Shown piece by piece: positions 1 to 64,000 of a stretch of DNA of 64,000 bases (the first letter of the stretch is position 1; the number at the start of each line of letters is the position of its first letter). The DNA is from Chryseobacterium indologenes (GTDB taxonomy: Bacteria; Bacteroidota; Bacteroidia; Flavobacteriales; Weeksellaceae), in contig NZ_CP074372.1 of assembly GCF_018362995.1 (NCBI RefSeq), forward strand, positions 4,216,001-4,280,000. The letters are read 5' to 3'. Position numbers and translations under genes: made by a program. Below the pieces are notes generated by a model. It was not told the origin of the DNA. It made no database searches and saw only the letters and a list, made by a program, of their open reading frames with translations.

Positions 1-150
1 TTTAATCCGGATAAGTTTTTAGCGGAAAGTTCAGAAATTATTATTTCTTCTGATGCCTGGATTCTTGATCATTGTAAAGAATGGTTTAACCTGATTGGTT
101 ATCTGATCAGAGAAGAAAAACTTCCTGTTAATCTGATTAAAATGCTGTAA
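1..150 (+). CDS. 3' end of an unidentified protein gene
   Basis: The reading frame is open from the first base and ends with TAA at 148-150, giving the last 49 residues of a protein whose start lies outside the window. The tail is mixed polar and hydrophobic with no motif I recognise. The next gene starts 4 bases after its stop, so the two are probably co-transcribed. Confidence 0.6.
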   Translation, partial: FNPDKFLAESSEIIISSDAWILDHCKEWFNLIGYLIREEKLPVNLIKML

Positions 151-153
151 AAT

Positions 154-804
154 ATGAACCTGTTTGATCCCTATATTTCCCTGTTTTCTAAAGAATGGAA
201 AGACAAATACCAAGGTGTTTTAGTGAAAGAACATCTGGAAACTCTGGAAAAAAATCTTCAGAGAGGTAAGGAAAATACTTTAGAACTTCATCTTCCTTAT
301 TTTAATGAAGAAATAATCATTGACAGGCAGGAAAGCTTTGAAAAATTTATTGATATTCTGGAAAGTAAGGATTCAGATGAGGTGAAAACAGAATCTCTGG
401 AAGCAATGCCGTTTGAACATTGGCTGAATATTTTAGGACAAAGGTTAACCTCAGCAAGTATCCGTCATGAAAATGCAATTCCACCTTTAAAAACAACTCT
501 GATCAAAGCTTGTGAGGAACCCTTCAATAGCGAAATTACCATTGCACAGAGAGCCTGGGAAAAACATATCGGAAGAATGGATGACGATTTCTGGGGAGAA
601 ATCAAGGGAAACAATCAGCAGAAACAGGAAAAAGTAATGGCAAAAATCCATGATATCCTTGACAACAGAACCTGGTGGAATGTTTTCTTTCACTACAAAC
701 ATGAACTGGTTTTTGAAGTCAGAGAAAAAGAAGGTCACGGAATCCGCTGGAGCCATGGTGGAACAAAACTGATCGGCTTTCTGGAAAAATTTATCAACGA
801 ATAA
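154..804 (+). CDS. hypothetical protein, 216 aa
   Basis: This is a complete soluble protein without signal peptide or membrane segment. It is rich in charged residues and tryptophan, with a C-terminal stretch RWSHGGTKLIGFLEKFINE. I do not recognise the family. It starts 4 bases after the preceding partial gene, so it is probably the second gene of an operon that begins upstream of the window. The 198-base gap before tatD carries that gene's own promoter, so the operon probably ends here. Confidence 0.7.
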   Translation: MNLFDPYISLFSKEWKDKYQGVLVKEHLETLEKNLQRGKENTLELHLPYFNEEIIIDRQESFEKFIDILESKDSDEVKTESLEAMPFEHWLNILGQRLTSASIRHENAIPPLKTTLIKACEEPFNSEITIAQRAWEKHIGRMDDDFWGEIKGNNQQKQEKVMAKIHDILDNRTWWNVFFHYKHELVFEVREKEGHGIRWSHGGTKLIGFLEKFINE

Positions 805-903
805 ATAAAGCACAAACATCTGTGTCATCTGCGAAAAATGTAATAAAAAAAGCTTTTGCAGTTTCATAAGGTACTTTAGTTTTCCTTTTTCTCATTCTTT
901 TGA

Positions 904-941
904 ATTGCGTAAAAACATTGCGCATTAAACTTCTAGTTTTG
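904..941 (+). promoter_or_regulatory. promoter of tatD with TGCGTA-type dyad
   Basis: The motif TTGCGTAAAAACATTGCGCA lies at 905-924, followed after 13 bases (counted from the TTG at 918-920) by the box TAGTTTTG at 934-941, which matches the Bacteroidota -7 consensus TAnnTTTG. The same arrangement with identical spacing occurs before the Ro60-type gene (27.27 kb) and twice in the Y RNA region (30.09 and 30.31 kb). This suggests a common regulator or initiation factor. Confidence 0.65.
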
Positions 942-1002
942 CAGATAAAAACAAGAGCTATCATATTTGAACAACAGTTATAAATAATATTAAAAAAACA
1001 AA

Positions 1003-1788
1003 ATGAACACATACATTGATATTGGCATTAATCTGACCAATAAACAGTTCTATAATGAACACGAAGAAATAATCAACCGTGCTTTGGATCATGGTGTTGA
1101 GCATATGATTCTCACAGGAACCAGCGTAAAGGGAAGTAAAGAATCTGCTGAAATTGCTGAAGAATATCCGGAAATTTTATTTTCAACAGCCGGGATTCAT
1201 CCCCACGACGCCAAATCGTTTAACGGTGAAAGCATTGCTGAACTCAGGAAATTGTTGAAACAGGATCATGTGATTTCAGTAGGCGAGTGCGGACTTGATT
1301 TTGACCGTGATTTCTCTCCCAGACCCGTTCAGGAAAAATGTTATAAAGCCCAGCTGGAATTGGCTATAGAAGTCAATAAACCGCTTTTTCTTCATGAAAG
1401 ATCCGCATTTAAAAGATTTAATGACATCACAGATGAATACCTTTCCCAATTACCGGAAGCTGTTGTACATTGCTTTACCGGAACATTGGATGAAGCGAAA
1501 ATCTATCTGGACAAAGGATTTTATTTAGGATTTACAGGAGCTGTCAGCGATGAGAAAAGATTTAAACATCTCGAAGACGTTATAAAATATGTTCCTCTTG
1601 ACAGAATGATGATTGAAACAGATGCTCCTTTTATGCTTCCGAAAAATATGCCCAGAATGCAGAACAGGCGAAATGAACCCTCATTTTTACCTTATGTAGC
1701 ACAGACAATTGCCCACCTGAAGAAGATCAGTATTTCTGAAGTCGCAGACGAGACTACAGAAACGGCCAGAAATTTTTTCAAACTATAA
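1003..1788 (+). CDS. tatD: TatD family metal-dependent nuclease
   Basis: This 261-aa TIM-barrel hydrolase belongs to the true TatD branch. It begins with the DIGINLT motif, as E. coli TatD does (DIGVNLT), in place of the HxH of the YcfH/YjjV branch. Other family motifs are GIHPHD, GECGLDF, HCFTGT and ETDAPFMLP, which supply the metal ligands. E. coli TatD is a 3'-5' exonuclease on single-stranded DNA and RNA, linked to oxidative damage repair. Length is normal for the family. The promoter shares a dyad with the Ro60/Y RNA promoters further down the window, which would fit an RNA turnover role here; that link is inference. Confidence 0.92.
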   Translation: MNTYIDIGINLTNKQFYNEHEEIINRALDHGVEHMILTGTSVKGSKESAEIAEEYPEILFSTAGIHPHDAKSFNGESIAELRKLLKQDHVISVGECGLDFDRDFSPRPVQEKCYKAQLELAIEVNKPLFLHERSAFKRFNDITDEYLSQLPEAVVHCFTGTLDEAKIYLDKGFYLGFTGAVSDEKRFKHLEDVIKYVPLDRMMIETDAPFMLPKNMPRMQNRRNEPSFLPYVAQTIAHLKKISISEVADETTETARNFFKL

Positions 1789-1824
1789 AAAAGAGCTCTA
1801 CTGATAAAGTAAAGCTCTTTTTTT
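1787..1824. terminator. bidirectional terminator between tatD and deoD
   Basis: AAAAGAGCT at 1789-1797 pairs with AGCTCTTTT at 1813-1821. Runs of A before and T after let it serve both convergent genes. Confidence 0.8.
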
Positions 1825-1846
1825 ATAAGCAGAATTGTCTTTCTTT

Positions 1847-2557
1847 TTACAAACTCTTTATTGCTGATTCTAAAGCCAGCTCCATCATAGGATTCAAGGC
1901 TTTTTCTCTCTCGTCAGCAGAGATTTTTTCATGCGTAGGAATGATATCCGTTACCGTAAGAATAGTAGCAGCATTTTTTCCTAAATGTTGAGCATTGGCA
2001 AATAAACCGAATGCCTCCATTTCTACTGCGGGACAGTTGTATTTTGTTGCAATTTCAGGAATCGCAGGATCTTTTCTATAGAAAATATCACTACTGTGGA
2101 TGTTGATTGCTTTAGCGTTTAATGATAATTCTTTAGCCGTCTCATTGATGGTACCAAAGATATTTCCCTGGTGAGGAAGGATTTCATCTTCAATTCCCCA
2201 AGCATATTTGGCATAAGTACTTTCGCTGGCAGCATTTTCAATATTTAAAATATCAAAAAGTTTAAGATCCGTATTGTAAGCACCACAAGTCCCGATTCTG
2301 ATAATCGTCTCTACCTCATATTCTGTAAATAACTCAAAAGAATAGATCCCGATACTTGGGAAACCCATTCCACTAGCTCCTACAGTGATCTCTTTTCCTT
2401 TATAAAGACCTGTATAATAAAAAATTCCTCTGGTTTTACTTACCAGCTTAGCATTTTCTAAATAATTTTCAGCAATATACTGTGCACGAAGCGGATCCCC
2501 CGGCTGCAATACTACTTTGGCAATTTCTCCTTTTTTTGCACTGATGTGAATACTCAT
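1847..2557 (-). CDS. deoD: purine nucleoside phosphorylase, DeoD type
   Basis: This cytosolic enzyme cleaves purine (deoxy)nucleosides with phosphate to give the free base and (deoxy)ribose-1-phosphate, in purine salvage. At 236 aa it has the size of the hexameric bacterial DeoD class. Visible motifs are QPGDPLRAQYIA near the N-terminus, GASGMGFPSIGIYSFEL (phosphate and ribose site), VEMEAFGLF (base/ribose binding) and a C-terminal TVTDI segment. It is a single gene, convergent with tatD and separated from it by a shared terminator. Confidence 0.95.
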   Translation of the reverse strand: MSIHISAKKGEIAKVVLQPGDPLRAQYIAENYLENAKLVSKTRGIFYYTGLYKGKEITVGASGMGFPSIGIYSFELFTEYEVETIIRIGTCGAYNTDLKLFDILNIENAASESTYAKYAWGIEDEILPHQGNIFGTINETAKELSLNAKAINIHSSDIFYRKDPAIPEIATKYNCPAVEMEAFGLFANAQHLGKNAATILTVTDIIPTHEKISADEREKALNPMMELALESAIKSL

Positions 2558-2819
2558 AATGTTATTTTGAATGGAGCAAAGATAATAACTTTTAGATTGT
2601 CCCGGTGATTACGATAATGGAAACAAGGAAGCCTTCTCATATCAACAGAATATATAAGATGTTATCAATAAATGCTTTAAATAATACGATATATGAAGTC
2701 TTTTGTATAATTCAAAAACGTAATCTGGTAAATGCAGAACAATAAAAGAATAATACGGAGCAGGTATGATGGAAACAGTCAGGCTAGTTTTGCATAAGTA
2801 AAACAATAAAATTTTAAAA

Positions 2820-3209
2820 ATGAAAATTGAGCATATCGCCATCTGGGTTAAAGACCTTGAAAAATCCAGAGCATTTTACCAGAAATATTTCGGAGCTGTT
2901 TCCAATGAAAAATACCACAATTCTGTCAAAAATTTTCAGTCGTACTTTTTAAGCTTTGATAATGGCTGCAGGCTTGAAATTATGACCAAACCAGATATCA
3001 GAGAAACCGAAAACTCCTACGAATCCCAACAGTATGGAATCATCCATCTTGCATTTTCAGTAGACAGCAAAGAAAAAGTAGATGAACTTACAGAGACGTT
3101 AAGAAAAGACGGATACACAGTGGCTGGAGAACCTCGTACCACCGGAGACGGTTATTATGAAAGTGTAATCCTTGACCCGGAAAACAATATCATTGAAATC
3201 GTAGCCTAA
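2820..3209 (+). CDS. VOC family (glyoxalase-like) protein
   Basis: This 129-aa single vicinal-oxygen-chelate domain starts MKIEHIAIWVKDLEKSRAFY, with the typical first metal histidine in the HIAIWV segment. It continues to IIHLAFSV and ends in DPENNIIEIVA, the usual C-terminal glutamate strand. The family includes lactoylglutathione lyases and fosfomycin/bleomycin resistance proteins. The substrate cannot be told from sequence. It stands alone between deoD and a repeat-rich gap. Confidence 0.85.
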   Translation: MKIEHIAIWVKDLEKSRAFYQKYFGAVSNEKYHNSVKNFQSYFLSFDNGCRLEIMTKPDIRETENSYESQQYGIIHLAFSVDSKEKVDELTETLRKDGYTVAGEPRTTGDGYYESVILDPENNIIEIVA

Positions 3210-3475
3210 ACCGTCATTGCGAGAAGCTTTAGCGACGAAGCAATCTCTTAATAGGTTGGAAAACGCAAAGGCGCAAAACTTAATCAATGCCGTAGATTAA
3301 GGTGCAAGGATTTTATCTCCGATAAAAATTAATACTAAAAATTATAATTCTTCATTTAAAAATTATCCTTGCTGAAAATCTCAGATTTTCCTGCGCTTTA
3401 AAAATAGTATAATAGATTTCAGCTTAGCGCCTTTGCGTTTTCCAACCTTATAATTACTCCAAAGAATCCATATTT
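3210..3475. repeat. dispersed palindromic repeats in the intergenic gap
   Basis: This gap has no gene. It opens with CGTCATTGCGAGAAGC...GAAGCAATCTC, a REP-like unit often seen in this phylum. Then TTGGAAAACGCAAAGGCGC at about 3255 is mirrored by GCGCCTTTGCGTTTTCCAA at about 3428, forming a large inverted pair. The internal segment AAGGATTTTATCTCCGAT reappears in reverse orientation near 11.8 kb and, in related form, near 43.3 kb. Confidence 0.6.
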
Positions 3476-3521
3476 AACATGAATCTTCACTTTAAAAATT
3501 TTATTCTCAGCGAAATAATTT

Positions 3522-3529
3522 TATTTTTG
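3522..3529 (+). promoter_or_regulatory. -7 box of the bpX operon
   Basis: TATTTTTG matches TAnnTTTG and ends only 7 bases before the first ATG at 3537, so the operon mRNA is probably leaderless or nearly so. Confidence 0.5.
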
Positions 3530-3536
3530 TTAGATC

Positions 3537-4193
3537 ATGGAAACCAAGTCACCGTTTTTAGACACGATCTTTTTGCTTCGTAAGGAAGAATGTATTACCC
3601 TCTTCTCAAGCTTACAGCAAATTTCCCCTCAGGAAGAGGTGGAAGCAGGAGATTATTTTGAAACAGAATTTGAAAAAGAAAGACTTGAATTTTTATCCGA
3701 CCAGTTAATCTGCAACAAACCGGCAGCCGTATGGGCGGCAAAGATCCTCTATCACAGCGCACAGCTTTATCTGATCAGAGAAAATACAGAGAAAAATGTT
3801 GAATATCTTATTCCCGCATTTAAAGGAAGCCGGGATATTTCTTCTATCTTATCCGCAGACTTATCGTTGAGGTTTTTACCACAAATTATTGTTGCTTTAA
3901 ATTCTGTAGATTCGGAAGATCCTTTGATTGCTATGCTGGAAGAGATTCTGACACAGTTTCATTATTCAGGAATCGGGTATGATCTCGATCTGAAAAATGT
4001 CAATTGGCAGGAAGAATTGAAAGACACAACTTACAGAAAACTCTATCTGGAAAGAATTGTTGAAAAAAAAGATTATAAACTGGCGGAAATTCCGTTTATC
4101 AATAAACTAATAACAGCCGAATTCGGAATTCATAAAGACGCATTCTGGCGAGAACTAAAAACTATAACCGAAGAAAACAATGAAAACGTATGA
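3537..4193 (+). CDS. first protein of a MoxR-vWA-bpX type operon
   Basis: This soluble, mostly helical acidic protein of 218 aa has no signal peptide, membrane segment or catalytic motif I recognise. It is the first of seven closely packed or overlapping genes that include a MoxR ATPase and a degenerate vWA protein. By position it is probably one of the system-specific bpX accessory proteins of MoxR-vWA-beta-propeller ternary systems, but I cannot assign which. Its stop overlaps the start of the next gene by 14 bases. Confidence 0.6.
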   Translation: METKSPFLDTIFLLRKEECITLFSSLQQISPQEEVEAGDYFETEFEKERLEFLSDQLICNKPAAVWAAKILYHSAQLYLIRENTEKNVEYLIPAFKGSRDISSILSADLSLRFLPQIIVALNSVDSEDPLIAMLEEILTQFHYSGIGYDLDLKNVNWQEELKDTTYRKLYLERIVEKKDYKLAEIPFINKLITAEFGIHKDAFWRELKTITEENNENV

Positions 4194-4757
4194 GAAAGTA
4201 TTTGAATTTTTAGCTGATCCTGCCAAAGAAACCTTTCTGAAATGCCGTGAACTGGTAATCAATGATCCTGAATACGATCCTTATTCCGGGGATCTTGAAA
4301 ACATCCAGGGTTTACTCAATGAAGGAAAATTTGGAGAGGTTATACAATATGTAAATGTCAATATTTTATTAGTCCGAGAGCTCATATTTATAAATATTTT
4401 GCATACAAAGAATTGGGTGATGAAAAAGGAAGGAGTATTGAAATGACAATCGCTCAGATTATTTTTGAATGTCTTGAAAAAACCGGAGATGGAACCAAAG
4501 AATCTCCCTATATGATTACAAGAATTTCTGACGAAAGAGATTTAGTAAGACATCACCTCAACAAACAGGACATATCCCAAAATCTGGTTAAAGATGGAGA
4601 TAAAATCATGGATGCCCTTACACTTGATGACGGAACGCAACTGTACTTTGATATCAAAGACCCTTATCAGAGACTCGCTTTTTCATTCAGCAAAAGAAAT
4701 GAACAGGCAGAAAGTAAAGACGAAGAGAAACCCCATAAGAAATGGTGGAAATTTTAA
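4180..4757 (+). pseudogene. frameshifted DUF4919-like protein
   Basis: Two overlapping frames make one protein. The first (from ATG 4180) gives a normal N-terminal half, then breaks in the TTATTAGTCCG stretch at 4365-4373. From 4371 the other frame continues directly with SPRAHIYKYFAYKELGDEKG, then SIEMTIAQIIFECLEKTGDG, and ends at 4757. Restoring one A (TTATTAAGTCCG) joins the halves into about 193 aa. The TGDGTKESPYMITRISDE segment resembles the DUF4919 family of Bacteroidota. The break is either a real inactivating deletion or a homopolymer sequencing error. It sits second in the bpX operon. Confidence 0.75.
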
Positions 4758-4769
4758 TTTTTTAAATCA

Positions 4770-5903
4770 ATGAATCAGAATATCAATCAACTCAATACAG
4801 TCCTTACCTACGTAAAAGAAACCTTTGTAGGTAAAAATGATGTCGTAGATCTGTTGGGAATCTGCCTTTTGGCAAGAGAAAATGCTTTTTTGTACGGCCC
4901 TCCGGGGACTGCAAAATCGGCGATTGTCAGAACGTTGGCGAAAACCGTAAAAGATGGAAAAAACTTTGAATATTTATTAACCCGCTTTACAGAACCGAAC
5001 GAAATTTTCGGACCTTTTGATATCAGAAAACTGAAAGAAGGTGAACTTCTGACCAATACGGAAGGAATGATGCCTGAAGCTTCCATGGTTTTTCTGGATG
5101 AAATTTTCAATGCCAATTCTGCCATTCTGAATTCCCTTTTGATGGCACTTAACGAGAAGATTTTTAAAAGGGGAAAAGAAACAAAACACTTACCTGCACT
5201 GATGTTTGTGGGGGCAAGTAACGTTCTTCCCGAAGATGAAGCATTGAACGCATTGTTTGACCGTTTTCTGGTGAGAATCAATGTAGATTATGTAAAACCT
5301 GAACTGTTACAACAGGTGCTTTTAGCCGGAAGAAAACTGGAGAATCAGGAAGAAGCGGATATTCCGGAAATCCATGCCGATGAGATCAGGCAGCTTCAGA
5401 ACCTGTGTAGAACCATAGACCTTAAACCAATCTATGAAGTTTATCTCAATACTATTATGAGCCTTCGGAATACAGGAATTGCCATTTCAGACCGTAGAGC
5501 CGTAAAGCTTCAGAACCTGATTGCTGCAAGTGCCCTGATCTGTGGAAGAAAAGAAGCCGTGCTTTCTGACCTTTGGGTATTGAAGCATATCTGGGATACC
5601 GAAGAGCAGATTGAAATTCTGGAGGGAATTATCAACAGGACCATAGAGAAAGACGATCATCCGGATTCCCATCCACAGGCGATGCACAACAAAACTCCCA
5701 ATCCCGAGGAGGTCATGAAAGATGTGACAATTCTTGTGGAAAAATGGAATGGCGGAATGCTGAGCTTTGAAGAACAGAATGTAATAAAAGATAAACTGAG
5801 ATACCTGCAGACCCGTTGCGACTGGATCAGAAATCCGGAACAGAAACAGTATATCCAGCAAGAAATTGAAAGCTTATGGCAGAAGATCCTTCAAAGCGTT
5901 TAA
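4770..5903 (+). CDS. MoxR family AAA+ ATPase
   Basis: This 377-aa cytosolic AAA+ protein has Walker A GPPGTAKS at residues 43-50, Walker B MVFLDEIF at 106-113, sensor-1 GASN near 149-152 and an arginine-finger-type DRF at 164-166, followed by a lid domain and a helical tail. MoxR ATPases act as chaperone-like remodellers paired with vWA proteins. Here the partner is the 792-aa vWA/bpX protein two genes downstream. Together they match the ternary conflict systems described by comparative genomics. Its end overlaps the next start by 28 bases, implying translational coupling. Confidence 0.9.
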   Translation: MNQNINQLNTVLTYVKETFVGKNDVVDLLGICLLARENAFLYGPPGTAKSAIVRTLAKTVKDGKNFEYLLTRFTEPNEIFGPFDIRKLKEGELLTNTEGMMPEASMVFLDEIFNANSAILNSLLMALNEKIFKRGKETKHLPALMFVGASNVLPEDEALNALFDRFLVRINVDYVKPELLQQVLLAGRKLENQEEADIPEIHADEIRQLQNLCRTIDLKPIYEVYLNTIMSLRNTGIAISDRRAVKLQNLIAASALICGRKEAVLSDLWVLKHIWDTEEQIEILEGIINRTIEKDDHPDSHPQAMHNKTPNPEEVMKDVTILVEKWNGGMLSFEEQNVIKDKLRYLQTRCDWIRNPEQKQYIQQEIESLWQKILQSV

Positions 5904-6619
5904 AAGAATTCTGGGCAGAACTTCCCCGTGCCGATGAAGACTTTCTGGGCTCTGTCAGAGACTGGAAAAACATTCAGATCGCTGTGGAGGAAGGAACAAT
6001 CTGGCTGAAAGGCTTTACCGACGAACAGGCTGAATCTCAGGAAGTACAGCAGTTGCCGGACTTTATCCTGTATGAGCTTCGGAATGGTCTTTTATTCAGG
6101 AAAGAAGCTTTGGTTCCAAGCAAAAAAATGAGAACAGCATTGCTTTGGGTACCTATAGACAAGGCGTTGCAGCTTACTTTTCCTCTTTCCAATCAGAACT
6201 ATTTTGGAATTCAGGAACAGGTTCAGGTAAAATTAAAAGAAAGCAATGAAGAGCAGCCGGTAATCGCTTTATTAAGCAATATTGCTGATATTAAAGAAAG
6301 TATCGCAGCATTACCGAAGTTTAAACTGGAAAAAATAAAATGGACTGTTTTAGGAAATAAAGCACTGTTTGTAGGCATTCCATTATTAAGCTTTCCCGGA
6401 AAAACCTATTGGACAAAAGACAGACATTTATTGCCGGCCGGTCTGGATTTTGAATTTAAAAATCTAAGTACCCTTTTACAGCAGAAATATAATAAAGAGC
6501 CGGAAGGATGGTTACTTTGGGATGAAAACGGGAATTATCTTTTAATAAAAGAAACTGATTTCCGTCCTTTATCTATAAGTTCATTCCGTCTTACAGAAAA
6601 ATCAAGAGAATGGAATTAA
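5876..6619 (+). CDS. bpX-type accessory protein of the MoxR system
   Basis: This 247-aa soluble protein begins MAEDPSKRLKEFWAELPRAD and is rich in tryptophan and beta-prone segments (WLKGF, PDFILYELRNGLLFRKEAL, YWTKDRHLLPAGLDFEF). I recognise no catalytic motif. Fixed placement between a MoxR ATPase and the vWA protein, with overlaps on both sides, points to a dedicated bpX-family component of MoxR-vWA-beta-propeller systems. The exact bpX subtype cannot be assigned by eye. Confidence 0.6.
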   Translation: MAEDPSKRLKEFWAELPRADEDFLGSVRDWKNIQIAVEEGTIWLKGFTDEQAESQEVQQLPDFILYELRNGLLFRKEALVPSKKMRTALLWVPIDKALQLTFPLSNQNYFGIQEQVQVKLKESNEEQPVIALLSNIADIKESIAALPKFKLEKIKWTVLGNKALFVGIPLLSFPGKTYWTKDRHLLPAGLDFEFKNLSTLLQQKYNKEPEGWLLWDENGNYLLIKETDFRPLSISSFRLTEKSREWN

Positions 6620-8988
6620 AGTTCTATTTCCAGTCCTATGAAAATTACTTTTGGGAATGGAAAACTGATGAAGATGTTCCCGGTGATTCCGGTTACCATG
6701 ACAATAATCTCCTCTCGGTTCCGGGAGTGGGAGCGATAGCTTACAGGCCTTATGTGATGGAGATTCTCAAAGAACTTCAGCCACAGGGATGGCCTCCCTT
6801 TGGAGCGTTGCTGATGGTTTTGTATGCTATGCAGGATGGCTATATTGATTTTGCAGGCTCTTTGAGACGTACCGCTGAGTTTTATAGTGGAGAAGACTTT
6901 GAATTCAATGTGGAAAAACAAATTGAATTTCTTGAAAAGATCCAATCACTTCCCAATGTTTATAAGCAGAAACAAAACAGAATTGTTTTGCTGCAAACGT
7001 TATTCAGCAATGGTCATAACAGGGTGGCCTCTCTTCATGCGGATATGTATTTAAAGATCTATTATAAACGACCGCAGGAAATTGCTATCAGTGCAGAAAA
7101 ACAAGACGAAGGTTCAATAGCTTTAAACAAAGATTTAAGTGCTTTGAATCTGAATGAAAAATTTCCTACTGTACAATCCATCATTGATGCCATGAAAGGT
7201 TTGATCGACGAGCCTGAGCTGGATGATGAGGTAGTAGAAGAGGAAACAACAGCGGATACAGATAAAGATTTTATTAAAGAATTAATTGAAGAACCCAAAA
7301 CATTTCAGGTAGGAAGCCTCATCAAAAGAATATGGAGCGGTCTGAAAATTCCTATGCGCCACCTTTCCCCGGGAGAACAGCCTATCGGAGGAATTTCTGA
7401 TATGACCAACAAAGGTGATTTTCACAGGATGCTTCTTTCTGAATTTGCCAATGAAGATGACGTCTTTATGAATAGGGTAGCCAATAATGAAGCGCTTTAT
7501 ATTCAAAGAGAAATTCCGCCCGAAGAAAATATTTTTGAAAGAATTATTCTGATTGATACTTCCCTCAGAAATTGGGGGACTCCAAAAGTATTGGCTTTTG
7601 CCTCTGCAATTGCTATCATCAAACACCCGAAAGCTCATTCTGAATGTAAAGTTTTTGCCTTAGGGCAGGCAGGTGTTCCTATTGCCCTTAACAAAGTAGA
7701 GGAAGTGGTTGAAAACCTCAATCAGGTGAGTCCGGTTCTGGAAGTTTCCGAAGCGTTGGAAAGTTTTTTTAATCAAGAGCATACTGAAAAAGATATTGAA
7801 GTGTTCTTTATTACCCATCAGGAGAATATGGAGGATGAAAAAATTCAGCGGGTGGTTCATCAGAACAGAAACAGGCTTAAGTTTCTGGTGACTACAACAT
7901 CAGATGGTGAAATTAATTTTTATAAACATCATAAAGGAACCAGAAAACATATTCAGAAAATAAAACTTCCATTACAGGAGTTGTGGGCCAATCCGCCACA
8001 GCAAAAACAGTCCGTTCATAATTTCAATGGAAAGAAAACCGATCTTCCACAAAACTATCCTGTCTTATTTCCAACCCCTGTTAATAAGATTGCCAAGTTT
8101 TTATATGATGGCGAATTTTTCATTCTGAGTTCTAAAAAACAATTATTGAAGACTTATCTTTCTGATAATTATTACGACAAACATTCTTATGATTACTATA
8201 AAACACATCACGGCTGTGAAGTTTTGTTTGATAATATTTCCATAAAACTCAAAGGACAGTTTGCCCTTGCAAAAAACAAGCAGCAGCACTTTATTCTGTG
8301 CCAGTATCAGCATGATCAGAAATTAATATCAAAGCTTAACCTTAATACAAGAGAATATTCCGAGCAGAATCTTACAGGAATGAATATTCCGGAGTCCTAC
8401 AAACTGATTTATTTTGGACGGAGCTTTTATCTTCATCACCCGGACAATTCTACCCACTATAAAATAAACATGGAGGGAAATATCTCTGTAGAACCTATTA
8501 CCGGAAAAGATAAAGAGTTTGAAAAAAATAATATAAAAGCTGAGGCTGAAGTTGCGAAACTGAAGGGAAGTGGATTAAGAATTATCAATAATTTCAACAA
8601 AATAGGAATCAATCAATATGAAAATCTGGTTATTTCCGGACATGAATTGTACATTTCTTCAGAAAACACACTTGATTTTTCCAAAAACAAATATGATATT
8701 AAAATTTTTGCTGAGCAGAACAAAAATAAATTTACATTTCCCGATGGAAGCGAAATTATTACAGACTCACGGGGAATGCTGACTTTCCGAAGCAGTAATA
8801 AAAGTATCGAAGAATTTTTTATTCCTTCCACGGCTCATGGGTTTCTCTCTTTGGCAACTTATACAGAATTTGGAGGATCAGAATATTATCTTCCGGAACA
8901 TGCCTTGCTGAAAGTAAGAACAATGGATGATATGTGCGACAGGTTTTTGAAACCGTTTATAGAACAGATATTGGATTATGGAGCTTAG
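6610..8988 (+). CDS. vWA-like and beta-propeller protein of the MoxR system
   Basis: This 792-aa protein has three visible parts. The N-terminal 200 or so residues form a helical domain ending in an acidic linker (DEPELDDEVVEEETTADTD). The middle holds a vWA-like fold whose metal site is reduced to ILIDTSLRNWG (D316, S318) instead of DxSxS, so metal binding is doubtful. The C-terminal half from about residue 450 is a series of short beta repeats with YDG, LSS and NYLVISG-like strands, consistent with a beta-propeller. It is the natural partner of the MoxR ATPase. It overlaps both neighbours by about 10 bases. Confidence 0.7.
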   Translation: MELKFYFQSYENYFWEWKTDEDVPGDSGYHDNNLLSVPGVGAIAYRPYVMEILKELQPQGWPPFGALLMVLYAMQDGYIDFAGSLRRTAEFYSGEDFEFNVEKQIEFLEKIQSLPNVYKQKQNRIVLLQTLFSNGHNRVASLHADMYLKIYYKRPQEIAISAEKQDEGSIALNKDLSALNLNEKFPTVQSIIDAMKGLIDEPELDDEVVEEETTADTDKDFIKELIEEPKTFQVGSLIKRIWSGLKIPMRHLSPGEQPIGGISDMTNKGDFHRMLLSEFANEDDVFMNRVANNEALYIQREIPPEENIFERIILIDTSLRNWGTPKVLAFASAIAIIKHPKAHSECKVFALGQAGVPIALNKVEEVVENLNQVSPVLEVSEALESFFNQEHTEKDIEVFFITHQENMEDEKIQRVVHQNRNRLKFLVTTTSDGEINFYKHHKGTRKHIQKIKLPLQELWANPPQQKQSVHNFNGKKTDLPQNYPVLFPTPVNKIAKFLYDGEFFILSSKKQLLKTYLSDNYYDKHSYDYYKTHHGCEVLFDNISIKLKGQFALAKNKQQHFILCQYQHDQKLISKLNLNTREYSEQNLTGMNIPESYKLIYFGRSFYLHHPDNSTHYKINMEGNISVEPITGKDKEFEKNNIKAEAEVAKLKGSGLRIINNFNKIGINQYENLVISGHELYISSENTLDFSKNKYDIKIFAEQNKNKFTFPDGSEIITDSRGMLTFRSSNKSIEEFFIPSTAHGFLSLATYTEFGGSEYYLPEHALLKVRTMDDMCDRFLKPFIEQILDYGA

Positions 8989-10672
8989 AATAAAACCTTT
9001 CCCGAAAAATAACTATCCCAAAAAAGGTCTCTTAATCAGAGGTTCTTCACCTGTGGTATGGCTTCAGGAAATGGAAACGCTTGGCATTAATTTAAGCCAG
9101 GTAAAATCTTATGCAATTCCTGCCAACAGTCCGAATGTGCTGTATGGTTGTTTCCTTGTTTTTAATGATTATGCTCCGCAGGAAATAGGTAGAAATGCTT
9201 ACTTTCAATGTGTTGATAACAGACTTTTCATTCCTGAAAACACTACTTTTTATCCTAAAATAAATCCGGAAGACTGGGCACGGCTTGATTCCCGTTTTCT
9301 GATTATGCATCCTGAATTCGGATTCGTAAAACTCTCTGAAGAAATCGACTGGATTTCATTAATTCAGCTGCCCGGTATTATAGACGAAAACATCAGAAAG
9401 CCATTGAACGGCGTTTCAATTCCTCAGAAAATTGAAAGCTATACCGTTGAAATAGATGATGAAAAAGTAATGGAAGAATTACAGCCAAAGCAAACCGAAG
9501 AAGAATGGATGAATCACCTTCCGTTTGATCTTAAAAAAGTAATGGCCGGAAATAAAAAGGAAATAGAAAAGTACTTACAGTATATTGAAAAATACCCTGA
9601 AAGAGCAGTGGAACTGGGCGTTTCGCTTGATGTAATGGGAACTTCCAGAGGTGACGGCTTTGGCAAATTTACCTGGCTGGAAGGATTATTTGGTGGAAGC
9701 TCCGGAGGGAAAACTGAAAGTGCAGGAACAAAAAACTTTCGCAGAATATTCTGGGCGGTAATTATTGTGGCTATAGTCTTAAAGATAGCATTACCTTCAG
9801 ATAAAAATAATACTGAACAGGAAGAAAATGCAGTTTCTGGAAAAATGGCAAATAATACTGTAAAAGAACCTTCTGATATGATTGCTTTCCAGTCCGGGAC
9901 CTCAGAAATTGATCTGAAGATCGACTCTATATATCATCAGGAGAGAAAAGAACTGTCCAAAGAACTTATTCATGCCGGGATCATAGAATCCAAAACAAAA
10001 GAAGACAAAGAAAATTATAAAAAAGCAGGTGGAAGAGAGGTGAGTGAAATAGGAAGAGATATCGGAAAGCTTGTGAATAAAGAAAAGCAAAGCCGGGATT
10101 CTCTTAAAACCATTTATACCCAAAAGATCACAAAGCACCTTGAACAAAAATCTGAAAAGCTGGAACGCAAAATTTCAGATTCCCTGAAGCAGTATACCAA
10201 TGGAAAACCCGTAAATGGAGAAGTCGTAAAATTCCTGCTGAAAAAGAAAAAAGCTTTGATAGCTGATTCTTTGGGTAAACTTTACGGAACATTGGATATT
10301 GTAGACCCTTCTTCTGCTTCCATTGATAAATCCAAAGTGAAAGCAGTGGGGACGGAAGGAACTGCATTGGAGAAAAAAGCCCCTGTTTCAGATATTATGT
10401 ATATGGTTATCCTGATGATTGCTGGTGTAGGGCTGTATTTGTTCTTATTTAAAAATAAATCATTAAACCTTGGCGGCGATAATGTACCTGCATGGGTGAA
10501 ATTTATTTTAATATCAATCCTTGTGGCGATGCTGGTGTATTTATTTTATCCGTTGGTAAAAATGTTTGGCTACAACTGGTTTGTATGGGTTCTGGTGATT
10601 TGTGTGATGCTGCTCCTTTATCGCCTGTTCAGAGAAGATAAAACCATTTTAAAATCCGATGATGATGAATAA
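8978..10672 (+). CDS. bpX-type membrane protein of the MoxR system
   Basis: This 564-aa protein has a soluble N-terminal domain (residues 1-240) starting MELRIKPFPKNNYPKKGLLI and a glycine-rich linker. One membrane helix follows near 257-273 (IFWAVIIVAIVLKIAL), then a long charged coiled-coil-like region (about 290-450) and three more membrane helices between about 470 and 552. This anchors the MoxR/vWA machine to the inner membrane. No catalytic residues are recognised. Its start overlaps the stop of the vWA gene by 11 bases and its end overlaps the next gene by 14. Confidence 0.65.
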   Translation: MELRIKPFPKNNYPKKGLLIRGSSPVVWLQEMETLGINLSQVKSYAIPANSPNVLYGCFLVFNDYAPQEIGRNAYFQCVDNRLFIPENTTFYPKINPEDWARLDSRFLIMHPEFGFVKLSEEIDWISLIQLPGIIDENIRKPLNGVSIPQKIESYTVEIDDEKVMEELQPKQTEEEWMNHLPFDLKKVMAGNKKEIEKYLQYIEKYPERAVELGVSLDVMGTSRGDGFGKFTWLEGLFGGSSGGKTESAGTKNFRRIFWAVIIVAIVLKIALPSDKNNTEQEENAVSGKMANNTVKEPSDMIAFQSGTSEIDLKIDSIYHQERKELSKELIHAGIIESKTKEDKENYKKAGGREVSEIGRDIGKLVNKEKQSRDSLKTIYTQKITKHLEQKSEKLERKISDSLKQYTNGKPVNGEVVKFLLKKKKALIADSLGKLYGTLDIVDPSSASIDKSKVKAVGTEGTALEKKAPVSDIMYMVILMIAGVGLYLFLFKNKSLNLGGDNVPAWVKFILISILVAMLVYLFYPLVKMFGYNWFVWVLVICVMLLLYRLFREDKTILKSDDDE

Positions 10673-11687
10673 ACAGAAATTTATAGACAAATTTATGGCG
10701 GCATTCGTACTGCTTGCCCTATTTAAGGTCATCGGAATCGTTGCCCAATTATTCCATGAAAGCTTCTGGAGCGTGGCCGGAACATTAGGCATCTTCTTAA
10801 TTGTAGCCTTTATTATCCTTCTTGTGATCACTTCCTTAAAAGATAAAGAACAGAACAACAGAAATTCAGCAGGAAGAAAAGGCAGTGGAAGTAGCAGTTT
10901 CTATCTGGAAAATTCACTTTTTGACAGGATCCGGAGCAAATACGAAGAACTCGCAGAAAAATATATTGCTGAAAACGATTATAAAAAAGCAGCAAGAGTC
11001 TATATGAATTTGCTGCAGGACAACTACAGAGGGGCAAAAACACTTGAAAATGGCGGGTTCTACAATGAAGCAGCCGTAGTATACCTTAAGAAACTGAATA
11101 ATAAAACTGATGCAGCACTTTGCTATGAAAAGGCAAAGCAATACAAAAAGGCAATCGATCTTTATAAAGAAATGGAGCAGAAAGAAAAAGTAGGTGATCT
11201 CTATAAAGAAATCAATGATCTTAAAAATGCCCACCATTACTATCAAATAGTTGCAGACGACTATACAATCAATAATCAGATGGTGAAAGCTTCCCTAGTA
11301 TACCGTAAAAAAATGGAAAAAGCTGAAGAGGCACAAAAAGTACTGCTGAAAGGATGGGAAGAAGACAGAGATGCTTTCAATTGTTTGAATAACTACTTTG
11401 CCAATATTTTTGATGTTAAAAAACTGGAATCTGAAATACAGCATTTGTATCAGAAAACTCCGGCTCACAAAAAGATCACTTATCTGGAGGCTCTGAAATA
11501 TGAATTTAAAAAAGATCCGAAATTACATGCCGTCACAAGAAATATAGCCTACGAAATCATTGCTGAAAAAGTAGCCACCCGTTCAGAAATTGTGAATGAG
11601 CTAAAATATTTTAATCCCAATGATGAAGTGATTCTTAAAGACATTTCAAGATTTAAAACCGGAAGAAATAAAATGTTTAGGAATTAA
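10659..11687 (+). CDS. TPR membrane protein ending the bpX operon
   Basis: The 342-aa product has two N-terminal membrane helices (about residues 13-30 and 38-58) and a cytosolic domain with TPR-like repeats (KYIAENDYKKAARVYMNLL, ALCYEKAKQYKKAIDLYKE, LYKEINDLKNAHHYYQ). Such proteins scaffold protein assemblies. Three consecutive ATG codons begin at 10659; the first is used here, though any could start. It is the last of seven coupled genes; repeat DNA follows. Confidence 0.7.
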   Translation: MMMNKQKFIDKFMAAFVLLALFKVIGIVAQLFHESFWSVAGTLGIFLIVAFIILLVITSLKDKEQNNRNSAGRKGSGSSSFYLENSLFDRIRSKYEELAEKYIAENDYKKAARVYMNLLQDNYRGAKTLENGGFYNEAAVVYLKKLNNKTDAALCYEKAKQYKKAIDLYKEMEQKEKVGDLYKEINDLKNAHHYYQIVADDYTINNQMVKASLVYRKKMEKAEEAQKVLLKGWEEDRDAFNCLNNYFANIFDVKKLESEIQHLYQKTPAHKKITYLEALKYEFKKDPKLHAVTRNIAYEIIAEKVATRSEIVNELKYFNPNDEVILKDISRFKTGRNKMFRN

Positions 11688-11739
11688 ATATTTAAAAATT
11701 GAAGAATTTAAAAATTAAAAGAAAAATTTTGCTTCATTA

Positions 11740-11880
11740 AATCAATGTAATTATTTGCATTATTCAGACCAATATTATTAACGGTATTAAATTTTATCGG
11801 AGATAAAATCCTCGCGCCTTAAAGCATATTTTTTTAATATTATTTTGCGCCTTGCGTATCTAAAACCTTCCAGAGATCGT
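11740..11880. repeat. dispersed repeat downstream of the bpX operon
   Basis: The segment contains ATTATTAACGGTATTAAATT, TATCGGAGATAAAATCC, then CGCGCCTTAAAGCAT and TTTTGCGCCTTGCGT. Near-copies occur at 3.3 kb (inverted) and 43.25 kb. It looks like a multi-copy non-coding repeat. Confidence 0.55.
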
Positions 11881-11910
11881 GACAATTATAAAATAATAAC
11901 AAAAAAGATT

Positions 11911-11918
11911 TATCTTTG
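11911..11918 (+). promoter_or_regulatory. -7 box of leader ORF 1
   Basis: TATCTTTG matches TAnnTTTG and lies 12 bases before the ATG at 11931. Confidence 0.6.
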
Positions 11919-11930
11919 CCCCAGAAAATT

Positions 11931-12059
11931 ATGACAATACAAAGAGCACATATCAATGCAGAACTATTCGGAAGTCCTTCTAATAAAGGATTATTTGGAT
12001 ATGATGAGATGATATGGAATGAGGCGAAATGTGCTGACTTTGGAAATTATTTACTGTAA
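11931..12059 (+). CDS. leader peptide 1, 42 aa, 19 of 20 amino acids
   Basis: This tiny ORF has a strong -7 box just upstream and an intrinsic terminator 33 bases downstream. The peptide starts MTIQRAHINAELFG and ends CADFGNYLL. It contains every amino acid except valine, within 42 residues. Codons 31-32 (GAGGCG, 12021-12026) are complementary to CGCCTC in the 5' arm of the terminator, so a ribosome halted upstream would leave that segment free to act as antiterminator. I read it as an attenuation leader that samples most tRNAs, not as a functional protein. The ORF and pairings are visible; the role is inferred. Confidence 0.6.
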   Translation: MTIQRAHINAELFGSPSNKGLFGYDEMIWNEAKCADFGNYLL

Positions 12060-12091
12060 TCTTGTAAAAAATTAATCAAAATACAACAGAA

Positions 12092-12118
12092 ACGCCTCGG
12101 AAAACCGAGGCGTTTTTT
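12092..12118 (+). terminator. intrinsic terminator/attenuator 1
   Basis: A perfect 9-bp stem (ACGCCTCGG 12092-12100 with CCGAGGCGT 12105-12113), an AAAA loop and a T run. The 5' arm can alternatively pair with GAGGCG inside leader ORF 1. Confidence 0.85.
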
Positions 12119-12368
12119 GTTTTTTAGGTCAGAAATTATTTAGAATGAAAAAAAATAACCATAAACATGAAAATTTTTTAATTAACAATGAAACTTTAAT
12201 ACGATAAAATAGAGTGATAAGCAACCCGGTGAGAGACAGTCATTTAGGTAATTAAGATATCTGCAAAATATTGCGGACAGAAATTCTCTATTCTAAAAAC
12301 AAAACGTAATTAATTGATTATCAATAATTTGATTTGAAAATTTATTTGCGGATTCCAAAAATTCATAT
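12119..12368 (+). other. gap between the two attenuators
   Basis: This 250-base AT-rich stretch has no convincing gene. It holds a 20-codon ORF (12145-12207) with no support and a possible degenerate copy of the TGCGTA-type motif (CTGCAAAATATTGCGGA, about 12260-12276) without a matching -7 box. Confidence 0.4.
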
Positions 12369-12376
12369 TTACTTTG
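12369..12376 (+). promoter_or_regulatory. -7 box before leader ORF 2
   Basis: TTACTTTG, the same variant as in front of the Ro60-type gene. An upstream TTTG near 12345 gives the usual spacing of about 20 bases. The ATG of leader ORF 2 lies 70 bases downstream. Confidence 0.5.
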
Positions 12377-12446
12377 CAACCGAAAATTGAAAGCAACAGG
12401 TTTTCAGGATTCAATTAAAAATAATTTAGAAACAAACAAAAATAAA

Positions 12447-12572
12447 ATGAAACAGTTACACAACATATTCAATCAATATTCAAGACTATTCGGACATGAG
12501 CCGGCAGGAGTTCTGTGTATTCTTGATAGTGAAATTGTGGATGAAAGGTGCTTGTATACGTGGGTCAGCTAA
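12447..12572 (+). CDS. leader peptide 2, 41 aa, all 20 amino acids
   Basis: The peptide starts MKQLHNIFNQYSRLFG and ends DERCLYTWVS. It contains all 20 amino acids in 41 residues and uses 35 different codons, including five different leucine codons, which is odd for an AT-rich genome with strong codon bias. It lies between a promoter and an intrinsic terminator directly before the tRNA-like array. AGGTGCTT at 12546-12553 (codons 34-36) can pair with AAGCGCCT, the start of the terminator stem. This supports a transcription-attenuation leader sensing general tRNA charging or integrity. An ATG at 12447 is preferred over an in-frame upstream TTG. Confidence 0.65.
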   Translation: MKQLHNIFNQYSRLFGHEPAGVLCILDSEIVDERCLYTWVS

Positions 12573-12596
12573 TGATCTCTTACGTTTAAAAATATG

Positions 12597-12626
12597 AAGC
12601 GCCTCCCGAAAAGAGGCGCTTTTTTT
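12597..12626 (+). terminator. intrinsic terminator/attenuator 2 before the tRNA array
   Basis: AGCGCCTC (12598-12605) pairs with GAGGCGCT (12613-12620), followed by a T run. The first tRNA-like gene starts 3 bases later, so readthrough is needed for the array to be transcribed from the leader promoter. Confidence 0.85.
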
Positions 12627-12628
12627 AT

Positions 12629-12702
12629 GGTTTCTTTAGCTTATTTGGTAAAGCGCCGGTCTGTGGAACCGGAGAACAGGGTTCGATTCCCGGAGATACC
12701 CC
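12629..12702 (+). tRNA. tRNA-like, His (GTG)
   Basis: The anticodon arm is CCGGT-CTGTGGA-ACCGG. The D-arm is GCTT/AAGC, with a TTCGATT T-loop. An extra 5' G can pair with the discriminator C, a tRNA-His hallmark. The acceptor and T stems each carry a mismatch, so it is divergent. It is the first member of the array, immediately after attenuator 2. Confidence 0.75.
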
Positions 12703-12710
12703 AAATATAA

Positions 12711-12784
12711 AATCTCATAGCTCAAGTGGTTAGAGCACCGGTCTTTTAAACCGGGGGTTGAAAGTTCAAATCTTTCTGGGGTTA
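12711..12784 (+). tRNA. tRNA-like, Lys (TTT)
   Basis: Acceptor AATCTCA/TGGGGTT (three wobble pairs), D-arm GCTC/GAGC, anticodon arm CCGGT-CTTTTAA-ACCGG, T-arm GAAAG-TTCAAAT-CTTTC. CCA is not encoded. Confidence 0.8.
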
Positions 12785-12791
12785 CAAAAAC

Positions 12792-12865
12792 GGTTCCGTA
12801 GCTCAATTGGATAGAGCATGGGTTTTCTAAACCCAGGGCTAGAGGTTCGAATCCTCTCGGAATCA
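12792..12865 (+). tRNA. tRNA-like, Arg (TCT)
   Basis: Acceptor GGTTCCG/CGGAATC, D-arm GCTC/GAGC, anticodon arm TGGGT-TTTCTAA-ACCCA, T-arm AGAGG-TTCGAAT-CCTCT. This is a well-formed cloverleaf. Confidence 0.85.
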
Positions 12866-12871
12866 CAAAAA

Positions 12872-12930
12872 GGTTCATGGAAAATTTCCCATCCGGCTGT
12901 CTCCCGGAAAAGAAACAGAAGTGAACCCCA
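12872..12930 (+). ncRNA. armless tRNA-shaped RNA ending in CCA
   Basis: GGTTCA (12872-12877) pairs with TGAACC (12922-12927), followed by CCA. Inside are a GGAAA/TTTCC hairpin in the D-arm position and a CCGG-CTGTCTC-CCGG hairpin in the anticodon position, but there is no T-arm. It lies between the Arg and Pro tRNA-like genes. It may be a decayed tRNA or a deliberate mimic. I do not recognise it as a known RNA. Confidence 0.45.
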
Positions 12931-12933
12931 AAG

Positions 12934-13005
12934 CTGGAAAGATAACGGTGGTTGTTTACCCGTCTTGGACGCGGGAGGTCGCAAGTTCGAATCTTGCTTT
13001 CCAGA
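12934..13005 (+). tRNA. tRNA-like, Pro (TGG)
   Basis: The acceptor CTGGAAA/TTTCCAG is perfect, the anticodon arm is CCCGT-CTTGGAC-GCGGG and the T-arm GCAAG-TTCGAAT-CTTGC. The D-arm is unusually weak (AAC/GTT, 3 bp). Confidence 0.75.
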
Positions 13006-13011
13006 CAATTT

Positions 13012-13083
13012 GTTCCATTAGCATAGTGGTAAGTGCATTCGGCTTTCTACCGAACGACAAGGGTTCGATCCCCTTATGGAATA
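13012..13083 (+). tRNA. tRNA-like, Glu (TTC)
   Basis: Acceptor GTTCCAT/ATGGAAT, anticodon arm TTCGG-CTTTCTA-CCGAA, T-arm AAGGG-TTCGATC-CCCTT. This is the first of two Glu genes in the array. Confidence 0.8.
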
Positions 13084-13088
13084 CAAAT

Positions 13089-13162
13089 GATTTCGTAGCT
13101 CAAGTGGTTAGAGTATCGGTCTGATACACCGAAGGTTGAAGGTTCGAGTCCTTCCGGAATTA
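13089..13162 (+). tRNA. tRNA-like, Ile (GAT)
   Basis: Acceptor GATTTCG/CGGAATT with wobble pairs, D-arm GCTC/GAGT, anticodon arm TCGGT-CTGATAC-ACCGA, T-arm GAAGG-TTCGAGT-CCTTC. Confidence 0.8.
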
Positions 13163-13187
13163 CAGTAACTAATTGTTAATTGTTTCA

Positions 13188-13267
13188 GGAGAAAAAAGTA
13201 AAAGTTTGTCGAGAGCAGAAGATCTTTACGCCAAACACGAAAATACAGACAGGCTTTTCTTCTCTCC
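13188..13267 (+). ncRNA. hairpin RNA family, copy a
   Basis: An outer stem GGAGA/TCTCC leads to AAAGTTTGTC paired with GACAGGCTTT. The loop begins GAGAGCAGAAGATCTTTA, the element conserved in five copies across the array. No known RNA family recognised. Confidence 0.6.
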
Positions 13268-13310
13268 GGATTAATTAAAAGTTAAGAATATCATTTATAA
13301 ATTTTTAGGT

Positions 13311-13375
13311 AAAAATAAAGTTTGTCAAGCGCAGAAGTTCTTATATCAAACAAATCTTAGACAGACTTTATTTTT
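13311..13375 (+). ncRNA. hairpin RNA family, copy b
   Basis: AAAAATAAAGTTTGTC (13311-13326) pairs over 16 bp with GACAGACTTTATTTTT (13360-13375). The loop starts AAGCGCAGAAGTTCTTAT. The T run at the 3' side could end transcription. Confidence 0.65.
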
Positions 13376-13382
13376 TTAATCT

Positions 13383-13464
13383 GATGGTTCGCCGAAGTGG
13401 AAGAGTCGGGGCGGTCTGCAAAACCGTTGTGTAAACTGAGTGGGTTTGAATCCCATAGCCATCT
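13383..13464 (+). tRNA. tRNA-like, Cys (GCA), enlarged
   Basis: Acceptor GATGGTT/AGCCATC, anticodon arm GCGGT-CTGCAAA-ACCGT, T-arm GTGGG-TTTGAAT-CCCAT. At about 82 bases it is long for Cys. It has a class-II-like D region (CGCCGAAGTGGAAGAGTCGG) and a longer variable region, much like the Tyr gene that follows. Confidence 0.7.
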
Positions 13465-13546
13465 CAATGTAAAACTATAGGAGAGATATAAGAATCTTTT
13501 ATCAATGATCCTTTATCATCTATAGCAAAGAATATCCTTTATTAAT

Positions 13547-13615
13547 AAAAGAAAAAGGCTGTCGAGCGCAGAAGATCTTTAATCAAACATTCAATAAAGA
13601 CAGACCTTTTCTTTT
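13547..13615 (+). ncRNA. hairpin RNA family, copy c
   Basis: AAAAGAAAAAGGCTGTC pairs with GACAGACCTTTTCTTTT with one bulge on each side. The loop opens GAGCGCAGAAGATCTTTAAT, the family signature. Confidence 0.65.
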
Positions 13616-13637
13616 TTAAGGAAAAAATAAAAAATCC

Positions 13638-13721
13638 GGAAGTACGCCGAAGTTGGAGAGTCGGGGCAGACTGTAAATCTGTTGCTTCATAGCTGAGTAG
13701 GTTCGAATCCTACTACTTCCA
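13638..13721 (+). tRNA. tRNA-like, Tyr (GTA)
   Basis: Acceptor GGAAGTA/TACTTCC is perfect. The anticodon arm is CAGAC-TGTAAA-TCTG with GTA, there is a long variable arm as expected for bacterial Tyr, and the T-arm is TAGG-TTCGAAT-CCTA. Confidence 0.8.
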
Positions 13722-13726
13722 CCCAA

Positions 13727-13797
13727 CCACTGATAATGTAATGGCAGCATGCAGGAAATGTACTCTTGTTGTTCAGGTTCGATTCCTGGTTAGTGGG
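13727..13797 (+). tRNA. tRNA-like, Thr (TGT)
   Basis: Acceptor CCACTGA/TTAGTGG, anticodon arm CAGGA-AATGTAC-TCTTG, T-arm CAGG-TTCGATT-CCTG. It starts 5 bases after the Tyr gene. Confidence 0.75.
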
Positions 13798-13802
13798 TTA
13801 AC

Positions 13803-13874
13803 GCTCTATTCGTCTAACGGTGAGGACGCCTGCCTTTCGAGCAGAAAACAAGGGTTCGATTCCCTTATAGAGTA
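13803..13874 (+). tRNA. tRNA-like, Glu (TTC), second copy
   Basis: Acceptor GCTCTAT/ATAGAGT, a typical Glu D-arm (TCGTCTAACGGTGAGGACG), anticodon arm CTGC-CTTTCGA-GCAG, T-arm AAGGG-TTCGATT-CCCTT. It differs clearly from the other Glu copy. Confidence 0.8.
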
Positions 13875-13880
13875 CTGGAT

Positions 13881-13963
13881 GTGAATAGCTGGTCAATAAT
13901 GAATTGATATAATACCATGAAAGTTCAGATTTTTTTTAAAAAAATTGGCCAGTTACCATTCAC
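13881..13963 (+). repeat. long hairpin in the tRNA array
   Basis: GTGAAT/ATTCAC (13881/13958) and CTGGTCAA/TTGGCCAG (13889/13945) form nested stems around an AT-rich loop. It resembles the GTGAAT-type dispersed hairpins also seen at 14.73 kb, so it may be a repeat and not a functional RNA. Confidence 0.45.
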
Positions 13964-13979
13964 ACAAAAAATGAAGAAA

Positions 13980-14046
13980 AGAGAAAAAGGACTGTCAAGA
14001 GCAGAAGATCTTTAGTCAATAAAAATAGACAGCCTTTTACTTTTTT
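13980..14046 (+). ncRNA. hairpin RNA family, copy d
   Basis: AAAAAGG-A-CTGTC pairs with GACAG-CCTTTT. The loop opens AAGAGCAGAAGATCTTTAGT. A T run follows the stem. Confidence 0.65.
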
Positions 14047-14067
14047 AAACGAAATACATTAGGAAAT

Positions 14068-14142
14068 GAGAAAGGTTTGTCAAGCGCAGAAGATCTTTAC
14101 AAATACTAGCAGGCATAATTTATAAACAGACAGAGCTTTCTC
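14068..14142 (+). ncRNA. hairpin RNA family, copy e
   Basis: GAGAAAGGTTTGTC (14068-14081) pairs with GACAGAGCTTTCTC (14129-14142) with one mismatch. The loop opens AAGCGCAGAAGATCTTTAC. Confidence 0.65.
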
Positions 14143-14159
14143 AAACCTAGCATGACATA

Positions 14160-14232
14160 GGTAATAAGCAATGAGCAATAAGTAATAACCATAGATTTTC
14201 ATATTACTCATTACCGATTACTCATTACTAAT
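14160..14232. repeat. AGCAATGAGTAAT-type palindromic repeat
   Basis: GTAATAAGCAATGAGCAAT is mirrored by ATTACCGATTACTCATTAC. Related copies lie at 14330-14396, 14482-14560, 54627-54687 and 59725-59765. It is a dispersed non-coding repeat. Confidence 0.6.
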
Positions 14233-14240
14233 AAAATAAC

Positions 14241-14314
14241 GCCTCTCTATTCCAATTGGCAGAGAAAACGGCTTTAAACCCCGTAAAGTCCCAGTTTGAA
14301 TCTGGGGAGAGGTA
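14241..14314 (+). tRNA. tRNA-like, Leu (TAA) or UAA-reading (TTA)
   Basis: Acceptor GCCTCTC/GAGAGGT (inner six pairs firm), T-arm CCCAG-TTTGAAT-CTGGG. The anticodon arm is ambiguous. ACGGC-TTTAAAC-CCCGT (one C-C mismatch) gives TAA (Leu), while a CTTTAAA loop would give TTA, reading the stop UAA. It lacks the long variable arm expected for Leu. Confidence 0.55.
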
Positions 14315-14401
14315 CAGAATATGATTAATAAGCAATGAGCAATAAGTAATGATATAGGGTGAAAATTACTAATTACCAATTACTCATTGCTTATAAAATC
14401 C

Positions 14402-14474
14402 GGAAGAGTGGTGTAGAAGGTCTGCACGTTAGTCTGAAAAACTAAAGGTACAGGTTCAATTCCTGTCTGTTCCA
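14402..14474 (+). tRNA. tRNA-like, Phe (GAA)
   Basis: Acceptor GGAAGAG/CTGTTCC with one mismatch, anticodon arm TTAGT-CTGAAAA-ACTAA, T-arm ACAGG-TTCAATT-CCTGT. Confidence 0.75.
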
Positions 14475-14570
14475 CAGAAACATGAATGATAAGTAATAAA
14501 CAATGAGTAATCATTGATACCTGATTAATTTCTGGCATTATCATTACCAATTACTCATTAATTTAAACCT

Positions 14571-14642
14571 TGATTCATAGTGTAATAGGCAGCACACAAG
14601 ATTTTGATTCTTGTAGTTTAGGTTCGAGTCCTAATGAATTAA
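14571..14642 (+). tRNA. tRNA-like, Gln (TTG)
   Basis: Acceptor TGATTCA/TGAATTA, D-arm GTGT/GCAC-like, anticodon arm CAAGA-TTTTGAT-TCTTG, T-arm TAGG-TTCGAGT-CCTA. Confidence 0.75.
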
Positions 14643-14650
14643 CAGTATTT

Positions 14651-14721
14651 ACTCTGATAGTGTAATGAGAGCATCTCAGTCTCCAAAACTGATGGTATCG
14701 GTTCGAGTCCGGTTCGGAGTG
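14651..14721 (+). tRNA. tRNA-like, Trp (CCA)
   Basis: Acceptor ACTCTGA/TCGGAGT, anticodon arm TCAGT-CTCCAAA-ACTGA, T-arm ATCGG-TTCGAGT-CCGGT. It is the last member of the array, 110 bases before the YkuK-like gene. Confidence 0.75.
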
Positions 14722-14831
14722 CAAAAGATGAATAGTCAATAGTGAATTTTGCTTCGGAAATAAATTTAAAAAAATTGATGATTCACAATTCACAAATTAA
14801 TTTAAAACAAAATTTAAAACATGTAGAAAAA

Positions 14832-15317
14832 ATGGAAACGCAACAACAAACATGGCAGAATATGAACGGAAAATTTTTCCAAAACTCTATCACACAGCTG
14901 GTAGAAGAAGCCATTATCCGCGAACAGGCAAACGGACACCGTCTGAAAGTATGTGTGGGATCAGACTCTCATGTATACGGAGATGCCATCAATTATGCTA
15001 CGGCAGTAGTATTTATTCGTGAGGGAAAAGGAGCGTTTACCTTTATTAGAAAAGAAAGAGAAATACAGAGTATCAGTATCAAAGAGCGAATGCTGAATGA
15101 GGTTAACAAATCCGTAGAAATTGCATACGCTATCTGCTCTGTGTTGGACACTTATGGTGTGGAAATGGAGGTACACGCAGACATTAATACCGACCCCGAT
15201 TTTAAATCCAATGTAGCATTAAAAGATGCAATGGGATACATTCTGGGAATGGGATATGTGTTTAAAGCAAAACCTTTTGCCTTCGCAAGTTCCAACTGTG
15301 CTGATATGATGGTGTAA
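14832..15317 (+). CDS. YkuK family RNase H-like protein
   Basis: The 161-aa product is an RNase H-fold domain of the YkuK (DUF458) family. An early strand carries KVCVGSDSHVYGDAINYATAVV, with D45 as first acidic residue, and a later segment ETYGVEMEVHADINTD-like (HADINTDP) supplies further acids. The family's substrate is not established; an RNA or RNA-DNA role is likely from the fold. Start ATG 14832 is chosen because the upstream in-frame extension runs through repeat DNA. It directly follows the tRNA array and begins the run of RNA-processing genes. Confidence 0.8.
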   Translation: METQQQTWQNMNGKFFQNSITQLVEEAIIREQANGHRLKVCVGSDSHVYGDAINYATAVVFIREGKGAFTFIRKEREIQSISIKERMLNEVNKSVEIAYAICSVLDTYGVEMEVHADINTDPDFKSNVALKDAMGYILGMGYVFKAKPFAFASSNCADMMV

Positions 15318-15376
15318 GAAAGCTGGAAGAGGGATGTTGAGAGTTGGAAGCTTAAAAAAATTATAAAAATTAAATC

Positions 15377-15748
15377 ATGCAAAAAACAAAAAGATTACTA
15401 TTTCTGGATGATATAAGATATCCTGTTGAGGCGTATCATTACACCAAACAGGAGATTTTCCTCAGAAACGACTGGCATATCGTTCGGAATTACGAGCAGT
15501 TTGTCAGAAGGATTTTGGAAAAAGGACTTCCGGAAATGATTTCTTTTGACCATGACCTTGCCGATGAGCATTATCTCAAACATGATTCTCAGGAATTTGT
15601 TGAGAAAACAGGATACGACTGCGCCAAATGGCTGGTAGAATATTGTATGGACAATTATTTGGATCTTCCAAAATTCTATAGTCACTCCATGAATCCTGTA
15701 GGAAAGGAAAATATTCTTTCCCTTTTAAAAAACTTTAAAAAACTGTAA
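15377..15748 (+). CDS. cyclic-phosphate processing receiver-like domain (cREC)
   Basis: This stand-alone 123-aa receiver-fold domain starts MQKTKRLLFLDDIRYPVEAY with paired acids D11-D12. A second conserved patch, MISFDHDLADEHY (D58, H59, D60), is atypical for phospho-acceptor receivers. It matches the cREC family predicted by comparative genomics to process cyclic phosphate RNA ends in RNA repair systems. The stop codon overlaps the next ATG (TAATG), showing tight coupling. Placement between a tRNA array and an RNA ligase supports a role in healing 2',3'-cyclic phosphate ends. Confidence 0.75.
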   Translation: MQKTKRLLFLDDIRYPVEAYHYTKQEIFLRNDWHIVRNYEQFVRRILEKGLPEMISFDHDLADEHYLKHDSQEFVEKTGYDCAKWLVEYCMDNYLDLPKFYSHSMNPVGKENILSLLKNFKKL

Positions 15749-16302
15749 TGGACATTTTTAGATATATTCAGGATATAAAAACACACCTGAAACTCACATT
15801 TGATGAGGTAGACGGATGGTTTAAAAAAGATAAAGAAACGTTGAATCATCAGCCTTCCAACGGAGGCTGGACGGTTCAGCAGATTTTAGAACACATTTAT
15901 CTTACAAATTTTTACTTGCTGATCCTTATTGAAAAAGGCTCAAAAAAAGCAATGAAGAATTCTTTGAATCTTGATCTTGAATCTGAAATGAAAAATTACA
16001 GTTTCGATAAGAAAAAATTTGACAGAGTAGGTGAACATGGCGCTTTTGAATGGATAAGACCGGAACATATGGAACCGAAAGGAGAAGTAGGTCCGGATGC
16101 AATCAGAAGCTTAATAAGCCAGCAATATCTGCAATGTTTACATTATCTGGAAGTAATGAAAAATGGTGAAGGACTCTTGTATAAAACAACAATGACGGTG
16201 AATGAACTGGGGAAAATTAATGTATATGAATATATTTATTTTCTGTCACTTCATGCTCAGAGACACGTTACCCAGATGAAGAAAAATGAATTGGATGTTT
16301 AA
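15748..16302 (+). CDS. DinB-like four-helix protein
   Basis: This 184-aa DinB/YfiT-type helical bundle has candidate metal histidines in WTVQQILEHIYLTN (about residue 48) and in SLHAQRHVTQM near the C-terminus. DinB-fold proteins are metal-binding, often thiol transferases or hydrolases of unknown substrate. Its start overlaps the cREC stop by one base, so it is part of the same operon. Its place in an RNA repair context is unexplained. Confidence 0.75.
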   Translation: MDIFRYIQDIKTHLKLTFDEVDGWFKKDKETLNHQPSNGGWTVQQILEHIYLTNFYLLILIEKGSKKAMKNSLNLDLESEMKNYSFDKKKFDRVGEHGAFEWIRPEHMEPKGEVGPDAIRSLISQQYLQCLHYLEVMKNGEGLLYKTTMTVNELGKINVYEYIYFLSLHAQRHVTQMKKNELDV

Positions 16303-16327
16303 AATAATCCATTAAAGAACAATTAAA

Positions 16328-16918
16328 ATGAAAAAGATAAGTACATTATTCAAAAAAGATATAAATAATTTAGGAAGAGTTATTGACGAAATTAATCCTG
16401 AAAATAATTGGGTTTTTGACGGAGAAGCTATTGCTACACAAAAATTTGATGGTTCTGCATGTGCAGTGATCAACGGTAAATTATATAAAAGATACGATGC
16501 CAAGAAAGGAAAAATAGCTCCTGAAGGTGCAATTGCATGTCAGGAAGCCGATTTTATTACCGGTCACCATCCACATTGGTTAGCGTGTGATATTAATAAA
16601 AAAGAAGATAAATACTTTTGGGAAGGTTTCACTGCTTTAGCTGAATTAGGCAAGGTGGAAGATGGAACATACGAACTTATTGGTGAGAAAGTACGAGGAA
16701 ATCCTGAAAATATTAAAGGTCATTTATTAGTAAAACATGGAAATCATATTCTCAGTTTAAAAAGTTTGGATTTTGAATGGATCAAAAACTTTTTAAGTGA
16801 TCCTGAGAATAATATGGAAGGTATTGTTTTCCACCATATCGCTGATAATCGTATGTGTAAGATCAGGAAGTCTGATTTTGGTGTACGTAGAAAGGAAGTA
16901 AAAGAACTTATCGTTTAA
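16328..16918 (+). CDS. ATP-dependent RNA ligase, RLIG1-like
   Basis: The 196-aa protein has the nucleotidyltransferase motif I KFDG, with lysine K39 as the expected AMP acceptor. This is followed by KRYDAKKGK (motif Ia), TYELIGEKVRGNPE (motif III region), NNMEGIVFHH (motif IV, EGIV) and MCKIRKSDFG (motif V, KIRKSDF). The arrangement and small size match the RLIG1/C12orf29 group (formerly DUF5565) of 5'-3' RNA ligases. It would seal RNAs carrying 5'-phosphate and 3'-OH ends. Fourth gene after the tRNA array, 25 bases after the DinB-like gene. Confidence 0.85.
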   Translation: MKKISTLFKKDINNLGRVIDEINPENNWVFDGEAIATQKFDGSACAVINGKLYKRYDAKKGKIAPEGAIACQEADFITGHHPHWLACDINKKEDKYFWEGFTALAELGKVEDGTYELIGEKVRGNPENIKGHLLVKHGNHILSLKSLDFEWIKNFLSDPENNMEGIVFHHIADNRMCKIRKSDFGVRRKEVKELIV

Positions 16919-17103
16919 AATAAAGATTAAGGTTTCGGTGATTCATTTTATCGGAACTTTTTTATGTATAAACCTAACCATAAATGCTGCGTGAGTTTAA
17001 GAATCTGATTTTCATTATGCAGTAAGTTTGTCATTCCGTAGGAATCTCAACTGTTAAAAGTGAAAATAGGCTTTCTTTTATGGTTTAATAAAAAGAAAAA
17101 AAC

Positions 17104-18048
17104 ATGTTACAGGCAGAAATAAAAAGTCTTTTAAAAGAAGACATCAGTATATTGATTACAATTCCTAACTCAGGAAAGCACTATTTGTGTGATTGCGGAG
17201 AAGCAAGTTTATTGACGGTGAAAGAAGTACAGTCTATATCAGCTGTATTCATTAGTCATACCCACATTGATCACTTTTCGAATTTCGATGGAATTTTCAG
17301 ACATCAGATCGGAAGCGGAGAAAAAGTGGTGATTTGTGGACCAAAAAATATTCATCAGCAGGTTGAAGCAAGGTTGAAATCTTACACCTGGAACCTGATT
17401 GATGAAAAAGCCATTGAATATGAAATTCGTGAAATTGTTTCAGAGGATGAAATTAATATTTATACCCTTCGTCCACCATACTGGAATCTTGAGTTGGTAA
17501 AGACTCAAAACTTCCTGTTTGAAGACGAATATGTCAACGTTGATTTTGCTATTCTGGATCACAAAACAGATTCTATTGCTTATTTATTTAAGGAAAAAGA
17601 TTCGGTCACCTTTAATGAAAATGCTTCCGGTTTCAGAAAAGGAAAGTGGATCAGCGAACTGAAAACCGCTTTTGAAAATAATGCAGGAGATAAAGAAATT
17701 GAAATTGAAGGAAATCTTTACAAAACATCAGAACTTTTTCATCTGTTGACCCGGAATGCTGGTTATAAACTTGGTGTTATCATGGATCATGCGGCGGACG
17801 AAGGCAATTACGAAAAAATCAGAGCCGTATTTGGAGGTGCAGATCTAGTGTATATCGAAAGCTTTTATAAAGATACAGATCAGGAATTTGCAAAGATCAA
17901 TTACCACAGTTTTGCTTCTGCATCAGGAAAAATTATGAATGAATGCAAGGTGAAAGAAGCCATTCCGATTCACTTTTCAAGAAGATATACGGAAAGTGAT
18001 CAGGAAGAAATTGAAACTGCTTTTTATAAAGCGTTTCGTAAGAATTAA
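17104..18048 (+). CDS. MBL-fold hydrolase, possibly RNA-directed
   Basis: This 314-aa metallo-beta-lactamase-fold protein carries the metal motif SHTHIDH (H52, H54, D56, H57), a later VIMDHAADEGNY segment and a C-terminal PIHFSRRY histidine. The layout resembles RNase Z-like or other single-domain MBL hydrolases, but no exosite arm is obvious. A tRNA 3'-end role is suggested only by its neighbourhood. A 185-base gap separates it from the RNA ligase. Confidence 0.75.
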   Translation: MLQAEIKSLLKEDISILITIPNSGKHYLCDCGEASLLTVKEVQSISAVFISHTHIDHFSNFDGIFRHQIGSGEKVVICGPKNIHQQVEARLKSYTWNLIDEKAIEYEIREIVSEDEINIYTLRPPYWNLELVKTQNFLFEDEYVNVDFAILDHKTDSIAYLFKEKDSVTFNENASGFRKGKWISELKTAFENNAGDKEIEIEGNLYKTSELFHLLTRNAGYKLGVIMDHAADEGNYEKIRAVFGGADLVYIESFYKDTDQEFAKINYHSFASASGKIMNECKVKEAIPIHFSRRYTESDQEEIETAFYKAFRKN

Positions 18049-18208
18049 TTAAAAATATTTATAAAACAAAACTACAACATTCATAGAATCGTAATGTATG
18101 TACTTGTCATTCTGACAAAGGAAGAATCTCTTTAAGAAGAAAGATTCTTCCACTTTATTCAGTTTATAATGGCAGTGAGCATTTTGTAGTTAAAAAACAA
18201 TTAAAAAA

Positions 18209-18772
18209 ATGAAACCCAATATATTTTTTACAGCAGACCATCATTTTGGTCATGAAAATATTATAAAATTTTCAGAAAGACCTTTTGAGTCTCTGGACCA
18301 TATGAATGAAGAACTCATTAAAAGATGGAACGAAAAGATTCAACCCGGTGACACGGTCTATCATTTAGGAGACATGAGTTTAGGAAAGCCTGATTTCACA
18401 AAAGAAATTTTAGACAGATTAAATGGTAATATCCATCTGATAAAAGGTAACCACGAAGGAGCTGCTTTAACTTATCCCAAACGTTTTGCTTCCATCAGAG
18501 ATTATCACGAACTGAAAATTGATGAAATAGATAACAGCAACGGAAAACAGAAAATCATTCTTTTCCACTACGCCATGCGTACCTGGAATGGCTCGCACCG
18601 CGGTGTCTGGCAGTTATACGGGCATTCGCACGGAACATTGCCAGATGATGAAATGGCACTGAGTTTTGACGTAGGGGTAGACTGCCACAATTTTTATCCG
18701 GTTTCCTACGAGGAAGTCAAAGAAATTATGAAAAGGAAAAAATGGACACCACCATTTGCTCCAAGAAATTAA
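18209..18772 (+). CDS. calcineurin-like metallophosphoesterase
   Basis: This small 187-aa phosphoesterase has the ordered metal motifs FTADHHFGHE (D10, H12), YHLGDMSLGK (G54-D55), KGNHEG (80-83), LFHYAM and YGHSHG. Enzymes of this size act as phosphatases or phosphodiesterases, and several remove 2',3'-cyclic or terminal phosphates. Given the RNA ligase and cREC upstream, end-healing of cleaved RNA is a reasonable guess but unproven. Confidence 0.85.
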   Translation: MKPNIFFTADHHFGHENIIKFSERPFESLDHMNEELIKRWNEKIQPGDTVYHLGDMSLGKPDFTKEILDRLNGNIHLIKGNHEGAALTYPKRFASIRDYHELKIDEIDNSNGKQKIILFHYAMRTWNGSHRGVWQLYGHSHGTLPDDEMALSFDVGVDCHNFYPVSYEEVKEIMKRKKWTPPFAPRN

Positions 18773-18885
18773 TGATGAATAATAAGTAGTGATTTGATAG
18801 AAGGAAAAATGAGAATAATATTTCATTGAGTATTCAACAGCCTTCATCATACATTTACTTTTTACATCGTACATTTTACAATAAC

Positions 18886-19427
18886 ATAAAAACAACCAAT
18901 GAGATTATCATTATCGACCTGGAAGCCACATGTTGGGAAAACGACAGAATTCCCATCGGGCAGAAAGTCGATATTATAGAAATAGGGATTTGTAAATTAA
19001 ACTTAACATCAAAAGTAATTTCCCAAAAACAAAGCATTTATGTAATTCCTGAAAGATCAGAAATCAACAATTCTGCACACAGCTGACCGGAATTACTCCG
19101 CAGCTGATAGAAGAAAAAGGAATCTATTTTGAAGAAGCCTGTGAAATGATTAGGGATCAATACGGTTCTGCGCCGCTTACATGGGCCGGATACGGGAACT
19201 TCGATGGAGAGCAGATTATAGAACAGTGTGAATGGCTCGGTATAAAAAATCCTTTTTCAGAAAACTACATGAATGTGATGCATGAATTCAAAAGACATTT
19301 CGGACTGCATAAACAAATAGGGCTTAAAAGAGCCTTGAGTTATCTGAACATGGATTTTGAAGGTGCTCATCACAGTGGAGCAGACGATGCTTACAATACG
19401 GCCAGAATTTTAAGTAAGATTCTGTAA
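18886..19427 (+). pseudogene. DEDDh exonuclease, decaying copy
   Basis: The frame reads IIIIDLEATCWEN, matching the intact paralogue just downstream, then is cut by TGA at 19084 because one base is missing at about 19069-19071. From 19071 the other frame continues FCTQLTGITPQLIEEKG through to HHSGADDAYNTARILSKIL at 19427. By alignment with the paralogue, its start codon is ATA at 18886 where the paralogue has GTG, so the start also appears lost, unless translation uses an upstream ATG at 18826. Either a pseudogene or, for the frameshift, a sequencing error. Confidence 0.75.
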
Positions 19428-19538
19428 AGTAATTAGGGTGGAAGGCTGAAACTGGAGGCTGGAAGTAAATCAGACACTATGAAAACTTCCCTCTTCCCAC
19501 ATCCGTTTTCTACCCTTTAACAATTAAATTTTAAACAA

Positions 19539-20090
19539 GTGAAAACAACAGAAAATATATTAATAGTAGACCTCGAAGCAACATGTTGGGAAAACCGACC
19601 GCCAAGAGGTCAGGAGAGCGAGATCATCGAGATCGGGGTATGCATCATGAATGCAAAAACCGGTAAGATCTCCAAAAATGAGGGGATTTTAATAAAACCC
19701 CAATATTCAAAAGTAAGTCCGTTTTGTACAGAGCTTACCACCCTTACCCAAAATATGCTGGATAATGAAGGAATCATGTTGGATGATGCATTCGATATCC
19801 TGAGAGCAGAATATGATTCAGAAGAACTGACGTGGGCCAGCTACGGAAACTACGATCTGAATATGCTTCAGAATCAGGCAAGAAGATTCTACACAGATTA
19901 TCCGATGAGTGATGACCACATCAATGTGAAGACATTATTTGGTGAAATTCATCCTACCATCAGAAAAAGTGTCGGGATGAACAGAGCTTTGGGTGAGTTG
20001 GGACTTACACTGGAAGGTACACACCACAGAGGAGTGGATGATGCCAAAAACATTGCAAAGATTCTGCATTGGTGCCTGAAAAATTATTAA
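19539..20090 (+). CDS. 3'-5' exonuclease, DEDDh (KapD-like)
   Basis: The 183-aa protein has exonuclease motif I LIVDLEATCWE (D11, E13), motif II around TWASYGNYDLN and motif III HHRGVDDAKNIAKIL (H and D), so all catalytic residues are present. KapD/ERI-type enzymes trim RNA 3' ends. Translation starts at GTG 19539; no nearby ATG fits. It is the intact member of a tandem duplication and the last gene of the RNA-processing block, closed by a terminator. Confidence 0.88.
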   Translation: MKTTENILIVDLEATCWENRPPRGQESEIIEIGVCIMNAKTGKISKNEGILIKPQYSKVSPFCTELTTLTQNMLDNEGIMLDDAFDILRAEYDSEELTWASYGNYDLNMLQNQARRFYTDYPMSDDHINVKTLFGEIHPTIRKSVGMNRALGELGLTLEGTHHRGVDDAKNIAKILHWCLKNY

Positions 20091-20126
20091 ATAATCTGAA
20101 ATAGTAACAGATAAATTTAAAAATGT

Positions 20127-20157
20127 AGGTTGTCTCAGATAATGAGGCAGCCTTTTT
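20127..20157. terminator. terminator after the exonuclease gene
   Basis: AGGTTGTCTCA (20127-20137) pairs over 11 bp with TGAGGCAGCCT (20143-20153), followed by a T run. It also lies at the end of the convergent hydrolase gene. Confidence 0.85.
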
Positions 20158-21040
20158 ATTTTCCTAAATCAGATATCTTGTCAATAATAAAATCATAAAG
20201 TTCCATCGGTATAGAATGCCCCATTCCCTCAATGAGGACAAACTCAGAATCTGGAATTGAATCTGCAATATCTTTTCCACAGTCAGGGTGAAAGATCAGA
20301 TCATCTGTTCCATGAATAATCAAAGCCGTAGCAGTTATTTTTTTCAACATGCTAGGATCATACTGAAACGAACCCATTGCCATAAGCTGCCGAATGATGC
20401 CATTTTTTGTTCTGGAACGATGAAGCTCTTCTTCAAGCAAAACCTTTTCCTGATTCGGATCAAACAGATATTTTGAACCTGATATTTTTTCTGCAAAATG
20501 GAACTTTTCCCTGAAATACTCTTCTCTATGAAGAAAAGGATCCGCAGATACCTTTGTCATCATAGCCATTACTTCAGGATCTGGTTTAGGAAGAATAGGA
20601 TTCAAAGAGGTAGACATGATGATCGTCAATGATAAAATCCTTTCCGGATAATATGAACCCAAAAGCTGTGCAATAATTCCTCCCATGGAACGTCCTGCAA
20701 TATGGGCTTTTTCAATCTTTAAATAATCCAGTAAACCAATTACATCATTCGCCATATCCATTAATGAATAGGGGATGCCTTCCTTACTCAAGGTAGCAAA
20801 GGTTTCTTCAATTCCTTTACCAGAAGGAATTTCCTTTTCTGTATTAAAAACAGAACTCCCTGAATCCCTGTTATCAAAACGAATCACTTTGAAGCCTCTT
20901 TTCACCAGAAGACCACAAAACTCCTTATCCCAACGGATCATCTGACTTCCTAATCCGGAGATCAGAACTAAATTTTGGGAATTTCCTTCACCAAAAATTT
21001 CGTAGCATATGTCTATATCTTTTACGCGGATTGTTTTCAT
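20156..21040 (-). CDS. alpha/beta-fold hydrolase
   Basis: This 294-aa cytosolic hydrolase has an oxyanion region LVLISGLGSQM, the nucleophile elbow AGRSMGG (serine), a HGTDDLIF acid region and a final GMGHSIP histidine, giving a complete Ser-Asp-His triad. The family includes esterases and peptidases; the substrate is unknown. It is probably co-transcribed with the GIY-YIG and MarR genes upstream on the same strand. Confidence 0.88.
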   Translation of the reverse strand: MKTIRVKDIDICYEIFGEGNSQNLVLISGLGSQMIRWDKEFCGLLVKRGFKVIRFDNRDSGSSVFNTEKEIPSGKGIEETFATLSKEGIPYSLMDMANDVIGLLDYLKIEKAHIAGRSMGGIIAQLLGSYYPERILSLTIIMSTSLNPILPKPDPEVMAMMTKVSADPFLHREEYFREKFHFAEKISGSKYLFDPNQEKVLLEEELHRSRTKNGIIRQLMAMGSFQYDPSMLKKITATALIIHGTDDLIFHPDCGKDIADSIPDSEFVLIEGMGHSIPMELYDFIIDKISDLGK

Positions 21041-21045
21041 AAGGA

Positions 21046-21384
21046 TTAATATAATTCCAGATTACTTTCTGAGATTACTTTCTGCTCAGCTTTCTGTATC
21101 TCCTGACGATAGTTGATATACTCATTATTCTGATCAGGGACAATCATGGCAAATTCAAAAGTAAAGACATCACTTCCGGATTCAGTCCATTCCTTCTGTA
21201 ATTGTGCATGGCTAAACGTTCCACCGTTTAAAAGGAACTTCATCTTATTCACCAGCGCTTCAAGATTTAAAGAAGCCTGTATAAACTTTTTCCCATTCAA
21301 GGTATTGGTAACAGCAAGAACTCCCATTGTTGTTTTGTGATTCTTTGCCTTTTCCCTAAGCTGTTTTTTTAATGTATTCTTCAT
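21046..21384 (-). CDS. GIY-YIG-like nuclease domain protein
   Basis: The 112-aa protein carries a GIY-YIG-like opening, MGVLAVTNTLNGKKFIQAS, after a short basic leader, followed by a helical part with SHAQLQKEWTESGSD. The YIG equivalent is KFIQ, so activity is uncertain. Such small proteins are common in Bacteroidota and often sit beside regulators. It lies between the MarR and hydrolase genes. Confidence 0.65.
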   Translation of the reverse strand: MKNTLKKQLREKAKNHKTTMGVLAVTNTLNGKKFIQASLNLEALVNKMKFLLNGGTFSHAQLQKEWTESGSDVFTFEFAMIVPDQNNEYINYRQEIQKAEQKVISESNLELY

Positions 21385-21391
21385 GCTTTCA

Positions 21392-21817
21392 TTATTGTAT
21401 ATTTCCTCCTAAATCAAATAGAAATTCGGTTACCGTTTTTAAAGATTTGCCCCTTTTAGAAGGAATAATATCTTTGGTAAGATGCTCTGCACTTAATTTA
21501 GCCTCTTCAAATATCTTTTTACCACTAGGTGTAATGACCACATAGCTTACACGAGCATCTCTTTCATTGGTTTCTCTTGTTACCAATCCTATTTTTTCCA
21601 GTGGGTTCAGTAATCGTGTTACTCCTGACGCCGTAAGACCTATTTTTTCAGCAAGGTCTATTCTTCGCATCCTGCTTCCAGAAGAAGAATTCAGAATGTA
21701 AAGAATAACAAAGTCATTGAATCCCAGACCATGAACACTCAGGGAGTCAAATTTTCTGGAAATTACAGACTGCAGTTTATTGATGTTTATTAAAAATAAT
21801 AATTCAGTGCTTATCAT
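21392..21817 (-). CDS. MarR family transcriptional regulator
   Basis: The 141-aa winged-helix protein shows the MarR pattern: an N-terminal dimerisation helix, the HTH segment RIDLAEKIGLTASGVTRLLNPLEKIGLV and the wing RETNERDARVSYVVITPSGKKIF. It probably controls the downstream GIY-YIG and hydrolase genes, with which it shares strand and short spacing. Its promoter must lie in the AT-rich gap upstream (from 21818). Confidence 0.9.
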   Translation of the reverse strand: MISTELLFLININKLQSVISRKFDSLSVHGLGFNDFVILYILNSSSGSRMRRIDLAEKIGLTASGVTRLLNPLEKIGLVTRETNERDARVSYVVITPSGKKIFEEAKLSAEHLTKDIIPSKRGKSLKTVTEFLFDLGGNIQ

Positions 21818-22174
21818 TGAAAAGTATTTGAGTTGTCAAGTATTTTTATTTTGCAAATATATAAAATTTAACGAATTGCAATTCTCATTTTTATATTTTA
21901 AATAAAATTAACGTATCTGTGCTATATAATGTTTTATTTTGAGACATTATAAATTCTAAAAATAAGACACCAAATAATGTGTAAATATCAGGGTAGAGAG
22001 TCTTTAACCACTTTTTTACTAATATATCTTTAAACAGGGAATTGTTTTTTTGATGTTAAAGTGATGATATTAGTTGTTTTATTAACTTAATATTTTGTTA
22101 AAAAATTCACTTTAATGGGATAATTTACTGTCTGTCAGTCATTTTTTTCTATTTTAGCTGACAAGAATGAATTT
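21818..22174. other. AT-rich gap with divergent promoters
   Basis: This is a very AT-rich intergenic stretch between divergent genes. I see no RNA gene or repeat in it. Confidence 0.4.
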
Positions 22175-22288
22175 ATGCTTATTGATGAGGGTTTTAAGAG
22201 AAAATATTTAAACTGTAAAATAAAAGAGATGGTTCCTTTTCTTAAAAAGCTTACACCAAAAGATAAAAAAGAAGTCGTTGCTCAATAA
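22175..22288 (+). pseudogene. possible relic of a DUF6493 N-terminus
   Basis: A 37-codon frame ends KIKEMVPFLKKLTPKDKKEV and stops with TAA at 22286-22288. It resembles residues 13-36 of the intact protein that starts 35 bases later (EKIHEIIPFLKELSNEERKT). This looks like the remnant of a tandem duplication, or a short diverged paralogous domain. Confidence 0.45.
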
Positions 22289-22322
22289 CCTGAAACAAAT
22301 TTATACATCAAATTAGAAGCAC

Positions 22323-25019
22323 ATGAAAGAAAGACTTTATGAGATCCTTAATGAGGAAAAGATACATGAGATTATCCCTTTTTTAAAAGAGCTTAGTAAT
22401 GAAGAAAGGAAAACACTGGTGCCATCTATAAAGAAAATGGATAGGGAGATCAGTAAAATTGTGATGACTAAAAACTCCTACCATACAGCAGGATCTGTGA
22501 ATCAGCATTCCATTATTGATATTGCTTCATTTGTCTGCATGGACAAAAAGAATTTCGGTAAAAACTACTGGAGTCTTTTCCGTAATGCAGAACAGACCGA
22601 ACAGATTCTGGAGTGGGGCTGCCCGGAATGGTTTTCAGACTTTATCAATGAATCCGTAGAAGCTGAATTTACAGCATTTAACTATAAAGACATTTTGGGA
22701 TGGACAGAAAAAGGCTATGTACAGCCCAAACCGGAACTGCTTGGACATCATCTGAGTAATTATCCGGCTGAACTGGACCGCCATCCCGAAACCCTTAATA
22801 CCCACTTTTGGTATCTATGTGAATATCCTTCCAAATCTTTACCCTTCCGTAAAGAATGGTTTCCTATTGTTCAGAAGCTGATCGCAGAAAAAAAGATTGA
22901 AAGGAAAAGGTTTTTGAAAGAATGCCTTCTGGCTTCCAATAGAAATTTTAATAAAAATGTCACAGGCTGGTTTATGGATGCATTTACCTCATTAAAACCA
23001 ACTGAAGAAGAACTGACTGAACTGCAGGATGATTTACTTGCAGGGCTGGCTTCCTCCCAGTCAAAAGCTGTGAATACCATATTATCACATTTGAAAAAAA
23101 TTGTGGGAGTTTCTGATTTTAAAAATGATGAATTTTCCCATTACCTTCCGAATTTGCTGAGCTCGGAAGTAAAAACAGTGGTTGTTTCCAGTCTGGTACT
23201 GACCGAAAAAATATTCCAGAGAAAGAAAATAGATCCCGAAATGTTGGGAATGGCTTTAAGTACGGCATTTGTAAGCAAAGATGATGGGATACAGTCAAAA
23301 GCAGCAAAGATCATTCTTAAATATATTCCGGCTTCAGAAAATATGATAGAGGCACTTTCCCATTATTCAGATAATATACTGACTAATGTACGTCCTCTTC
23401 TTGTAAAATATATTGAAGAAACACAGCCGGAATTGGTGGCAATAGCTTCGGAAAAATTATCTCTGACTACAGATGAAAATGCTGTGAAAGTACTTCAGAA
23501 CTTTGAAGATCTGATGTTTTATCTTCCTGTTGCCATGGATGATCCGTACAGTCAGCATTGTGATATTGCTTTGACTGGATTTATCCGTTTTGCCGGAGAC
23601 GTAAATGCCGAATCCGTGAAATTAATTGAGCCGGTATTTTTGAAAGCCTGTAAAACAATTTCGAAATGGGAAGTTCCCTATCTGAATGTTTTATTGTGTA
23701 ATGCCATTATTAATTATGGCTTGGATCTAATGGAAAAATATCCTGTTCAGCTTAAAAACCTGGAAAAGATTTATCATAAGACCAAAGAAGAGGAAGCAGC
23801 AAGAGAATCTTATTCCAATTATCAGAAAAAATTGGGGCCGATTGAAGATGTCGGTGCAGATTGCCCTGCCAGAATAGCGTTTAAAGAGCTGGCCATCTAT
23901 GCTTATGAAAAAATAAAATCAGGAGATAAGATCCCGTTATTATTCACGGTTACCCATGCTCCATGCTGGATTTCCCCAGTAACGTTGGTGGAAAGATTGG
24001 AAAGCTACCAGAATAATAATATTGAACCCCATCATCTGGATATTCAGCTGGCATTGCAGCGTTGTGCTTTAGACAATACTTCAGAAGCGATCACAGAAAC
24101 TGAAAAAAGATTAAAAGGAGAATATAAAGAACTGTTACTTTTTTTCTTTGGCAAAAATGCTAAGCCGGAAGGAAAATTTGAACACCCTTCATGGTGGATG
24201 ACTGCAGGAATTACCCGTTCGCCGGAAACCGTGTTTGAAGAATTCAGCAGTTTCGGGTATGATGATATTCCTGTAGAATTCTTTTCAGGGGCTTACAAAT
24301 GGAAGACCATCGATAATAAGAAAAACTCATACTATCCTGTAGAGCTGAAGATTGTTATTCCAAAATATCATCTTGCAAAAAGGAAAGAACCTTTATTCGT
24401 GGAATATTTCGTTGCCGAACAGAAAGAGCTTATCGAAATTCCTGCCTTGATGCTTTGCTTTCCGAATACTCCGGCAAATGCTTTGGCAAAAGTAATCAAG
24501 CATTGCCTTTTCTTTTCAGGAATTGCCGAAGTCTATGAAAGAAGCCTGGTTTTGAATACCGCAAATGCACTTTATCAGATCAAAAAGCCATTGGATGAAA
24601 TCGGATATCTGTTCCTAGGAACTATTTTTCTGGACAGCGATAAAACCATTCGTGGTACAGCAGCTGAAATATGGCTGGAACATGTTTCTTCCCAAACGAT
24701 GGATAATGCATGGTTAGGAAGAGTGATCGGCCTGCATGAAAAACTGGAATGGGCACCTGTTAAAAGGTTGACTGATCTTATGCAGCATCATATGCTGAAC
24801 GTCAGTAAGAACCATAATGTAGCCCTGGAAGAATTGATTTCCAATATATTGCTTCAAATGGATGCTCCGGTCACCAACCTGAAAAAGATTCTGGAAATCT
24901 ACCATGAAGTATTGGCTTTGAATCACTCAGAAGCTCATAAAGAGATCATCGGGAAACTCAATAGCTGGAAAGAAAATTCGAGTCTGAAAAAAATCTGCAG
25001 TCTTCTTCTGAAAAAATAA
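22323..25019 (+). CDS. DUF6493 family helical-repeat protein
   Basis: This very large (898 aa) soluble protein is built almost entirely of helices, consistent with HEAT-like repeats. I recognise it as DUF6493, a family of unknown function found beside SWIM zinc-finger proteins. The SWIM gene follows 3 bases after its stop, so the two are translationally linked. In other bacteria SWIM proteins with large helical partners sit in gene groups with MoxR and vWA proteins, as in the E. coli yeh cluster. Here the only MoxR in the window is 17 kb upstream. Confidence 0.75.
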   Translation: MKERLYEILNEEKIHEIIPFLKELSNEERKTLVPSIKKMDREISKIVMTKNSYHTAGSVNQHSIIDIASFVCMDKKNFGKNYWSLFRNAEQTEQILEWGCPEWFSDFINESVEAEFTAFNYKDILGWTEKGYVQPKPELLGHHLSNYPAELDRHPETLNTHFWYLCEYPSKSLPFRKEWFPIVQKLIAEKKIERKRFLKECLLASNRNFNKNVTGWFMDAFTSLKPTEEELTELQDDLLAGLASSQSKAVNTILSHLKKIVGVSDFKNDEFSHYLPNLLSSEVKTVVVSSLVLTEKIFQRKKIDPEMLGMALSTAFVSKDDGIQSKAAKIILKYIPASENMIEALSHYSDNILTNVRPLLVKYIEETQPELVAIASEKLSLTTDENAVKVLQNFEDLMFYLPVAMDDPYSQHCDIALTGFIRFAGDVNAESVKLIEPVFLKACKTISKWEVPYLNVLLCNAIINYGLDLMEKYPVQLKNLEKIYHKTKEEEAARESYSNYQKKLGPIEDVGADCPARIAFKELAIYAYEKIKSGDKIPLLFTVTHAPCWISPVTLVERLESYQNNNIEPHHLDIQLALQRCALDNTSEAITETEKRLKGEYKELLLFFFGKNAKPEGKFEHPSWWMTAGITRSPETVFEEFSSFGYDDIPVEFFSGAYKWKTIDNKKNSYYPVELKIVIPKYHLAKRKEPLFVEYFVAEQKELIEIPALMLCFPNTPANALAKVIKHCLFFSGIAEVYERSLVLNTANALYQIKKPLDEIGYLFLGTIFLDSDKTIRGTAAEIWLEHVSSQTMDNAWLGRVIGLHEKLEWAPVKRLTDLMQHHMLNVSKNHNVALEELISNILLQMDAPVTNLKKILEIYHEVLALNHSEAHKEIIGKLNSWKENSSLKKICSLLLKK

Positions 25020-25022
25020 ATC

Positions 25023-26384
25023 ATGGAGGGTACGCTTATTTACAACTATTCAGGAACGTCCTGTTTAGTAAGGAGAGATGCGCTTGAAGAATTGTTTCTC
25101 TCCAAATATAGTGAAATACATAAAAATACCGATGCTCCATGTTTTTTCTGGGGAAATGTCGGGCAACCCTTTATTTTAGCGCGTTGTCTTATTACACTGT
25201 CCAATATTGTAAAATCGAGCTTTAATCTGTCTCCGTTTCAAATGTCGCTTCTTAAAGATCCGATCGTAACTGCCGGAAATCACAGATTACGCTTTGAAGG
25301 TTTTTCTCACTGTGCCGGAGTTTATGCAAGAGTTGACGTACTGCCTGAAGGTCTGGAAGGTGGATTTCTTGAAAATGGAACTACAAATGTAGATTTCAAT
25401 CAACCAATGATAACTGCGCTGGGAAGCATCCGCCCAAATGAAAAAATTATGCTTTCCGTGGGTGAAAAGGAAGTAGGGCTGTATAACGAAGATGAAAAAA
25501 TAATAGAAAGAAAAGTTCCTTTACCCGCAAAATGGATCAAAGGATTGGGAACGGTTCAGGTATATTTATCGGAATCCGAAAAACGTCATACTTTCAATAA
25601 AATTCAGACTCAACAACTATTCCGCGGGATGCCGAAAGGAGTGATAAAGTCAGATTATTATTTGATTGTGAGAGGAAATAAACCCATTTTTTCTCCGGTA
25701 AAGTCAGCGGATGCCGTTTGTATAGGCGGGCTTCACAGGCTTCGTCTTTTAGAACCTCTGCTTCCTTATATTGATTGTATGCAGGTCTTTTCTCATTCTA
25801 ATATGCAGTCTACAACATGGCAGCTTTATATGGGACCTATCAGATTTTGTTTTTCTTTGTCCAGAGAGTGCTGGAGAGGTTTCTCAGGAGAAGGAGCTGT
25901 CCTGGAAAGTCTGATTTCTGAGGTTTCTGATGAGTGGATTGATGCTTTGGATAAGTATGCTTATGCCAATCAATCTTTTAATCCAGATATGCTTGCTCTG
26001 GAAGAGAATCTGAGTTTCAGCAAAACTGATACTATTACAGGAAGACTCGCTGCAATGGGATTATTGGGTTATGACCTTGATGATCATGAATTTTTCTACC
26101 GCAGGCTTCCTTTTAAGTTAAGCCGTATTATCGGACTCAATCCCCGCATAAAAAATGCCGATAAGTTGATAGAAAACGGAAAAGTTGAAATTTTAAACAA
26201 TAATAAAGCAAGAACAGAAGCCAGAGTAGAAGGAACCGGTGTACATCATACGGTAATCATTGAAGAAGAAAAAGAGCGCTGTACCTGCGAATGGTTCAGT
26301 AAATATCAGGGTGAAAGAGGACCTTGTAAACACGTGTTGGCGGTGAAGAAACTGGTAAAAACAGGTGAAACTTTTTCTATCTGA
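25023..26384 (+). CDS. SWIM zinc-finger protein
   Basis: The 453-aa protein ends with a clear SWIM finger, CTCEWFSKYQGERGPCKHVL, giving the CxCx(n)CxH pattern near residues 420-441. The N-terminal 400 residues have no recognised domain. SWIM fingers bind nucleic acid or protein. It forms a two-gene unit with the DUF6493 gene (3-base gap). A repeat-derived hairpin follows and may terminate transcription. Confidence 0.85.
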   Translation: MEGTLIYNYSGTSCLVRRDALEELFLSKYSEIHKNTDAPCFFWGNVGQPFILARCLITLSNIVKSSFNLSPFQMSLLKDPIVTAGNHRLRFEGFSHCAGVYARVDVLPEGLEGGFLENGTTNVDFNQPMITALGSIRPNEKIMLSVGEKEVGLYNEDEKIIERKVPLPAKWIKGLGTVQVYLSESEKRHTFNKIQTQQLFRGMPKGVIKSDYYLIVRGNKPIFSPVKSADAVCIGGLHRLRLLEPLLPYIDCMQVFSHSNMQSTTWQLYMGPIRFCFSLSRECWRGFSGEGAVLESLISEVSDEWIDALDKYAYANQSFNPDMLALEENLSFSKTDTITGRLAAMGLLGYDLDDHEFFYRRLPFKLSRIIGLNPRIKNADKLIENGKVEILNNNKARTEARVEGTGVHHTVIIEEEKERCTCEWFSKYQGERGPCKHVLAVKKLVKTGETFSI

Positions 26385-26408
26385 TTTTATTATTTTGCTG
26401 ACAGTCGT

Positions 26409-26480
26409 AGAGACGCAAAAAGTTTTGTTTAATAAGAATTCAATTTTGTTCCCTTTAATCTTTGATTTTTTTGCGTCTCT
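26409..26480. repeat. AGAGACGCAAAAA inverted repeat
   Basis: AGAGACGCAAAAAG at 26409-26422 is mirrored by TTTTTTGCGTCTCT at 26467-26480. It lies between convergent genes and may act as a terminator. Similar 'GCGTCTCTGCG' repeats are frequent in related genomes. Confidence 0.6.
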
Positions 26481-26498
26481 GCGTTATATTAGCATCTA

Positions 26499-26951
26499 TC
26501 AGTTTTTTACAGAGTTCATCCATTCTTCATAACTAAGTACACCTAATTCCGGTTTGCTTTCTCCTTCAAGAATAGAGATAAATTCAAGCTGGTTTCCATC
26601 TGGATCATTGAAATAAATGGCCAGTGCAGGCATCCATGCAAATACCATTGGTTCAACACTTCCATTTTTTAGGAAATTATAAGGCTTTAAATCTTTATTT
26701 TCTAAAAACTCCACTGAATAGTTTAAAATATCTTCTTTACTACTTGAAAAAGCAAAATGTCTGGTCTGAAGATTCTCCTTCTGCTCCCATAATCCTAACA
26801 TAAATTCTTTCCCTTCTCCAACCCATAAAAAGGCAATAGGCCTGGTTTCATCTCTGTGAGCCAGTTTCAATCCTAACACTTCTGTATAAAATTGTATTGC
26901 ATTTTCCAAATTGCTCACCTGAACATGGGTCTCATATATTCCTTTAATCAT
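26499..26951 (-). CDS. VOC family protein
   Basis: The 150-aa glyoxalase-fold protein begins MIKGIYETHVQVSNLENAIQFYTEVLGLKL and ends with YFNDPDGNQLEFISIL, carrying the usual His and Glu metal ligands. It is longer than the VOC protein at 2.8 kb and not closely similar to it. Substrate unknown. It stands alone. Confidence 0.85.
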   Translation of the reverse strand: MIKGIYETHVQVSNLENAIQFYTEVLGLKLAHRDETRPIAFLWVGEGKEFMLGLWEQKENLQTRHFAFSSSKEDILNYSVEFLENKDLKPYNFLKNGSVEPMVFAWMPALAIYFNDPDGNQLEFISILEGESKPELGVLSYEEWMNSVKN

Positions 26952-27260
26952 AGCTTAATTTTAGTAATAGCAAATCTAGAGAACCCTTATTAGAAAACGT
27001 AATATTGCTCATTTCTTTAATGGAAATGAATGATAGAAGGATTTTATAATTATGAATTATAAGTTATAAATGATGAATTAGATTATTATCAATATAATTC
27101 AATAGTGGTGGGGTATTATCCTGAGCGTAGACGAAGGGAGCCCATCTTATAAATGCCCCATTCATACGACTTTAGCCAAAACTTGAAATCTGCGTGATCA
27201 CTGAAGTACCATTTTCAAATAAACATATTTGCAATAAAAAATAAAAAGAATGAAGAAAAA
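26952..27260. other. gap upstream of the Ro60-type gene
   Basis: The gap is AT-rich with a small AATTATGAATTATAAGTTAT repeat near 27.05 kb. I see no gene before the promoter at 27.27 kb. Confidence 0.4.
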
Positions 27261-27265
27261 TTTTC

Positions 27266-27301
27266 TACGCAAAAAGACTGCGTAACACTGTTTTTACTTT
27301 G
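27266..27301 (+). promoter_or_regulatory. promoter of the Ro60-type gene with perfect TACGCA/TGCGTA dyad
   Basis: TACGCAAAAAGACTGCGTA (27266-27284) is a perfect 6-bp inverted repeat. Thirteen bases after its CTG (27278-27280) comes TTACTTTG at 27294-27301. The spacing equals that at tatD and at both Y RNA promoters. Confidence 0.7.
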
Positions 27302-27360
27302 CATCAGAAATCAGAGAGGAAGTATCAATCCTTCCCAATGTTTAACAAAAAACAGTAACC

Positions 27361-28878
27361 ATGAAATTTAATTTTTTAAAAAAAGAAACTAAAGTAGTAT
27401 TGAACTACGAAGGTGCAAAAGCATATGCGATGACACCTGCAGAAGAATTGTATAGTGCTGTTATTACAACAGGACTGTCAGATGCCAACTATGAAAAAGG
27501 AAATGACAGATTGGAAAGAATCCAGTCTCTGATCAAAAAAAATGATCCTGAATTTGTGGCAAAACTGGCGGTATACGCAAGAAAAGATATGTACTTGCGT
27601 TCCATTCCATTGGTGTTGACAACTGAACTGGCTAAACAGACTTCCGGTACGGATCTGGTGAGTAAAACAGTAGAAGGTGTCGTTCAGAGAGCTGATGAGA
27701 TCACAGAATTGCTGGCGTACTACCAACTTGCGAATAAAAGAACAGATACTAAAAAACTGAATAAACTGTCAAAGCAGATTCAGAAAGGTCTGGTGAGATC
27801 GTTCAATAAATTTGATGAATACCAGTTTGCAAAATATAACAGAAAGGCGGAAGTTACCTTGAGAGATGCATTATTCCTGGTTCACCCGAAAGCCAAGGAT
27901 GAGAACCAGCAAGCTGTTTTCAATAAAATCGCCAATAACACATTGGAAACCCCATACACATGGGAAGTAGAGCTTTCCGTTTTGGGTCAGACAAAATTTG
28001 CTAATGACGCAGAAAGAAGATTAGCTTTCAAAAATAAATGGGAAGAACTGATCTTCAGCAACAAATTGGGTTATATGGCAACCATGAGGAACCTGAGAAA
28101 TATCCTGGAAGCGGGCGTATCATCAGATGCAATGAATAAAGTATGCAGATATCTTTCAGATGAAAGAGCGGTATCCGGTTCAAAGCAGCTCCCATTCAGA
28201 TTTCTGGCGGCTTACAGAGAATTAAAGACTATAGATTCTCCTTATTTGTCATCTGTATTGGAAGCATTGGAAGATGCTGTGGTAGTAAGTGCTAAAAATA
28301 TCAAAGGCTTTGGTTTTGATACTTCGGTAGTGATCGCTGCGGATGTATCCGGTTCTATGCAGAAAGCAGTTTCCAATAAAAGTAAAATTTTGCTGTATGA
28401 TATCGGTTTGCTGATGTCGATGATCCTTCAGTCACAGTGTAAAAACGTGGTGACAGGTATTTTCGGTGACCGTTGGCTGAGAGTTCCAATGCCTAAAAAT
28501 GGTATTTTAAGAAATGTAGACGCTTTCTACAAACGCGAAGGTGAAGTAGGATATTCTACGAATGGTTATCTCGTTATCGAAGATCTGATCAAAAGAGGTG
28601 AAAAAGTGAACAAAGTAATGCTATTCACCGATACTCAGATGTGGGACAGCACCGGAAACAGAAAATCTTTTGAAGACGTGTGGAACAGGTACAAAATGAT
28701 TGCTCCCAATGCAAAACTGTATATTTTTGACCTGGCAGGTTATGGTACACAGCCGCTTGATATCAGAAAAAATGATGTACATCTTATAGCCGGTTGGTCA
28801 GACAAAATTTTCGAAGTGTTGAATGCGTTGGAAGATAAAAAGTCAGCCGTAGAAATGATTCATAAAGTAGTGCTGTAA
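27361..28878 (+). CDS. TROVE-vWA protein (bacterial Ro60/Rsr)
   Basis: The 505-aa protein has an N-terminal TROVE domain of HEAT-like helices (about residues 1-300), including FVAKLAVYARKDMYLRSIPLV. The C-terminal vWA domain has an intact metal site DVSGS (D328-S332) and the later FTDTQMWD loop. Bacterial Ro60 (Rsr) is a ring protein that binds misfolded RNA and is tethered by Y RNA to PNPase for RNA decay. Eight Y RNA-like units lie 1.3 kb downstream on the same strand, and their promoters share this gene's dyad. Length and domain order are normal. Confidence 0.93.
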   Translation: MKFNFLKKETKVVLNYEGAKAYAMTPAEELYSAVITTGLSDANYEKGNDRLERIQSLIKKNDPEFVAKLAVYARKDMYLRSIPLVLTTELAKQTSGTDLVSKTVEGVVQRADEITELLAYYQLANKRTDTKKLNKLSKQIQKGLVRSFNKFDEYQFAKYNRKAEVTLRDALFLVHPKAKDENQQAVFNKIANNTLETPYTWEVELSVLGQTKFANDAERRLAFKNKWEELIFSNKLGYMATMRNLRNILEAGVSSDAMNKVCRYLSDERAVSGSKQLPFRFLAAYRELKTIDSPYLSSVLEALEDAVVVSAKNIKGFGFDTSVVIAADVSGSMQKAVSNKSKILLYDIGLLMSMILQSQCKNVVTGIFGDRWLRVPMPKNGILRNVDAFYKREGEVGYSTNGYLVIEDLIKRGEKVNKVMLFTDTQMWDSTGNRKSFEDVWNRYKMIAPNAKLYIFDLAGYGTQPLDIRKNDVHLIAGWSDKIFEVLNALEDKKSAVEMIHKVVL

Positions 28879-28930
28879 AAGGCACTGCTTTTAATTAAGA
28901 ACAAAAAATGAATTTTAATAATCAAAACCT

Positions 28931-29509
28931 ATGAAAATCATAAATAAATATCCTGTGTTTGCAGACGTGATACAGACTGGAGAGAAATCTTTCCAATTTA
29001 AATTTAAGAATTCAAAATGCTTTGATTATTCAGGAGATCTTTTTATTGTAAATATTCATGGAATGCTTATTAATAATGTTGAAGAATGGATAAAAGCTAT
29101 AAAAGCGGATCATATCAATATGGATTCGGTTATTACATTTGATGAAAATGTTATGGAAATCTTTACAGGAAAATTTGACGAAGATCAATGGGGTGATTGG
29201 TGTACGAGTTTCTCTCCATTTAATTTTGAAAGTTATGATACAAAGTATATTCAAAAGGAGCAAAAAGACTGGGATGATGAATTATTATTAACTATCAGAA
29301 TGCAGGTCATGGAAAAAATGTCTCGTTCCGTAACAGCCGCTGATTTTAGAAGTTTTGTACAGGAATATTGTGAGATTAATTTGTCCAAGGCAGAATTGCA
29401 AGAAAAGCAAAGAGAAAAGTTAAAAGAAACTTTGGAAAAGATTAGTAAACTTAATGCTTCCAGTTTTTATGACATCTTTGTTTGGCAATCCGCATTTAAA
29501 ATAGATTAA
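28931..29509 (+). CDS. hypothetical protein in the Ro60 locus
   Basis: This 192-aa soluble protein has no recognised domain. The N-terminal half is beta-rich (VFADVIQTGEKSFQFKF) and the C-terminal half is helical and strongly charged (ELQEKQREKLKETLEKIS), possibly a coiled coil. It starts 52 bases after the Ro60-type gene on the same strand and may be co-transcribed with it. Confidence 0.6.
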   Translation: MKIINKYPVFADVIQTGEKSFQFKFKNSKCFDYSGDLFIVNIHGMLINNVEEWIKAIKADHINMDSVITFDENVMEIFTGKFDEDQWGDWCTSFSPFNFESYDTKYIQKEQKDWDDELLLTIRMQVMEKMSRSVTAADFRSFVQEYCEINLSKAELQEKQREKLKETLEKISKLNASSFYDIFVWQSAFKID

Positions 29510-29551
29510 TAATATATCGGGATTGCAAGAAAATAAAGCAAAAAATGGATT

Positions 29552-30079
29552 ATGAGAAATTTATTTTATAAGATTGAAGAAGATCTCAAAGTAGGCAGAA
29601 AGAAAAAAGCATGTGACAGATTGAGAAATATGATCAATCAGTTTCCCAATGATCTTTCCCTAAGAAAAAAATTAGGACAGATTTATTTTGAAGCAGGATT
29701 TCTTGACGAAGCAGGTAAATTCTGGATGTTGTCTAAACCAGAGAATAATGAAATGGAAGCTGCAGTAGAGATTTACAGAAAGTCTTTAAGCAATTCAGGA
29801 AATGCAATTTTAAAAGATATTGTTTTCAGAGGAAATAAAGATTTGCTTGATGAGCATGCAAAGAAAGTAATCAGTGAACTTGAGCATGACAGTTTTAAAG
29901 CAACAAAACATATTCCAGTTTTTAAAACCAAAATGAGGGAAAAAGGGACTTATTCGGAAAATAAAACAGGTCTTCTGAGTAAAATTGGAATCTTTCTATT
30001 GATTGGATTCGTTATTTTACTGCCAGTTTTAGGGATTTTTAAATTGTTTGAAATAATATCAACATTATTTTCTCAATAA
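29552..30079 (+). CDS. DUF6584-like protein with C-terminal membrane helix
   Basis: The 175-aa protein opens with a TPR-like motif (KVGRKKKACDRLRNMINQFPNDLSLRKKLGQIYFEAGFLDEAGKFW), as in DUF6584. It ends with one membrane helix (about 148-170, IGIFLLIGFVILLPVLGIF). This could hold a complex at the inner membrane. It lies 42 bases after the previous gene and ends just before the first Y RNA promoter. Confidence 0.65.
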   Translation: MRNLFYKIEEDLKVGRKKKACDRLRNMINQFPNDLSLRKKLGQIYFEAGFLDEAGKFWMLSKPENNEMEAAVEIYRKSLSNSGNAILKDIVFRGNKDLLDEHAKKVISELEHDSFKATKHIPVFKTKMREKGTYSENKTGLLSKIGIFLLIGFVILLPVLGIFKLFEIISTLFSQ

Positions 30080-30086
30080 AAATAAA

Positions 30087-30123
30087 CTGCGTAAAAAGAT
30101 TGCGTACATGCAATATAATTTTG
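30087..30123 (+). promoter_or_regulatory. promoter of Y RNA units 1-2
   Basis: CTGCGTAAAAAGATTGCGTA (30087-30106), then 13 bases after its TTG comes TAATTTTG (30116-30123). The predicted start, about 6 bases after the box, falls just before the first stem at 30137. Confidence 0.7.
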
Positions 30124-30136
30124 CAGTGTTAATAAA

Positions 30137-30202
30137 TACCGGTGTCGTTAGAAAGACATTCTTCGATTCCAAAAATAGAGTCTTTCAACAGATTGCAAGG
30201 TA
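30137..30202 (+). ncRNA. Y RNA-like unit 1 (short, no tRNA-like part)
   Basis: Outer stem TACC/GGTA and inner stem GAAAGAC (30151-30157)/GTCTTTC (30180-30186) flank an internal loop with GTGTCGTT on the 5' side. The loop inside the stem is only 22 bases, so the tRNA-like module of the later units is absent. Confidence 0.6.
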
Positions 30203-30203
30203 G

Positions 30204-30293
30204 CTATAACCAATGTCGTTCATAAGAGTTCCATCATCAAACTTTTAATTTGACTAGAATCAAAAACACTTATACATTGTTACTTGGTTTTTA
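30204..30293 (+). ncRNA. Y RNA-like unit 2 (no tRNA-like part)
   Basis: AACCAA (30208)/TTGGTT (30284) and ATAAG (30222)/CTTAT (30269) flank TGTCGTTC on one side and ACATTGTTAC on the other. The interior is AT-rich without T- or D-arm. A T run at 30288-30292 may end this transcript. Confidence 0.6.
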
Positions 30294-30306
30294 ATAAAAA
30301 AACAAC

Positions 30307-30342
30307 TACGTAAAAAGATTGCGTACCAGCTGTATAAATTTG
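30307..30342 (+). promoter_or_regulatory. promoter of Y RNA units 3-8
   Basis: CTACGTAAAAAGATTGCGTA (30306-30325), then 13 bases after its TTG comes TAAATTTG at 30335-30342. Same layout as the first Y RNA promoter. Confidence 0.7.
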
Positions 30343-30377
30343 TAAAAGATAAAACTAATAATCATGAATAACAATAA

Positions 30378-30509
30378 AAAGCAAGTGTCGTAAAACAGAG
30401 TTACTTCTTTAGGGACGGTAATACAGGTTCGAATCCTGTTCTGCAGCAGCAGATAGTAGAAATGGTAACACCCCGTATTGGTCTATGTTTGATCTAATTA
30501 CCTTGTTTT
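30378..30509 (+). ncRNA. Y RNA-like unit 3 with permuted tRNA module
   Basis: Outer stem AAAGCAAG (30378)/CTTGTTTT (30502), conserved loop TGTCGT, inner stem AAACA/TGTTT. Inside, the T-arm ACAGG-TTCGAAT-CCTGT comes first, then an acceptor-like hairpin TCTGC-agca-GCAGA, then a D-arm-like ATAGTAGAAATGGTAACAC. This is tRNA order reversed, as in YrlA. Confidence 0.75.
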
Positions 30510-30514
30510 AATTA

Positions 30515-30655
30515 TATCAGGTGTCGTTTTGGAATCATACTTCGAGTTAGGTCTTCAGATGTAGGTTCAATTCCTGTCATTCCTGTTGTAAACGGAATGT
30601 AGCTCAAAAGATAGAGCAGAAGAAAAAGAAAAGATTCCGCCATTTTGCCCTGATA
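30515..30655 (+). ncRNA. Y RNA-like unit 4 with permuted tRNA module
   Basis: Outer stem TATCAGG (30515)/CCTGATA (30649) and inner stem GGAATC (30531)/GATTCC (30633) surround the TGTCGTTTT loop. Inside: T-arm with TTCAATT, acceptor CATTCC (30578)/GGAATG (30594) closed by a 10-base loop, then D-arm GCTC/GAGC. Confidence 0.8.
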
Positions 30656-30699
30656 CTATAAAAAGTGTAGTAGACATATGAATAAACAAAAAAATTAAA

Positions 30700-30843
30700 A
30701 ATCAAGTGTCGTTTTAGAATCATACTTCGAGATTGAGTAAACATTGGGTCGCAGGTTCGAATCCTGTCTTTTCCCTCGAAAAGGAGAGGTAGCTCAGCAG
30801 GTAGAGCAAATGCACGGAAGATTCTGAGAATTTTACCTTGATT
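30700..30843 (+). ncRNA. Y RNA-like unit 5 with permuted tRNA module
   Basis: Outer stem AATCAAG (30700)/CTTGATT (30837) and inner stem AGAATC (30716)/GATTCT (30820). Compared with unit 4 (GGAATC/GATTCC) the inner stem shows a compensatory change. Inside: T-arm GCAGG-TTCGAAT-CCTGT, acceptor CTTTTCC/GGAGAGG, D-arm GCTC/GAGC. Confidence 0.85.
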
Positions 30844-30845
30844 GT

Positions 30846-30950
30846 ATAAAGAGTGCCGTAGAGAAGGCCTACTTCGGTTTAATTTGGTTCGACTCCAGAA
30901 GGTCATGGAAATGATCTTGTACAAGTCTTTTCGAATCTTGCCTCTTTTAT
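30846..30950 (+). ncRNA. Y RNA-like unit 6 with reduced tRNA module
   Basis: Outer stem ATAAAGAG/CTCTTTTAT and inner stem GAGAAG/CTTTTC around TGCCGTA. The T-arm TTTGG-TTCGACT-CCAGA and acceptor AAGGTCAT/ATGATCTT are present; the D-arm is missing or vestigial. Confidence 0.7.
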
Positions 30951-30960
30951 TTAAAAAAAC

Positions 30961-31113
30961 AAACAAGTGCCGTAGAAAAATGTTACTGCGCTCATCACGA
31001 CGGGGTCACGGGTTCGAGTCCCGTCTCTTCCACAGCAAAAAAACACGATGTATATAGGAAGAGTAGCTCAGTTGGTTAGAGCACGACTGCATTATTCGGA
31101 TGTTGCCTTGTTT
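30961..31113 (+). ncRNA. Y RNA-like unit 7 with near-canonical permuted tRNA
   Basis: Outer stem AAACAAG (30961)/CTTGTTT (31107), inner stem AAAAATG/CATTATT, loop TGCCGTAG. Inside: T-arm ACGGG-TTCGAGT-CCCGT, perfect acceptor CTCTTCC (31025)/GGAAGAG (31057), D-arm GCTC-AGTTGGTTA-GAGC. The D- and T-arms are almost those of an ordinary tRNA. Confidence 0.85.
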
Positions 31114-31119
31114 TCATAA

Positions 31120-31232
31120 AATCAGAAGCCGGAAGTGGGACGTTGAAAGATATCTTTGTATTATAATTTTCTATAGAGTCGGGAGAATCTCAGACTTGCC
31201 ATCTTTCTTCTTCCCACTTCCAGCTTCTTTAT
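31120..31232. repeat. AGAAGCCGGAAGTGGGA palindromic repeat between Y RNA units
   Basis: AGAAGCCGGAAGTGGGA near 31123 is mirrored by TCCCACTTCCAGCTTCT ending near 31229. Related GGAAG-rich palindromes occur at 15.32 and 19.44 kb. It separates unit 8 from the otherwise contiguous units 3-7. Confidence 0.6.
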
Positions 31233-31239
31233 AGTACTA

Positions 31240-31377
31240 TTATGAAGTGTCGTTAGGAAAAAATTCATCGTAACACAATTAAGGGAGGAATAGCGAAGCC
31301 GGTCATTCCGGCAAGGTTATCCGGTTCGACTCCGGCCAACGTACAGCCCTGTTTTTTCCTTATCATTACCTTTATAA
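31240..31377 (+). ncRNA. Y RNA-like unit 8, variant interior
   Basis: Outer stem TTATGAAG (31240)/CTTTATAA (31370) and a perfect 9-bp inner stem AGGAAAAAA (31255)/TTTTTTCCT (31352), with TGTCGTT in the internal loop. The interior has a GCCGG-TCATT-CCGGC hairpin and a T-arm TCCGG-TTCGACT-CCGGC, but no acceptor hairpin following it, so it differs from units 3-7. Confidence 0.7.
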
Positions 31378-31389
31378 AATGCCGGTAAA

Positions 31390-31725
31390 TTATTTGCCGG
31401 CACTTTTCATTGTGTCAAGCTCTTCTTCAAACATGAGTTTCCATTTTGAAAGAGTAGTTCTGCTTATTTTATATTTTCTGGACATATAGCTTGTAGAGTG
31501 ACCATGCTTTTTCTGATACTGAAGCAGCTTTAGCATAGTCTGCCTGTCATAGGTTTTGAGTTTTTGATTTTCTCTGGACTGCTTGAACAGCTTTTCATTG
31601 AACTTCAGAACATCCTCACTGGTATTAAGTTTTTCAAGAAGTTCTTTGATTTTCGGATCTTTTAGCTTTTCCGGATATTCCATCTTTAGCATATCCTGAT
31701 AAATTTTTTTGTAATTGGGGCGCAT
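31390..31725 (-). CDS. helix-turn-helix protein, transposase-like
   Basis: The 111-aa protein ends with an HTH of the transposase/HTH_23 type: YQKKHGHSTSYMSRKYKISRTTLSKWKLMFEEEL. It pairs with the gene 11 bases upstream on the same strand, which has a similar HTH. Such two-gene HTH pairs recur in Chryseobacterium; whether they are regulators or remnants of insertion elements is unclear. No terminal inverted repeats were seen. Confidence 0.6.
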   Translation of the reverse strand: MRPNYKKIYQDMLKMEYPEKLKDPKIKELLEKLNTSEDVLKFNEKLFKQSRENQKLKTYDRQTMLKLLQYQKKHGHSTSYMSRKYKISRTTLSKWKLMFEEELDTMKSAGK

Positions 31726-31736
31726 GTCTTATCTGT

Positions 31737-32165
31737 TTATCCGTTTACATTATCGCTCTTCTGAAGCCATCTGTGAAGGGTACTTTTTGGAATAGAATAT
31801 TCTTTAATGACTTCACTTTGGGTCATTTCACCGGAAAGAATTCTCTTCATAATAAAATCTTTGATTTCCTGAGTGTAAATGTTTTTCCTGAAATAAGGCG
31901 TTTTTTCAGATTTCTGCTGGTTTTTGTTGATGGCAGAAGGAGGTGCATATAAAATTAAATGTGAGCTGTAAAGTCTGAAAAAATCATATTCCAATAATTT
32001 GCTCCATCTTAAAAGAAGATCTGTATCCATCGATTTGCTGTCATACATTACCTCGATTGCTCCTTCATCTTTGCTTAAAAATTTGCATATCCTTTCTATT
32101 GTTATTTCATTTTCATCTACCCTTTCCTTAATAAATTTCCCAATATGGATTTCTTTATATAACAT
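31737..32165 (-). CDS. helix-turn-helix protein, first of a pair
   Basis: The 142-aa protein has an N-terminal domain with a characteristic WSKLLEYDFFRLYSSHLILYAPPS segment and a C-terminal HTH EMTQSEVIKEYSIPKSTLHRWLQKSD resembling transposase DNA-binding domains. It is co-directional with the downstream HTH gene (11-base gap). It sits next to the Y RNA array on the opposite strand and could be its regulator or simply a mobile remnant. Confidence 0.6.
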   Translation of the reverse strand: MLYKEIHIGKFIKERVDENEITIERICKFLSKDEGAIEVMYDSKSMDTDLLLRWSKLLEYDFFRLYSSHLILYAPPSAINKNQQKSEKTPYFRKNIYTQEIKDFIMKRILSGEMTQSEVIKEYSIPKSTLHRWLQKSDNVNG

Positions 32166-32760
32166 TTTTATTGAATATTATTCTTTTGTTTAAACTTATG
32201 TATCAAAAAAACGAAAATAGAATCCATATATTATCTTATGTGCTAGGAAATAACTCACTTCAATTTGAAATTGATAAGAAATAGAAATTATGATGTAAGA
32301 ATGTTAAATTGTGTTTAATAAGACGAGGAGTCTTAAAAAACAGATAGTAATTTACCAAATATCATAAAAAAACAGGTGGGTAGGAGTCACCTTAATGTAT
32401 TTGGGATATATTCTTTATTTTCAATGGTTTCTTCTTCTTCTCTTTCAAACTTCTCTTCCTGCCATTTGTGTAAATAATATATGACCTATTAAGGTTTTTA
32501 TGCAATTCTATGAGTTGAAGCTGTAGATAGATTGATATACAGCTTTTTACGCGTTGAATTTTTTAATTAGTACCAAATAATTGCTTATTCGCTTTCAAAT
32601 GTAAACAAAAATAAGAAGTAAAAAGAGATAGAAATGTAAAAATCATACTTTATCTATTTATTTTAATTAAAATTAACATATTATAACAGTTAATGTGTGA
32701 ATTGCTTACAGGTGATGGGCTTCCTCATAGAAAAATGATAAAAAGAAAAATTGTATTCCA
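32166..32760. other. 600-base gap, no gene found
   Basis: An AT-rich stretch between divergent genes. I see no convincing ORF, RNA or repeat, apart from a -7 box TACATTTG at 32761-32768 just before the SulP start codon. Confidence 0.4.
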
Positions 32761-32775
32761 TACATTTGCAAATCA

Positions 32776-34314
32776 ATGAAAAATACTATAAGCTTATTCG
32801 ATTTTTCGAAGAAAATAAATTATAAAAATGAACTGCTGGCCGGTTTTACGGTAGCGATGACTATGATCCCTGAATCTCTTTCATTTGCTATCCTTGCCGG
32901 TTTGTCTCCTCTTACAGGGCTTTATGCGGCTTTTATGATGGGATTGGTAACCTCCGTTCTGGGAGGACGTCCGGGAATGGTTTCCGGTGGAGCTGGTGCA
33001 ACCATCGTTGTATTGATTGCTCTGATACAATCTCATGGCGTAGAATATCTTTTTGCTACTGTAGCACTGGCCGGAATACTTCAAATGCTGGTAGGAATCT
33101 TTAAACTGGGAAAATTTGTGAGATTGATTCCGCAACCGGTTATGTACGGATTCCTGAACGGATTGGCCATTATTATCTTTATGGCACAGGTAGAGCAGTT
33201 TAAAATTACAGACAGCAGCGGAGCCGTAAGCTGGCTGCAGGGAATGTCTTTGTATATAATGGCTGGTTTAACTGCCCTGACGATTGCCGTAGTCTACTTT
33301 TTTCCAAAAATAACGAAAACAGTTCCTGCCTCGCTCGTGGCGATCATCATTGTCTTTGCTGTAGTTCTTGGGTTTAATATTCCAACCAAAACAGTAGCAG
33401 ATATTGCTCATATCAGTGGAAATCTTCCAGGTTTTCATATTCCGAAAATCCCTTTTTCACTGGAAACTCTAGAGATTATTTTTCCATATGCCTTAATTAT
33501 GGCTGGAGTAGGCCTTATTGAATCTCTTCTGACATTATCCATGGTGGATGAAATCACCAATACAAAAGGAAGCGCCAATAAAGAATCTGTAGCTCAGGGG
33601 TTAGCCAATATTACCAACGGTTTCTTTGGGGGAATGGGAGGCTGTGCAATGGTAGCGCAGACACTGGTGAATCTTAATGCAGGTTCCAGAGCAAGATTAT
33701 CAGGAATAATAGCATCACTTCTTATTTTAATAATCATTTTGTGTGGAGCACCTGTCATTGAGAAAATTCCTATGGCTGCTTTAGTAGGAGTAATGATGAT
33801 GGTGGCAATCAGTACTTTTCAATGGGTGTCTATCAGGATTGTTAATAAAATGCCGAAATCAGATATCTTCGTAGGAATTACTGTAGCATTGATTACTGTA
33901 ATTTTACATAACCTGGCCTTGGCGGTGTTAGTTGGAGTTATCATCTCGGCGTTGGTTTTTGCATGGGATAATGCCAAAAGAATACGGGCAAGAAAGTATG
34001 TAGATGAAAACGGAGTGAAGTATTACGAAATATACGGACCGTTGTTTTTCGGTTCTGTAACAGCATTTACAGATAAGTTTGATCCAATGAATGATCCCGA
34101 TCAAGTGGTTGTGGATTTTAAAGAAAGCCGTATTGTGGATATGAGTGCGATAGAAGCTTTAGGTAAGTTATCTAAGCGTTATAAAGAACAAAATAAAATA
34201 GTACACTTACGACATCTCAGTGAAGACTGTAGAAAAATATTGAAAAATGCAGAAGCTGTAGTAGAAGTTAATATCCAGGAAGATCCTACTTATAAAGTGA
34301 TGCCGGAAAAATAA
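32776..34314 (+). CDS. SulP family inorganic anion transporter
   Basis: The 512-aa inner-membrane protein has about 10-12 hydrophobic helices, starting with AGFTVAMTMIPESLSFAILAGLSPLTGLYAAF, the SulP signature. It ends with a cytosolic STAS domain (about 415-510; VVVDFKESRIVDMSAIEALGKLSKRY). SulP proteins carry sulfate, bicarbonate or related anions. The ion cannot be inferred. The ATG follows the TACATTTG box by 7 bases, so the mRNA is probably leaderless. Confidence 0.92.
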   Translation: MKNTISLFDFSKKINYKNELLAGFTVAMTMIPESLSFAILAGLSPLTGLYAAFMMGLVTSVLGGRPGMVSGGAGATIVVLIALIQSHGVEYLFATVALAGILQMLVGIFKLGKFVRLIPQPVMYGFLNGLAIIIFMAQVEQFKITDSSGAVSWLQGMSLYIMAGLTALTIAVVYFFPKITKTVPASLVAIIIVFAVVLGFNIPTKTVADIAHISGNLPGFHIPKIPFSLETLEIIFPYALIMAGVGLIESLLTLSMVDEITNTKGSANKESVAQGLANITNGFFGGMGGCAMVAQTLVNLNAGSRARLSGIIASLLILIIILCGAPVIEKIPMAALVGVMMMVAISTFQWVSIRIVNKMPKSDIFVGITVALITVILHNLALAVLVGVIISALVFAWDNAKRIRARKYVDENGVKYYEIYGPLFFGSVTAFTDKFDPMNDPDQVVVDFKESRIVDMSAIEALGKLSKRYKEQNKIVHLRHLSEDCRKILKNAEAVVEVNIQEDPTYKVMPEK

Positions 34315-34367
34315 AGAAATTAAAATTGAATTTGTATCAATTATAAGTATAAACCTCAATAACAAGA

Positions 34368-34399
34368 CAAGGACTGTAAGAAAAAATCTACAGTCCTTG
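34368..34399. terminator. convergent terminator between SulP and EF-G genes
   Basis: CAAGGACTGTA (34368-34378) pairs with TACAGTCCTTG (34389-34399), an 11-bp perfect stem. Confidence 0.85.
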
Positions 34400-34404
34400 C
34401 TTGT

Positions 34405-36471
34405 TTAGGTGATTAATGTATTTGCAATAAAATCAGGCACTAAAGCATAGTGCGACAATTTCATGCTGATGGAAGCTCTTCCGCTTGTCAGAGTTCTCAG
34501 ATCAGAAATATATCCGAAAGTTGAAGCTAACGGAACTTCCGCTGCAAAAATCTTTCTTCCTGACCTTTCATCAATAGAAGTGATGATTCCCCTTCTTCTG
34601 TTGATATCTGCAGTAACAGCACCAGTATATTCTTCAATACTTTGAATCTCCACCTGCATGACAGGTTCCATAAGTTTGGGACTGCAACCTTTGGCCGCAG
34701 CTTTGAATCCTTCTCTTGCTGCAATCTCAAAATCAAGCGCCGCAGAATCCTGAGCGTGGAAAGAACCGTCCAGAAGAGTAACCTTCATGTTTTCCAGAGG
34801 ATATCCTTTTAAAGGTCCGTTTTCCATAGCTTCTCTGAATCCCTTTTCAACAGATGGAATAAATTCAGTGGGGATAACTCCTCCTTTGATCATATTGATA
34901 AATTCCAATCCATGTTCATTATCATTTCCTGGCCCGATCTCAAAACTGATATCAGCGAACTGCCCGCTTCCTCCGTTCTGTTTGGAAAGTTTCTCTCTAT
35001 GAACTTTGGTTGCTGTTAAAATCTCACGGTAAGAAACTTTAGGTTTTCCCTGATTGACTTCAATACCATGATTCAGGCGGATTTTTTCCAAAGTAACCTC
35101 AAGATGAAGCTCTCCCAGTCCACTCAATAAAGTTTCTCCGGTCTGTTGATCCCTTTCAACCACCAAAGAAGGATCTTCTTCCTGGATTTTTGCCAGTACC
35201 AAACCGAAAGATTTCTCATCACCATTGGTTTTCGGCTCAATAGCCACCCTGATAACAGGAGTAGGAATCGTAATCGATTCCAGTAATATCGGCTTGTCGG
35301 AAGAAGATAAAGAATCTCCGGTTTTGGCATCCTTTATTCCTGTCAAAGCAACAATATCTCCCGCTTTAGCTTCTTCCAGTGATAACGTTTTGTCAGACTG
35401 CATTTGTAAAATCCTGGAAATCCTGAAGCTTTCACCCGTTCTTACATTCAGTAAAGTATCTCCGGATTTAATTTTTCCGGAATATACACGGAGCATAGCC
35501 AGTCTTCCCATATGCTTGTCAATCATAACTTTGAAGACAAGTCCTGAAAAAGAAACAGTTTCATTCCTTTCCAGTGTTATCGTTTCTTCTGTATGAGGAT
35601 CTCTTCCCTGCAGGTCAGCAAGCTGATCAGGTGCCGGAAGATATGTTACAACCGCATCTAGAAGAGGCTGGATTCCCTTATTCTTAAAGGCAGAACCACA
35701 TAGAACGGGAACGGCAGATCCTGTTCTGCAGACTCTTTGTATAGCTTCTGTAAGCATTTCAACAGTGACTGTATGTTCAGTATCCATGAAGATTTCAAAA
35801 AACGTCTCATCATATTCTGCCAGCGTTTCCAGTAATTTGATTCTGTATTCATCAGCTTCAGGCTGAGAAGTGGCTGGAATTTCCTTCTCTGCAATAGTTT
35901 CTCCGTTTTCATCGGTCCAGTATAAGGCTTTCATTTTGACAAGATCAATGACACCTTCAAAATGACTTTCAGCTCCAATCGGGATCTGAAGGGCCAGGGG
36001 AACAGCACTTAGCTTGCTTCTTATCTCATGAAGAACAGCAAAGAAATCTGCACCAATTCTGTCCATTTTGTTGATGAAACAAATCTTGGAGGTTCCATGT
36101 TTTTCTGCCTGGAACCAAACATTTTCAGTTTGCGGCTGAACGCCTGATGAAGCACAGAAAACTGCGACTACACTGTCCAGAACCCTTAGAGAGCGCTCTA
36201 CTTCTACTGCAAAATCAATGTGCCCCGGAGTATCAATAATGTTGATATTATAAACATTATCATCTTTTTTCCATTGTGTTGAAACCGCAGCGGATGAAAT
36301 GGTAATCCCTCTGTTTCTTTCCTGTATGTCTTTATCCATGGTGGTATTTCCGTCATCTACATTACCTATTTTATGAATAAGTCCTGTGTAATACAGAAGT
36401 CTTTCGGATAATGTTGTTTTTCCTGCATCTACATGTGCTATAATCCCTATATTTCGTGTGTTGTATTTCAT
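34405..36471 (-). CDS. fusA: elongation factor G (probably a second EF-G)
   Basis: The 688-aa ribosomal translocase GTPase has G1 AHVDAGKT (residues 12-19), G3 DTPGHIDF, G4 NKMD, domain II, and domain IV/V to the end. Start ATG 36471 gives the family-typical MKYNTRNIGIIAHVDAGKTT; an in-frame extension to 36591 would add 40 non-homologous residues. It is not next to rpsL/rpsG/tuf genes, unlike housekeeping fusA, so it may be an EF-G paralogue. A leader peptide and terminator upstream suggest attenuation control. Confidence 0.9.
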   Translation of the reverse strand: MKYNTRNIGIIAHVDAGKTTLSERLLYYTGLIHKIGNVDDGNTTMDKDIQERNRGITISSAAVSTQWKKDDNVYNINIIDTPGHIDFAVEVERSLRVLDSVVAVFCASSGVQPQTENVWFQAEKHGTSKICFINKMDRIGADFFAVLHEIRSKLSAVPLALQIPIGAESHFEGVIDLVKMKALYWTDENGETIAEKEIPATSQPEADEYRIKLLETLAEYDETFFEIFMDTEHTVTVEMLTEAIQRVCRTGSAVPVLCGSAFKNKGIQPLLDAVVTYLPAPDQLADLQGRDPHTEETITLERNETVSFSGLVFKVMIDKHMGRLAMLRVYSGKIKSGDTLLNVRTGESFRISRILQMQSDKTLSLEEAKAGDIVALTGIKDAKTGDSLSSSDKPILLESITIPTPVIRVAIEPKTNGDEKSFGLVLAKIQEEDPSLVVERDQQTGETLLSGLGELHLEVTLEKIRLNHGIEVNQGKPKVSYREILTATKVHREKLSKQNGGSGQFADISFEIGPGNDNEHGLEFINMIKGGVIPTEFIPSVEKGFREAMENGPLKGYPLENMKVTLLDGSFHAQDSAALDFEIAAREGFKAAAKGCSPKLMEPVMQVEIQSIEEYTGAVTADINRRRGIITSIDERSGRKIFAAEVPLASTFGYISDLRTLTSGRASISMKLSHYALVPDFIANTLIT

Positions 36472-36662
36472 TTTGTTTGATTTAAATTGTTGATTTTTAG
36501 ATCTGTATTTGGAAAAGATTCTGAAAAAAATGAACACAAAATAAGCTCCGATCTCATAGGCCGGTAAAAACATTTTTGTATTTTGTATCAAAGTGAAATT
36601 TTCAGAGATCTTAACAAATAACAGAAGTTGTTTGAATTGTTAAAGTCTGAAATTAGGGCAGC

Positions 36663-36692
36663 AAAAAAGACCTATCCGAATAGACAGGTCTT
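36663..36692 (-). terminator. intrinsic terminator in the EF-G leader
   Basis: Read on the minus strand, AAGACCT and AGGTCTT form a stem followed by six Ts (36663-36668). It lies 190 bases before the EF-G start and 34 bases after the leader ORF stop, so it would end transcription before the gene unless relieved. Confidence 0.75.
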
Positions 36693-36725
36693 CAATATAT
36701 TTTTGGGTATAAAAGATCTATAGAA

Positions 36726-36812
36726 CTATTCAGATAAATATTCAGTGCTGCCAAAGAACACAGCTCTGACAGGATTACTTAAGTTTATAATATTTATCAT
36801 TTTTGTTGACAT
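36726..36812 (-). CDS. leader peptide of the EF-G gene, 28 aa
   Basis: The minus-strand ORF starts MSTKMINIINLSNPVRAVFF and ends at TAG just before the terminator. CTGAATAG at its very end (plus 36726-36733) is complementary over 8 bases to CTATTCGG in the terminator hairpin (plus 36676-36683), giving an alternative fold. A possible promoter box (TAATTTCG-like) lies upstream. The role as attenuation leader is inferred. Confidence 0.5.
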   Translation of the reverse strand: MSTKMINIINLSNPVRAVFFGSTEYLSE

Positions 36813-37098
36813 TGTTGATTGTTAATCGGTTGCGAAATTATAATTTTTTTTTGATTTTCAAAGAATTTTTGAAAATATTTTTTCGTGAACGGATATTAAA
36901 CACTTTTTTAATCATCTTCTGAGAATCTTTCAAATCCATAGAATTTCATAAAAATATCTTAAAACAGATAATGAACGTAATGCTTTTATGATAAATATTT
37001 TATCTTTGGGAAGAATAGTATGGTAAACACTTTTTGATGATTAAAAAATTTTAAATCTTTTTCAAGAAGCTAAATAAAAACTTTTAACTTAAAACCTA

Positions 37099-37767
37099 TT
37101 GAAAACAGATATCGACATCCATAACCACTGTCATTTTTCCTTTGACCTGTGGCTCACTTTAATCAAATCTCATCCTGAATTTAAAGCAAAAAGAGTTGAG
37201 CTGTTCTCCTCATTTTTTAACGTAGATAAACCGATAGATGAAGTTGCGAAAACTGTAAAATATTACGATGATCTTTGCAATACCATTAATGAAGTCACGG
37301 GAGGAAATATAGACACTTTTGAAATTTATCTGATGATTCTTGGTTCTCTGGGCATGGATATAAAGCAATTGAATAAGGAAAAACTCAATGAGTTTTACGG
37401 AAAAAGTGAAGATTTATTTCTGGAATACAGGCCGGTTGTGATTTTTGAGAATATCCATGATTTTTTTGAAGATATTAAAAATCAGGGAAAGACCATTAAT
37501 ATTCTGAGCAATACAGGATTTATCAAAGGAACAACCATGAGAAAATTTCTGATCCACGAAAACCTGGATCAGTATATAGATTTCCACATTTATTCTGATG
37601 AAATCAACTGTTCCAAACCGAACCCGCTTATTTTTCAGGAAGTGAAAAATAAGATCAAAGATCAGGATTTGCCAATGCATCAGATTCTGCATATCGGAGA
37701 CAATCCGTTTGCAGATTATGAAGGGGCAAAAAACTTCGGCTTCAGTGCACATTTACTTAAACACTAA
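37099..37767 (+). CDS. HAD family hydrolase of the Ter cluster
   Basis: The 222-aa HAD-fold protein starts at TTG 37099. Motif I is degenerate (HCHFSFDLWLTLI with FDLWLT), motif II is NILSNTGFIKGT, and the C-terminal region holds SKPNPLIF (lysine) and HIGDNPFADYEGA (GDNxxxD). It probably acts as a phosphatase on a small metabolite. HAD and PRTase genes commonly accompany TerD/TerC genes. It opens a seven-gene run with gaps of only a few bases at first. Confidence 0.8.
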   Translation: MKTDIDIHNHCHFSFDLWLTLIKSHPEFKAKRVELFSSFFNVDKPIDEVAKTVKYYDDLCNTINEVTGGNIDTFEIYLMILGSLGMDIKQLNKEKLNEFYGKSEDLFLEYRPVVIFENIHDFFEDIKNQGKTINILSNTGFIKGTTMRKFLIHENLDQYIDFHIYSDEINCSKPNPLIFQEVKNKIKDQDLPMHQILHIGDNPFADYEGAKNFGFSAHLLKH

Positions 37768-37775
37768 AAATAAAC

Positions 37776-38600
37776 ATGAATAAAAGATACAGCTTACACC
37801 ACATTCATTCGGCAGATGAGTTTACTTTTTCACCTGCGGAATACAGCTATTTCAAGTATGGCGATAAGTCGTATGCTGAAAAATTTGCAAGAGAATTATT
37901 CGACGGATTTATTTCCGAAAACGAAGCACTTTTAGATACTGATAAAGAAATTATTGTACTTCCAAGCCCTTATATGGCGATTCCTACGGCTTCTAATTTC
38001 TTATGTTTTTTCTTTAAAAAACATCTGGATTTTTATCTGTTTCAAAAAGGGAAAAAGTCAAGTGTTTTATCAAAAATCAACCGTAATCATACTTATATCA
38101 CAGATTATGGTAACCTCAATTTTGAAGACCGCAAAAATCTGATTGCGAATGATACTTATTATATCGATAAAGATTTTTTGAGAAGAAAACTTTGTATTTT
38201 TATAGACGATATAAAAATTACGGGAAGTCATGAATACACAGTCAACAGAATCCTGGACGAATATAGCGTAGAGGCAGACTTTATGTTCCTGTATTATGCT
38301 GAACTGATGAATTTTGACCTTGATCCTAAAATTGAAAACTTTTTCAACTATTACGCAGTAAAAAATGTAAAACATGTTGCAGAAGTGATGAATAAAGAGA
38401 GTTTTGAGTTCAACACAAGGATTGTAAAATATATTTTAGGCCTGGAATCAAGTAATTTTGACTATCTTACGTCTAAAGTAAAAAGAGAGCAGATGGATTT
38501 GCTTTTAGAGCTGGCCATCAGCAACAATTATCATTTAATAAAAGAATACGAAAATAACATCAATACTTTAACACAAACGGAATTATATTATGGCTATTAA
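37776..38600 (+). CDS. phosphoribosyltransferase-like protein of the Ter cluster
   Basis: The 274-aa protein carries a PRPP-binding-like loop KLCIFIDDIKITGSHEYTVNRIL (about residues 140-162), typical of PRTases linked to Ter systems. The N-terminal part includes IVLPSPYMAIPTASNFL. These enzymes are thought to make a nucleoside-like metabolite in Ter-dependent stress responses. It lies 8 bases after the HAD gene and overlaps terD by 11 bases. Confidence 0.75.
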   Translation: MNKRYSLHHIHSADEFTFSPAEYSYFKYGDKSYAEKFARELFDGFISENEALLDTDKEIIVLPSPYMAIPTASNFLCFFFKKHLDFYLFQKGKKSSVLSKINRNHTYITDYGNLNFEDRKNLIANDTYYIDKDFLRRKLCIFIDDIKITGSHEYTVNRILDEYSVEADFMFLYYAELMNFDLDPKIENFFNYYAVKNVKHVAEVMNKESFEFNTRIVKYILGLESSNFDYLTSKVKREQMDLLLELAISNNYHLIKEYENNINTLTQTELYYGY

Positions 38601-39147
38601 CTTACAAAAAGGACAAAGAGAAAATATTAACGCACCTAAATTTACTGTAGGCTTAGGATGGGATATCAATAATACTTCTACAGGAACAGGATTTGACCTT
38701 GATGCCTCTTTGTTTTTGCTTGGGGACGATAAAAAATTAGTTTCAGATAATCACTTTATTTTCTATAACAACCTTGAGTCTCCGGACAAATCTGTAATCC
38801 ACACAGGGGATAACCTTACGGGTGAAGGAGCAGGAGATGATGAGCAGATCAAAATTGATCTTACCAAAATTGATGATGCAATAAAAGAAATTACAGTAGT
38901 GGTAACCATTCACGAAGCAGATTCAAGAAAACAAAACTTTGGACAGGTAAGAAATTCTTTCATTAGAATTTTCAATACAGATACGAATGAAGAGATCTTA
39001 AAATATGAATTAGACGAAGATTTCTCAATCGAAACCGCAGTAGAATTCGGAAGAATCTACAACAGAAACGGAGAATGGAAATTTGAGGCTGTAGGGGCAG
39101 GACAGAGAGAAGGCCTTGAGAAATTTGTATCAATTTATCAGAAGTAA
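38590..39147 (+). CDS. terD: TerD family protein
   Basis: The 185-aa protein has the TerD fold: MAINLQKGQRENI start, VGLGWDINNTSTGTGFDLDAS calcium-binding loop, FYNN, and HTGDNLTGEGAGDDEQI. TerD proteins bind calcium and act in tellurite, phage and stress resistance, likely near the membrane. It is intact and of normal length. First of two TerD paralogues in the cluster. Confidence 0.93.
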   Translation: MAINLQKGQRENINAPKFTVGLGWDINNTSTGTGFDLDASLFLLGDDKKLVSDNHFIFYNNLESPDKSVIHTGDNLTGEGAGDDEQIKIDLTKIDDAIKEITVVVTIHEADSRKQNFGQVRNSFIRIFNTDTNEEILKYELDEDFSIETAVEFGRIYNRNGEWKFEAVGAGQREGLEKFVSIYQK

Positions 39148-39149
39148 TT

Positions 39150-40325
39150 ATGGACAATCAGGAAAATCAACCCATAGATCCACTAGGATCAATAGAACCT
39201 CTTAAAACCTTTGAACCTACTCCAATGGTTCCTCCAACTCCGGCTCAGCCTGTTCAGAACGCAGCTCCGGCAGTTCTTGTGGACAGAGAGGGAAATGTAA
39301 ATCTGACACAACTGCAGTCAGAAGAACGTCAGAAATATGAAGTTCTTGCGAACTCTATTGATGAAGCCAATCCGGGGTCTATTGTGAACTTTGGAGCGGA
39401 ACTTCAGAAAACTCTAACCAATCAGAGTGACAGCTTTTTAGGGAATGTAAGAAGATCAAATTCAGGAGAAGTAGGAGGGCTTATCAATGACCTTTTGGTA
39501 GAGCTGAACTATGTAGATGTAGAAGAGCTTAACGGGAACAAAGTGAAAAGCTTCCTGAGCAAATTGCCATTTATGAAGAAGGTAATGACCCAGGTAGAGA
39601 ATTTATTTGCAAAATACGATAAGATCATCAACAATATTGAACAGATCTCGTACAAAGTAAATGCAGGAATTATCACTTCTACAAAAGATAACGCTGTACT
39701 TCAGACTATTTTTGAAAGCAACGTAAATTCTATCAAGCAGATTGAAGAACTTGTGATTGCCGGAAATATAAGAATGGAAAGAGCGGCAGTAGAGCTTGCT
39801 CAAATGGAGGCAGCTCCTCAGAATTTTCAGGATTATCAGATTGCGGATAAAAGAGATTTCATTGCAAGATTAGACAGAAGAATGGCTGATCTTAAAGTGG
39901 TACGTGTGATTATGATGCAGTCACTTCCACAAATCAGACTGGTACAGAATAACAACGTTTCTATTGCTGAAAAAGCTCAAACGATTCTTACCACGACACT
40001 TCCTGTATGGAAAAATCAGCTTTCATTGGCTGTAGCAATGTACAGACAGCAGCAGAATATTGAAATCCAGCAGAAAGTATCTTCTACTACAGAAGAAATC
40101 TTAAGAAAGAATGCAGAACGTCTTGGCCAGAACTCAATAAATGTTGCCAGAGCAAACGAGCAGACGATTGTATCTGTGGAAACATTGAAAGAAACAACAT
40201 CAATGCTGATCAATACATTGAATGAGGTGAAACAAATCCAGAAACAGGGAGCAGATAACAGAAGAAAACTGGATCAGGATCTTCAGACATTGGAGCATGA
40301 ACTAAAAGCGAATGTCAGAGGTTAA
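39150..40325 (+). CDS. telA: toxic anion resistance protein (TelA/KlaA family)
   Basis: The 391-aa protein has a proline-rich N-terminus (about 1-45) and a long helical, coiled-coil-rich TelA domain, with LPFMKKVMTQVENLFAKYDKI and SVETLKETTSMLINTLNEVKQIQ. TelA-type proteins accompany TerD/TerC in tellurite resistance. It starts 2 bases after the terD stop, so the two are coupled. Confidence 0.9.
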   Translation: MDNQENQPIDPLGSIEPLKTFEPTPMVPPTPAQPVQNAAPAVLVDREGNVNLTQLQSEERQKYEVLANSIDEANPGSIVNFGAELQKTLTNQSDSFLGNVRRSNSGEVGGLINDLLVELNYVDVEELNGNKVKSFLSKLPFMKKVMTQVENLFAKYDKIINNIEQISYKVNAGIITSTKDNAVLQTIFESNVNSIKQIEELVIAGNIRMERAAVELAQMEAAPQNFQDYQIADKRDFIARLDRRMADLKVVRVIMMQSLPQIRLVQNNNVSIAEKAQTILTTTLPVWKNQLSLAVAMYRQQQNIEIQQKVSSTTEEILRKNAERLGQNSINVARANEQTIVSVETLKETTSMLINTLNEVKQIQKQGADNRRKLDQDLQTLEHELKANVRG

Positions 40326-40341
40326 TTTATAGGATACCAAG

Positions 40342-41289
40342 GTGGGGGATGATGCAGCAACCATATTGTCGCAAAGCAAAAGAAGATTAACAAAGCTTAA
40401 GCTTCTCGCTAATTTTTTTGAACATATTGACATTATATCTATTTACATCAAAACAGATATTATCCACAATCTGTTCCAGGAAAATACGGCTTTGGATTAC
40501 AATAAACTGGAACTTTTTCACCTTCAGTATACAGACAGCCTCATAGAGCTTCTGACTAAAATTAAAAAGCAGAAGGAAAATGATATGCTGGCGGTCATCA
40601 ATGAAATTAACATCAACAGTAAATATATTTCAGGTTTTGAAGAAAGACGGGTAGACAGCTTTCAGACCGACAGGAAAATGTACAGCGGTGTATTTTCCCA
40701 ACATCTGAAAACACTGTATAAAGACCTTACAGAAGATAGTTTTACAGCCAATTGGGAAAATGTACTGTACTTTCATAAAAAGTATGCCCAGGAATTTTAC
40801 AGGACAGGTGCAGATGAAATGCTGCTGAAATCCGATTCTTTTCCTGCCTATCAGTATAAAGATTATTCCATTGAAAGAAAACTGTTGGGTAGGCTTAATA
40901 TACAGGGATTTAAAGTCCGTTTTGTATGTGGATACCTTATAGGAACCCATGATTATGAACTTTTTAAAATCTTTCAGTCTGATGATTATTTTATATTCAG
41001 TGTAGACGAAAAGAAATTGTATCTTTTTGACAAAGAATTGGATAAGCTGGATATTTCTGAAAATCAGTCTAACCAGAGCTCCATTATTGATCAGCTGAGA
41101 AATAAAAATGAACAGTTGGAAAACAGTATGAACGAAAGAAAACGTGCTTTACCGGCTGAAGTAGAAGGTGTTTTGAAAGATTATATTAAAAACCTTGAAA
41201 ATATGGACATTATGAGCAAAATATTTGATTTTGACGAAGAAACAAATATTCTGCGGGCGATGCTTAATTTAAATTTAAATAATAACTAA
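40342..41289 (+). CDS. Ter-cluster protein of unknown function
   Basis: The 315-aa soluble protein starts at GTG 40342 (MGDDAATILSQSKRRL). It is mainly helical with charged stretches and a tyrosine-rich middle part (YKDYSIERKLLGRLNIQGFKV). I recognise no domain. Position between telA and a TerD gene, 16 bases after telA, ties it to the Ter system. Confidence 0.65.
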   Translation: MGDDAATILSQSKRRLTKLKLLANFFEHIDIISIYIKTDIIHNLFQENTALDYNKLELFHLQYTDSLIELLTKIKKQKENDMLAVINEININSKYISGFEERRVDSFQTDRKMYSGVFSQHLKTLYKDLTEDSFTANWENVLYFHKKYAQEFYRTGADEMLLKSDSFPAYQYKDYSIERKLLGRLNIQGFKVRFVCGYLIGTHDYELFKIFQSDDYFIFSVDEKKLYLFDKELDKLDISENQSNQSSIIDQLRNKNEQLENSMNERKRALPAEVEGVLKDYIKNLENMDIMSKIFDFDEETNILRAMLNLNLNNN

Positions 41290-41355
41290 AACGAAATTTG
41301 TAAAGCAAAGAATACGCTTTTTTGCAAAAAGTAATTAACAACTAAACATAAAAAG

Positions 41356-41964
41356 ATGGCTATCAACTTACAAAAAGGTCAGAGAATAAACCTTAAAAAA
41401 GAAAATGGAGCTGAGCTTTCTCAAGCTTGTGTGGGAATCAACTGGGGAGCAATTGAGAAAAAAGGATTTTTTGGAACTAAAAAAGAAGCAGTAGACTTAG
41501 ATGGAAGCTGTATTTTATATGATTCAAACAAAAACGTTACTGAAGTAATCTATTTCGGAAACCTTAAATCCAGAAATGGATCTGTAAGACACAGCGGTGA
41601 TGATCTTACCGGGGACGTAGATGGTGACGACGGATTGGATAATGAAGTAATCACTGTAGATTTCAGCCAACTGGAGCCTAACGTAGAACACGTTGCAATG
41701 GTCCTGAACAGCTACAGAGGTCAGGATTTCGGAACCATTCCTTTTGCTTCTATCCGTATTTATGAAGGTTCGCCTACCAACGTAAGAGAAGTCTTTGCAA
41801 AATATGATATTGCCAATGATGCTTCTTTCAGAGGGCATGTTGCCATGGTAATGGGAGTTTTCTACAAGAGAAACGGAGAGTGGAAATTCAATGCTATCGG
41901 AGATCCTACTGCAGACAAAAAGCTGGAGCAGACGGTTCAGACGGTTCAGATGAATTACTTATAA
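41356..41964 (+). CDS. TerD family protein, second paralogue
   Basis: The 202-aa TerD-like protein has the MAINLQKGQRINLKKENG start and the acidic calcium loop HSGDDLTGDVDGDDGLDNEV. It differs from the first TerD mainly in the segment GAIEKKGFFGTKKEAVDLDG, characteristic of the TerZ/TerX-type branch. It probably binds calcium and pairs with the other TerD. Confidence 0.9.
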   Translation: MAINLQKGQRINLKKENGAELSQACVGINWGAIEKKGFFGTKKEAVDLDGSCILYDSNKNVTEVIYFGNLKSRNGSVRHSGDDLTGDVDGDDGLDNEVITVDFSQLEPNVEHVAMVLNSYRGQDFGTIPFASIRIYEGSPTNVREVFAKYDIANDASFRGHVAMVMGVFYKRNGEWKFNAIGDPTADKKLEQTVQTVQMNYL

Positions 41965-42049
41965 TCAATTGTCAATCAAAAGATAAATAAATTAGCAATA
42001 TTTGTACTCTGTGAATCTATTGCTTTTATCATATAATAACATAACTCAA

Positions 42050-43093
42050 GTGGAACATCAAAGTATTTTAGAACTGCACCCAGGTCTGGTGTGGGGATTT
42101 GCAGTAACAGTCGTTATCATGCTGCTCCTGGACTTAGGGGTATTTAATAAAAAAAGTCATGAAGTATCTTCCAAAGAAGCTACCATCTGGTCTATCGTAT
42201 GGATCTCACTTTCAATGGTTTTTTCAGGAGTGGTGTATTGGGTATTCAATACCGATGGAAGTCCCGAAAGCCACGCTTTGGCAGTAGAGAAATTTACACA
42301 ATACCAGGCTGCCTATTGGATTGAAAAGGCCCTGTCTGTGGATAATTTATTTGTATTTATCCTTGTTTTCGGTTTCTTTAAAGTTCCGAAATACCTTCAT
42401 CACAAAGTTCTTTTCTGGGGAATTATCGGAGCATTAATCTTTAGAGCTATCTTTATCTTTGCTGGCGTAGGATTAATTAACCTGACTTACCTTCCTGAAA
42501 TGAATATTTTTGGTAAGGCAGTGCAGATTAATATCGTTATGGCACTATTTGGATTATTCCTTGTCTATGCGGGGATCAAATCCTGGGGTGATGGTGACGA
42601 TGATGATGACGAAGATTACAGCAATACTGCAGGAGCAAGGCTGATCAAGAGCTTCTGGAAAGTTTCTGATAATTATGATGGAGATAAATTCTTTACTATT
42701 CAGAACGGGATCAAAATGGCAACTCCTCTTTTAGTGGTAGTTGGTGTTATTGAATTTACAGACGTTCTTTTTGCAGTAGATTCCATTCCGGCGATCTTTG
42801 CAATTTCAAATGATCCATTTATCCTTTATACATCAAATATCTTCGCGATTTTAGGATTAAGATCATTATACTTCCTGTTGGCGAACTTTATCCACATGTT
42901 CAGCAAACTTCCTTACGGATTGGCGATTATCCTGTCCTTTATTGGAGTTAAAATGCTTATCGCACCATGGATTCATATTCCGTCTCCGGTCTCTTTGGGA
43001 ATTGTAGGAGGAGTATTGGTGATCTCTGTTCTTTTATCCATCATCTTCCCTGAAAAAGAAGAAGAGAAGAAAGAAGAATTGGAAGAAAAATAA
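42050..43093 (+). CDS. terC: TerC family membrane protein
   Basis: The 347-aa inner-membrane protein has nine or so hydrophobic helices, the TerC motifs WIEKALSVDNLFVFILVFGFF and GVIEFTDVLFAVDSIPAIFAI with intramembrane acids, and an acidic cytosolic loop DGDDDDDED. TerC links to metal ion export and Ter-complex anchoring. Start GTG 42050 (MEHQSILELHPG) is preferred to an upstream in-frame TTG at 42002. A terminator follows. Confidence 0.92.
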   Translation: MEHQSILELHPGLVWGFAVTVVIMLLLDLGVFNKKSHEVSSKEATIWSIVWISLSMVFSGVVYWVFNTDGSPESHALAVEKFTQYQAAYWIEKALSVDNLFVFILVFGFFKVPKYLHHKVLFWGIIGALIFRAIFIFAGVGLINLTYLPEMNIFGKAVQINIVMALFGLFLVYAGIKSWGDGDDDDDEDYSNTAGARLIKSFWKVSDNYDGDKFFTIQNGIKMATPLLVVVGVIEFTDVLFAVDSIPAIFAISNDPFILYTSNIFAILGLRSLYFLLANFIHMFSKLPYGLAIILSFIGVKMLIAPWIHIPSPVSLGIVGGVLVISVLLSIIFPEKEEEKKEELEEK

Positions 43094-43113
43094 TCTTATT
43101 AAGAAAATATATT

Positions 43114-43149
43114 AAAAGCCTCGGGAGTATAAATCCGGAGGCTTTTTTG
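43114..43149 (+). terminator. terminator of the Ter cluster
   Basis: AAAAGCCTC with CGG pairs with CCGGAGGCTTTT, followed by Ts. Confidence 0.85.
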
Positions 43150-43345
43150 TTTTTGTTGGAAGCGCAAAGATACAAAGATAAATGAGTATAAGTCTGCTTT
43201 TAAGGCCCAAGAATATTTCGGCTTCGCTCGTATAAGATTTACAACGAGGGACAATATTATTAGCGGTATTAAATATCAAAAATAAAATCCTTGCGCCTTA
43301 ATACATTATTTTTCATAAAAACTTCGCGCCTTTGCGTTTCCAACA
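43150..43345. repeat. dispersed repeat after the Ter cluster
   Basis: GGAAGCGCAAAGATACAAAG at the left is mirrored by CGCGCCTTTGCGTTTCCAAC at the right. Inside are ATTATTAGCGGTATTAAAT and AAAATCCTTGCGCCTTAA, shared with 3.3 and 11.8 kb. Confidence 0.6.
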
Positions 43346-43374
43346 TTTTACCAAATAATTATTTTAAAAATAAA

Positions 43375-43417
43375 AATATACAGACTGGTCTGTATATTAT
43401 TTTTTTTTATACATTTG
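43375..43417 (+). promoter_or_regulatory. TetR operator and -7 box
   Basis: AATATACAGAC and its exact complement GTCTGTATATT are separated by 2 bases (43375-43398). TACATTTG follows at 43410-43417. The operator overlaps the promoter upstream region, so autorepression is likely. Confidence 0.75.
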
Positions 43418-43436
43418 TTCCAGAAAAGAAAAGCAT

Positions 43437-43964
43437 ATGAAATCTCCAAGAGAAAGAATAGTAGAAACAACCTTTGAATTGTTTGCAAAGCAAGGGTACA
43501 ATTCTACAGGAATCAACCAGATCATTTCCGAGGCAGAAGTAGCCAAAGCAAGCTTTTATCAATATTTTAAATCCAAAGAAGACCTATGTGTAGAATTTCT
43601 GAAGGTAAGACATGAATATTGGTTCAGTGAACTCAATAATTTTCTATCAAAGGAAAAAGACCCAATATCTAAAACGATCAAAGCCTTCGATTTTCTGGTA
43701 TATATGAATAAAAAAGAAAATTTCCGTGGGTGCAGCTTCCTGAATATTTTATCTGAAATACCAATGGATAATATTAAAATACTCAGCGTAATTCAATCTC
43801 ATAAAGCTGATCTCAGAAACTTTTTTTTAGAATTACTGAATGATGATACTCTTTCCGATCATATCTACATGCTTTTTGAAAGCAGCATTATAGAAAGCCA
43901 GCTTTTCAAATCCAATGAATTAATTGAAAAATCAAAGAAAATAGCAACCAATTTAATACAATAA
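43437..43964 (+). CDS. TetR/AcrR family regulator
   Basis: The 175-aa protein has a standard TetR HTH: RIVETTFELFAKQGYNSTGINQIISEAEVAKASFYQYFKSKEDL, then a helical ligand-binding domain. A perfect 11-bp inverted repeat sits in its promoter. It is followed after 3 bases by the NTF2-like gene it probably controls. Confidence 0.92.
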   Translation: MKSPRERIVETTFELFAKQGYNSTGINQIISEAEVAKASFYQYFKSKEDLCVEFLKVRHEYWFSELNNFLSKEKDPISKTIKAFDFLVYMNKKENFRGCSFLNILSEIPMDNIKILSVIQSHKADLRNFFLELLNDDTLSDHIYMLFESSIIESQLFKSNELIEKSKKIATNLIQ

Positions 43965-43967
43965 GTC

Positions 43968-44381
43968 ATGGAACAAAAACATCCGCTTCCGCCTTTCACT
44001 CTTGAAACGGCACTGGAAAAAATTCAAATGGCAGAAGATGCCTGGAACAGTCAGGATCCTGAAAAGGTTTCCAAAGCATATACCATCGACAGCGAATGGA
44101 GAAACAGAGATACATTTGTGAATGGAAGAGAAAACATTGTAGTATTTCTACAGAAAAAATGGGAAAAAGAGCTTCATTATCACCTTAAAAAAGAATATTG
44201 GGCACATACAGACAACCGGATCGCTGTTCGTTTTGAATATGAATATCAGACTAAAGATGGAAACTGGTTCAGAGCCTATGGAAATGAGAACTGGGAATTT
44301 GATGAAAACGGGCTGATGGCGAAAAGATATGCAAGCATCAATGATCTGGCAATCAAAGAAGAAGAAAGAAAATTCAGATAA
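43968..44381 (+). CDS. DUF1348/NTF2-like protein
   Basis: The 137-aa protein has the compact NTF2-like fold of DUF1348 ([46 protein letters not shown]). Function unknown; often a small-molecule binding or stress protein. It lies 3 bases after the TetR gene, so it is the likely target of that repressor. Confidence 0.85.
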
Positions 44382-44384
44382 AAT

Positions 44385-44416
44385 AAAATGACTGTTGTAC
44401 TAACAGTCATTTTTTG
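44385..44416 (+). terminator. terminator of the tetR operon
   Basis: AAAATGACTGTT pairs with AACAGTCATTTT around a 5-base loop, followed by Ts. Confidence 0.85.
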
Positions 44417-44489
44417 TTTTTTTAAGGTTTATTTGAACTGAAACATCCAATCAACAAATTATAATTCATAACTCATAATTCATCATTTA

Positions 44490-45497
44490 TTAACTGTTTT
44501 TCCCATGCAGCAGTTTATTAATCTTTCTCCTCGTCTGTACAGACACTTTATAAGCTTCATCACGTAATTTCTGTATTTTTCCTACAGGCTGAAAAAAGAT
44601 CTTACTTTCAAAAGGATTGAATGAAAGCAGCTCATTGGTACAATCACGGGAATCCAGCAATGAACCTTTAGTTATTTTTACCTCTCCGATTTTAATGAAG
44701 GGAGAGTTTTTCCATTCTACATTCAGTTTATTGATTGGTTGATCCTGAAGATCATAACATAACTGTATTAATATATCAGCAGAAAAATCATGGTTCTGCA
44801 GGTAATTTTTTAATGAGTCTTTGATCGGTTGCTTTTTCCCTGTATGTTTATCCACATTTTTAGGGGCTAACTTTATTTTGATGATTTGGTCACCCAGTCG
44901 ATAAGCACCTACAGAATAATAATCAAAGGAGAGAATAAAATCGTTTCTTTTACCCATCAGCTTGATCATATTCCGAATGATATCACCCGTCAATGCAGAA
45001 GGAATTACTTTTATTATCTGAAGCAACATTGGAAACAGACTGCTCCATTTTTTGATGTAAAACTTATTTACAGCGGTAAACAATTTCAGGAAAGTAGATA
45101 CAGAATTAATCGGGAACAACGGAAAATTCACCAATGGATAATTGGCAAGTAATCCACCGTTATCATCCTTGATCTGCACGGCAAACCCATAAGCAGGAAT
45201 ATCCTTTTTAGAGTTTTTAATTTTCAGCTGAGCATTGGAAAACCGAATGGTCAGATCAAATTTTTCCTTATCAAAAAAAGGCTGCAATGATTCCGGAATA
45301 TCAGGCTCAGTCCAGAATGTTCCCTTTGCTGCCGCATACGTTTTTGCATGGGCATTTCGGGTAGCATAATTGACGTCACTGATGGAAGAGGATTGTTCAA
45401 CAAAATCTGCTATTGTTTTTTTATTGAGTTCCAGAAGTTTCTTTTCCTCCTCATTCAGTTCATCAAACTTCTTATTATATTTTAATGGATTTGGCAT
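44490..45497 (-). CDS. catalase-like heme protein
   Basis: The 335-aa protein follows the reduced catalase fold: NAHAKTYAAAKGTF (the distal histidine is within NAHAKT), LTIRFSNAQLKIKN, YGFAVQI, then YSVGAYRLGDQIIKIKL and a C-terminal LSFNPFESKIFFQPVGKIQKLRDEAYKV corresponding to the catalase LSFNPWH...PLGxINR region. It lacks the C-terminal domain of full catalases, so peroxide or lipid peroxide chemistry is likely but the substrate is uncertain. Confidence 0.75.
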   Translation of the reverse strand: MPNPLKYNKKFDELNEEEKKLLELNKKTIADFVEQSSSISDVNYATRNAHAKTYAAAKGTFWTEPDIPESLQPFFDKEKFDLTIRFSNAQLKIKNSKKDIPAYGFAVQIKDDNGGLLANYPLVNFPLFPINSVSTFLKLFTAVNKFYIKKWSSLFPMLLQIIKVIPSALTGDIIRNMIKLMGKRNDFILSFDYYSVGAYRLGDQIIKIKLAPKNVDKHTGKKQPIKDSLKNYLQNHDFSADILIQLCYDLQDQPINKLNVEWKNSPFIKIGEVKITKGSLLDSRDCTNELLSFNPFESKIFFQPVGKIQKLRDEAYKVSVQTRRKINKLLHGKNS

Positions 45498-45794
45498 TTA
45501 GTTTTTAAAATTCAATTATAACGCCAAGTTTCGAAATCTGTGTTAAGTAAGTATTACAATTATTTGAACTTTGTGGAAAAGATGTTTAAAAATAAGGAAA
45601 TGTAAGACAATATGATTAGTAAATATTAAAAAATAAGTTATTTAACTTGTTGATTACTAGTGTTTAGTTTTTTTAATAAGAATGAATTAAAAGCGTGTTG
45701 TTATGATAGGAAATGCTCCGGGTTTTTAAACTTCCCTCATCGTGATTCCATCTTCCAACTCTAAAAAGCCTTATCTTTGTAAAAAAATTATAAT
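45498..45794. other. AT-rich gap with divergent promoters
   Basis: Divergent spacing between the catalase-like and FKBP genes. A -7 box, TATCTTTG, lies near 45772 just before the FKBP start. Nothing else recognised. Confidence 0.45.
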
Positions 45795-46229
45795 ATGGGA
45801 GTAGCAGATTTGTTATTTAAACGTAAAAAAGAATTGGCAGAAAAGAACCTGAAAGACGGTAAAGAATATATGGAAGAGTATGGTAAGAGAGAAAGCGTTG
45901 TGCAGTTACCAAGCGGCTTACAGTATGAAATCATTACAGAAGGGGATGGAGCTAAACCAGGTCCTAAGTCTACTGTAAAATGCCACTACCACGGAACTAC
46001 CATTTCCGGAAAAGTATTCGACAGCTCTGTAAAAAGAGGTACACCTGCATCGTTCCCTTTAAACAGAGTAATTTCAGGTTGGACAGAAGCACTTCAGCTG
46101 ATGCCTGTTGGAAGCAAATGGAGACTGATCATTCCACCGCATTTAGCGTATCGAGATCAGGAGATCAGCAAAGAAATCGGGCCAAACAGTACGCTTGTTT
46201 TTGAAGTTGAATTGCTGGATATTAAATAA
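45795..46229 (+). CDS. FKBP-type peptidyl-prolyl isomerase
   Basis: The 144-aa protein has a short charged helical leader (about 1-40) and one FKBP domain: GAKPGPKSTVKCHYHGTTISGKVFDSS, then VISGWTEALQLMPVGSKWRLIIPPHLAYRDQ and TLVFEVELLDIK. It has no signal peptide, so it is cytosolic. It catalyses proline cis-trans isomerisation in protein folding. Confidence 0.93.
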   Translation: MGVADLLFKRKKELAEKNLKDGKEYMEEYGKRESVVQLPSGLQYEIITEGDGAKPGPKSTVKCHYHGTTISGKVFDSSVKRGTPASFPLNRVISGWTEALQLMPVGSKWRLIIPPHLAYRDQEISKEIGPNSTLVFEVELLDIK

Positions 46230-46250
46230 CCCTTCTTAAAAATAGATTAA

Positions 46251-46278
46251 AAAATTACCTGATTTCAGGTAATTTTTT
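46251..46278 (+). terminator. terminator of the FKBP gene
   Basis: AAAATTACCT pairs with AGGTAATTTT around GATTTC, with a T run. Confidence 0.85.
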
Positions 46279-46373
46279 TTATTTGTACTATATTCGTATT
46301 GATAATTGCAAAACAAAGGTGACAGGAAAAGATTTGTTTTATAATACGTCCGGTAACACAAAAATATGACTGA

Positions 46374-47324
46374 ATGAAAAAACTCTTCTACCTTCTCGCT
46401 GTGGTAAGTTTACTGGTGTCCTGTGTTTCCAAAAAAAATCAGGCAATCCAGCAGAATATTCTTACCCTTAAGGACAGCTATTGTAAAGCTCCTTTTAAAT
46501 ATAATTACAATAATAAACTGCCGTCTTATAATTCGGATTCTATTTTAACGGCCAATAAAGAACTCAGCGGAATGTTTACCGATCAGAGTATATTAATTTT
46601 AAATGCATTGGGTAATCTTAGTGATGTTCACAAAATCATCGAACTGAAAAAAGATTCTTCCCTCACTTCGCAAGTGAAAATATTACAGCTTAAAACCAAA
46701 ATCAATAGCCGGATTACCATCGCTTTAACAGAGCTGGATGCAGTAGCTGCAGAATTTGACTGTGAAGGAGAGAGAGTAGCTCAGATCGGAAGTTATGTGG
46801 ATAACCTGAATGCCTCAAAAAATAATAAACTGATTTTATATTCTATCATTGCCGGAGCTGCCTCATCCATTGCCGGCGGAATTGTGAAAAGTGACGGGTG
46901 GGATAGAGCAATAGGTATTGGTGGAGGTATTTTAGGAGCAGGATTTGGTTTGGCAACCCTTAACCCGAAAGGAAAAAAAGTAGAATTTATCCACCAGAGA
47001 AATCTTTTGAGGGACATTTGGAAAGAAAAACTGGAATCCCCCAATTTTCCACCTTTCATCTGGTATATGTATACCGAGAAAAAGTTTTCCAACAAAGAAG
47101 AATATTCTATCATAGGAAATATGAAACAGAGATGGCTTCATTATCAGTTTGATGATGTAAAAGAAGCCGCGGATAGGTCTGTGATATTCAGTGATGGAGG
47201 ATTTTACAGAGCAGATGATCTCAATAACCGCGCTGCCATGCTCAATCAGATGCAGTCTGCAACCCGTACCATCAATCAGAACATCAATTATCTGCTGCTT
47301 GATCTGGATAAATTAATCCTTTAA
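46374..47324 (+). CDS. putative lipoprotein, 316 aa
   Basis: The N-terminus MKKLFYLLAVVSLLVSCVSKKNQ is a lipoprotein signal with the lipobox cysteine at residue 17. A hydrophobic glycine-rich segment lies near 160-200 (IIAGAASSIAGGIVKS...GIGGGILGAGFGLA), possibly a membrane-inserted hairpin. I do not recognise the family. It stands alone between the FKBP and Rrf2 genes. Confidence 0.75.
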   Translation: MKKLFYLLAVVSLLVSCVSKKNQAIQQNILTLKDSYCKAPFKYNYNNKLPSYNSDSILTANKELSGMFTDQSILILNALGNLSDVHKIIELKKDSSLTSQVKILQLKTKINSRITIALTELDAVAAEFDCEGERVAQIGSYVDNLNASKNNKLILYSIIAGAASSIAGGIVKSDGWDRAIGIGGGILGAGFGLATLNPKGKKVEFIHQRNLLRDIWKEKLESPNFPPFIWYMYTEKKFSNKEEYSIIGNMKQRWLHYQFDDVKEAADRSVIFSDGGFYRADDLNNRAAMLNQMQSATRTINQNINYLLLDLDKLIL

Positions 47325-47336
47325 GAAAAAAATAAC

Positions 47337-47376
47337 TGTAATAAATTTTGTTACATTTAAAAAATGCGTATATTTG
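47337..47376 (+). promoter_or_regulatory. Rrf2 operator copy 1 and -7 box
   Basis: The imperfect dyad TGTAATAAATTTTGTTACA lies at 47337-47355, continuing TTTAAA. TATATTTG at 47369-47376 is the -7 box. The same 25 bases occur in reverse orientation at 47813-47837 before the next gene. Confidence 0.75.
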
Positions 47377-47389
47377 CAGTGTAATTAGA

Positions 47390-47800
47390 ATGAACAATAC
47401 AAGATTTGCTACGGCAATACATATTATGACCTTATTGGCGAAGAGCCCTCAGGAGTGGCTTACTTCCGAGTGGATAGCCGGTAGTATCAATGTGAATCCG
47501 GTGATTATCCGAAAGGAGATCAGCGTATTAAGAGAAGCAGGTTTGATTATCAGCAGACAGGGAAAAGAAGGAGGAAGTCAGCTTGGCAAAACTGCAGAAT
47601 TGATTACTATTTCAGAGATCTATAAAGCAGTGAAAAATACAGAGGTATTAGGGAAAAAAAATCAGAATCCTAATCCAGCCTGTAGTGTTGGTAAGGAGAT
47701 TAATACTCATTTAAATACATTATTTGAAGAAACAGATCATTTGGTGGTAAAGTTTTTAGGAGACAAGTCATTAAAGGAATTCGCTGACCAGTTCGAATAA
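47390..47800 (+). CDS. Rrf2 family transcriptional regulator
   Basis: The 136-aa winged-helix protein has the Rrf2 HTH (TSEWIAGSINVNPVIIRKEISVLREAGLI) and wing RQGKEGGSQLGKTAELITISEIYKAV. Only one cysteine (PACSV) is present, so an Fe-S cluster is unlikely; a redox or ligand sensor of the YwnA type is more likely. ATG 47390 gives the normal family start. Identical operators before it and before the next gene indicate autoregulation and control of the NAD(P)-binding protein. Confidence 0.9.
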   Translation: MNNTRFATAIHIMTLLAKSPQEWLTSEWIAGSINVNPVIIRKEISVLREAGLIISRQGKEGGSQLGKTAELITISEIYKAVKNTEVLGKKNQNPNPACSVGKEINTHLNTLFEETDHLVVKFLGDKSLKEFADQFE

Positions 47801-47812
47801 AAATTTTTTATC

Positions 47813-47837
47813 TTTAAATGTAACAAAATTTATTACA
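47813..47837 (+). promoter_or_regulatory. Rrf2 operator copy 2
   Basis: TGTAACAAAATTTATTACA (47819-47837) preceded by TTTAAA is the exact reverse complement of the 25-base site before the regulator gene. It lies 23 bases before the next start codon. Confidence 0.75.
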
Positions 47838-47859
47838 ATTTAATTAAAAATAAGACATT

Positions 47860-48513
47860 ATGAAAAAAGTAGCAGTAATTGGTGCAACAGGATTTGTAGG
47901 AGCACATGTAGTAGCAGAATTAGCAAACAGAGGTTATGCTGTAGAAGCATTGGTAAGAGATGCATCTAAAGTAAAATCACAGGAGCATGTAACAGCAAAA
48001 AGCGTTGATGTAAACAATGTAGATGAATTAGCTGAAGCATTAAAAGGAAATGATGCTGTGATCAGTACCTTCAACGCAGGATGGACGAATCCTAATCTTT
48101 ACAATGACTTTTTGAATGGTTCTGAAAATATTCAAAAAGCAGTAGAGCAGTCCGGTGTAAAAAGATTGATCGTAGTAGGTGGAGCAGGAAGCCTTTACAC
48201 TCCGGATAATGTACAAATCGTAGACACCCCTGATTTCCCGGATGCTTACAAACCAGGCGCTACAGCAGCAAGAGATTATCTGAACAAAATTAAAGAAAAC
48301 AAAACATTGGATTGGACATTCTTCAGCCCTGCAGTAGAAATGAACCAGGCGAATGTAGGAGAAAGAACGGGGAAATATAGAACTTCATTAGAAACTCCGG
48401 TATTTGATGAAAACGGAAGAAGCCGTCTGTCTGTAGAAGATGTAGCCGTAGTTTTGGTAGATGAACTGGAACAAAACAATCATATCAGAGAACGTTTTAC
48501 AGCAGCTTATTAA
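47860..48513 (+). CDS. NAD(P)-binding NmrA-like protein
   Basis: The 217-aa Rossmann protein starts MKKVAVIGATGFVGAHVVAEL with the GATGFVG dinucleotide motif, followed by ALVRDASKV and SVDVNNVDELAEAL. It resembles YwnB/NmrA-type atypical SDR proteins, probable quinone or metabolite reductases or sensors. It overlaps the next gene by one base and is controlled, by inference, by the adjacent Rrf2 regulator. Confidence 0.88.
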   Translation: MKKVAVIGATGFVGAHVVAELANRGYAVEALVRDASKVKSQEHVTAKSVDVNNVDELAEALKGNDAVISTFNAGWTNPNLYNDFLNGSENIQKAVEQSGVKRLIVVGGAGSLYTPDNVQIVDTPDFPDAYKPGATAARDYLNKIKENKTLDWTFFSPAVEMNQANVGERTGKYRTSLETPVFDENGRSRLSVEDVAVVLVDELEQNNHIRERFTAAY

Positions 48514-49703
48514 TGATAAAAAAGACAGAAATGATACAAAAGAAATTATTGTCATTATTGACGTTATTGGGATTTATCAGCATATTTGCGGGAAACCTCA
48601 AAGTGAAAGTATATAATCCGGGAACCAAAGCTATTTTCCCGATTACGTCCACCATTATTTATGGGGATAAAGATGCTATACTTGTTGATGCCCAATTTCA
48701 GAAACAATACGCAGAGCAGCTTGTGAAAGAAATAAAAGCAACAGGAAAAAACCTTAAAACAGTTTTTATTTCTCACAGCGATCCTGATTTTTATTTTGGA
48801 CTGGATGTGATCAGAAAAGCGTTTCCTGATGTGAAGATTATTTCAACAGCGCAGACAGCTTACCTGATATTAGCTTCCAAAGATGATAAACTTGCAGTGT
48901 GGAAACCACAGTTGAAGGCAGATGCTCCATCGGAAATTATAGTTCCTGAAGCTACTGTTTCCATTCCTGATCTTGAAGGAAACAAAATCGAAATCAGACA
49001 AAATCCTGAAGATCCTGCACACAGTTTTCTTTGGATCCCTTCCATTAAAACCATTGCCGGTGGGATTTCAGTTTCTGTAGATTCACATCTCTGGATGGCA
49101 GACACTCAGAATGCAAAAGCAATTGATCAGTGGATAGGACAGATTGACGCCATGAAAGCCTTGAAGCCGGAGCAGGTAATTCCTTCTCATTTTGCAAAAT
49201 TATCAACATCTCCACAATCTCTTGATTTTGTGAAAAACTATCTGGAAAACTATAAACAGGCAGTGACAGAAAATAAAACTTCGGATGCCATTGTAGATTT
49301 TATGGTTAAAAAATATCCTGATCTTCCGGGAAAAGACGAACTGGGAATGGGAGCTAAAGTATATCTTAAAGAAATGGATTGGGATCTTAAATCTCCATAC
49401 CCGGCCATCGGTCATAAAGTTGAAGTAGACTTTGGAGCTGTAAAATTCCTCCTTGATTTTAAAGATAACAAAACAATGACCTTCACCGGGATAGCAGGAA
49501 GTTCAAAAAACAGTACAGATACTGTAGAATATACAGCTGTAGAAGTAGCAAAGAATGTTTTTATGGTATACTGGCATGAGCCGCATCTTGGCTTCAATGT
49601 AACCCATATTCAGGATTATAATAAAAATATTATCTATTCAAATATTGCAGGTCCTGACGGTACATTTACCCATCCGAAAGGAACTCTTAAAATTTTGAAA
49701 TAA
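48513..49703 (+). CDS. exported MBL-fold hydrolase
   Basis: The 396-aa protein has a signal peptide (MIQKKLLSLLTLLGFISIFAG) and a metallo-beta-lactamase domain with FISHSDPDFYFG as the HxDxD/F metal motif and a later FIPSHF-like IPSHFAKL histidine. The second half (from about 230) is an NTF2-like or lipocalin-like domain. Its metal motif is less canonical than HxHxDH. It is co-transcribed with the NAD(P)-binding gene (1-base overlap, TAATG). Confidence 0.82.
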   Translation: MIKKTEMIQKKLLSLLTLLGFISIFAGNLKVKVYNPGTKAIFPITSTIIYGDKDAILVDAQFQKQYAEQLVKEIKATGKNLKTVFISHSDPDFYFGLDVIRKAFPDVKIISTAQTAYLILASKDDKLAVWKPQLKADAPSEIIVPEATVSIPDLEGNKIEIRQNPEDPAHSFLWIPSIKTIAGGISVSVDSHLWMADTQNAKAIDQWIGQIDAMKALKPEQVIPSHFAKLSTSPQSLDFVKNYLENYKQAVTENKTSDAIVDFMVKKYPDLPGKDELGMGAKVYLKEMDWDLKSPYPAIGHKVEVDFGAVKFLLDFKDNKTMTFTGIAGSSKNSTDTVEYTAVEVAKNVFMVYWHEPHLGFNVTHIQDYNKNIIYSNIAGPDGTFTHPKGTLKILK

Positions 49704-49715
49704 TGATAAGAATCA

Positions 49716-49748
49716 AAAGTACATGTAAATTTTTACATGTACTTTTTG
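49716..49748 (+). terminator. terminator after the MBL gene
   Basis: AAAAGTACATGTAAA pairs with TTTACATGTACTTTT, followed by Ts. Confidence 0.85.
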
Positions 49749-49828
49749 TTATATTTGATTTGCAGAAAATCATTCTTTTAAAAAGAGAAGAGGATCTGTA
49801 GCTTATTTTTAAAATCAAATAATAACTC

Positions 49829-50512
49829 ATGAAATTAATTAAAATTCTGCCTTTTCTATTGTTGTCCTTATTTTTATTCAGCTGTGGTAAACTGGCGACT
49901 ACATCCGAAGATAAAAAATCTGTTGACGAAGTTCTTAAGTTTTACGGAGGTTATGTTGAAACCATGAAAGGAGTGCAAACACTGAATGGGACATCCAGTG
50001 ATTTTTTTGAAGTACAGATTAAAGACAGTAAACTGATCAATAATCAACCTCAAAGAGCAATATCCAATGCTGCCAATATTGCATTTATCGTTTTTCAGAA
50101 TCAAAAACCTGGAGCATATGATGTTGTCAAAACAAAATTACTTTTAGCTGACGGGGCCAGTTTTACAAAATCATTCACTCAAAAAGAACTGCAGGAAATA
50201 AAAGATATATATCCGGAAATTGATAAGATCAATTCATTTTTGATTAATAAAGATGACAACGGAATTCTTGAAATGTTTGAACCAAAATTTAAGCCTAAAA
50301 AAGAAGTAGTCAAAGAGACAATTTCAAGAATGGATTCTCAATTAGGCCCGATTAAAAAAATACAGTTTCAGGGATTTGAATTTCTCGATAATCCCAATCT
50401 GGGACAGATGATCTTAATAAGAGAAGTAAGTCAAAGAGATAAGGTTTTCCCTTTTATCAATCTTGCATTTGACAGAAAGACAAAAAAACTGTTGAATATT
50501 GAATTTCCATAA
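49829..50512 (+). CDS. putative lipoprotein, 227 aa
   Basis: MKLIKILPFLLLSLFLFSCGK is a lipoprotein signal (cysteine about residue 19). The mature part is soluble and charged with no domain I recognise. It is monocistronic between two terminators. Confidence 0.75.
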   Translation: MKLIKILPFLLLSLFLFSCGKLATTSEDKKSVDEVLKFYGGYVETMKGVQTLNGTSSDFFEVQIKDSKLINNQPQRAISNAANIAFIVFQNQKPGAYDVVKTKLLLADGASFTKSFTQKELQEIKDIYPEIDKINSFLINKDDNGILEMFEPKFKPKKEVVKETISRMDSQLGPIKKIQFQGFEFLDNPNLGQMILIREVSQRDKVFPFINLAFDRKTKKLLNIEFP

Positions 50513-50536
50513 AAACAGATCTCCAGAATTAAAATA

Positions 50537-50570
50537 AAAAGGCCGTTCTATGTGAACAGCCTTTCTTTTT
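50537..50570. terminator. convergent terminator
   Basis: AAAGGCCGTTC pairs with GAACAGCCTTT around TATGT, with Ts after; it lies between the lipoprotein and M23 genes. Confidence 0.8.
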
Positions 50571-51597
50571 ATAGATTCATAAACAATTTCGGATTAATCG
50601 GAGTATTGTTTTTGTGTACTTCGTAATGAAGATGAGGACCTGTAGAACGTCCGGAATTTCCGGATTTAGCAATCACCTGACCTACTTTTACTTTATCATT
50701 TACCTTAGATATAAGTTGAGATAAGTGTCCGTATAGTGTAGCCAGACCATTTCCGTGAGAAACAATCACGCAGTTTCCATAGCCTCCTTTCTGTCCGGAA
50801 AAAATGATTGTTCCGGCAGCCGCAGCTCTTACATCAGAACCATAGGCAACAGCAATGTCCAGACCTTTGTGGAATTGCATCTGATCAGCTTCAGCAGGCG
50901 GATTGTTTTTTTCAGCAGCAGTTTTAGCAATAGTTGTAGTTCCAGCCACAGCTTTTGTTGTAGAAGGAGCTGATGCTGCAGCCACAGGAGCTGCCTTTGG
51001 AGTAACCATTACTTTCACTTCCCTTTTATTTCCATAGCTGTCTGTAAGTTCAATAATTTTCTCAACAGGTTCAGCTTTTACTTCAGGCTTTGGAGCTGCA
51101 GCCACTGCCGGTTTTGCTTCCGTTGCTGCACTTGTTTTTACCGAAGCGAAAACAGTTTTGAATGGAATCGGGTTTTTTCTCACTCCAAAATTAGAGGAAA
51201 TATATCCGTCTGTAGGCATACCTAACGGAACCTGCATCAGTTTTTTCTGAAGATCCATCAGATACTGGCTGTATCGGTTGGCCTGTTTGGAAAGATAAAT
51301 AGAATTTGAAATACTGTCCTGGTTGAGCATCATCAGTTTTTCGTTGGTAATGTCTTTGGACTTCAGGAAGGAGTTAAGTTGACCCACTGTCTGATCTACA
51401 AGGGTAAGATCAGTTTTCATTTTTAGATAATCTACACTGTCTTTTTCAGTGTTTATTTTTACAAGGTTGACTTCATAGGTTTTGTCGTCTCTTTCAGAAA
51501 AGAGCTTCGCAATGAAGACACCTTGTGCAAAAACTACTAGCAAAAGTCCTCCCAGGAGAATGTTTACGTTCTTCTTGCTGCTTAGAAATTTTTTCAT
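50569..51597 (-). CDS. M23 family peptidoglycan endopeptidase
   Basis: The 342-aa protein has one N-terminal membrane helix (VNILLGGLLLVVFAQGVFIAKLF), a periplasmic coiled coil, an alanine/proline/lysine-rich linker and a C-terminal M23 LytM domain with FHKGLDIAV (H-x3-D) and GPHLHYEVHK (HxH). All zinc ligands are present. ATG 51597 is chosen over an upstream in-frame ATG at 51639. It probably trims peptidoglycan during growth or division. Confidence 0.92.
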   Translation of the reverse strand: MKKFLSSKKNVNILLGGLLLVVFAQGVFIAKLFSERDDKTYEVNLVKINTEKDSVDYLKMKTDLTLVDQTVGQLNSFLKSKDITNEKLMMLNQDSISNSIYLSKQANRYSQYLMDLQKKLMQVPLGMPTDGYISSNFGVRKNPIPFKTVFASVKTSAATEAKPAVAAAPKPEVKAEPVEKIIELTDSYGNKREVKVMVTPKAAPVAAASAPSTTKAVAGTTTIAKTAAEKNNPPAEADQMQFHKGLDIAVAYGSDVRAAAAGTIIFSGQKGGYGNCVIVSHGNGLATLYGHLSQLISKVNDKVKVGQVIAKSGNSGRSTGPHLHYEVHKNNTPINPKLFMNL

Positions 51598-51797
51598 ATT
51601 TCTTCTCTTAGTAAATTTAAAACGGTTTTGAAGCTGCAAATTTAATTAAAAATAAGCTTTGAGGGTTATTTTTAATTAAAATTCAGTTTTTTCTGTATTT
51701 AACGGTTAATTAGCTGTTTAATTGTGTTGAAGTGTTAATTTTTTCAGAAAATGGTGTTTATCATAGTTTCAAAGCCTTTGTTACGTCTTTGTTTTAA

Positions 51798-51805
51798 TAT
51801 CTTTG
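51798..51805 (+). promoter_or_regulatory. -7 box of gpsA
   Basis: TATCTTTG, 17 bases before the preferred ATG at 51823. Confidence 0.6.
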
Positions 51806-51822
51806 CAGTTCACATTCCAATT

Positions 51823-52863
51823 ATGGCTAAAAAGAAAATTATTTCAGAATCTTCGAATCCAAAAAAGAATAAAAAGGATATTTCTGTAGGAGTTGTAGGG
51901 AGCGGAAGTTTTGCAACCGCTATCGTAAAAATGCTTGTTGAAAATTGCAAAGTTGTACACTGGTGTGTAAGAAGTGAATTTGTAAAAGGAGCCATTGAGC
52001 TTCGCGGACACAACCCGACTTATCTTACAGCCGCTCACTTTAATCTGAAAAGCTTAAAATTAACAACGGATATCAATGAACTGGTTTCTGCCTGTGACGT
52101 TATTGTTCTGGCAACTCCGTCTATCTACTTGTCTGATACACTGGACAAGATGACCTGTGATTATTCCGATAAAATCTTTATCTCTGCAATCAAAGGGATT
52201 ATTCCTAAAGTAAATGATGTGGTAGCCCATTATCTGCGGGATGAATTTAAAATCGGGTTCAGAAATCAAGCGGTTATTGCAGGACCTTGTCATGCAGAAG
52301 AGGTAGCAATGGAAAGACTTTCTTACCTTACCATTGCGGCAGTAGAAGATGAAACGGCTGAAAAACTTGAAGGAATCTTCAGTTCAGACTTTATTAAAGT
52401 GCATACCAGTAAAGATATTTTAGGAAATGAATACAGTGCCATTCTTAAAAATATTTTTGCGATAGGGGCGGGAATAGCAAGTGGATTAGGGTATGGAGAT
52501 AACTTTACCGCTGTTTTTGTTTCCAATGCAATCCGTGAAATGGAAGCTTTTCTGGAAGCCATCTATGAAGCACCGAGAGATGTGAATGAAAGTGCTTATC
52601 TGGGTGACCTGTTGGTGACTGCTTATTCACTTTTCTCAAGAAACAGAAACCTTGGAAACCTTATCGGAAAAGGATATACCGTGAAATCTGCCATTCAGTC
52701 TATGAATATGGTGGCTGAAGGATATTATGCTGCAGATTCTATTTATAAAACAGCAAAGCAGAAAAATCTTAAACTGCCAATTATAGATACCGTATATGCC
52801 ATTCTTTATGAAGGTAAAAACGCTGAAAAACAGTTTAAAAAACTGACTGCAAAATTGAATTAA
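51823..52863 (+). CDS. gpsA: NAD(P)H-dependent glycerol-3-phosphate dehydrogenase
   Basis: The 346-aa enzyme reduces dihydroxyacetone phosphate to sn-glycerol-3-phosphate for phospholipid synthesis. It has the dinucleotide motif VGVVGSGSFATAIVKML, HNPTYLTAAHF, catalytic-region VIAGPCHAEEV and SAILKNIFAIGAGIASGLGYGDN. A basic N-terminal extension (KKKIISESSNPKKNKKD) precedes the fold. Start ATG 51823 lies after the -7 box; the longer in-frame start at 51751 lies upstream of it. Confidence 0.93.
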   Translation: MAKKKIISESSNPKKNKKDISVGVVGSGSFATAIVKMLVENCKVVHWCVRSEFVKGAIELRGHNPTYLTAAHFNLKSLKLTTDINELVSACDVIVLATPSIYLSDTLDKMTCDYSDKIFISAIKGIIPKVNDVVAHYLRDEFKIGFRNQAVIAGPCHAEEVAMERLSYLTIAAVEDETAEKLEGIFSSDFIKVHTSKDILGNEYSAILKNIFAIGAGIASGLGYGDNFTAVFVSNAIREMEAFLEAIYEAPRDVNESAYLGDLLVTAYSLFSRNRNLGNLIGKGYTVKSAIQSMNMVAEGYYAADSIYKTAKQKNLKLPIIDTVYAILYEGKNAEKQFKKLTAKLN

Positions 52864-52900
52864 AAACAAAGCTTTATTGCTGAAAAATAAAATTAATCGA

Positions 52901-52931
52901 AACTTAAGCATCCCAATGCTTAAGTTTTTTT
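52901..52931 (+). terminator. terminator of gpsA
   Basis: AACTTAAGCAT pairs with ATGCTTAAGTT, followed by a T run. Confidence 0.85.
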
Positions 52932-53118
52932 ATGCTCATTCCGATAATCCGGGAGGTCATAATGCCTTGATATTATCAATCATTTCAATGGTGCTTTATT
53001 GAAATTTTCCATGGTTTTTTGTTGTGTACTCAATAAGTGTTTTGAACGAAAAAATAACGTGTTAAAATCGTTCCTGTTTTTAAAACTTTTCCCGAAATTT
53101 GAAGTAAAATTTAAAATT

Positions 53119-54624
53119 ATGTCACAATCGCTTACAAGCAGAACACCGAAACCTAAATATGACGTTGTACTGATAGGCGGCGGAATAATGAGCGCCACTT
53201 TAGCAACGCTGCTTCATGAATTTGATCCAAATCTTGAAATCGCAATCTTCGAAAGACTTGGAAGGTTTGCCAAAGAAAGTACAGCAGCATGGAACAACGC
53301 CGGAACAGGGCACTCCGCATTTTGTGAGCTAAATTATACCCCGGAAAAACCAGACGGATCTATTGATATCACCAAAGCAGAAAGTATTGCAGAACAGTTT
53401 GAAATTTCAAAACAATTCTGGGCATATCTGCTCACCAAAGGCTATATTCATGAGCCAAAAGAATTTATCAATTCATGTCCGCACATGAGTCTGGTATTCG
53501 GCGAAAAAGATGCTGAATATCTTAAAAAACGTCATGATAAAATGGCAGAATCTGTTCTTTTCTCAGGAATGGAATTTTCTACAGATCATGAGAAACTGAG
53601 AGAATGGATTCCTTTGGTAATGAGCAAAAGAAATCAGTCCGAAGTAATGGCGGCAACGAAGATGGATATGGGAACGGATGTGAACTTCGGAACACTGACA
53701 AGAAAAATGGGAAGACATCTTCTGGAAGATTCCAATGTTGAGGTTTTCCTATACCACGAAGTGAAAGACATAGATCCAAGAGAAGACGGGAAATGGGGAA
53801 TGAAGGTAAAAGACAGAATTCATAGTCACAAGCAGGAAGTTGTTGCAGACTTTGTTTTCATTGGAGCAGGAGGATATGCACTTCCGTTATTGGATAGTTC
53901 AGATATTAAAGAAAGTGAAGGCTACGGAGGTTTCCCGGTTTCCGGACAATGGTTGGTAAGCCATAACCAGGAATTGGTAGAAAAGCATCAGGCTAAAGTA
54001 TATACGCAGGCTACGGTAGATGCACCTCCAATGTCTGTTCCACACCTTGACCTTAGAATTATTGACGGTAAGAAAGCTCTTCTTTTCGGACCTTTTGCAG
54101 GGTTCTCCACCAAATTTCTGAGAGAAGGAAGTTATCTTGATCTTCCAGAAAGTGTAAATACCAAAAACCTGAAATCACTTTTTGGAGCATGGTGGCATAA
54201 TATTCCTCTCACGAAATATCTTATCCAGCAGGTTGCCATGACAAAATCCCAGAGAATGCAGCATTTGAGAGAATTTGTCAAAGATGCCAAAGAAGAAGAC
54301 TGGGAATTGAAAGTAGCAGGCCAGAGAGTTCAGGTCATCAAAAAAGATGAAAAAGAAGGAGGTAAGCTGGAATTCGGAACTGAAGTGGTGGTGAATAAGA
54401 GCGGAACCATTGCCTCTTTGCTGGGAGCTTCACCAGGTGCATCTACAGCAGTATATGCCATGTTGAATGTGCTGGAAAAATGCTTCCCGGAAAAGCTTCA
54501 TGGAGAATGGAAAGGAAAACTGCTTGAAATGGTTCCTTCTTACGGACAAAAGCTGGCTGAAAATCCTGAGCTGACCAATGAGGTAAGAAATTATACAAAA
54601 GAAAAATTAGAATTAGAATATTAA
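53119..54624 (+). CDS. mqo: malate:quinone oxidoreductase
   Basis: The 501-aa FAD enzyme oxidises malate to oxaloacetate and passes electrons to quinone at the inner membrane, in the TCA cycle. It has the FAD motif DVVLIGGGIMSATLATLL, the family signature STAAWNNAGTGHSAFCELNYTP, and a C-terminal SLLGASPGASTAVYAML. ATG 53119 gives the standard MSQSLTSRTPKPKYD start. Length is normal. Confidence 0.95.
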   Translation: MSQSLTSRTPKPKYDVVLIGGGIMSATLATLLHEFDPNLEIAIFERLGRFAKESTAAWNNAGTGHSAFCELNYTPEKPDGSIDITKAESIAEQFEISKQFWAYLLTKGYIHEPKEFINSCPHMSLVFGEKDAEYLKKRHDKMAESVLFSGMEFSTDHEKLREWIPLVMSKRNQSEVMAATKMDMGTDVNFGTLTRKMGRHLLEDSNVEVFLYHEVKDIDPREDGKWGMKVKDRIHSHKQEVVADFVFIGAGGYALPLLDSSDIKESEGYGGFPVSGQWLVSHNQELVEKHQAKVYTQATVDAPPMSVPHLDLRIIDGKKALLFGPFAGFSTKFLREGSYLDLPESVNTKNLKSLFGAWWHNIPLTKYLIQQVAMTKSQRMQHLREFVKDAKEEDWELKVAGQRVQVIKKDEKEGGKLEFGTEVVVNKSGTIASLLGASPGASTAVYAMLNVLEKCFPEKLHGEWKGKLLEMVPSYGQKLAENPELTNEVRNYTKEKLELEY

Positions 54625-54691
54625 TGCTAATAATGAGCAATGAGTAGAAGCATCTATTACTCATCGCTCATTATTTATTACTTATTAAAAG

Positions 54692-55093
54692 GTGGAAGAA
54701 GTAATTGTAAAACCTGTTATTGCCAAGGAAATCCTGGAATCTCTCAAGGCGAAAACGGAAGAGGAGAAGCAGGTGATAGTACACTGTTGTTTTCCGGCGT
54801 CACCGTTTTTAGGAAACCTGATCAGGATCTGGCATTCGACCTATCTTTTTGATAACCAGTCTGAGCATAGAAGTAAATTGATTCATGCGGAAAACATTTC
54901 AATTTCTCCTTACTGGACTCCGGTTCCTTTTATGAAAGACTTTTGGTTTACCCTGATATTTTCCGGGCTCCCGAAAGACTGTAAAAGTTTTGATTTAAAA
55001 GAAGTAATCCCTGAGGAAGGCGGCTTTTTTGTAGAGTCAATCAAAAGAAATTCTTCCGATGTGTATCGGGTAAAAATCTCAGAATCTTATTAA
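54692..55093 (+). CDS. hypothetical protein, 133 aa
   Basis: Starts at GTG 54692, just after a palindromic repeat. It is soluble, with aromatic-rich middle (YWTPVPFMKDFWFTLIFSGLP). I do not recognise it. It ends 1 base before the next start, so it is co-transcribed with the adenylyltransferase gene. Confidence 0.65.
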   Translation: MEEVIVKPVIAKEILESLKAKTEEEKQVIVHCCFPASPFLGNLIRIWHSTYLFDNQSEHRSKLIHAENISISPYWTPVPFMKDFWFTLIFSGLPKDCKSFDLKEVIPEEGGFFVESIKRNSSDVYRVKISESY

Positions 55094-55094
55094 T

Positions 55095-55961
55095 ATGAAA
55101 GTAAGGGAAGGAAAACTGAAACAGATTATTCATTGGGCTGAAAATAACCCTGATATCCGTGCTGTTCTTCTGACCAGTTCACTGGTAAACCCTTATGCTC
55201 CCGTAGATGATTTAAGTGATCTGGATGTAGAACTTGTTTTTGAAAACAGGACATCTTATGAATCCGGAAATGAATGGACCAGGCTTTTTGGTGATCCTAT
55301 TTCAATGATTGAAGAAGATGATAACGTTTTTGAGGGAAAACATGCCATGAAAATGGTTTTGTATAAAGACCATGTAAAAGTTGATTTTAAGCTGTATCAG
55401 GTATCTGACTTTATTGAAGAAATCAATGAAGAAACTCTTCCCGAGGATTGGGATGTAGGATATCAGGTTTTAATAGATAAAGATCATCTGACAAAAAATA
55501 TGAAACCGCCAACCTATCAGTCGATCATGATACATCAGCCTACGGAAAAAGAATTTCAAAAGCTGTTCAATGATTTCTGGTGGGATACAACTTATGTGGC
55601 GAAATGTCTTAAACGCGGCGATATTTTTTATGCCAAATTTATGTCTGAAAATGTCCTGCGTACAGATTATCTCGTTCCTTTGATTGAATGGTATATTGCC
55701 GGAAATCATGACTGGAATACTATTACGACCAATAAACATGGAAGACTTTTCAAACAATATTTATCCTCAGATCTATGGAATAAAGTGGAAGCTACTTTCT
55801 CCGGAAATGATATTGAAGAAAACTGGAAAGCACTGCTTGCCTGTGCCGATCTGGTACATGAGCTGGGAACTTCTTTGGCCGAAAAACTTCACTTTATCTA
55901 TCCGGTGAAACTGGAAAACGATATCCGGAACTACCTTACAGAAATACAATCATTGCCCTGA
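55095..55961 (+). CDS. aminoglycoside 6-adenylyltransferase-like protein
   Basis: The 288-aa nucleotidyltransferase has LLTSSLVNPYAPVDDLSDLDVELV, containing the GS-like TSS and the DLDVE metal acids, then HVKVDFKLY for the third acid. It ends with the helical ANT(6) C-terminal domain (LACADLVHELGTSLAEKL). ANT(6) enzymes inactivate streptomycin by adenylylation. It looks like a chromosomal member; resistance is not proven. Tandem with the small upstream gene. Confidence 0.85.
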   Translation: MKVREGKLKQIIHWAENNPDIRAVLLTSSLVNPYAPVDDLSDLDVELVFENRTSYESGNEWTRLFGDPISMIEEDDNVFEGKHAMKMVLYKDHVKVDFKLYQVSDFIEEINEETLPEDWDVGYQVLIDKDHLTKNMKPPTYQSIMIHQPTEKEFQKLFNDFWWDTTYVAKCLKRGDIFYAKFMSENVLRTDYLVPLIEWYIAGNHDWNTITTNKHGRLFKQYLSSDLWNKVEATFSGNDIEENWKALLACADLVHELGTSLAEKLHFIYPVKLENDIRNYLTEIQSLP

Positions 55962-55963
55962 TT

Positions 55964-57544
55964 TCAGGCAAATTCATTCTGTTTGATGAGGTTTTCAATA
56001 CAGTATTCTGCAATGGCTGTAATCGTAACAAACGGATTGACGCCAATGGTTCCGGGAATTAATGATCCGTCCAGAACATACATATTTTCATGATCTTTTA
56101 ATTTGCCATATTCATTGGTAGCTTCACCCAGAACACATCCTCCAAGCGGATGATAACAGATGTCAACCCCGAAACCATTATTGAAAAGCAGGTGGCTTCT
56201 CGTACCGCCATTGGCTTTATTCATTTTGCGGATAAAATATTGGGCATTTTCCTTCATTTTGACAGTATTGCTTTCGTCCCAGTTCAAGGTTAGAGATTGG
56301 CTGGCTTTGTTGTATGTAACTTCTCCCTTTTTATCAACTCTGTTGATCAGCAGATATAAAGCCGTAGCGACATCCATTCCCATTGGTAAAGGAGCAATCT
56401 CTGTGAAAAACGGGTGATCAGGATCATCCCAGTTGTCAATGCCGCCTACCGGAATAGTGGATTGCTTGGCTCCTGTGCCGCCAGACAAAGGTTTCACCCA
56501 GTTTCTTCCGGTCATAAAATTCCCGTTATTTCCCCATTTTTTTCCGATCTTTTCATGAACAGGAAAATTGTTTTCTGCATGAGATTGTAGCAGAAGCTGT
56601 AAGGTTCCCATGGTTCCTGCAGAAAGAATCAGCTTTTTACAGTTGAAAACTTTGTTGGCAACCGGAATTCCCGATGTATCAATCTGCTGAACATTTAATG
56701 TGTAGCTTTTATCATCATTTAGTTTTATTGTTTGGACACGATGAAGATCGAGAATTTCTAAATTTCCGGTTTCCAGCGCTTTTCTGAGATAGGTTTTATC
56801 CAGACTGTTTTTTCCATAATTGTTGCCATAGATCACTTCAGTATTAAGAGCAGAACGGGGAACCTCGTTCCGGAACTCTTTTTCCATATACTTAAAATCA
56901 TACACATTCGGAACTCTCATGGTTTTAAAACCGGCTTTATGAGCCTCTTCTTCACCTACCCGTGTGAATTTATAATAAGGACAGTCTTTCAGAAACTGTT
57001 CGTCAATCACATTTACCTTGAGTTCTTCCCGTACCAGAGGAAAGTAATGATTGTAAAACTTTTCAGCATCAAGATCCGGAAAAACTTCCCTGAAATAACT
57101 TTCTTTAGGCGTAACAGCCATACCTCCGTTCACAAGAGAACCTCCGCCAACACCTCTTCCAACCCAGATATTGATATGTTCAAAATCCAGACGGTCTAAT
57201 ATTCCGGTAAAAGGAGTCAGAGAAAAAATATTCATGAAAGGTGCAATGCTTTTCTTTTTCAGCCAGGCTGAGCTTTTCCCCGGTTTCAGCAGATTGGAAA
57301 ACGGAATTCCTGCTTTTTCCCAGTTAAGGCCCATTTCAAGCATCACTACTTTTTTCCCGGCTTCACAAAGACGTAATGCAGATACAGCACCTCCATACCC
57401 GCTGCCAATGATTATAATCGGTACATCAGTATTTTCTGTTATCTGACTGTTTTTTCTTTCCGCGGCCCGGAATAGTTCAGATTGAAGAAAATAGAAACCT
57501 GATATGGCCAATGCACTGGTCCTGATGAAATTTTTTCTGTCCAT
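55964..57544 (-). CDS. exported GMC-type oxidoreductase (cholesterol oxidase-like)
   Basis: The 526-aa FAD enzyme starts with a signal-like region (MDRKNFIRTSALAISGFYFL), then the FAD motif VPIIIIGSGYGGAVSALRLCEAG, HINIWVGRGVGGGSLVNGGMAV and the C-terminal CYHPLGGCVLG...VLDGSLIPGTIGVNPFVTITA. This order matches the cholesterol-oxidase branch of GMC enzymes. The physiological alcohol substrate is unknown. It is convergent with the adenylyltransferase gene and divergent from the DUF1684 gene. Confidence 0.88.
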   Translation of the reverse strand: MDRKNFIRTSALAISGFYFLQSELFRAAERKNSQITENTDVPIIIIGSGYGGAVSALRLCEAGKKVVMLEMGLNWEKAGIPFSNLLKPGKSSAWLKKKSIAPFMNIFSLTPFTGILDRLDFEHINIWVGRGVGGGSLVNGGMAVTPKESYFREVFPDLDAEKFYNHYFPLVREELKVNVIDEQFLKDCPYYKFTRVGEEEAHKAGFKTMRVPNVYDFKYMEKEFRNEVPRSALNTEVIYGNNYGKNSLDKTYLRKALETGNLEILDLHRVQTIKLNDDKSYTLNVQQIDTSGIPVANKVFNCKKLILSAGTMGTLQLLLQSHAENNFPVHEKIGKKWGNNGNFMTGRNWVKPLSGGTGAKQSTIPVGGIDNWDDPDHPFFTEIAPLPMGMDVATALYLLINRVDKKGEVTYNKASQSLTLNWDESNTVKMKENAQYFIRKMNKANGGTRSHLLFNNGFGVDICYHPLGGCVLGEATNEYGKLKDHENMYVLDGSLIPGTIGVNPFVTITAIAEYCIENLIKQNEFA

Positions 57545-57675
57545 GAGCTTTGTTTTTCAAAAAGTATGCTAGATCAGCTGGTGCCTATTGTATTTAAAAC
57601 AGATTATATTTTTTTATTAGAATTTTAACTTTTGTTGTTCCGGAAATTCATAGTTTTACTTATAATTTTATATTC

Positions 57676-58293
57676 ATGAAAAAATATATAGTACTCTTTT
57701 TACTCCTTCCATTATGGGCTTTTTCTCAGAAAACGGTTTCAAAGGAAGAGAAAGATGTTCAGAAATTTCAGAAAGAACTCAATGCTGAATATCTCAATCC
57801 AAAAGAGACTCCGTTAAGAGGAGATAATTTTAAAAATTTTAAAGGACACCCTTTCTTTCCTTTTGATGCCAAATACAGAGTAACCGCAAAATTTGTTAAA
57901 TCAAAAGATACACAACCCTTTGAACTTCCTACTTCTTCAGGAAAAACAAAGACGTATCAGGAGTATGGAAAAGCTACATTTATGCTCGATAATAAACCCT
58001 ATACGGTCACTTTATACCAAAGTCTGGCTTTAATTAAACAGGATAAATACAAAGACTATCTTTTTCTTCCGTTCCGCGATGCTACCAATGAAAAAGAAAC
58101 CTATGGAGGAGGAAAATATATGGACCTGAAGATTCCGAAAGGGAACACTATTGTACTTGATTTTAATCAATCATATCATCCTTTTTGTGCGTATAATGCT
58201 TACGATTACAATTGCCCTATTGTTCCTGAGGAGAATAAACTTCCCGTGGAAATCCGAGCCGGAGTAATGTATGAAGATATTTACCATCACTAA
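57676..58293 (+). CDS. DUF1684 protein, exported
   Basis: The 205-aa protein has a signal peptide (MKKYIVLFLLLPLWAFSQ) and the DUF1684 core with FKNFKGHPFFPFDAKYRVTAKF, LFLPFRDATNEKETYGGGKYMDL and the highly conserved FNQSYHPFCAYNAYDYNCPIVPEENKLPVEIRAG tail. Function of the family is unknown. It is followed 4 bases later by a GNAT gene. Confidence 0.88.
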   Translation: MKKYIVLFLLLPLWAFSQKTVSKEEKDVQKFQKELNAEYLNPKETPLRGDNFKNFKGHPFFPFDAKYRVTAKFVKSKDTQPFELPTSSGKTKTYQEYGKATFMLDNKPYTVTLYQSLALIKQDKYKDYLFLPFRDATNEKETYGGGKYMDLKIPKGNTIVLDFNQSYHPFCAYNAYDYNCPIVPEENKLPVEIRAGVMYEDIYHH

Positions 58294-58297
58294 AACT

Positions 58298-58771
58298 ATG
58301 ATACATTTAGAATTCTATAAACCAGAGGATCTTTCCGGAGTCAGTTATGCTTTGGATGAAAACCAGATGCAATTTACTGCGACAGCTCAACAGGCTTTGC
58401 AAAGTATCAGCGAACGGGATGATGATGACGCATTTCCGGTGACGATATTTGAAAATGAACTGCCTGTTGGTTTTTTTGTGCTCGATTTCGGGAAAGATAA
58501 ATTTGAACTTACCGATGATGAAACATCTGTTTTATTACGTTCTTTATCTGTAAATCCCCGGATGCAGGGAAAAGGAATAGGGAAAATGGCTATGCTGGAA
58601 GTAGGGAATTTTGTAAAAACTCACTTCGGGGATTGCCATGAAATTGTACTGGCTGTCAATCAGAAAAATGATTCTGCTTATCATATTTATCTTCAGTCAG
58701 GATATATTTTTGACGGTAAAACAAGAATTGGAAGAAGCGGCCCTCAATACCTGATGTACAAAAAACTTTAA
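58298..58771 (+). CDS. GNAT family N-acetyltransferase
   Basis: The 157-aa protein has the acetyl-CoA loop LSVNPRMQGKGIGKMAMLEV (Q/RxxGxG/A) and the following HIYLQSGYIFDGK strand-helix. The acceptor is unknown. ATG 58298 is preferred over the in-frame ATG at 58271, which lies inside the upstream gene. Co-transcribed with the DUF1684 gene. Confidence 0.9.
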   Translation: MIHLEFYKPEDLSGVSYALDENQMQFTATAQQALQSISERDDDDAFPVTIFENELPVGFFVLDFGKDKFELTDDETSVLLRSLSVNPRMQGKGIGKMAMLEVGNFVKTHFGDCHEIVLAVNQKNDSAYHIYLQSGYIFDGKTRIGRSGPQYLMYKKL

Positions 58772-58844
58772 TAAAATTTTAAAATCATAATTTTTTATCT
58801 GCTGATATCTTTCCATAACTTTGAGTAACATCAAATTACAAAAC

Positions 58845-59654
58845 ATGGAAATATCACTTCGAAATCAGGTAGCTGTGGTTACAGGTGCCTCCAGCGGAAT
58901 AGGTTCAGGAATCGCAAAATCATTAGCTGAAGCAGGAGCAACAGTCATTGTCAACCATTCTTCGGAAAGATCTTTAGAAGAAGCTAAAGCTGTTCTGAAA
59001 GAAATTACCGATGCCGGAGGAAAAGGGATCACTTACGCCTGTGACGTCTCTAAAGAAGATCAGGTAATCAAAATGTTTCAGGATGTTGTTTCCGAATTTC
59101 AAACTGTAGATATTCTGGTGAATAATGCAGGCATTCAAAAAGATGCAAAGTTCACCGAAATGACAATAGACCAATGGAATGCCGTCATTGGTGTCAATCT
59201 GACGGGGCAGTTTCTATGTGCCAGGGAAGCTATCAAAGAATTTTTACGACGGGGAATAGATCCTTCACGTTCTGTTGCCTGTGGAAAGATCATTCATATC
59301 AGTTCTGTACATGAAATTATTCCGTGGGCCGGACATGCCAACTACGCATCAAGCAAAGGAGCCATCAGAATGTTGATGCAAACCCTTGCGCAGGAATATG
59401 GAGCAGCCAAAATCAGGGTCAATTCTATTTGTCCGGGAGCCATTCAGACTCCTATTAACCAAAATGCATGGAGTACTCCTGAAGCACTCAATTCTCTTCT
59501 TACCCTTATACCTTATAACAGAATCGGACAGCCGAAGGATATCGGGAACTTAGCCGCTTTTCTTGCCAGTGATCTTGCTGATTATATCACAGGAACCAGC
59601 ATCTTCGTGGATGGTGGAATGACTACATTTGAGAGTTTTTCCACAGGTGGTTAA
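58845..59654 (+). CDS. SDR family oxidoreductase, glucose dehydrogenase-like
   Basis: The 269-aa short-chain dehydrogenase has the cofactor motif VTGASSGIGSGIAK, NNAG, the active-site serine in IHISSVHE, YASSK (Tyr-x3-Lys) and ITGTSIFVDGGMT near the end. The pattern is that of glucose 1-dehydrogenases, which oxidise glucose to gluconolactone with NAD(P). It precedes a GH63-like gene, which could release glucose; the pairing fits sugar metabolism. Confidence 0.9.
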   Translation: MEISLRNQVAVVTGASSGIGSGIAKSLAEAGATVIVNHSSERSLEEAKAVLKEITDAGGKGITYACDVSKEDQVIKMFQDVVSEFQTVDILVNNAGIQKDAKFTEMTIDQWNAVIGVNLTGQFLCAREAIKEFLRRGIDPSRSVACGKIIHISSVHEIIPWAGHANYASSKGAIRMLMQTLAQEYGAAKIRVNSICPGAIQTPINQNAWSTPEALNSLLTLIPYNRIGQPKDIGNLAAFLASDLADYITGTSIFVDGGMTTFESFSTGG

Positions 59655-59762
59655 AAAGTTTAAGGTTTAAAGTTCAAGGTTTAAAGTTTTGAGGTTGTTC
59701 TCATAGCTTGCAATGTGATCAAATATTACTCATTGCTTATTATTCATTACTCATAATTATCG
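59655..59762. repeat. short direct and palindromic repeats
   Basis: AGTTTAAGGTTTAAAGTTCA direct repeats are followed by ATTACTCATTGCTTATTATT, a half of the dispersed AGCAATGAGTAAT palindrome family. Confidence 0.5.
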
Positions 59763-59765
59763 CTT

Positions 59766-62435
59766 ATGTCAGAAAAACAGAGAATTTCAGATATTTCATG
59801 GAAAAAATGGGGGCCGTATGTAAGTAACCGGGAGTGGGGACTCGTTCGTGAAGATTACAGTGAAAACGGTGATGCCTGGAATTATACCAGTCATGATACT
59901 GCGGAAGCCAAAACATACCGTTGGGGTGAGGAAGGCATATGCGGAATCTGTGATGACCTTCAGAAACTGGTATTCTCTGTCGGATTCTGGAATAAAAAGG
60001 ATAAAATGGTGAAAGAACGGTTCTTTGGGTTGACCAACGGACAGGGAAATCACGGTGAAGACGTGAAGGAATATTTTTACTACCTGGATTCTACACCTAC
60101 GCATTCTTACATGAAAATGCTGTATAAGTATCCGCAAAATACTTTTCCCTATGAAGATCTTGTAAAAACAAATGCTTCGAGAAGTAAGGATGAAACGGAA
60201 TATGAACTGATTGATACCGGAATTTTTGATAATAATGAATACTTCGACATCTTTATTGAATATGCAAAAGAAAGTCAGAATGATATTCTGGTCAGACTCA
60301 CCATTATCAATAAATCTGAAAAAGAGGCTTCTCTTGTGATATTGCCTACGGTTTGGTTCAGGAATACCTGGAATTGGGGATATGACGACTATCAACCAAA
60401 ATTACATGCTGAAGATGCAGACCGTATTAAAGTGGATCACCAGGATGTTGATATTAAAAATGTATATGCAAAACAATCTTTAAAAACCCTGTTTTGTAAC
60501 AATGAAACCAATAATGAAAGGCTCTACCAGTCGAAAAATGGATCAAAGTTCTGCAAAGACGGGATCAATAATTTTGTAATGACGGGTAACTCTAAGTCCG
60601 TAAATCCCAAAAATGTAGGAACAAAAGCCTCTTTTTTTATTGATGAAGATTTTAAAGCCGGGGAATCCAGAACATTTGAATTCAGAATATCAGATAAAGA
60701 TTTACGAGAGCCGTTCGGTGATTTTGACACTCTTTTTAATCAAAGACAGACAGAAGCCGATGAATTTTATGCCGAAATCCAGAAAGGAATCGCTTCGGAA
60801 GATGAAAAACTGGTACAAAGACAGGCTTTTGCAGGAATGTTGTGGAATAAAATGTTTTACCATTACAATGTTGAAAAATGGCTGAAAGGTGATCCGGCTG
60901 AAATGCCTCCTCCAAAGTCGCGGGAAAAAATAAGAAATTACGAATGGAAACATCTTAATAACGAACACATTATTTCCATGCCGGATAAATGGGAATATCC
61001 ATGGTATGCCACCTGGGATCTGGCATTTCACACCATCAGTTTCTCCCTGATTGATCCGGATTTTGCTAAACATCAATTGAAGCTTTTCCTGTTTGAATGG
61101 TATATGCATCCCAATGGACAGCTTCCCGCCTACGAATGGAATCTTAGTGATGTGAATCCTCCGGTACATGCCTGGGCGGTTTTCAGAGTATTTAAAATTG
61201 ATGAATATTTAAAGGATAAACCCGACCTGGAGTTCCTGGAAAGTGCTTTCCAGAAATTATTGATGAACTTTACCTGGTGGGTGAATAAAAAAGATACCAA
61301 TGGCAACAACATATTTGAAGGAGGTTTCTTAGGTCTTGATAATATTGGAGTTTTTGACCGGAATGCTGTTTTACCCAACGGAGAACAGCTGGAACAGTCG
61401 GACGGGACAAGCTGGATGGCTATGTTTGCCCTGAATATGATGCGGATTGCCCTGGAACTTGCTCTTTACAATAATGTGTATGAAGAGATGGCGATGAAGT
61501 TTTTTGAACATTTTCTGTCCATTGCCAATTCACTGGATAATATGGGGGATGAAGAATTCAGTTTGTGGGATGAACAAGACGAGTTTTTCTATGATGCCAT
61601 AGCTTCTAATGACGGAACACATATGTATTTAAGATTAAGGACCATCGTAGGGCTGATCCCGATGTTTGCCGTTGAGGTTATAGATGATGAAATGATTGAA
61701 AACCTGCCCAATTTTAAGAAAAGAATGAAATGGGTACTGGATAATAAACCGGAACTGGCTTCTCTGGTTTCAAGATGGGAAGTCAAAGGTCAGGATTCCA
61801 AGCACCTTTTGTCTTTACTTCGGGGACACCGTTTGAAAAGATTGTTAAACAGAATGCTGAATCCGGAGGAGTTTTTAAGTGATTATGGCGTAAGAGCACT
61901 ATCAAAAGAATATGAAAACAATCCTTATACTTTAACCCTGAATGAAACGGATTATAGGGTGAAATATACTCCGGCAGAAAGTGATAGTGGACTGTTCGGG
62001 GGGAACAGCAACTGGCGCGGCCCGGTGTGGTTTCCTATTAATTTTTTGATAATCGATAGTCTTCAGCGCTTTTTCTTCTACTACAGTCCCGATTTTTTAG
62101 TGGAATATCCTACAGGAAGTGGAAGCTATTCAAATCTGGATCAGATAGCAGATGCTTTAAACAAAAGGCTTGCAAAGATTTTCTTAAAAGATGAAAATGG
62201 AAAAAGACCGGTTCATGGGCAGTATGAAAGATTTCAGACCGATCCGGATTTTAAAGATTATATTCTGTTTTACGAATATTTTCATGGGGATAACGGCCGT
62301 GGAGTAGGAGCTTCCCACCAAACGGGCTGGACGGGACTTATTGCAAAAATCCTGCAGCCAAGATTTTCCAAAAAAGAAATTGCAGAATCTGAAACTGAAA
62401 TGCCTGAAGATATTGAAAAGACAAAAGAACCATAA
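59766..62435 (+). CDS. GH63-like glycoside hydrolase
   Basis: The 889-aa cytosolic protein (no signal peptide) opens WKKWGPYVSNREWGLVREDYSENGDAWNYTSHD. It has the (alpha/alpha)6-barrel motifs of mannosyl-oligosaccharide glucosidase-like enzymes: YPWYATWDLAFHTISFSLIDPDFAKHQL, WWVNKKDTNGNNIFEGGFLGLDNIGVFDR and FGGNSNWRGPVWFPINFLII. Such bacterial proteins cleave glucose or mannose from small glycans or glucosylglycerate-type solutes. The exact substrate is not evident. Confidence 0.88.
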   Translation: MSEKQRISDISWKKWGPYVSNREWGLVREDYSENGDAWNYTSHDTAEAKTYRWGEEGICGICDDLQKLVFSVGFWNKKDKMVKERFFGLTNGQGNHGEDVKEYFYYLDSTPTHSYMKMLYKYPQNTFPYEDLVKTNASRSKDETEYELIDTGIFDNNEYFDIFIEYAKESQNDILVRLTIINKSEKEASLVILPTVWFRNTWNWGYDDYQPKLHAEDADRIKVDHQDVDIKNVYAKQSLKTLFCNNETNNERLYQSKNGSKFCKDGINNFVMTGNSKSVNPKNVGTKASFFIDEDFKAGESRTFEFRISDKDLREPFGDFDTLFNQRQTEADEFYAEIQKGIASEDEKLVQRQAFAGMLWNKMFYHYNVEKWLKGDPAEMPPPKSREKIRNYEWKHLNNEHIISMPDKWEYPWYATWDLAFHTISFSLIDPDFAKHQLKLFLFEWYMHPNGQLPAYEWNLSDVNPPVHAWAVFRVFKIDEYLKDKPDLEFLESAFQKLLMNFTWWVNKKDTNGNNIFEGGFLGLDNIGVFDRNAVLPNGEQLEQSDGTSWMAMFALNMMRIALELALYNNVYEEMAMKFFEHFLSIANSLDNMGDEEFSLWDEQDEFFYDAIASNDGTHMYLRLRTIVGLIPMFAVEVIDDEMIENLPNFKKRMKWVLDNKPELASLVSRWEVKGQDSKHLLSLLRGHRLKRLLNRMLNPEEFLSDYGVRALSKEYENNPYTLTLNETDYRVKYTPAESDSGLFGGNSNWRGPVWFPINFLIIDSLQRFFFYYSPDFLVEYPTGSGSYSNLDQIADALNKRLAKIFLKDENGKRPVHGQYERFQTDPDFKDYILFYEYFHGDNGRGVGASHQTGWTGLIAKILQPRFSKKEIAESETEMPEDIEKTKEP

Positions 62436-62461
62436 AAGAATTCTAGCAATCAGGATTCGTC

Positions 62462-63148
62462 CTATTCAAATATCTGCTGGATAATTTCCAATGAAGCAGG
62501 TGTCTTGAAGTCTGTGATATGATAGTGATAGTACACCAGAAGGCTGTCCAGGAAATCTTTTCTTAATGAAGAATGGATTTTGGTAGCATAAAGATTTTCG
62601 GCACATAGTGCTTCTTTCCACAATGCAGAAATTTCTTCGTTGAATTGCTGATGGCAGATTACAAGGGAAAAAGTTCCGGTTTCCGGATCTAAAAATTTAC
62701 CGTCACCCAACAATGGTGCAACCCCTTGAATTTTTAAAACAGCCAGTAAAAAAAGCAGGTGTGCCTGATAATTTCTGTTCGTCAGCTCATTGATAAAATG
62801 ATCAATACCGGTATAGATAGGAATATTTTTATCCTCATATCTAAGGATGTGGCTCAGGAAATCTGAAATAAAGAAAATAACGGTATTGACTTTTATATCC
62901 GTATAGATGTCATTATTTTTTACCAGTTCAAATTTTGAGACAGTTGGTATACCATTACCACGCAGCGGAAGTATTGAAAAATTCAGCTGGCTCAGTGGCT
63001 GCAGCAGGGCTTTCTTTTTGTTCTTTTTAGAATAAATTCCTTTTAGAAAATAGCTTTGAAAACCCTCTTCCTCAGTAAAACAATGCAATACAGCATCGTT
63101 TTCCCCATATTTTATAAACGAAAGTAAAAAACCGTTTTGTAAATTCAT
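62462..63148 (-). CDS. recO: DNA repair protein RecO
   Basis: The 228-aa RecO has the N-terminal OB-fold (NGFLLSFIKYGENDAVLHCFTEEEGFQSYFLKGIYSKKNKKKALLQPLSQLNF) and the helical C-terminal domain. It loads RecA on SSB-coated DNA with RecR in gap repair. It lies 3 bases after porZ, a recO-porZ order I have seen in related flavobacteria. Confidence 0.9.
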   Translation of the reverse strand: MNLQNGFLLSFIKYGENDAVLHCFTEEEGFQSYFLKGIYSKKNKKKALLQPLSQLNFSILPLRGNGIPTVSKFELVKNNDIYTDIKVNTVIFFISDFLSHILRYEDKNIPIYTGIDHFINELTNRNYQAHLLFLLAVLKIQGVAPLLGDGKFLDPETGTFSLVICHQQFNEEISALWKEALCAENLYATKIHSSLRKDFLDSLLVYYHYHITDFKTPASLEIIQQIFE

Positions 63149-63151
63149 TAA

Positions 63152-64000
63152 TTAATTGACTACTCCTATTTTGGCTGTAGCTTTATCAGATCCATCCTCA
63201 TTGGTCATCAGAACAAAATACATTCCTGATGCTACTCTTACCCCTTTCTGATTATTAAGATCCCATTCATAATAACCTCCTCTTGCTATTGCAGAGTGTA
63301 CTACATTTCCCGCGGCATCTACAATTCTTATATTGGTTTTTTCTGCAAGGCCTTTAAGCGTAACTTTTCCTTTAAAATTAGAATACACAACAGGGTTAGG
63401 ATATACTACAACATCCCCGAAATTAGACGTTACATCTGCAACATCACCCTGATATGTTACAATACCATTATACGTTACGAAATATACTTTTCCGGTTTTC
63501 TTATCAACTTTTATATCTGTAACACTATTAGTAGGAAGAGGTGAATTTTCTTTAGTAAAATGTTTTATTGTTTTCTGACCATCAGCAGAAAGGTAATATA
63601 CACCACCGCCATCAATGGAAACCCACTTGTAATTTCCTTCATCTACTGCAATCTGGAGAATAGCTGATTCTCTGAAAAGCTCTTCACCCAGTCCGTTTTG
63701 TTCTATGACTATAGGTTCTACCTCAGGCTGTGGGGTTTTTATTTCAGACGTAGCGTTAGACATAATCCTTAAACCTCCATCTGTACCGATCCATGCATCT
63801 CCGGACTTATCAAATGCTACAGATAAGATTCCTCCTGAACTGTTAAATCCATTAGCAGAACCCAGAATATAATCTGAATCATCAGAAAGGTTGGTTGCAT
63901 TTTTATAGTCATATACCCAAAAGTTATTAGATCTCGGCAGTGGAGTCCATAACATATTTTCATGATAAACAGTCTTTTGGATACCATCACTGGCAAGAAC
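63152..64000 (-). CDS. porZ: C-terminal part of PorZ, type IX secretion
   Basis: The frame is open to the window edge, so about 282 C-terminal residues are present. Two-component-regulator-type propeller repeats (SVAFDKSGDAWIGTDGGLRIM, YKWVSIDGGGVYYLS) are followed by a type IX secretion C-terminal sorting domain (VVVYPNPV, GLAEKTNIRIVDAAGNVV, GMYFVLMTNEDGSDKATAKIGVV). PorZ works at the cell surface in the type IX secretion attachment complex. The N-terminal propeller part lies beyond the window. Confidence 0.85.
   Translation of the reverse strand, partial: VLASDGIQKTVYHENMLWTPLPRSNNFWVYDYKNATNLSDDSDYILGSANGFNSSGGILSVAFDKSGDAWIGTDGGLRIMSNATSEIKTPQPEVEPIVIEQNGLGEELFRESAILQIAVDEGNYKWVSIDGGGVYYLSADGQKTIKHFTKENSPLPTNSVTDIKVDKKTGKVYFVTYNGIVTYQGDVADVTSNFGDVVVYPNPVVYSNFKGKVTLKGLAEKTNIRIVDAAGNVVHSAIARGGYYEWDLNNQKGVRVASGMYFVLMTNEDGSDKATAKIGVVN

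Follow-up and report, generated by a model that had tools for sequence, protein, structure and literature searches.

Two small ORFs in a chromosomal stretch of 64,000 nucleotides from Chryseobacterium indologenes (the whole of it is called the window below) are probably the leader peptides of ribosome-mediated attenuators, predicted from the nucleotide sequence to open an array of tRNA genes when almost any tRNA is depleted. We also think it reasonably likely that they act as a universal sensor of tRNA integrity, in which tandem leaders would have been selected to need all twenty amino acids before the switch point. The loss of any tRNA would then lead to the transcription of divergent emergency tRNAs, and the whole decoding pool would be read.

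On the + strand, the locus runs from an operon encoding bpX domains to ORF1 (11931..12059) and its terminator T1, then over about 330 nt to ORF2 (12447..12572) and its terminator T2, and finally to 14 divergent tRNA genes (12629..14722). Downstream of the array follow, in this order and on the same strand, an RNaseH_like gene (PF04308; 14832..15317), which served as the anchor for locus searches, a cyclic-phosphate-processing receiver domain (cREC_REC, PF20274; 15377..15748), a DinB-type gene, and an RLIG1-type RNA ligase (PF17720; 16328..16918), matched over residues 107 to 188 with 30.2 bits for a cut-off of 25. The RNaseH_like gene is present in 166 of the 173 genomes of the window's genus, and the window together with the locus from 100 further genomes made a genus set of 101 loci. 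The orthologous loci retain the ORFs: ORF1 was matched by pattern in 97 of the 101 and ORF2 in 99. Inspection of the pattern misses of ORF1, with L090 outside this look, revealed near-identical variants in two loci (L075 and L097) and a shifted end in a third (L077), and variants of ORF2 are visible in both remaining loci (L072 and L090). T1 and T2 lie 478 to 523 nt apart in 88 of the 101 loci, with both terminators matched by pattern, and this spacing is kept though the content of the array varies freely, from 3 to 18 tRNA genes (ARAGORN, genus loci). The orthologues are all related by descent and the same sequences recur in several comparisons, so that these counts and those that follow are not counts of independent events.

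The most distinctive property of the two ORFs is their amino acid composition. ORF1 (42 amino acids) contains 19 distinct amino acids, lacking Val, and 28 distinct codons, while ORF2 (41 amino acids) contains all 20, with 35 distinct codons. A recount agrees with the preliminary description of this locus on the coordinates, the amino acid counts and the 35-codon figure. It also agrees that, upstream of the segment proposed to act as the antiterminator arm, one ORF lacks only Cys and Val and the other only Thr and Trp, once the "ORF 1" of that description is taken as the ORF starting at 11931. In ORF2 of the window, Trp and Thr occur solely after the arm. Among 42-residue segments of the proteins encoded in the window, 0.27% contain all 20 amino acids and 2.8% at least 19; the number of distinct codons has a maximum of 34 among 1,792 segments of 42 codons from 20 genes of the window, versus 35 in ORF2. 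The unique ORF1 proteins (n = 77) contain 20 (41 proteins), 19 (34) or 18 (2) amino acids, and the unique ORF2 proteins (n = 87) contain 20 (39), 19 (28), 18 (17) or 17 (3), i.e., at least 19 in 75 of 77 and in 67 of 87, respectively. Taken together, ORF1 and ORF2 cover the full set of 20 in 95 of 96 loci and 19 in the other one, versus 14% for random pairs of protein segments.

This completeness is kept while the residues move. In ORF1, Trp is found at position 29 (41 sequences), at position 26 (19) or at both (11), and is absent in just 6 of 77; Ser shifts from positions 15/17 to 9/21 and Asp from 25/36 to 14. When the residues within alignment columns were shuffled, 0 of 1,000 shuffles reached the observed mean for either ORF, in a test that is weakened by shared ancestry. 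The possibility of a single ancestral accident kept by ordinary conservation was tested with controls, consisting of 147 overlapping segments of neighbouring proteins with at least 19 amino acids in the reference, which were traced to their orthologues. At 50 to 60% identity, at least 19 amino acids were retained in 38 of 38 ORF1 and 92% of 26 ORF2 comparisons, versus 11% of 584 for the controls. The leaders beat the controls in every identity bin up to 90%; at 90 to 100% identity, ORF2 is below them (at least 19 amino acids in 53% of 19, versus 81%). Chance composition was rejected on the strength of the background segments and of the retention at low identity. The sequence-level outcomes that would have refuted the preliminary description did not arise, since both ORFs are retained in the orthologous loci, their composition is near-complete despite shifting residues, and the pairing is conserved.

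If a stall takes effect only when it comes before the antiterminator arm, amino acid coverage should precede the arm. This holds for ORF1 and fails for ORF2. Within the first 30 residues of ORF1, which precede the arm, 28 of 76 unique sequences have the full set of 20 amino acids and 63 of 76 have 19 or more, for backgrounds of 0.008% and 0.12% among 30-residue segments; in 77 of 77 sequences, this stretch is richer than the final 30 residues. For ORF2, 25 of 87 sequences have a pre-arm part richer than a stretch of the same length taken from the end, and 31 of 87 have a poorer one, i.e., there is no pre-arm concentration. The union of both pre-arm parts gives 20 amino acids in 86 of 96 loci. 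Since nearly every amino acid precedes the arm of ORF1, a lack of almost any tRNA would be enough to open the array. These observations bear on the strongest rival explanation, a sensor of global translation slowdown, e.g., under ribosome-targeting antibiotics, for which the mixed composition would be incidental or would cover many drug-sensitive contexts. Any stall before the arm would yield the same output, and there is a precedent in the ermC leader, which is described as lacking amino acid specificity and as sensing a global slowdown of translation (PMC2965389). Yet an ordinary composition would suffice for such a sensor, which leaves unexplained why completeness is retained while residues move and why, in ORF1, it is concentrated before the arm; moreover, the output is a tRNA array and no resistance gene. 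We consider the slowdown sensor unlikely.

Repeated codons for one regulated amino acid are absent from the leaders, each of which carries 17 to 20 distinct amino acids; they would thus work like an attenuator, but not one of the classical single-amino-acid type. The start and stop codons are conserved among the orthologues of both ORFs, and the length nearly so. The pN/pS ratio of ORF1 is 0.69, barely under the 0.71 of its +2 frame, with 0.99 in the remaining frame; that of ORF2 is 0.52, versus 0.75 and 0.89. Such a modest coding constraint, which is no proof of translation, would be expected if composition matters and the exact sequence does not.

An intrinsic terminator stands between each leader ORF and the tRNA genes. 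T1 (12092..12118, +) is made of ACGCCTCGG, AAAA and CCGAGGCGT followed by a T-run, with its stem at 12092-12113, and T2 (12597..12626, +; stem at 12597-12621) lies directly 5' of the array. They begin 32 and 24 nt past the respective stop codons, within the distance of about 35 bases announced earlier. A terminator was matched by pattern after the ORF in 95 of 97 loci for T1 and in 97 of 99 for T2, and terminator-like hairpins are visible in the other four (L047 and L068 for T1; L109 and L130 for T2). The preliminary description had also pointed to late ORF segments, AGGTGCTT at 12546 and GAGGCG at 12021, as able to pair with the terminators, and both are indeed found at these sites and are complementary to the terminator 5' arms. 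Arm 1 (TGAGGCG; 12020..12026, +) pairs in the predicted antiterminator with 12093-12099, and arm 2 (AGGTGCTT; 12546..12553, +) with 12597-12604. This complementarity is conserved: ORF1 can form a helix of at least 5 bp with the T1 5' arm in 95 of the 95 loci with a matched T1, at the position of TGAGGCG in 93 of them, and the T2 5' arm is complementary to arm 2, or to a sequence close to it, in 97 of the 97 loci with a matched T2. The codons within the arms are uncommon synonyms. The Arg codon is AGG in 99 of 99 loci and the Glu codon is GAG in 90 of 94, while in 20 genes of the window AGG accounts for 14% of the Arg codons and GAG for 16% of the Glu codons.

The constraint on codons in the arms also bears on the idea that the small ORFs encode functional micropeptides, such as antitoxins or regulators, with T1 and T2 as plain terminators insulating the array. 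This would be in line with the constancy of length, since ORF1 has 42 amino acids in all 77 unique sequences and ORF2 measures 123 nt in 66 of 99 loci, with other in-frame lengths in the rest. The pN/pS values given above argue against it, as do the uncommon arm codons and the leaders of other families, four of which share just 9 to 11 identical residues with ORF1 over 29 to 39 amino acids. Furthermore, a plain terminator a few nucleotides before the first tRNA would merely silence the array. Micropeptides are therefore, in our judgment, very improbable.

Folding predictions support an antiterminator that overlaps each ORF and is exclusive with the terminator, although the controls discriminate in part only. 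When the fold of minimum energy was computed before the terminator 3' arm is made, the antiterminator was predicted in 72 of 73 distinct segments for ORF1 and 78 of 78 for ORF2. In the window, the predicted antiterminator of ORF1 is about as stable as T1 (-17.1 versus -16.8 kcal/mol) and that of ORF2 is more stable than T2 (-19.1 versus -14.6 kcal/mol). The ORF2 stop codon lies in the loop of a predicted hairpin (12558..12585, +) that forms the inner part of the predicted antiterminator. A hairpin of at least 4 bp is predicted in 67 of 67 ORF2 segments; 42 of these place the stop codon entirely within the loop, 24 have part of it in the stem and 1 leaves it outside, and the pairings differ between clades. 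Covariation of the arms, the check proposed initially, was found in the terminator and not in the antiterminator. The 7-bp core stem of T2 is 100% paired and changes from G-C to A-U on both sides in 12 sequences, with a cell count unmatched by 500 shuffles. The outer helix of antiterminator 2 is paired in 97.5% of cells and shows no two-sided changes within the genus among 66 distinct sequences, so that covariation neither supports nor denies this helix there. The alignment comprised 67 of the 88 distinct T2 segments; one duplicate row was dropped for the outer helix, to leave 66, and gapped cells were set aside. When the letters of the arms were shuffled, 4 or more pairs still formed in 306 of 365 trials and in 238 of 390, which makes helix formation a weak test. 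When terminator arms were swapped across clades, the own arm exceeded the 95th percentile in 70% and 97% of cases in Flavobacteriaceae; in the group of the window itself (2% and 0%), the swap was nondiscriminating.

Both leaders are preceded by likely promoters, called with a promoter consensus that we assume to apply. P1, the likely -7 box of ORF1 (TAnnTTTG; 11911..11918, +), lies 12 nt before the ATG; in 96 of 97 loci, TAnnTTTG or TAnnTTTA occurs in the 80 nt preceding ORF1, 11 to 14 nt before the ATG. P2, the likely promoter box of ORF2 (TTACTTTGC; 12369..12377, +), was found in the 120 nt preceding ORF2 in 99 of 99 loci. Two other elements are present between T1 and P2. ORF3 (12145..12207, +; 20 amino acids) is of ordinary composition, as judged by eye from nine sequences of an alignment of 96 loci. 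It is followed by a conserved RNA-like element (12216..12295, +), composed of GAGAGACAG and a hairpin TCTGC..GCGGA, whose pattern was matched in 91 of the 101 genus loci and in 10 of 76 loci of other families. This element is single copy, since a search of the genome allowing up to 3 mismatches gave no second one.

From the ORFs, their composition, their complementarity to the terminators and the array, all of which are present in the sequence itself, we infer the following course of events. Two short transcripts would start from P1 and P2. In a healthy cell, the translating ribosome would reach the stop codon and melt the hairpin around it, the antiterminator would be blocked, and the terminator would then halt RNA polymerase immediately upstream of the first tRNA. 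Where a charged, intact tRNA is lacking, the ribosome would stall at an earlier codon and leave the arm free; the antiterminator would form first, and RNA polymerase would read through into the array. The tRNAs produced may be used as replacements for those lost to nucleases, beside RNA-repair enzymes, with tRNA damage as the presumed natural signal.

The array encodes tRNAs for His, Lys, Arg, Pro, Glu, Ile, Cys, Tyr, Thr, Glu, Leu, Phe, Gln and Trp. These genes, described initially as tRNA-like and as following the leaders directly, are real tRNA genes: all 14 are recognized by ARAGORN and 11 score above the Rfam tRNA cut-off in a scan of the whole window. Five copies of a hairpin with the loop motif GTCRAGMGCAGAAGATCTT are interspersed between them (13194..14140, +). 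The array tRNAs share 44 to 75% identity with the canonical tRNAs that carry the same anticodon in this genome. Most array tRNAs of the genus have the canonical discriminator base (C in His, U in Cys, G in Trp, Asn, Asp and Ser, A in Tyr), and it varies more in the Thr, Phe, Leu(tag), Lys and Glu array tRNAs. C73 is kept in 89 of 91 His, U73 in 84 of 85 Cys, G73 in 52 of 52 Trp and G73 in 69 of 70 Asn tRNAs, and these four are known identity elements. The GTTCRA motif is present in 92% of 1,237 array tRNAs versus 97% of 37 canonical tRNAs. The seven-base anticodon loop is noncanonical in 12 of the 14 array tRNAs, often by one base at the edge of the loop. Val, Ala and Gly tRNAs are absent from all 101 genus arrays; some arrays of other families include Val, Ala or Gly tRNAs.

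These features would fit a role as replacements, because the discriminators are mostly canonical and the anticodon loops mostly altered. The array tRNAs could instead be decoys that absorb tRNA-cleaving nucleases and are not charged, with the leader logic unchanged. Their low identity to canonical tRNAs, the variable discriminators of the Thr, Phe, Leu(tag), Lys and Glu tRNAs, and some odd bodies, such as that of the Leu(taa) tRNA, which is without the long variable arm, would be compatible with decoys. On the other side, the identity discriminators are kept in His, Cys, Trp and Asn and GTTCRA in most array tRNAs, and the altered anticodon loops are the opposite of what makes a good decoy for loop-specific nucleases. 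Decoys thus seem quite improbable to us, and replacement tRNAs are the reading that we retain.

The same architecture with other arm sequences is found in other families, which supports the initial reading of the locus as a putative general attenuator. A search with the RNaseH_like protein of Tenacibaculum gave 76 loci across Bacteroidota, 35 of which carry at least 3 tRNA genes; the other 41 have at most two in the stretch covered. At least one candidate leader ORF precedes an upstream terminator in 34 of the 35 array loci, and at least two do so in 32; the sequence of the 35th array locus (L198) starts 61 nt before the first tRNA. Three loci of a neighbouring genus (L159, L168 and L169) have both leaders, with 17 to 20 amino acids. 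Examples of the other arm pairs are GGATGCT:AGCGTCC in Tenacibaculum, AAGGAGAT:ATCTCCTT in Flavobacteriaceae, GGAAGGT:ACCTTCC in Psychroserpens and TGCGGGGC:GCCCCGCA in Foetidibacter, and no 6-bp arm was found in L227 or in one module of L229. The effect on richness is present in the other families and is less extreme than in the window's genus: the candidates are enriched in distinct amino acids at P < 0.05 in 31 of 66 cases (median P of 0.06), versus 8 of 66 for control ORFs before other terminators. The union of the candidates covers 20 amino acids in 14 of 31 loci, where 2.9 would be expected from protein segments and about 6 (21%) from paired control small ORFs; each distinct leader pair entered this count a single time, and the one-candidate loci L189 and L227 were left out. 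Some of the candidate leaders outside the genus and its nearest relatives are probably false. The mean duplex energy in the other families (-10.0 versus -8.7 kcal/mol) is a weak comparison, partly because the definition of the arm omitted T2 loop bases.

The operon upstream of the leaders (4770..11687, +) encodes bpMoxR, bpX2, bpX0-bpX1, bpX3 and a 342-amino-acid protein, with the domains PF20030, PF19918, PF19915, PF19917 and PF19919, and PF19920 (bpX4) is found further upstream. The association of bpMoxR and bpX domains in one operon places it among the ternary systems of the MoxR-vWA-beta-propeller kind. A tight coupling of the leaders and the array to this operon was rejected, since they occur without it: in four loci (L168, L169, L171 and L077), the leaders and the array are present though the best bpMoxR match in the genome is only about 1e-16. 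RtcB is likewise not a neighbour of the array studied here, as the matches to RtcB in this genome are all outside the window; the locus L170, taken to be from Tenacibaculum, has an RtcB gene and an RF-1-domain protein. The neighbours, namely the divergent tRNA array, the RNA ligase, the cyclic-phosphate domain and, in the Tenacibaculum locus, RtcB and the RF-1-domain protein, suggest that the property sensed may be tRNA integrity.

If true, a leader selected for completeness would constitute a new sensing principle, in which the tRNA pool is monitored as a whole. It would allow the protein-free detection of tRNA-cleaving toxins or defence nucleases, whichever tRNA is hit, and would give a reason for second, divergent tRNA sets on chromosomes. 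The idea is open to direct testing in culturable Bacteroidota.

Leader-peptide attenuation is a textbook device for reading one or a few amino acids. The attenuators of amino acid operons (trp, his, phe and ilv) combine a short ORF and a terminator with an antiterminator that overlaps the end of the ORF and cannot form together with the terminator. This layout is common with the present locus, and the T1 region (12018-12120) scores 40.9 bits against Phe_leader (RF01859); membership in this family was rejected, since this score and that of 20.9 bits at 12571-12628 are both under the curated cut-off of 55 bits. The tRNA family is the only one with Rfam matches above cut-off, both in the whole window and in 11880-14840, and a T-box riboswitch was discarded because no T-box family is found among the 40 Rfam matches up to E = 5 in the latter region. 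The known attenuators differ by a run of one amino acid and a biosynthetic operon downstream, in place of a near-complete coverage of the 20 amino acids and tRNA genes. Those of ilvGMEDA and thr respond to two or three amino acids with repeated codons; more than one tRNA is likewise reported by one leader, but here the number of amino acids is 17 to 20.

In the ermC, msrD and mef(E) leaders, as these systems are described in part of the literature, a stalled ribosome alters the folding of the leader RNA, as proposed here, but they control resistance genes and depend on a drug or a general slowdown, whereas tRNAs are downstream of the leaders described above. RtcR, which regulates an RNA repair operon (PMC7790460), is a transcriptional activator with a CARF-type domain. 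Damaged tRNA as the signal and linked RNA repair genes resemble our reading, except that a ribosome translating a leader ORF would here act as the sensor. Phage tRNA clusters, predicted in another study to evade host anticodon nucleases (PMC10264068), also provide an extra set of tRNAs with altered anticodon loops, but the present array is chromosomal, conserved across a bacterial genus, and predicted to be inducible through its leaders. The MoxR-vWA-beta-propeller ternary conflict systems share bpMoxR and bpX0-bpX3 with the upstream operon, and bpX4 with the region further upstream; section 22 of their account mentions no tRNA array (PMC7159879), and the leaders and array reported here persist without a strong bpMoxR match. 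Among the matches listed in literature searches, with subscription papers and most preprints outside their scope, there was no account of such leaders or of such an array. The locus thus uses the same parts as leader-peptide attenuation, and what is new is the predicted sensor of the whole tRNA pool, with a tRNA array as its output.

Between T1, the intrinsic terminator of the first leader ORF, and P2, the likely promoter of ORF2, the locus carries a conserved RNA-like element (12216-12295), which consists of GAGAGACAG followed by a hairpin with a CGGACA end. The genome holds a single copy of this element, and regular-expression matches to it were found in 91 of the 101 genus loci and in 10 of the 76 loci from other Bacteroidota families. 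The stretch between T1 and the element contains the third small ORF of the locus (12145-12207; 20 aa), whose composition is ordinary. Judged by eye, this ORF appears to be conserved.

Within the array, five hairpins sharing the loop motif GTCRAGMGCAGAAGATCTT lie between tRNA genes (13194-14140). Across the genus loci, the commonest neighbors of this motif are the Cys, Tyr, and Leu tRNAs; it was absent, as judged by pattern, from 12 of the 101 loci. One additional weak match was found beyond the array in the genome of the window. The array Cys tRNA (13383-13465) retains U73, has a long variable region, and is similar to the array Tyr tRNA (77% over 52 nt). In the array Leu(taa) tRNA (14241-14315), the extended variable arm of the canonical counterpart is missing.

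The RNaseH_like gene (PF04308), found downstream of the array in the window, is also present in Saprospiraceae and relatives (L202-L247), but at most of these loci the stretch examined has no tRNA array, and its context there is therefore different. No tRNA gene whatever was found in the stretch examined at 39 of the 76 other-family loci. At a Tenacibaculum locus (L170), genes for RtcB, a protein with an RF-1 domain, and an RNase_T exonuclease lie upstream of the array, which is a further tie to RNA repair.
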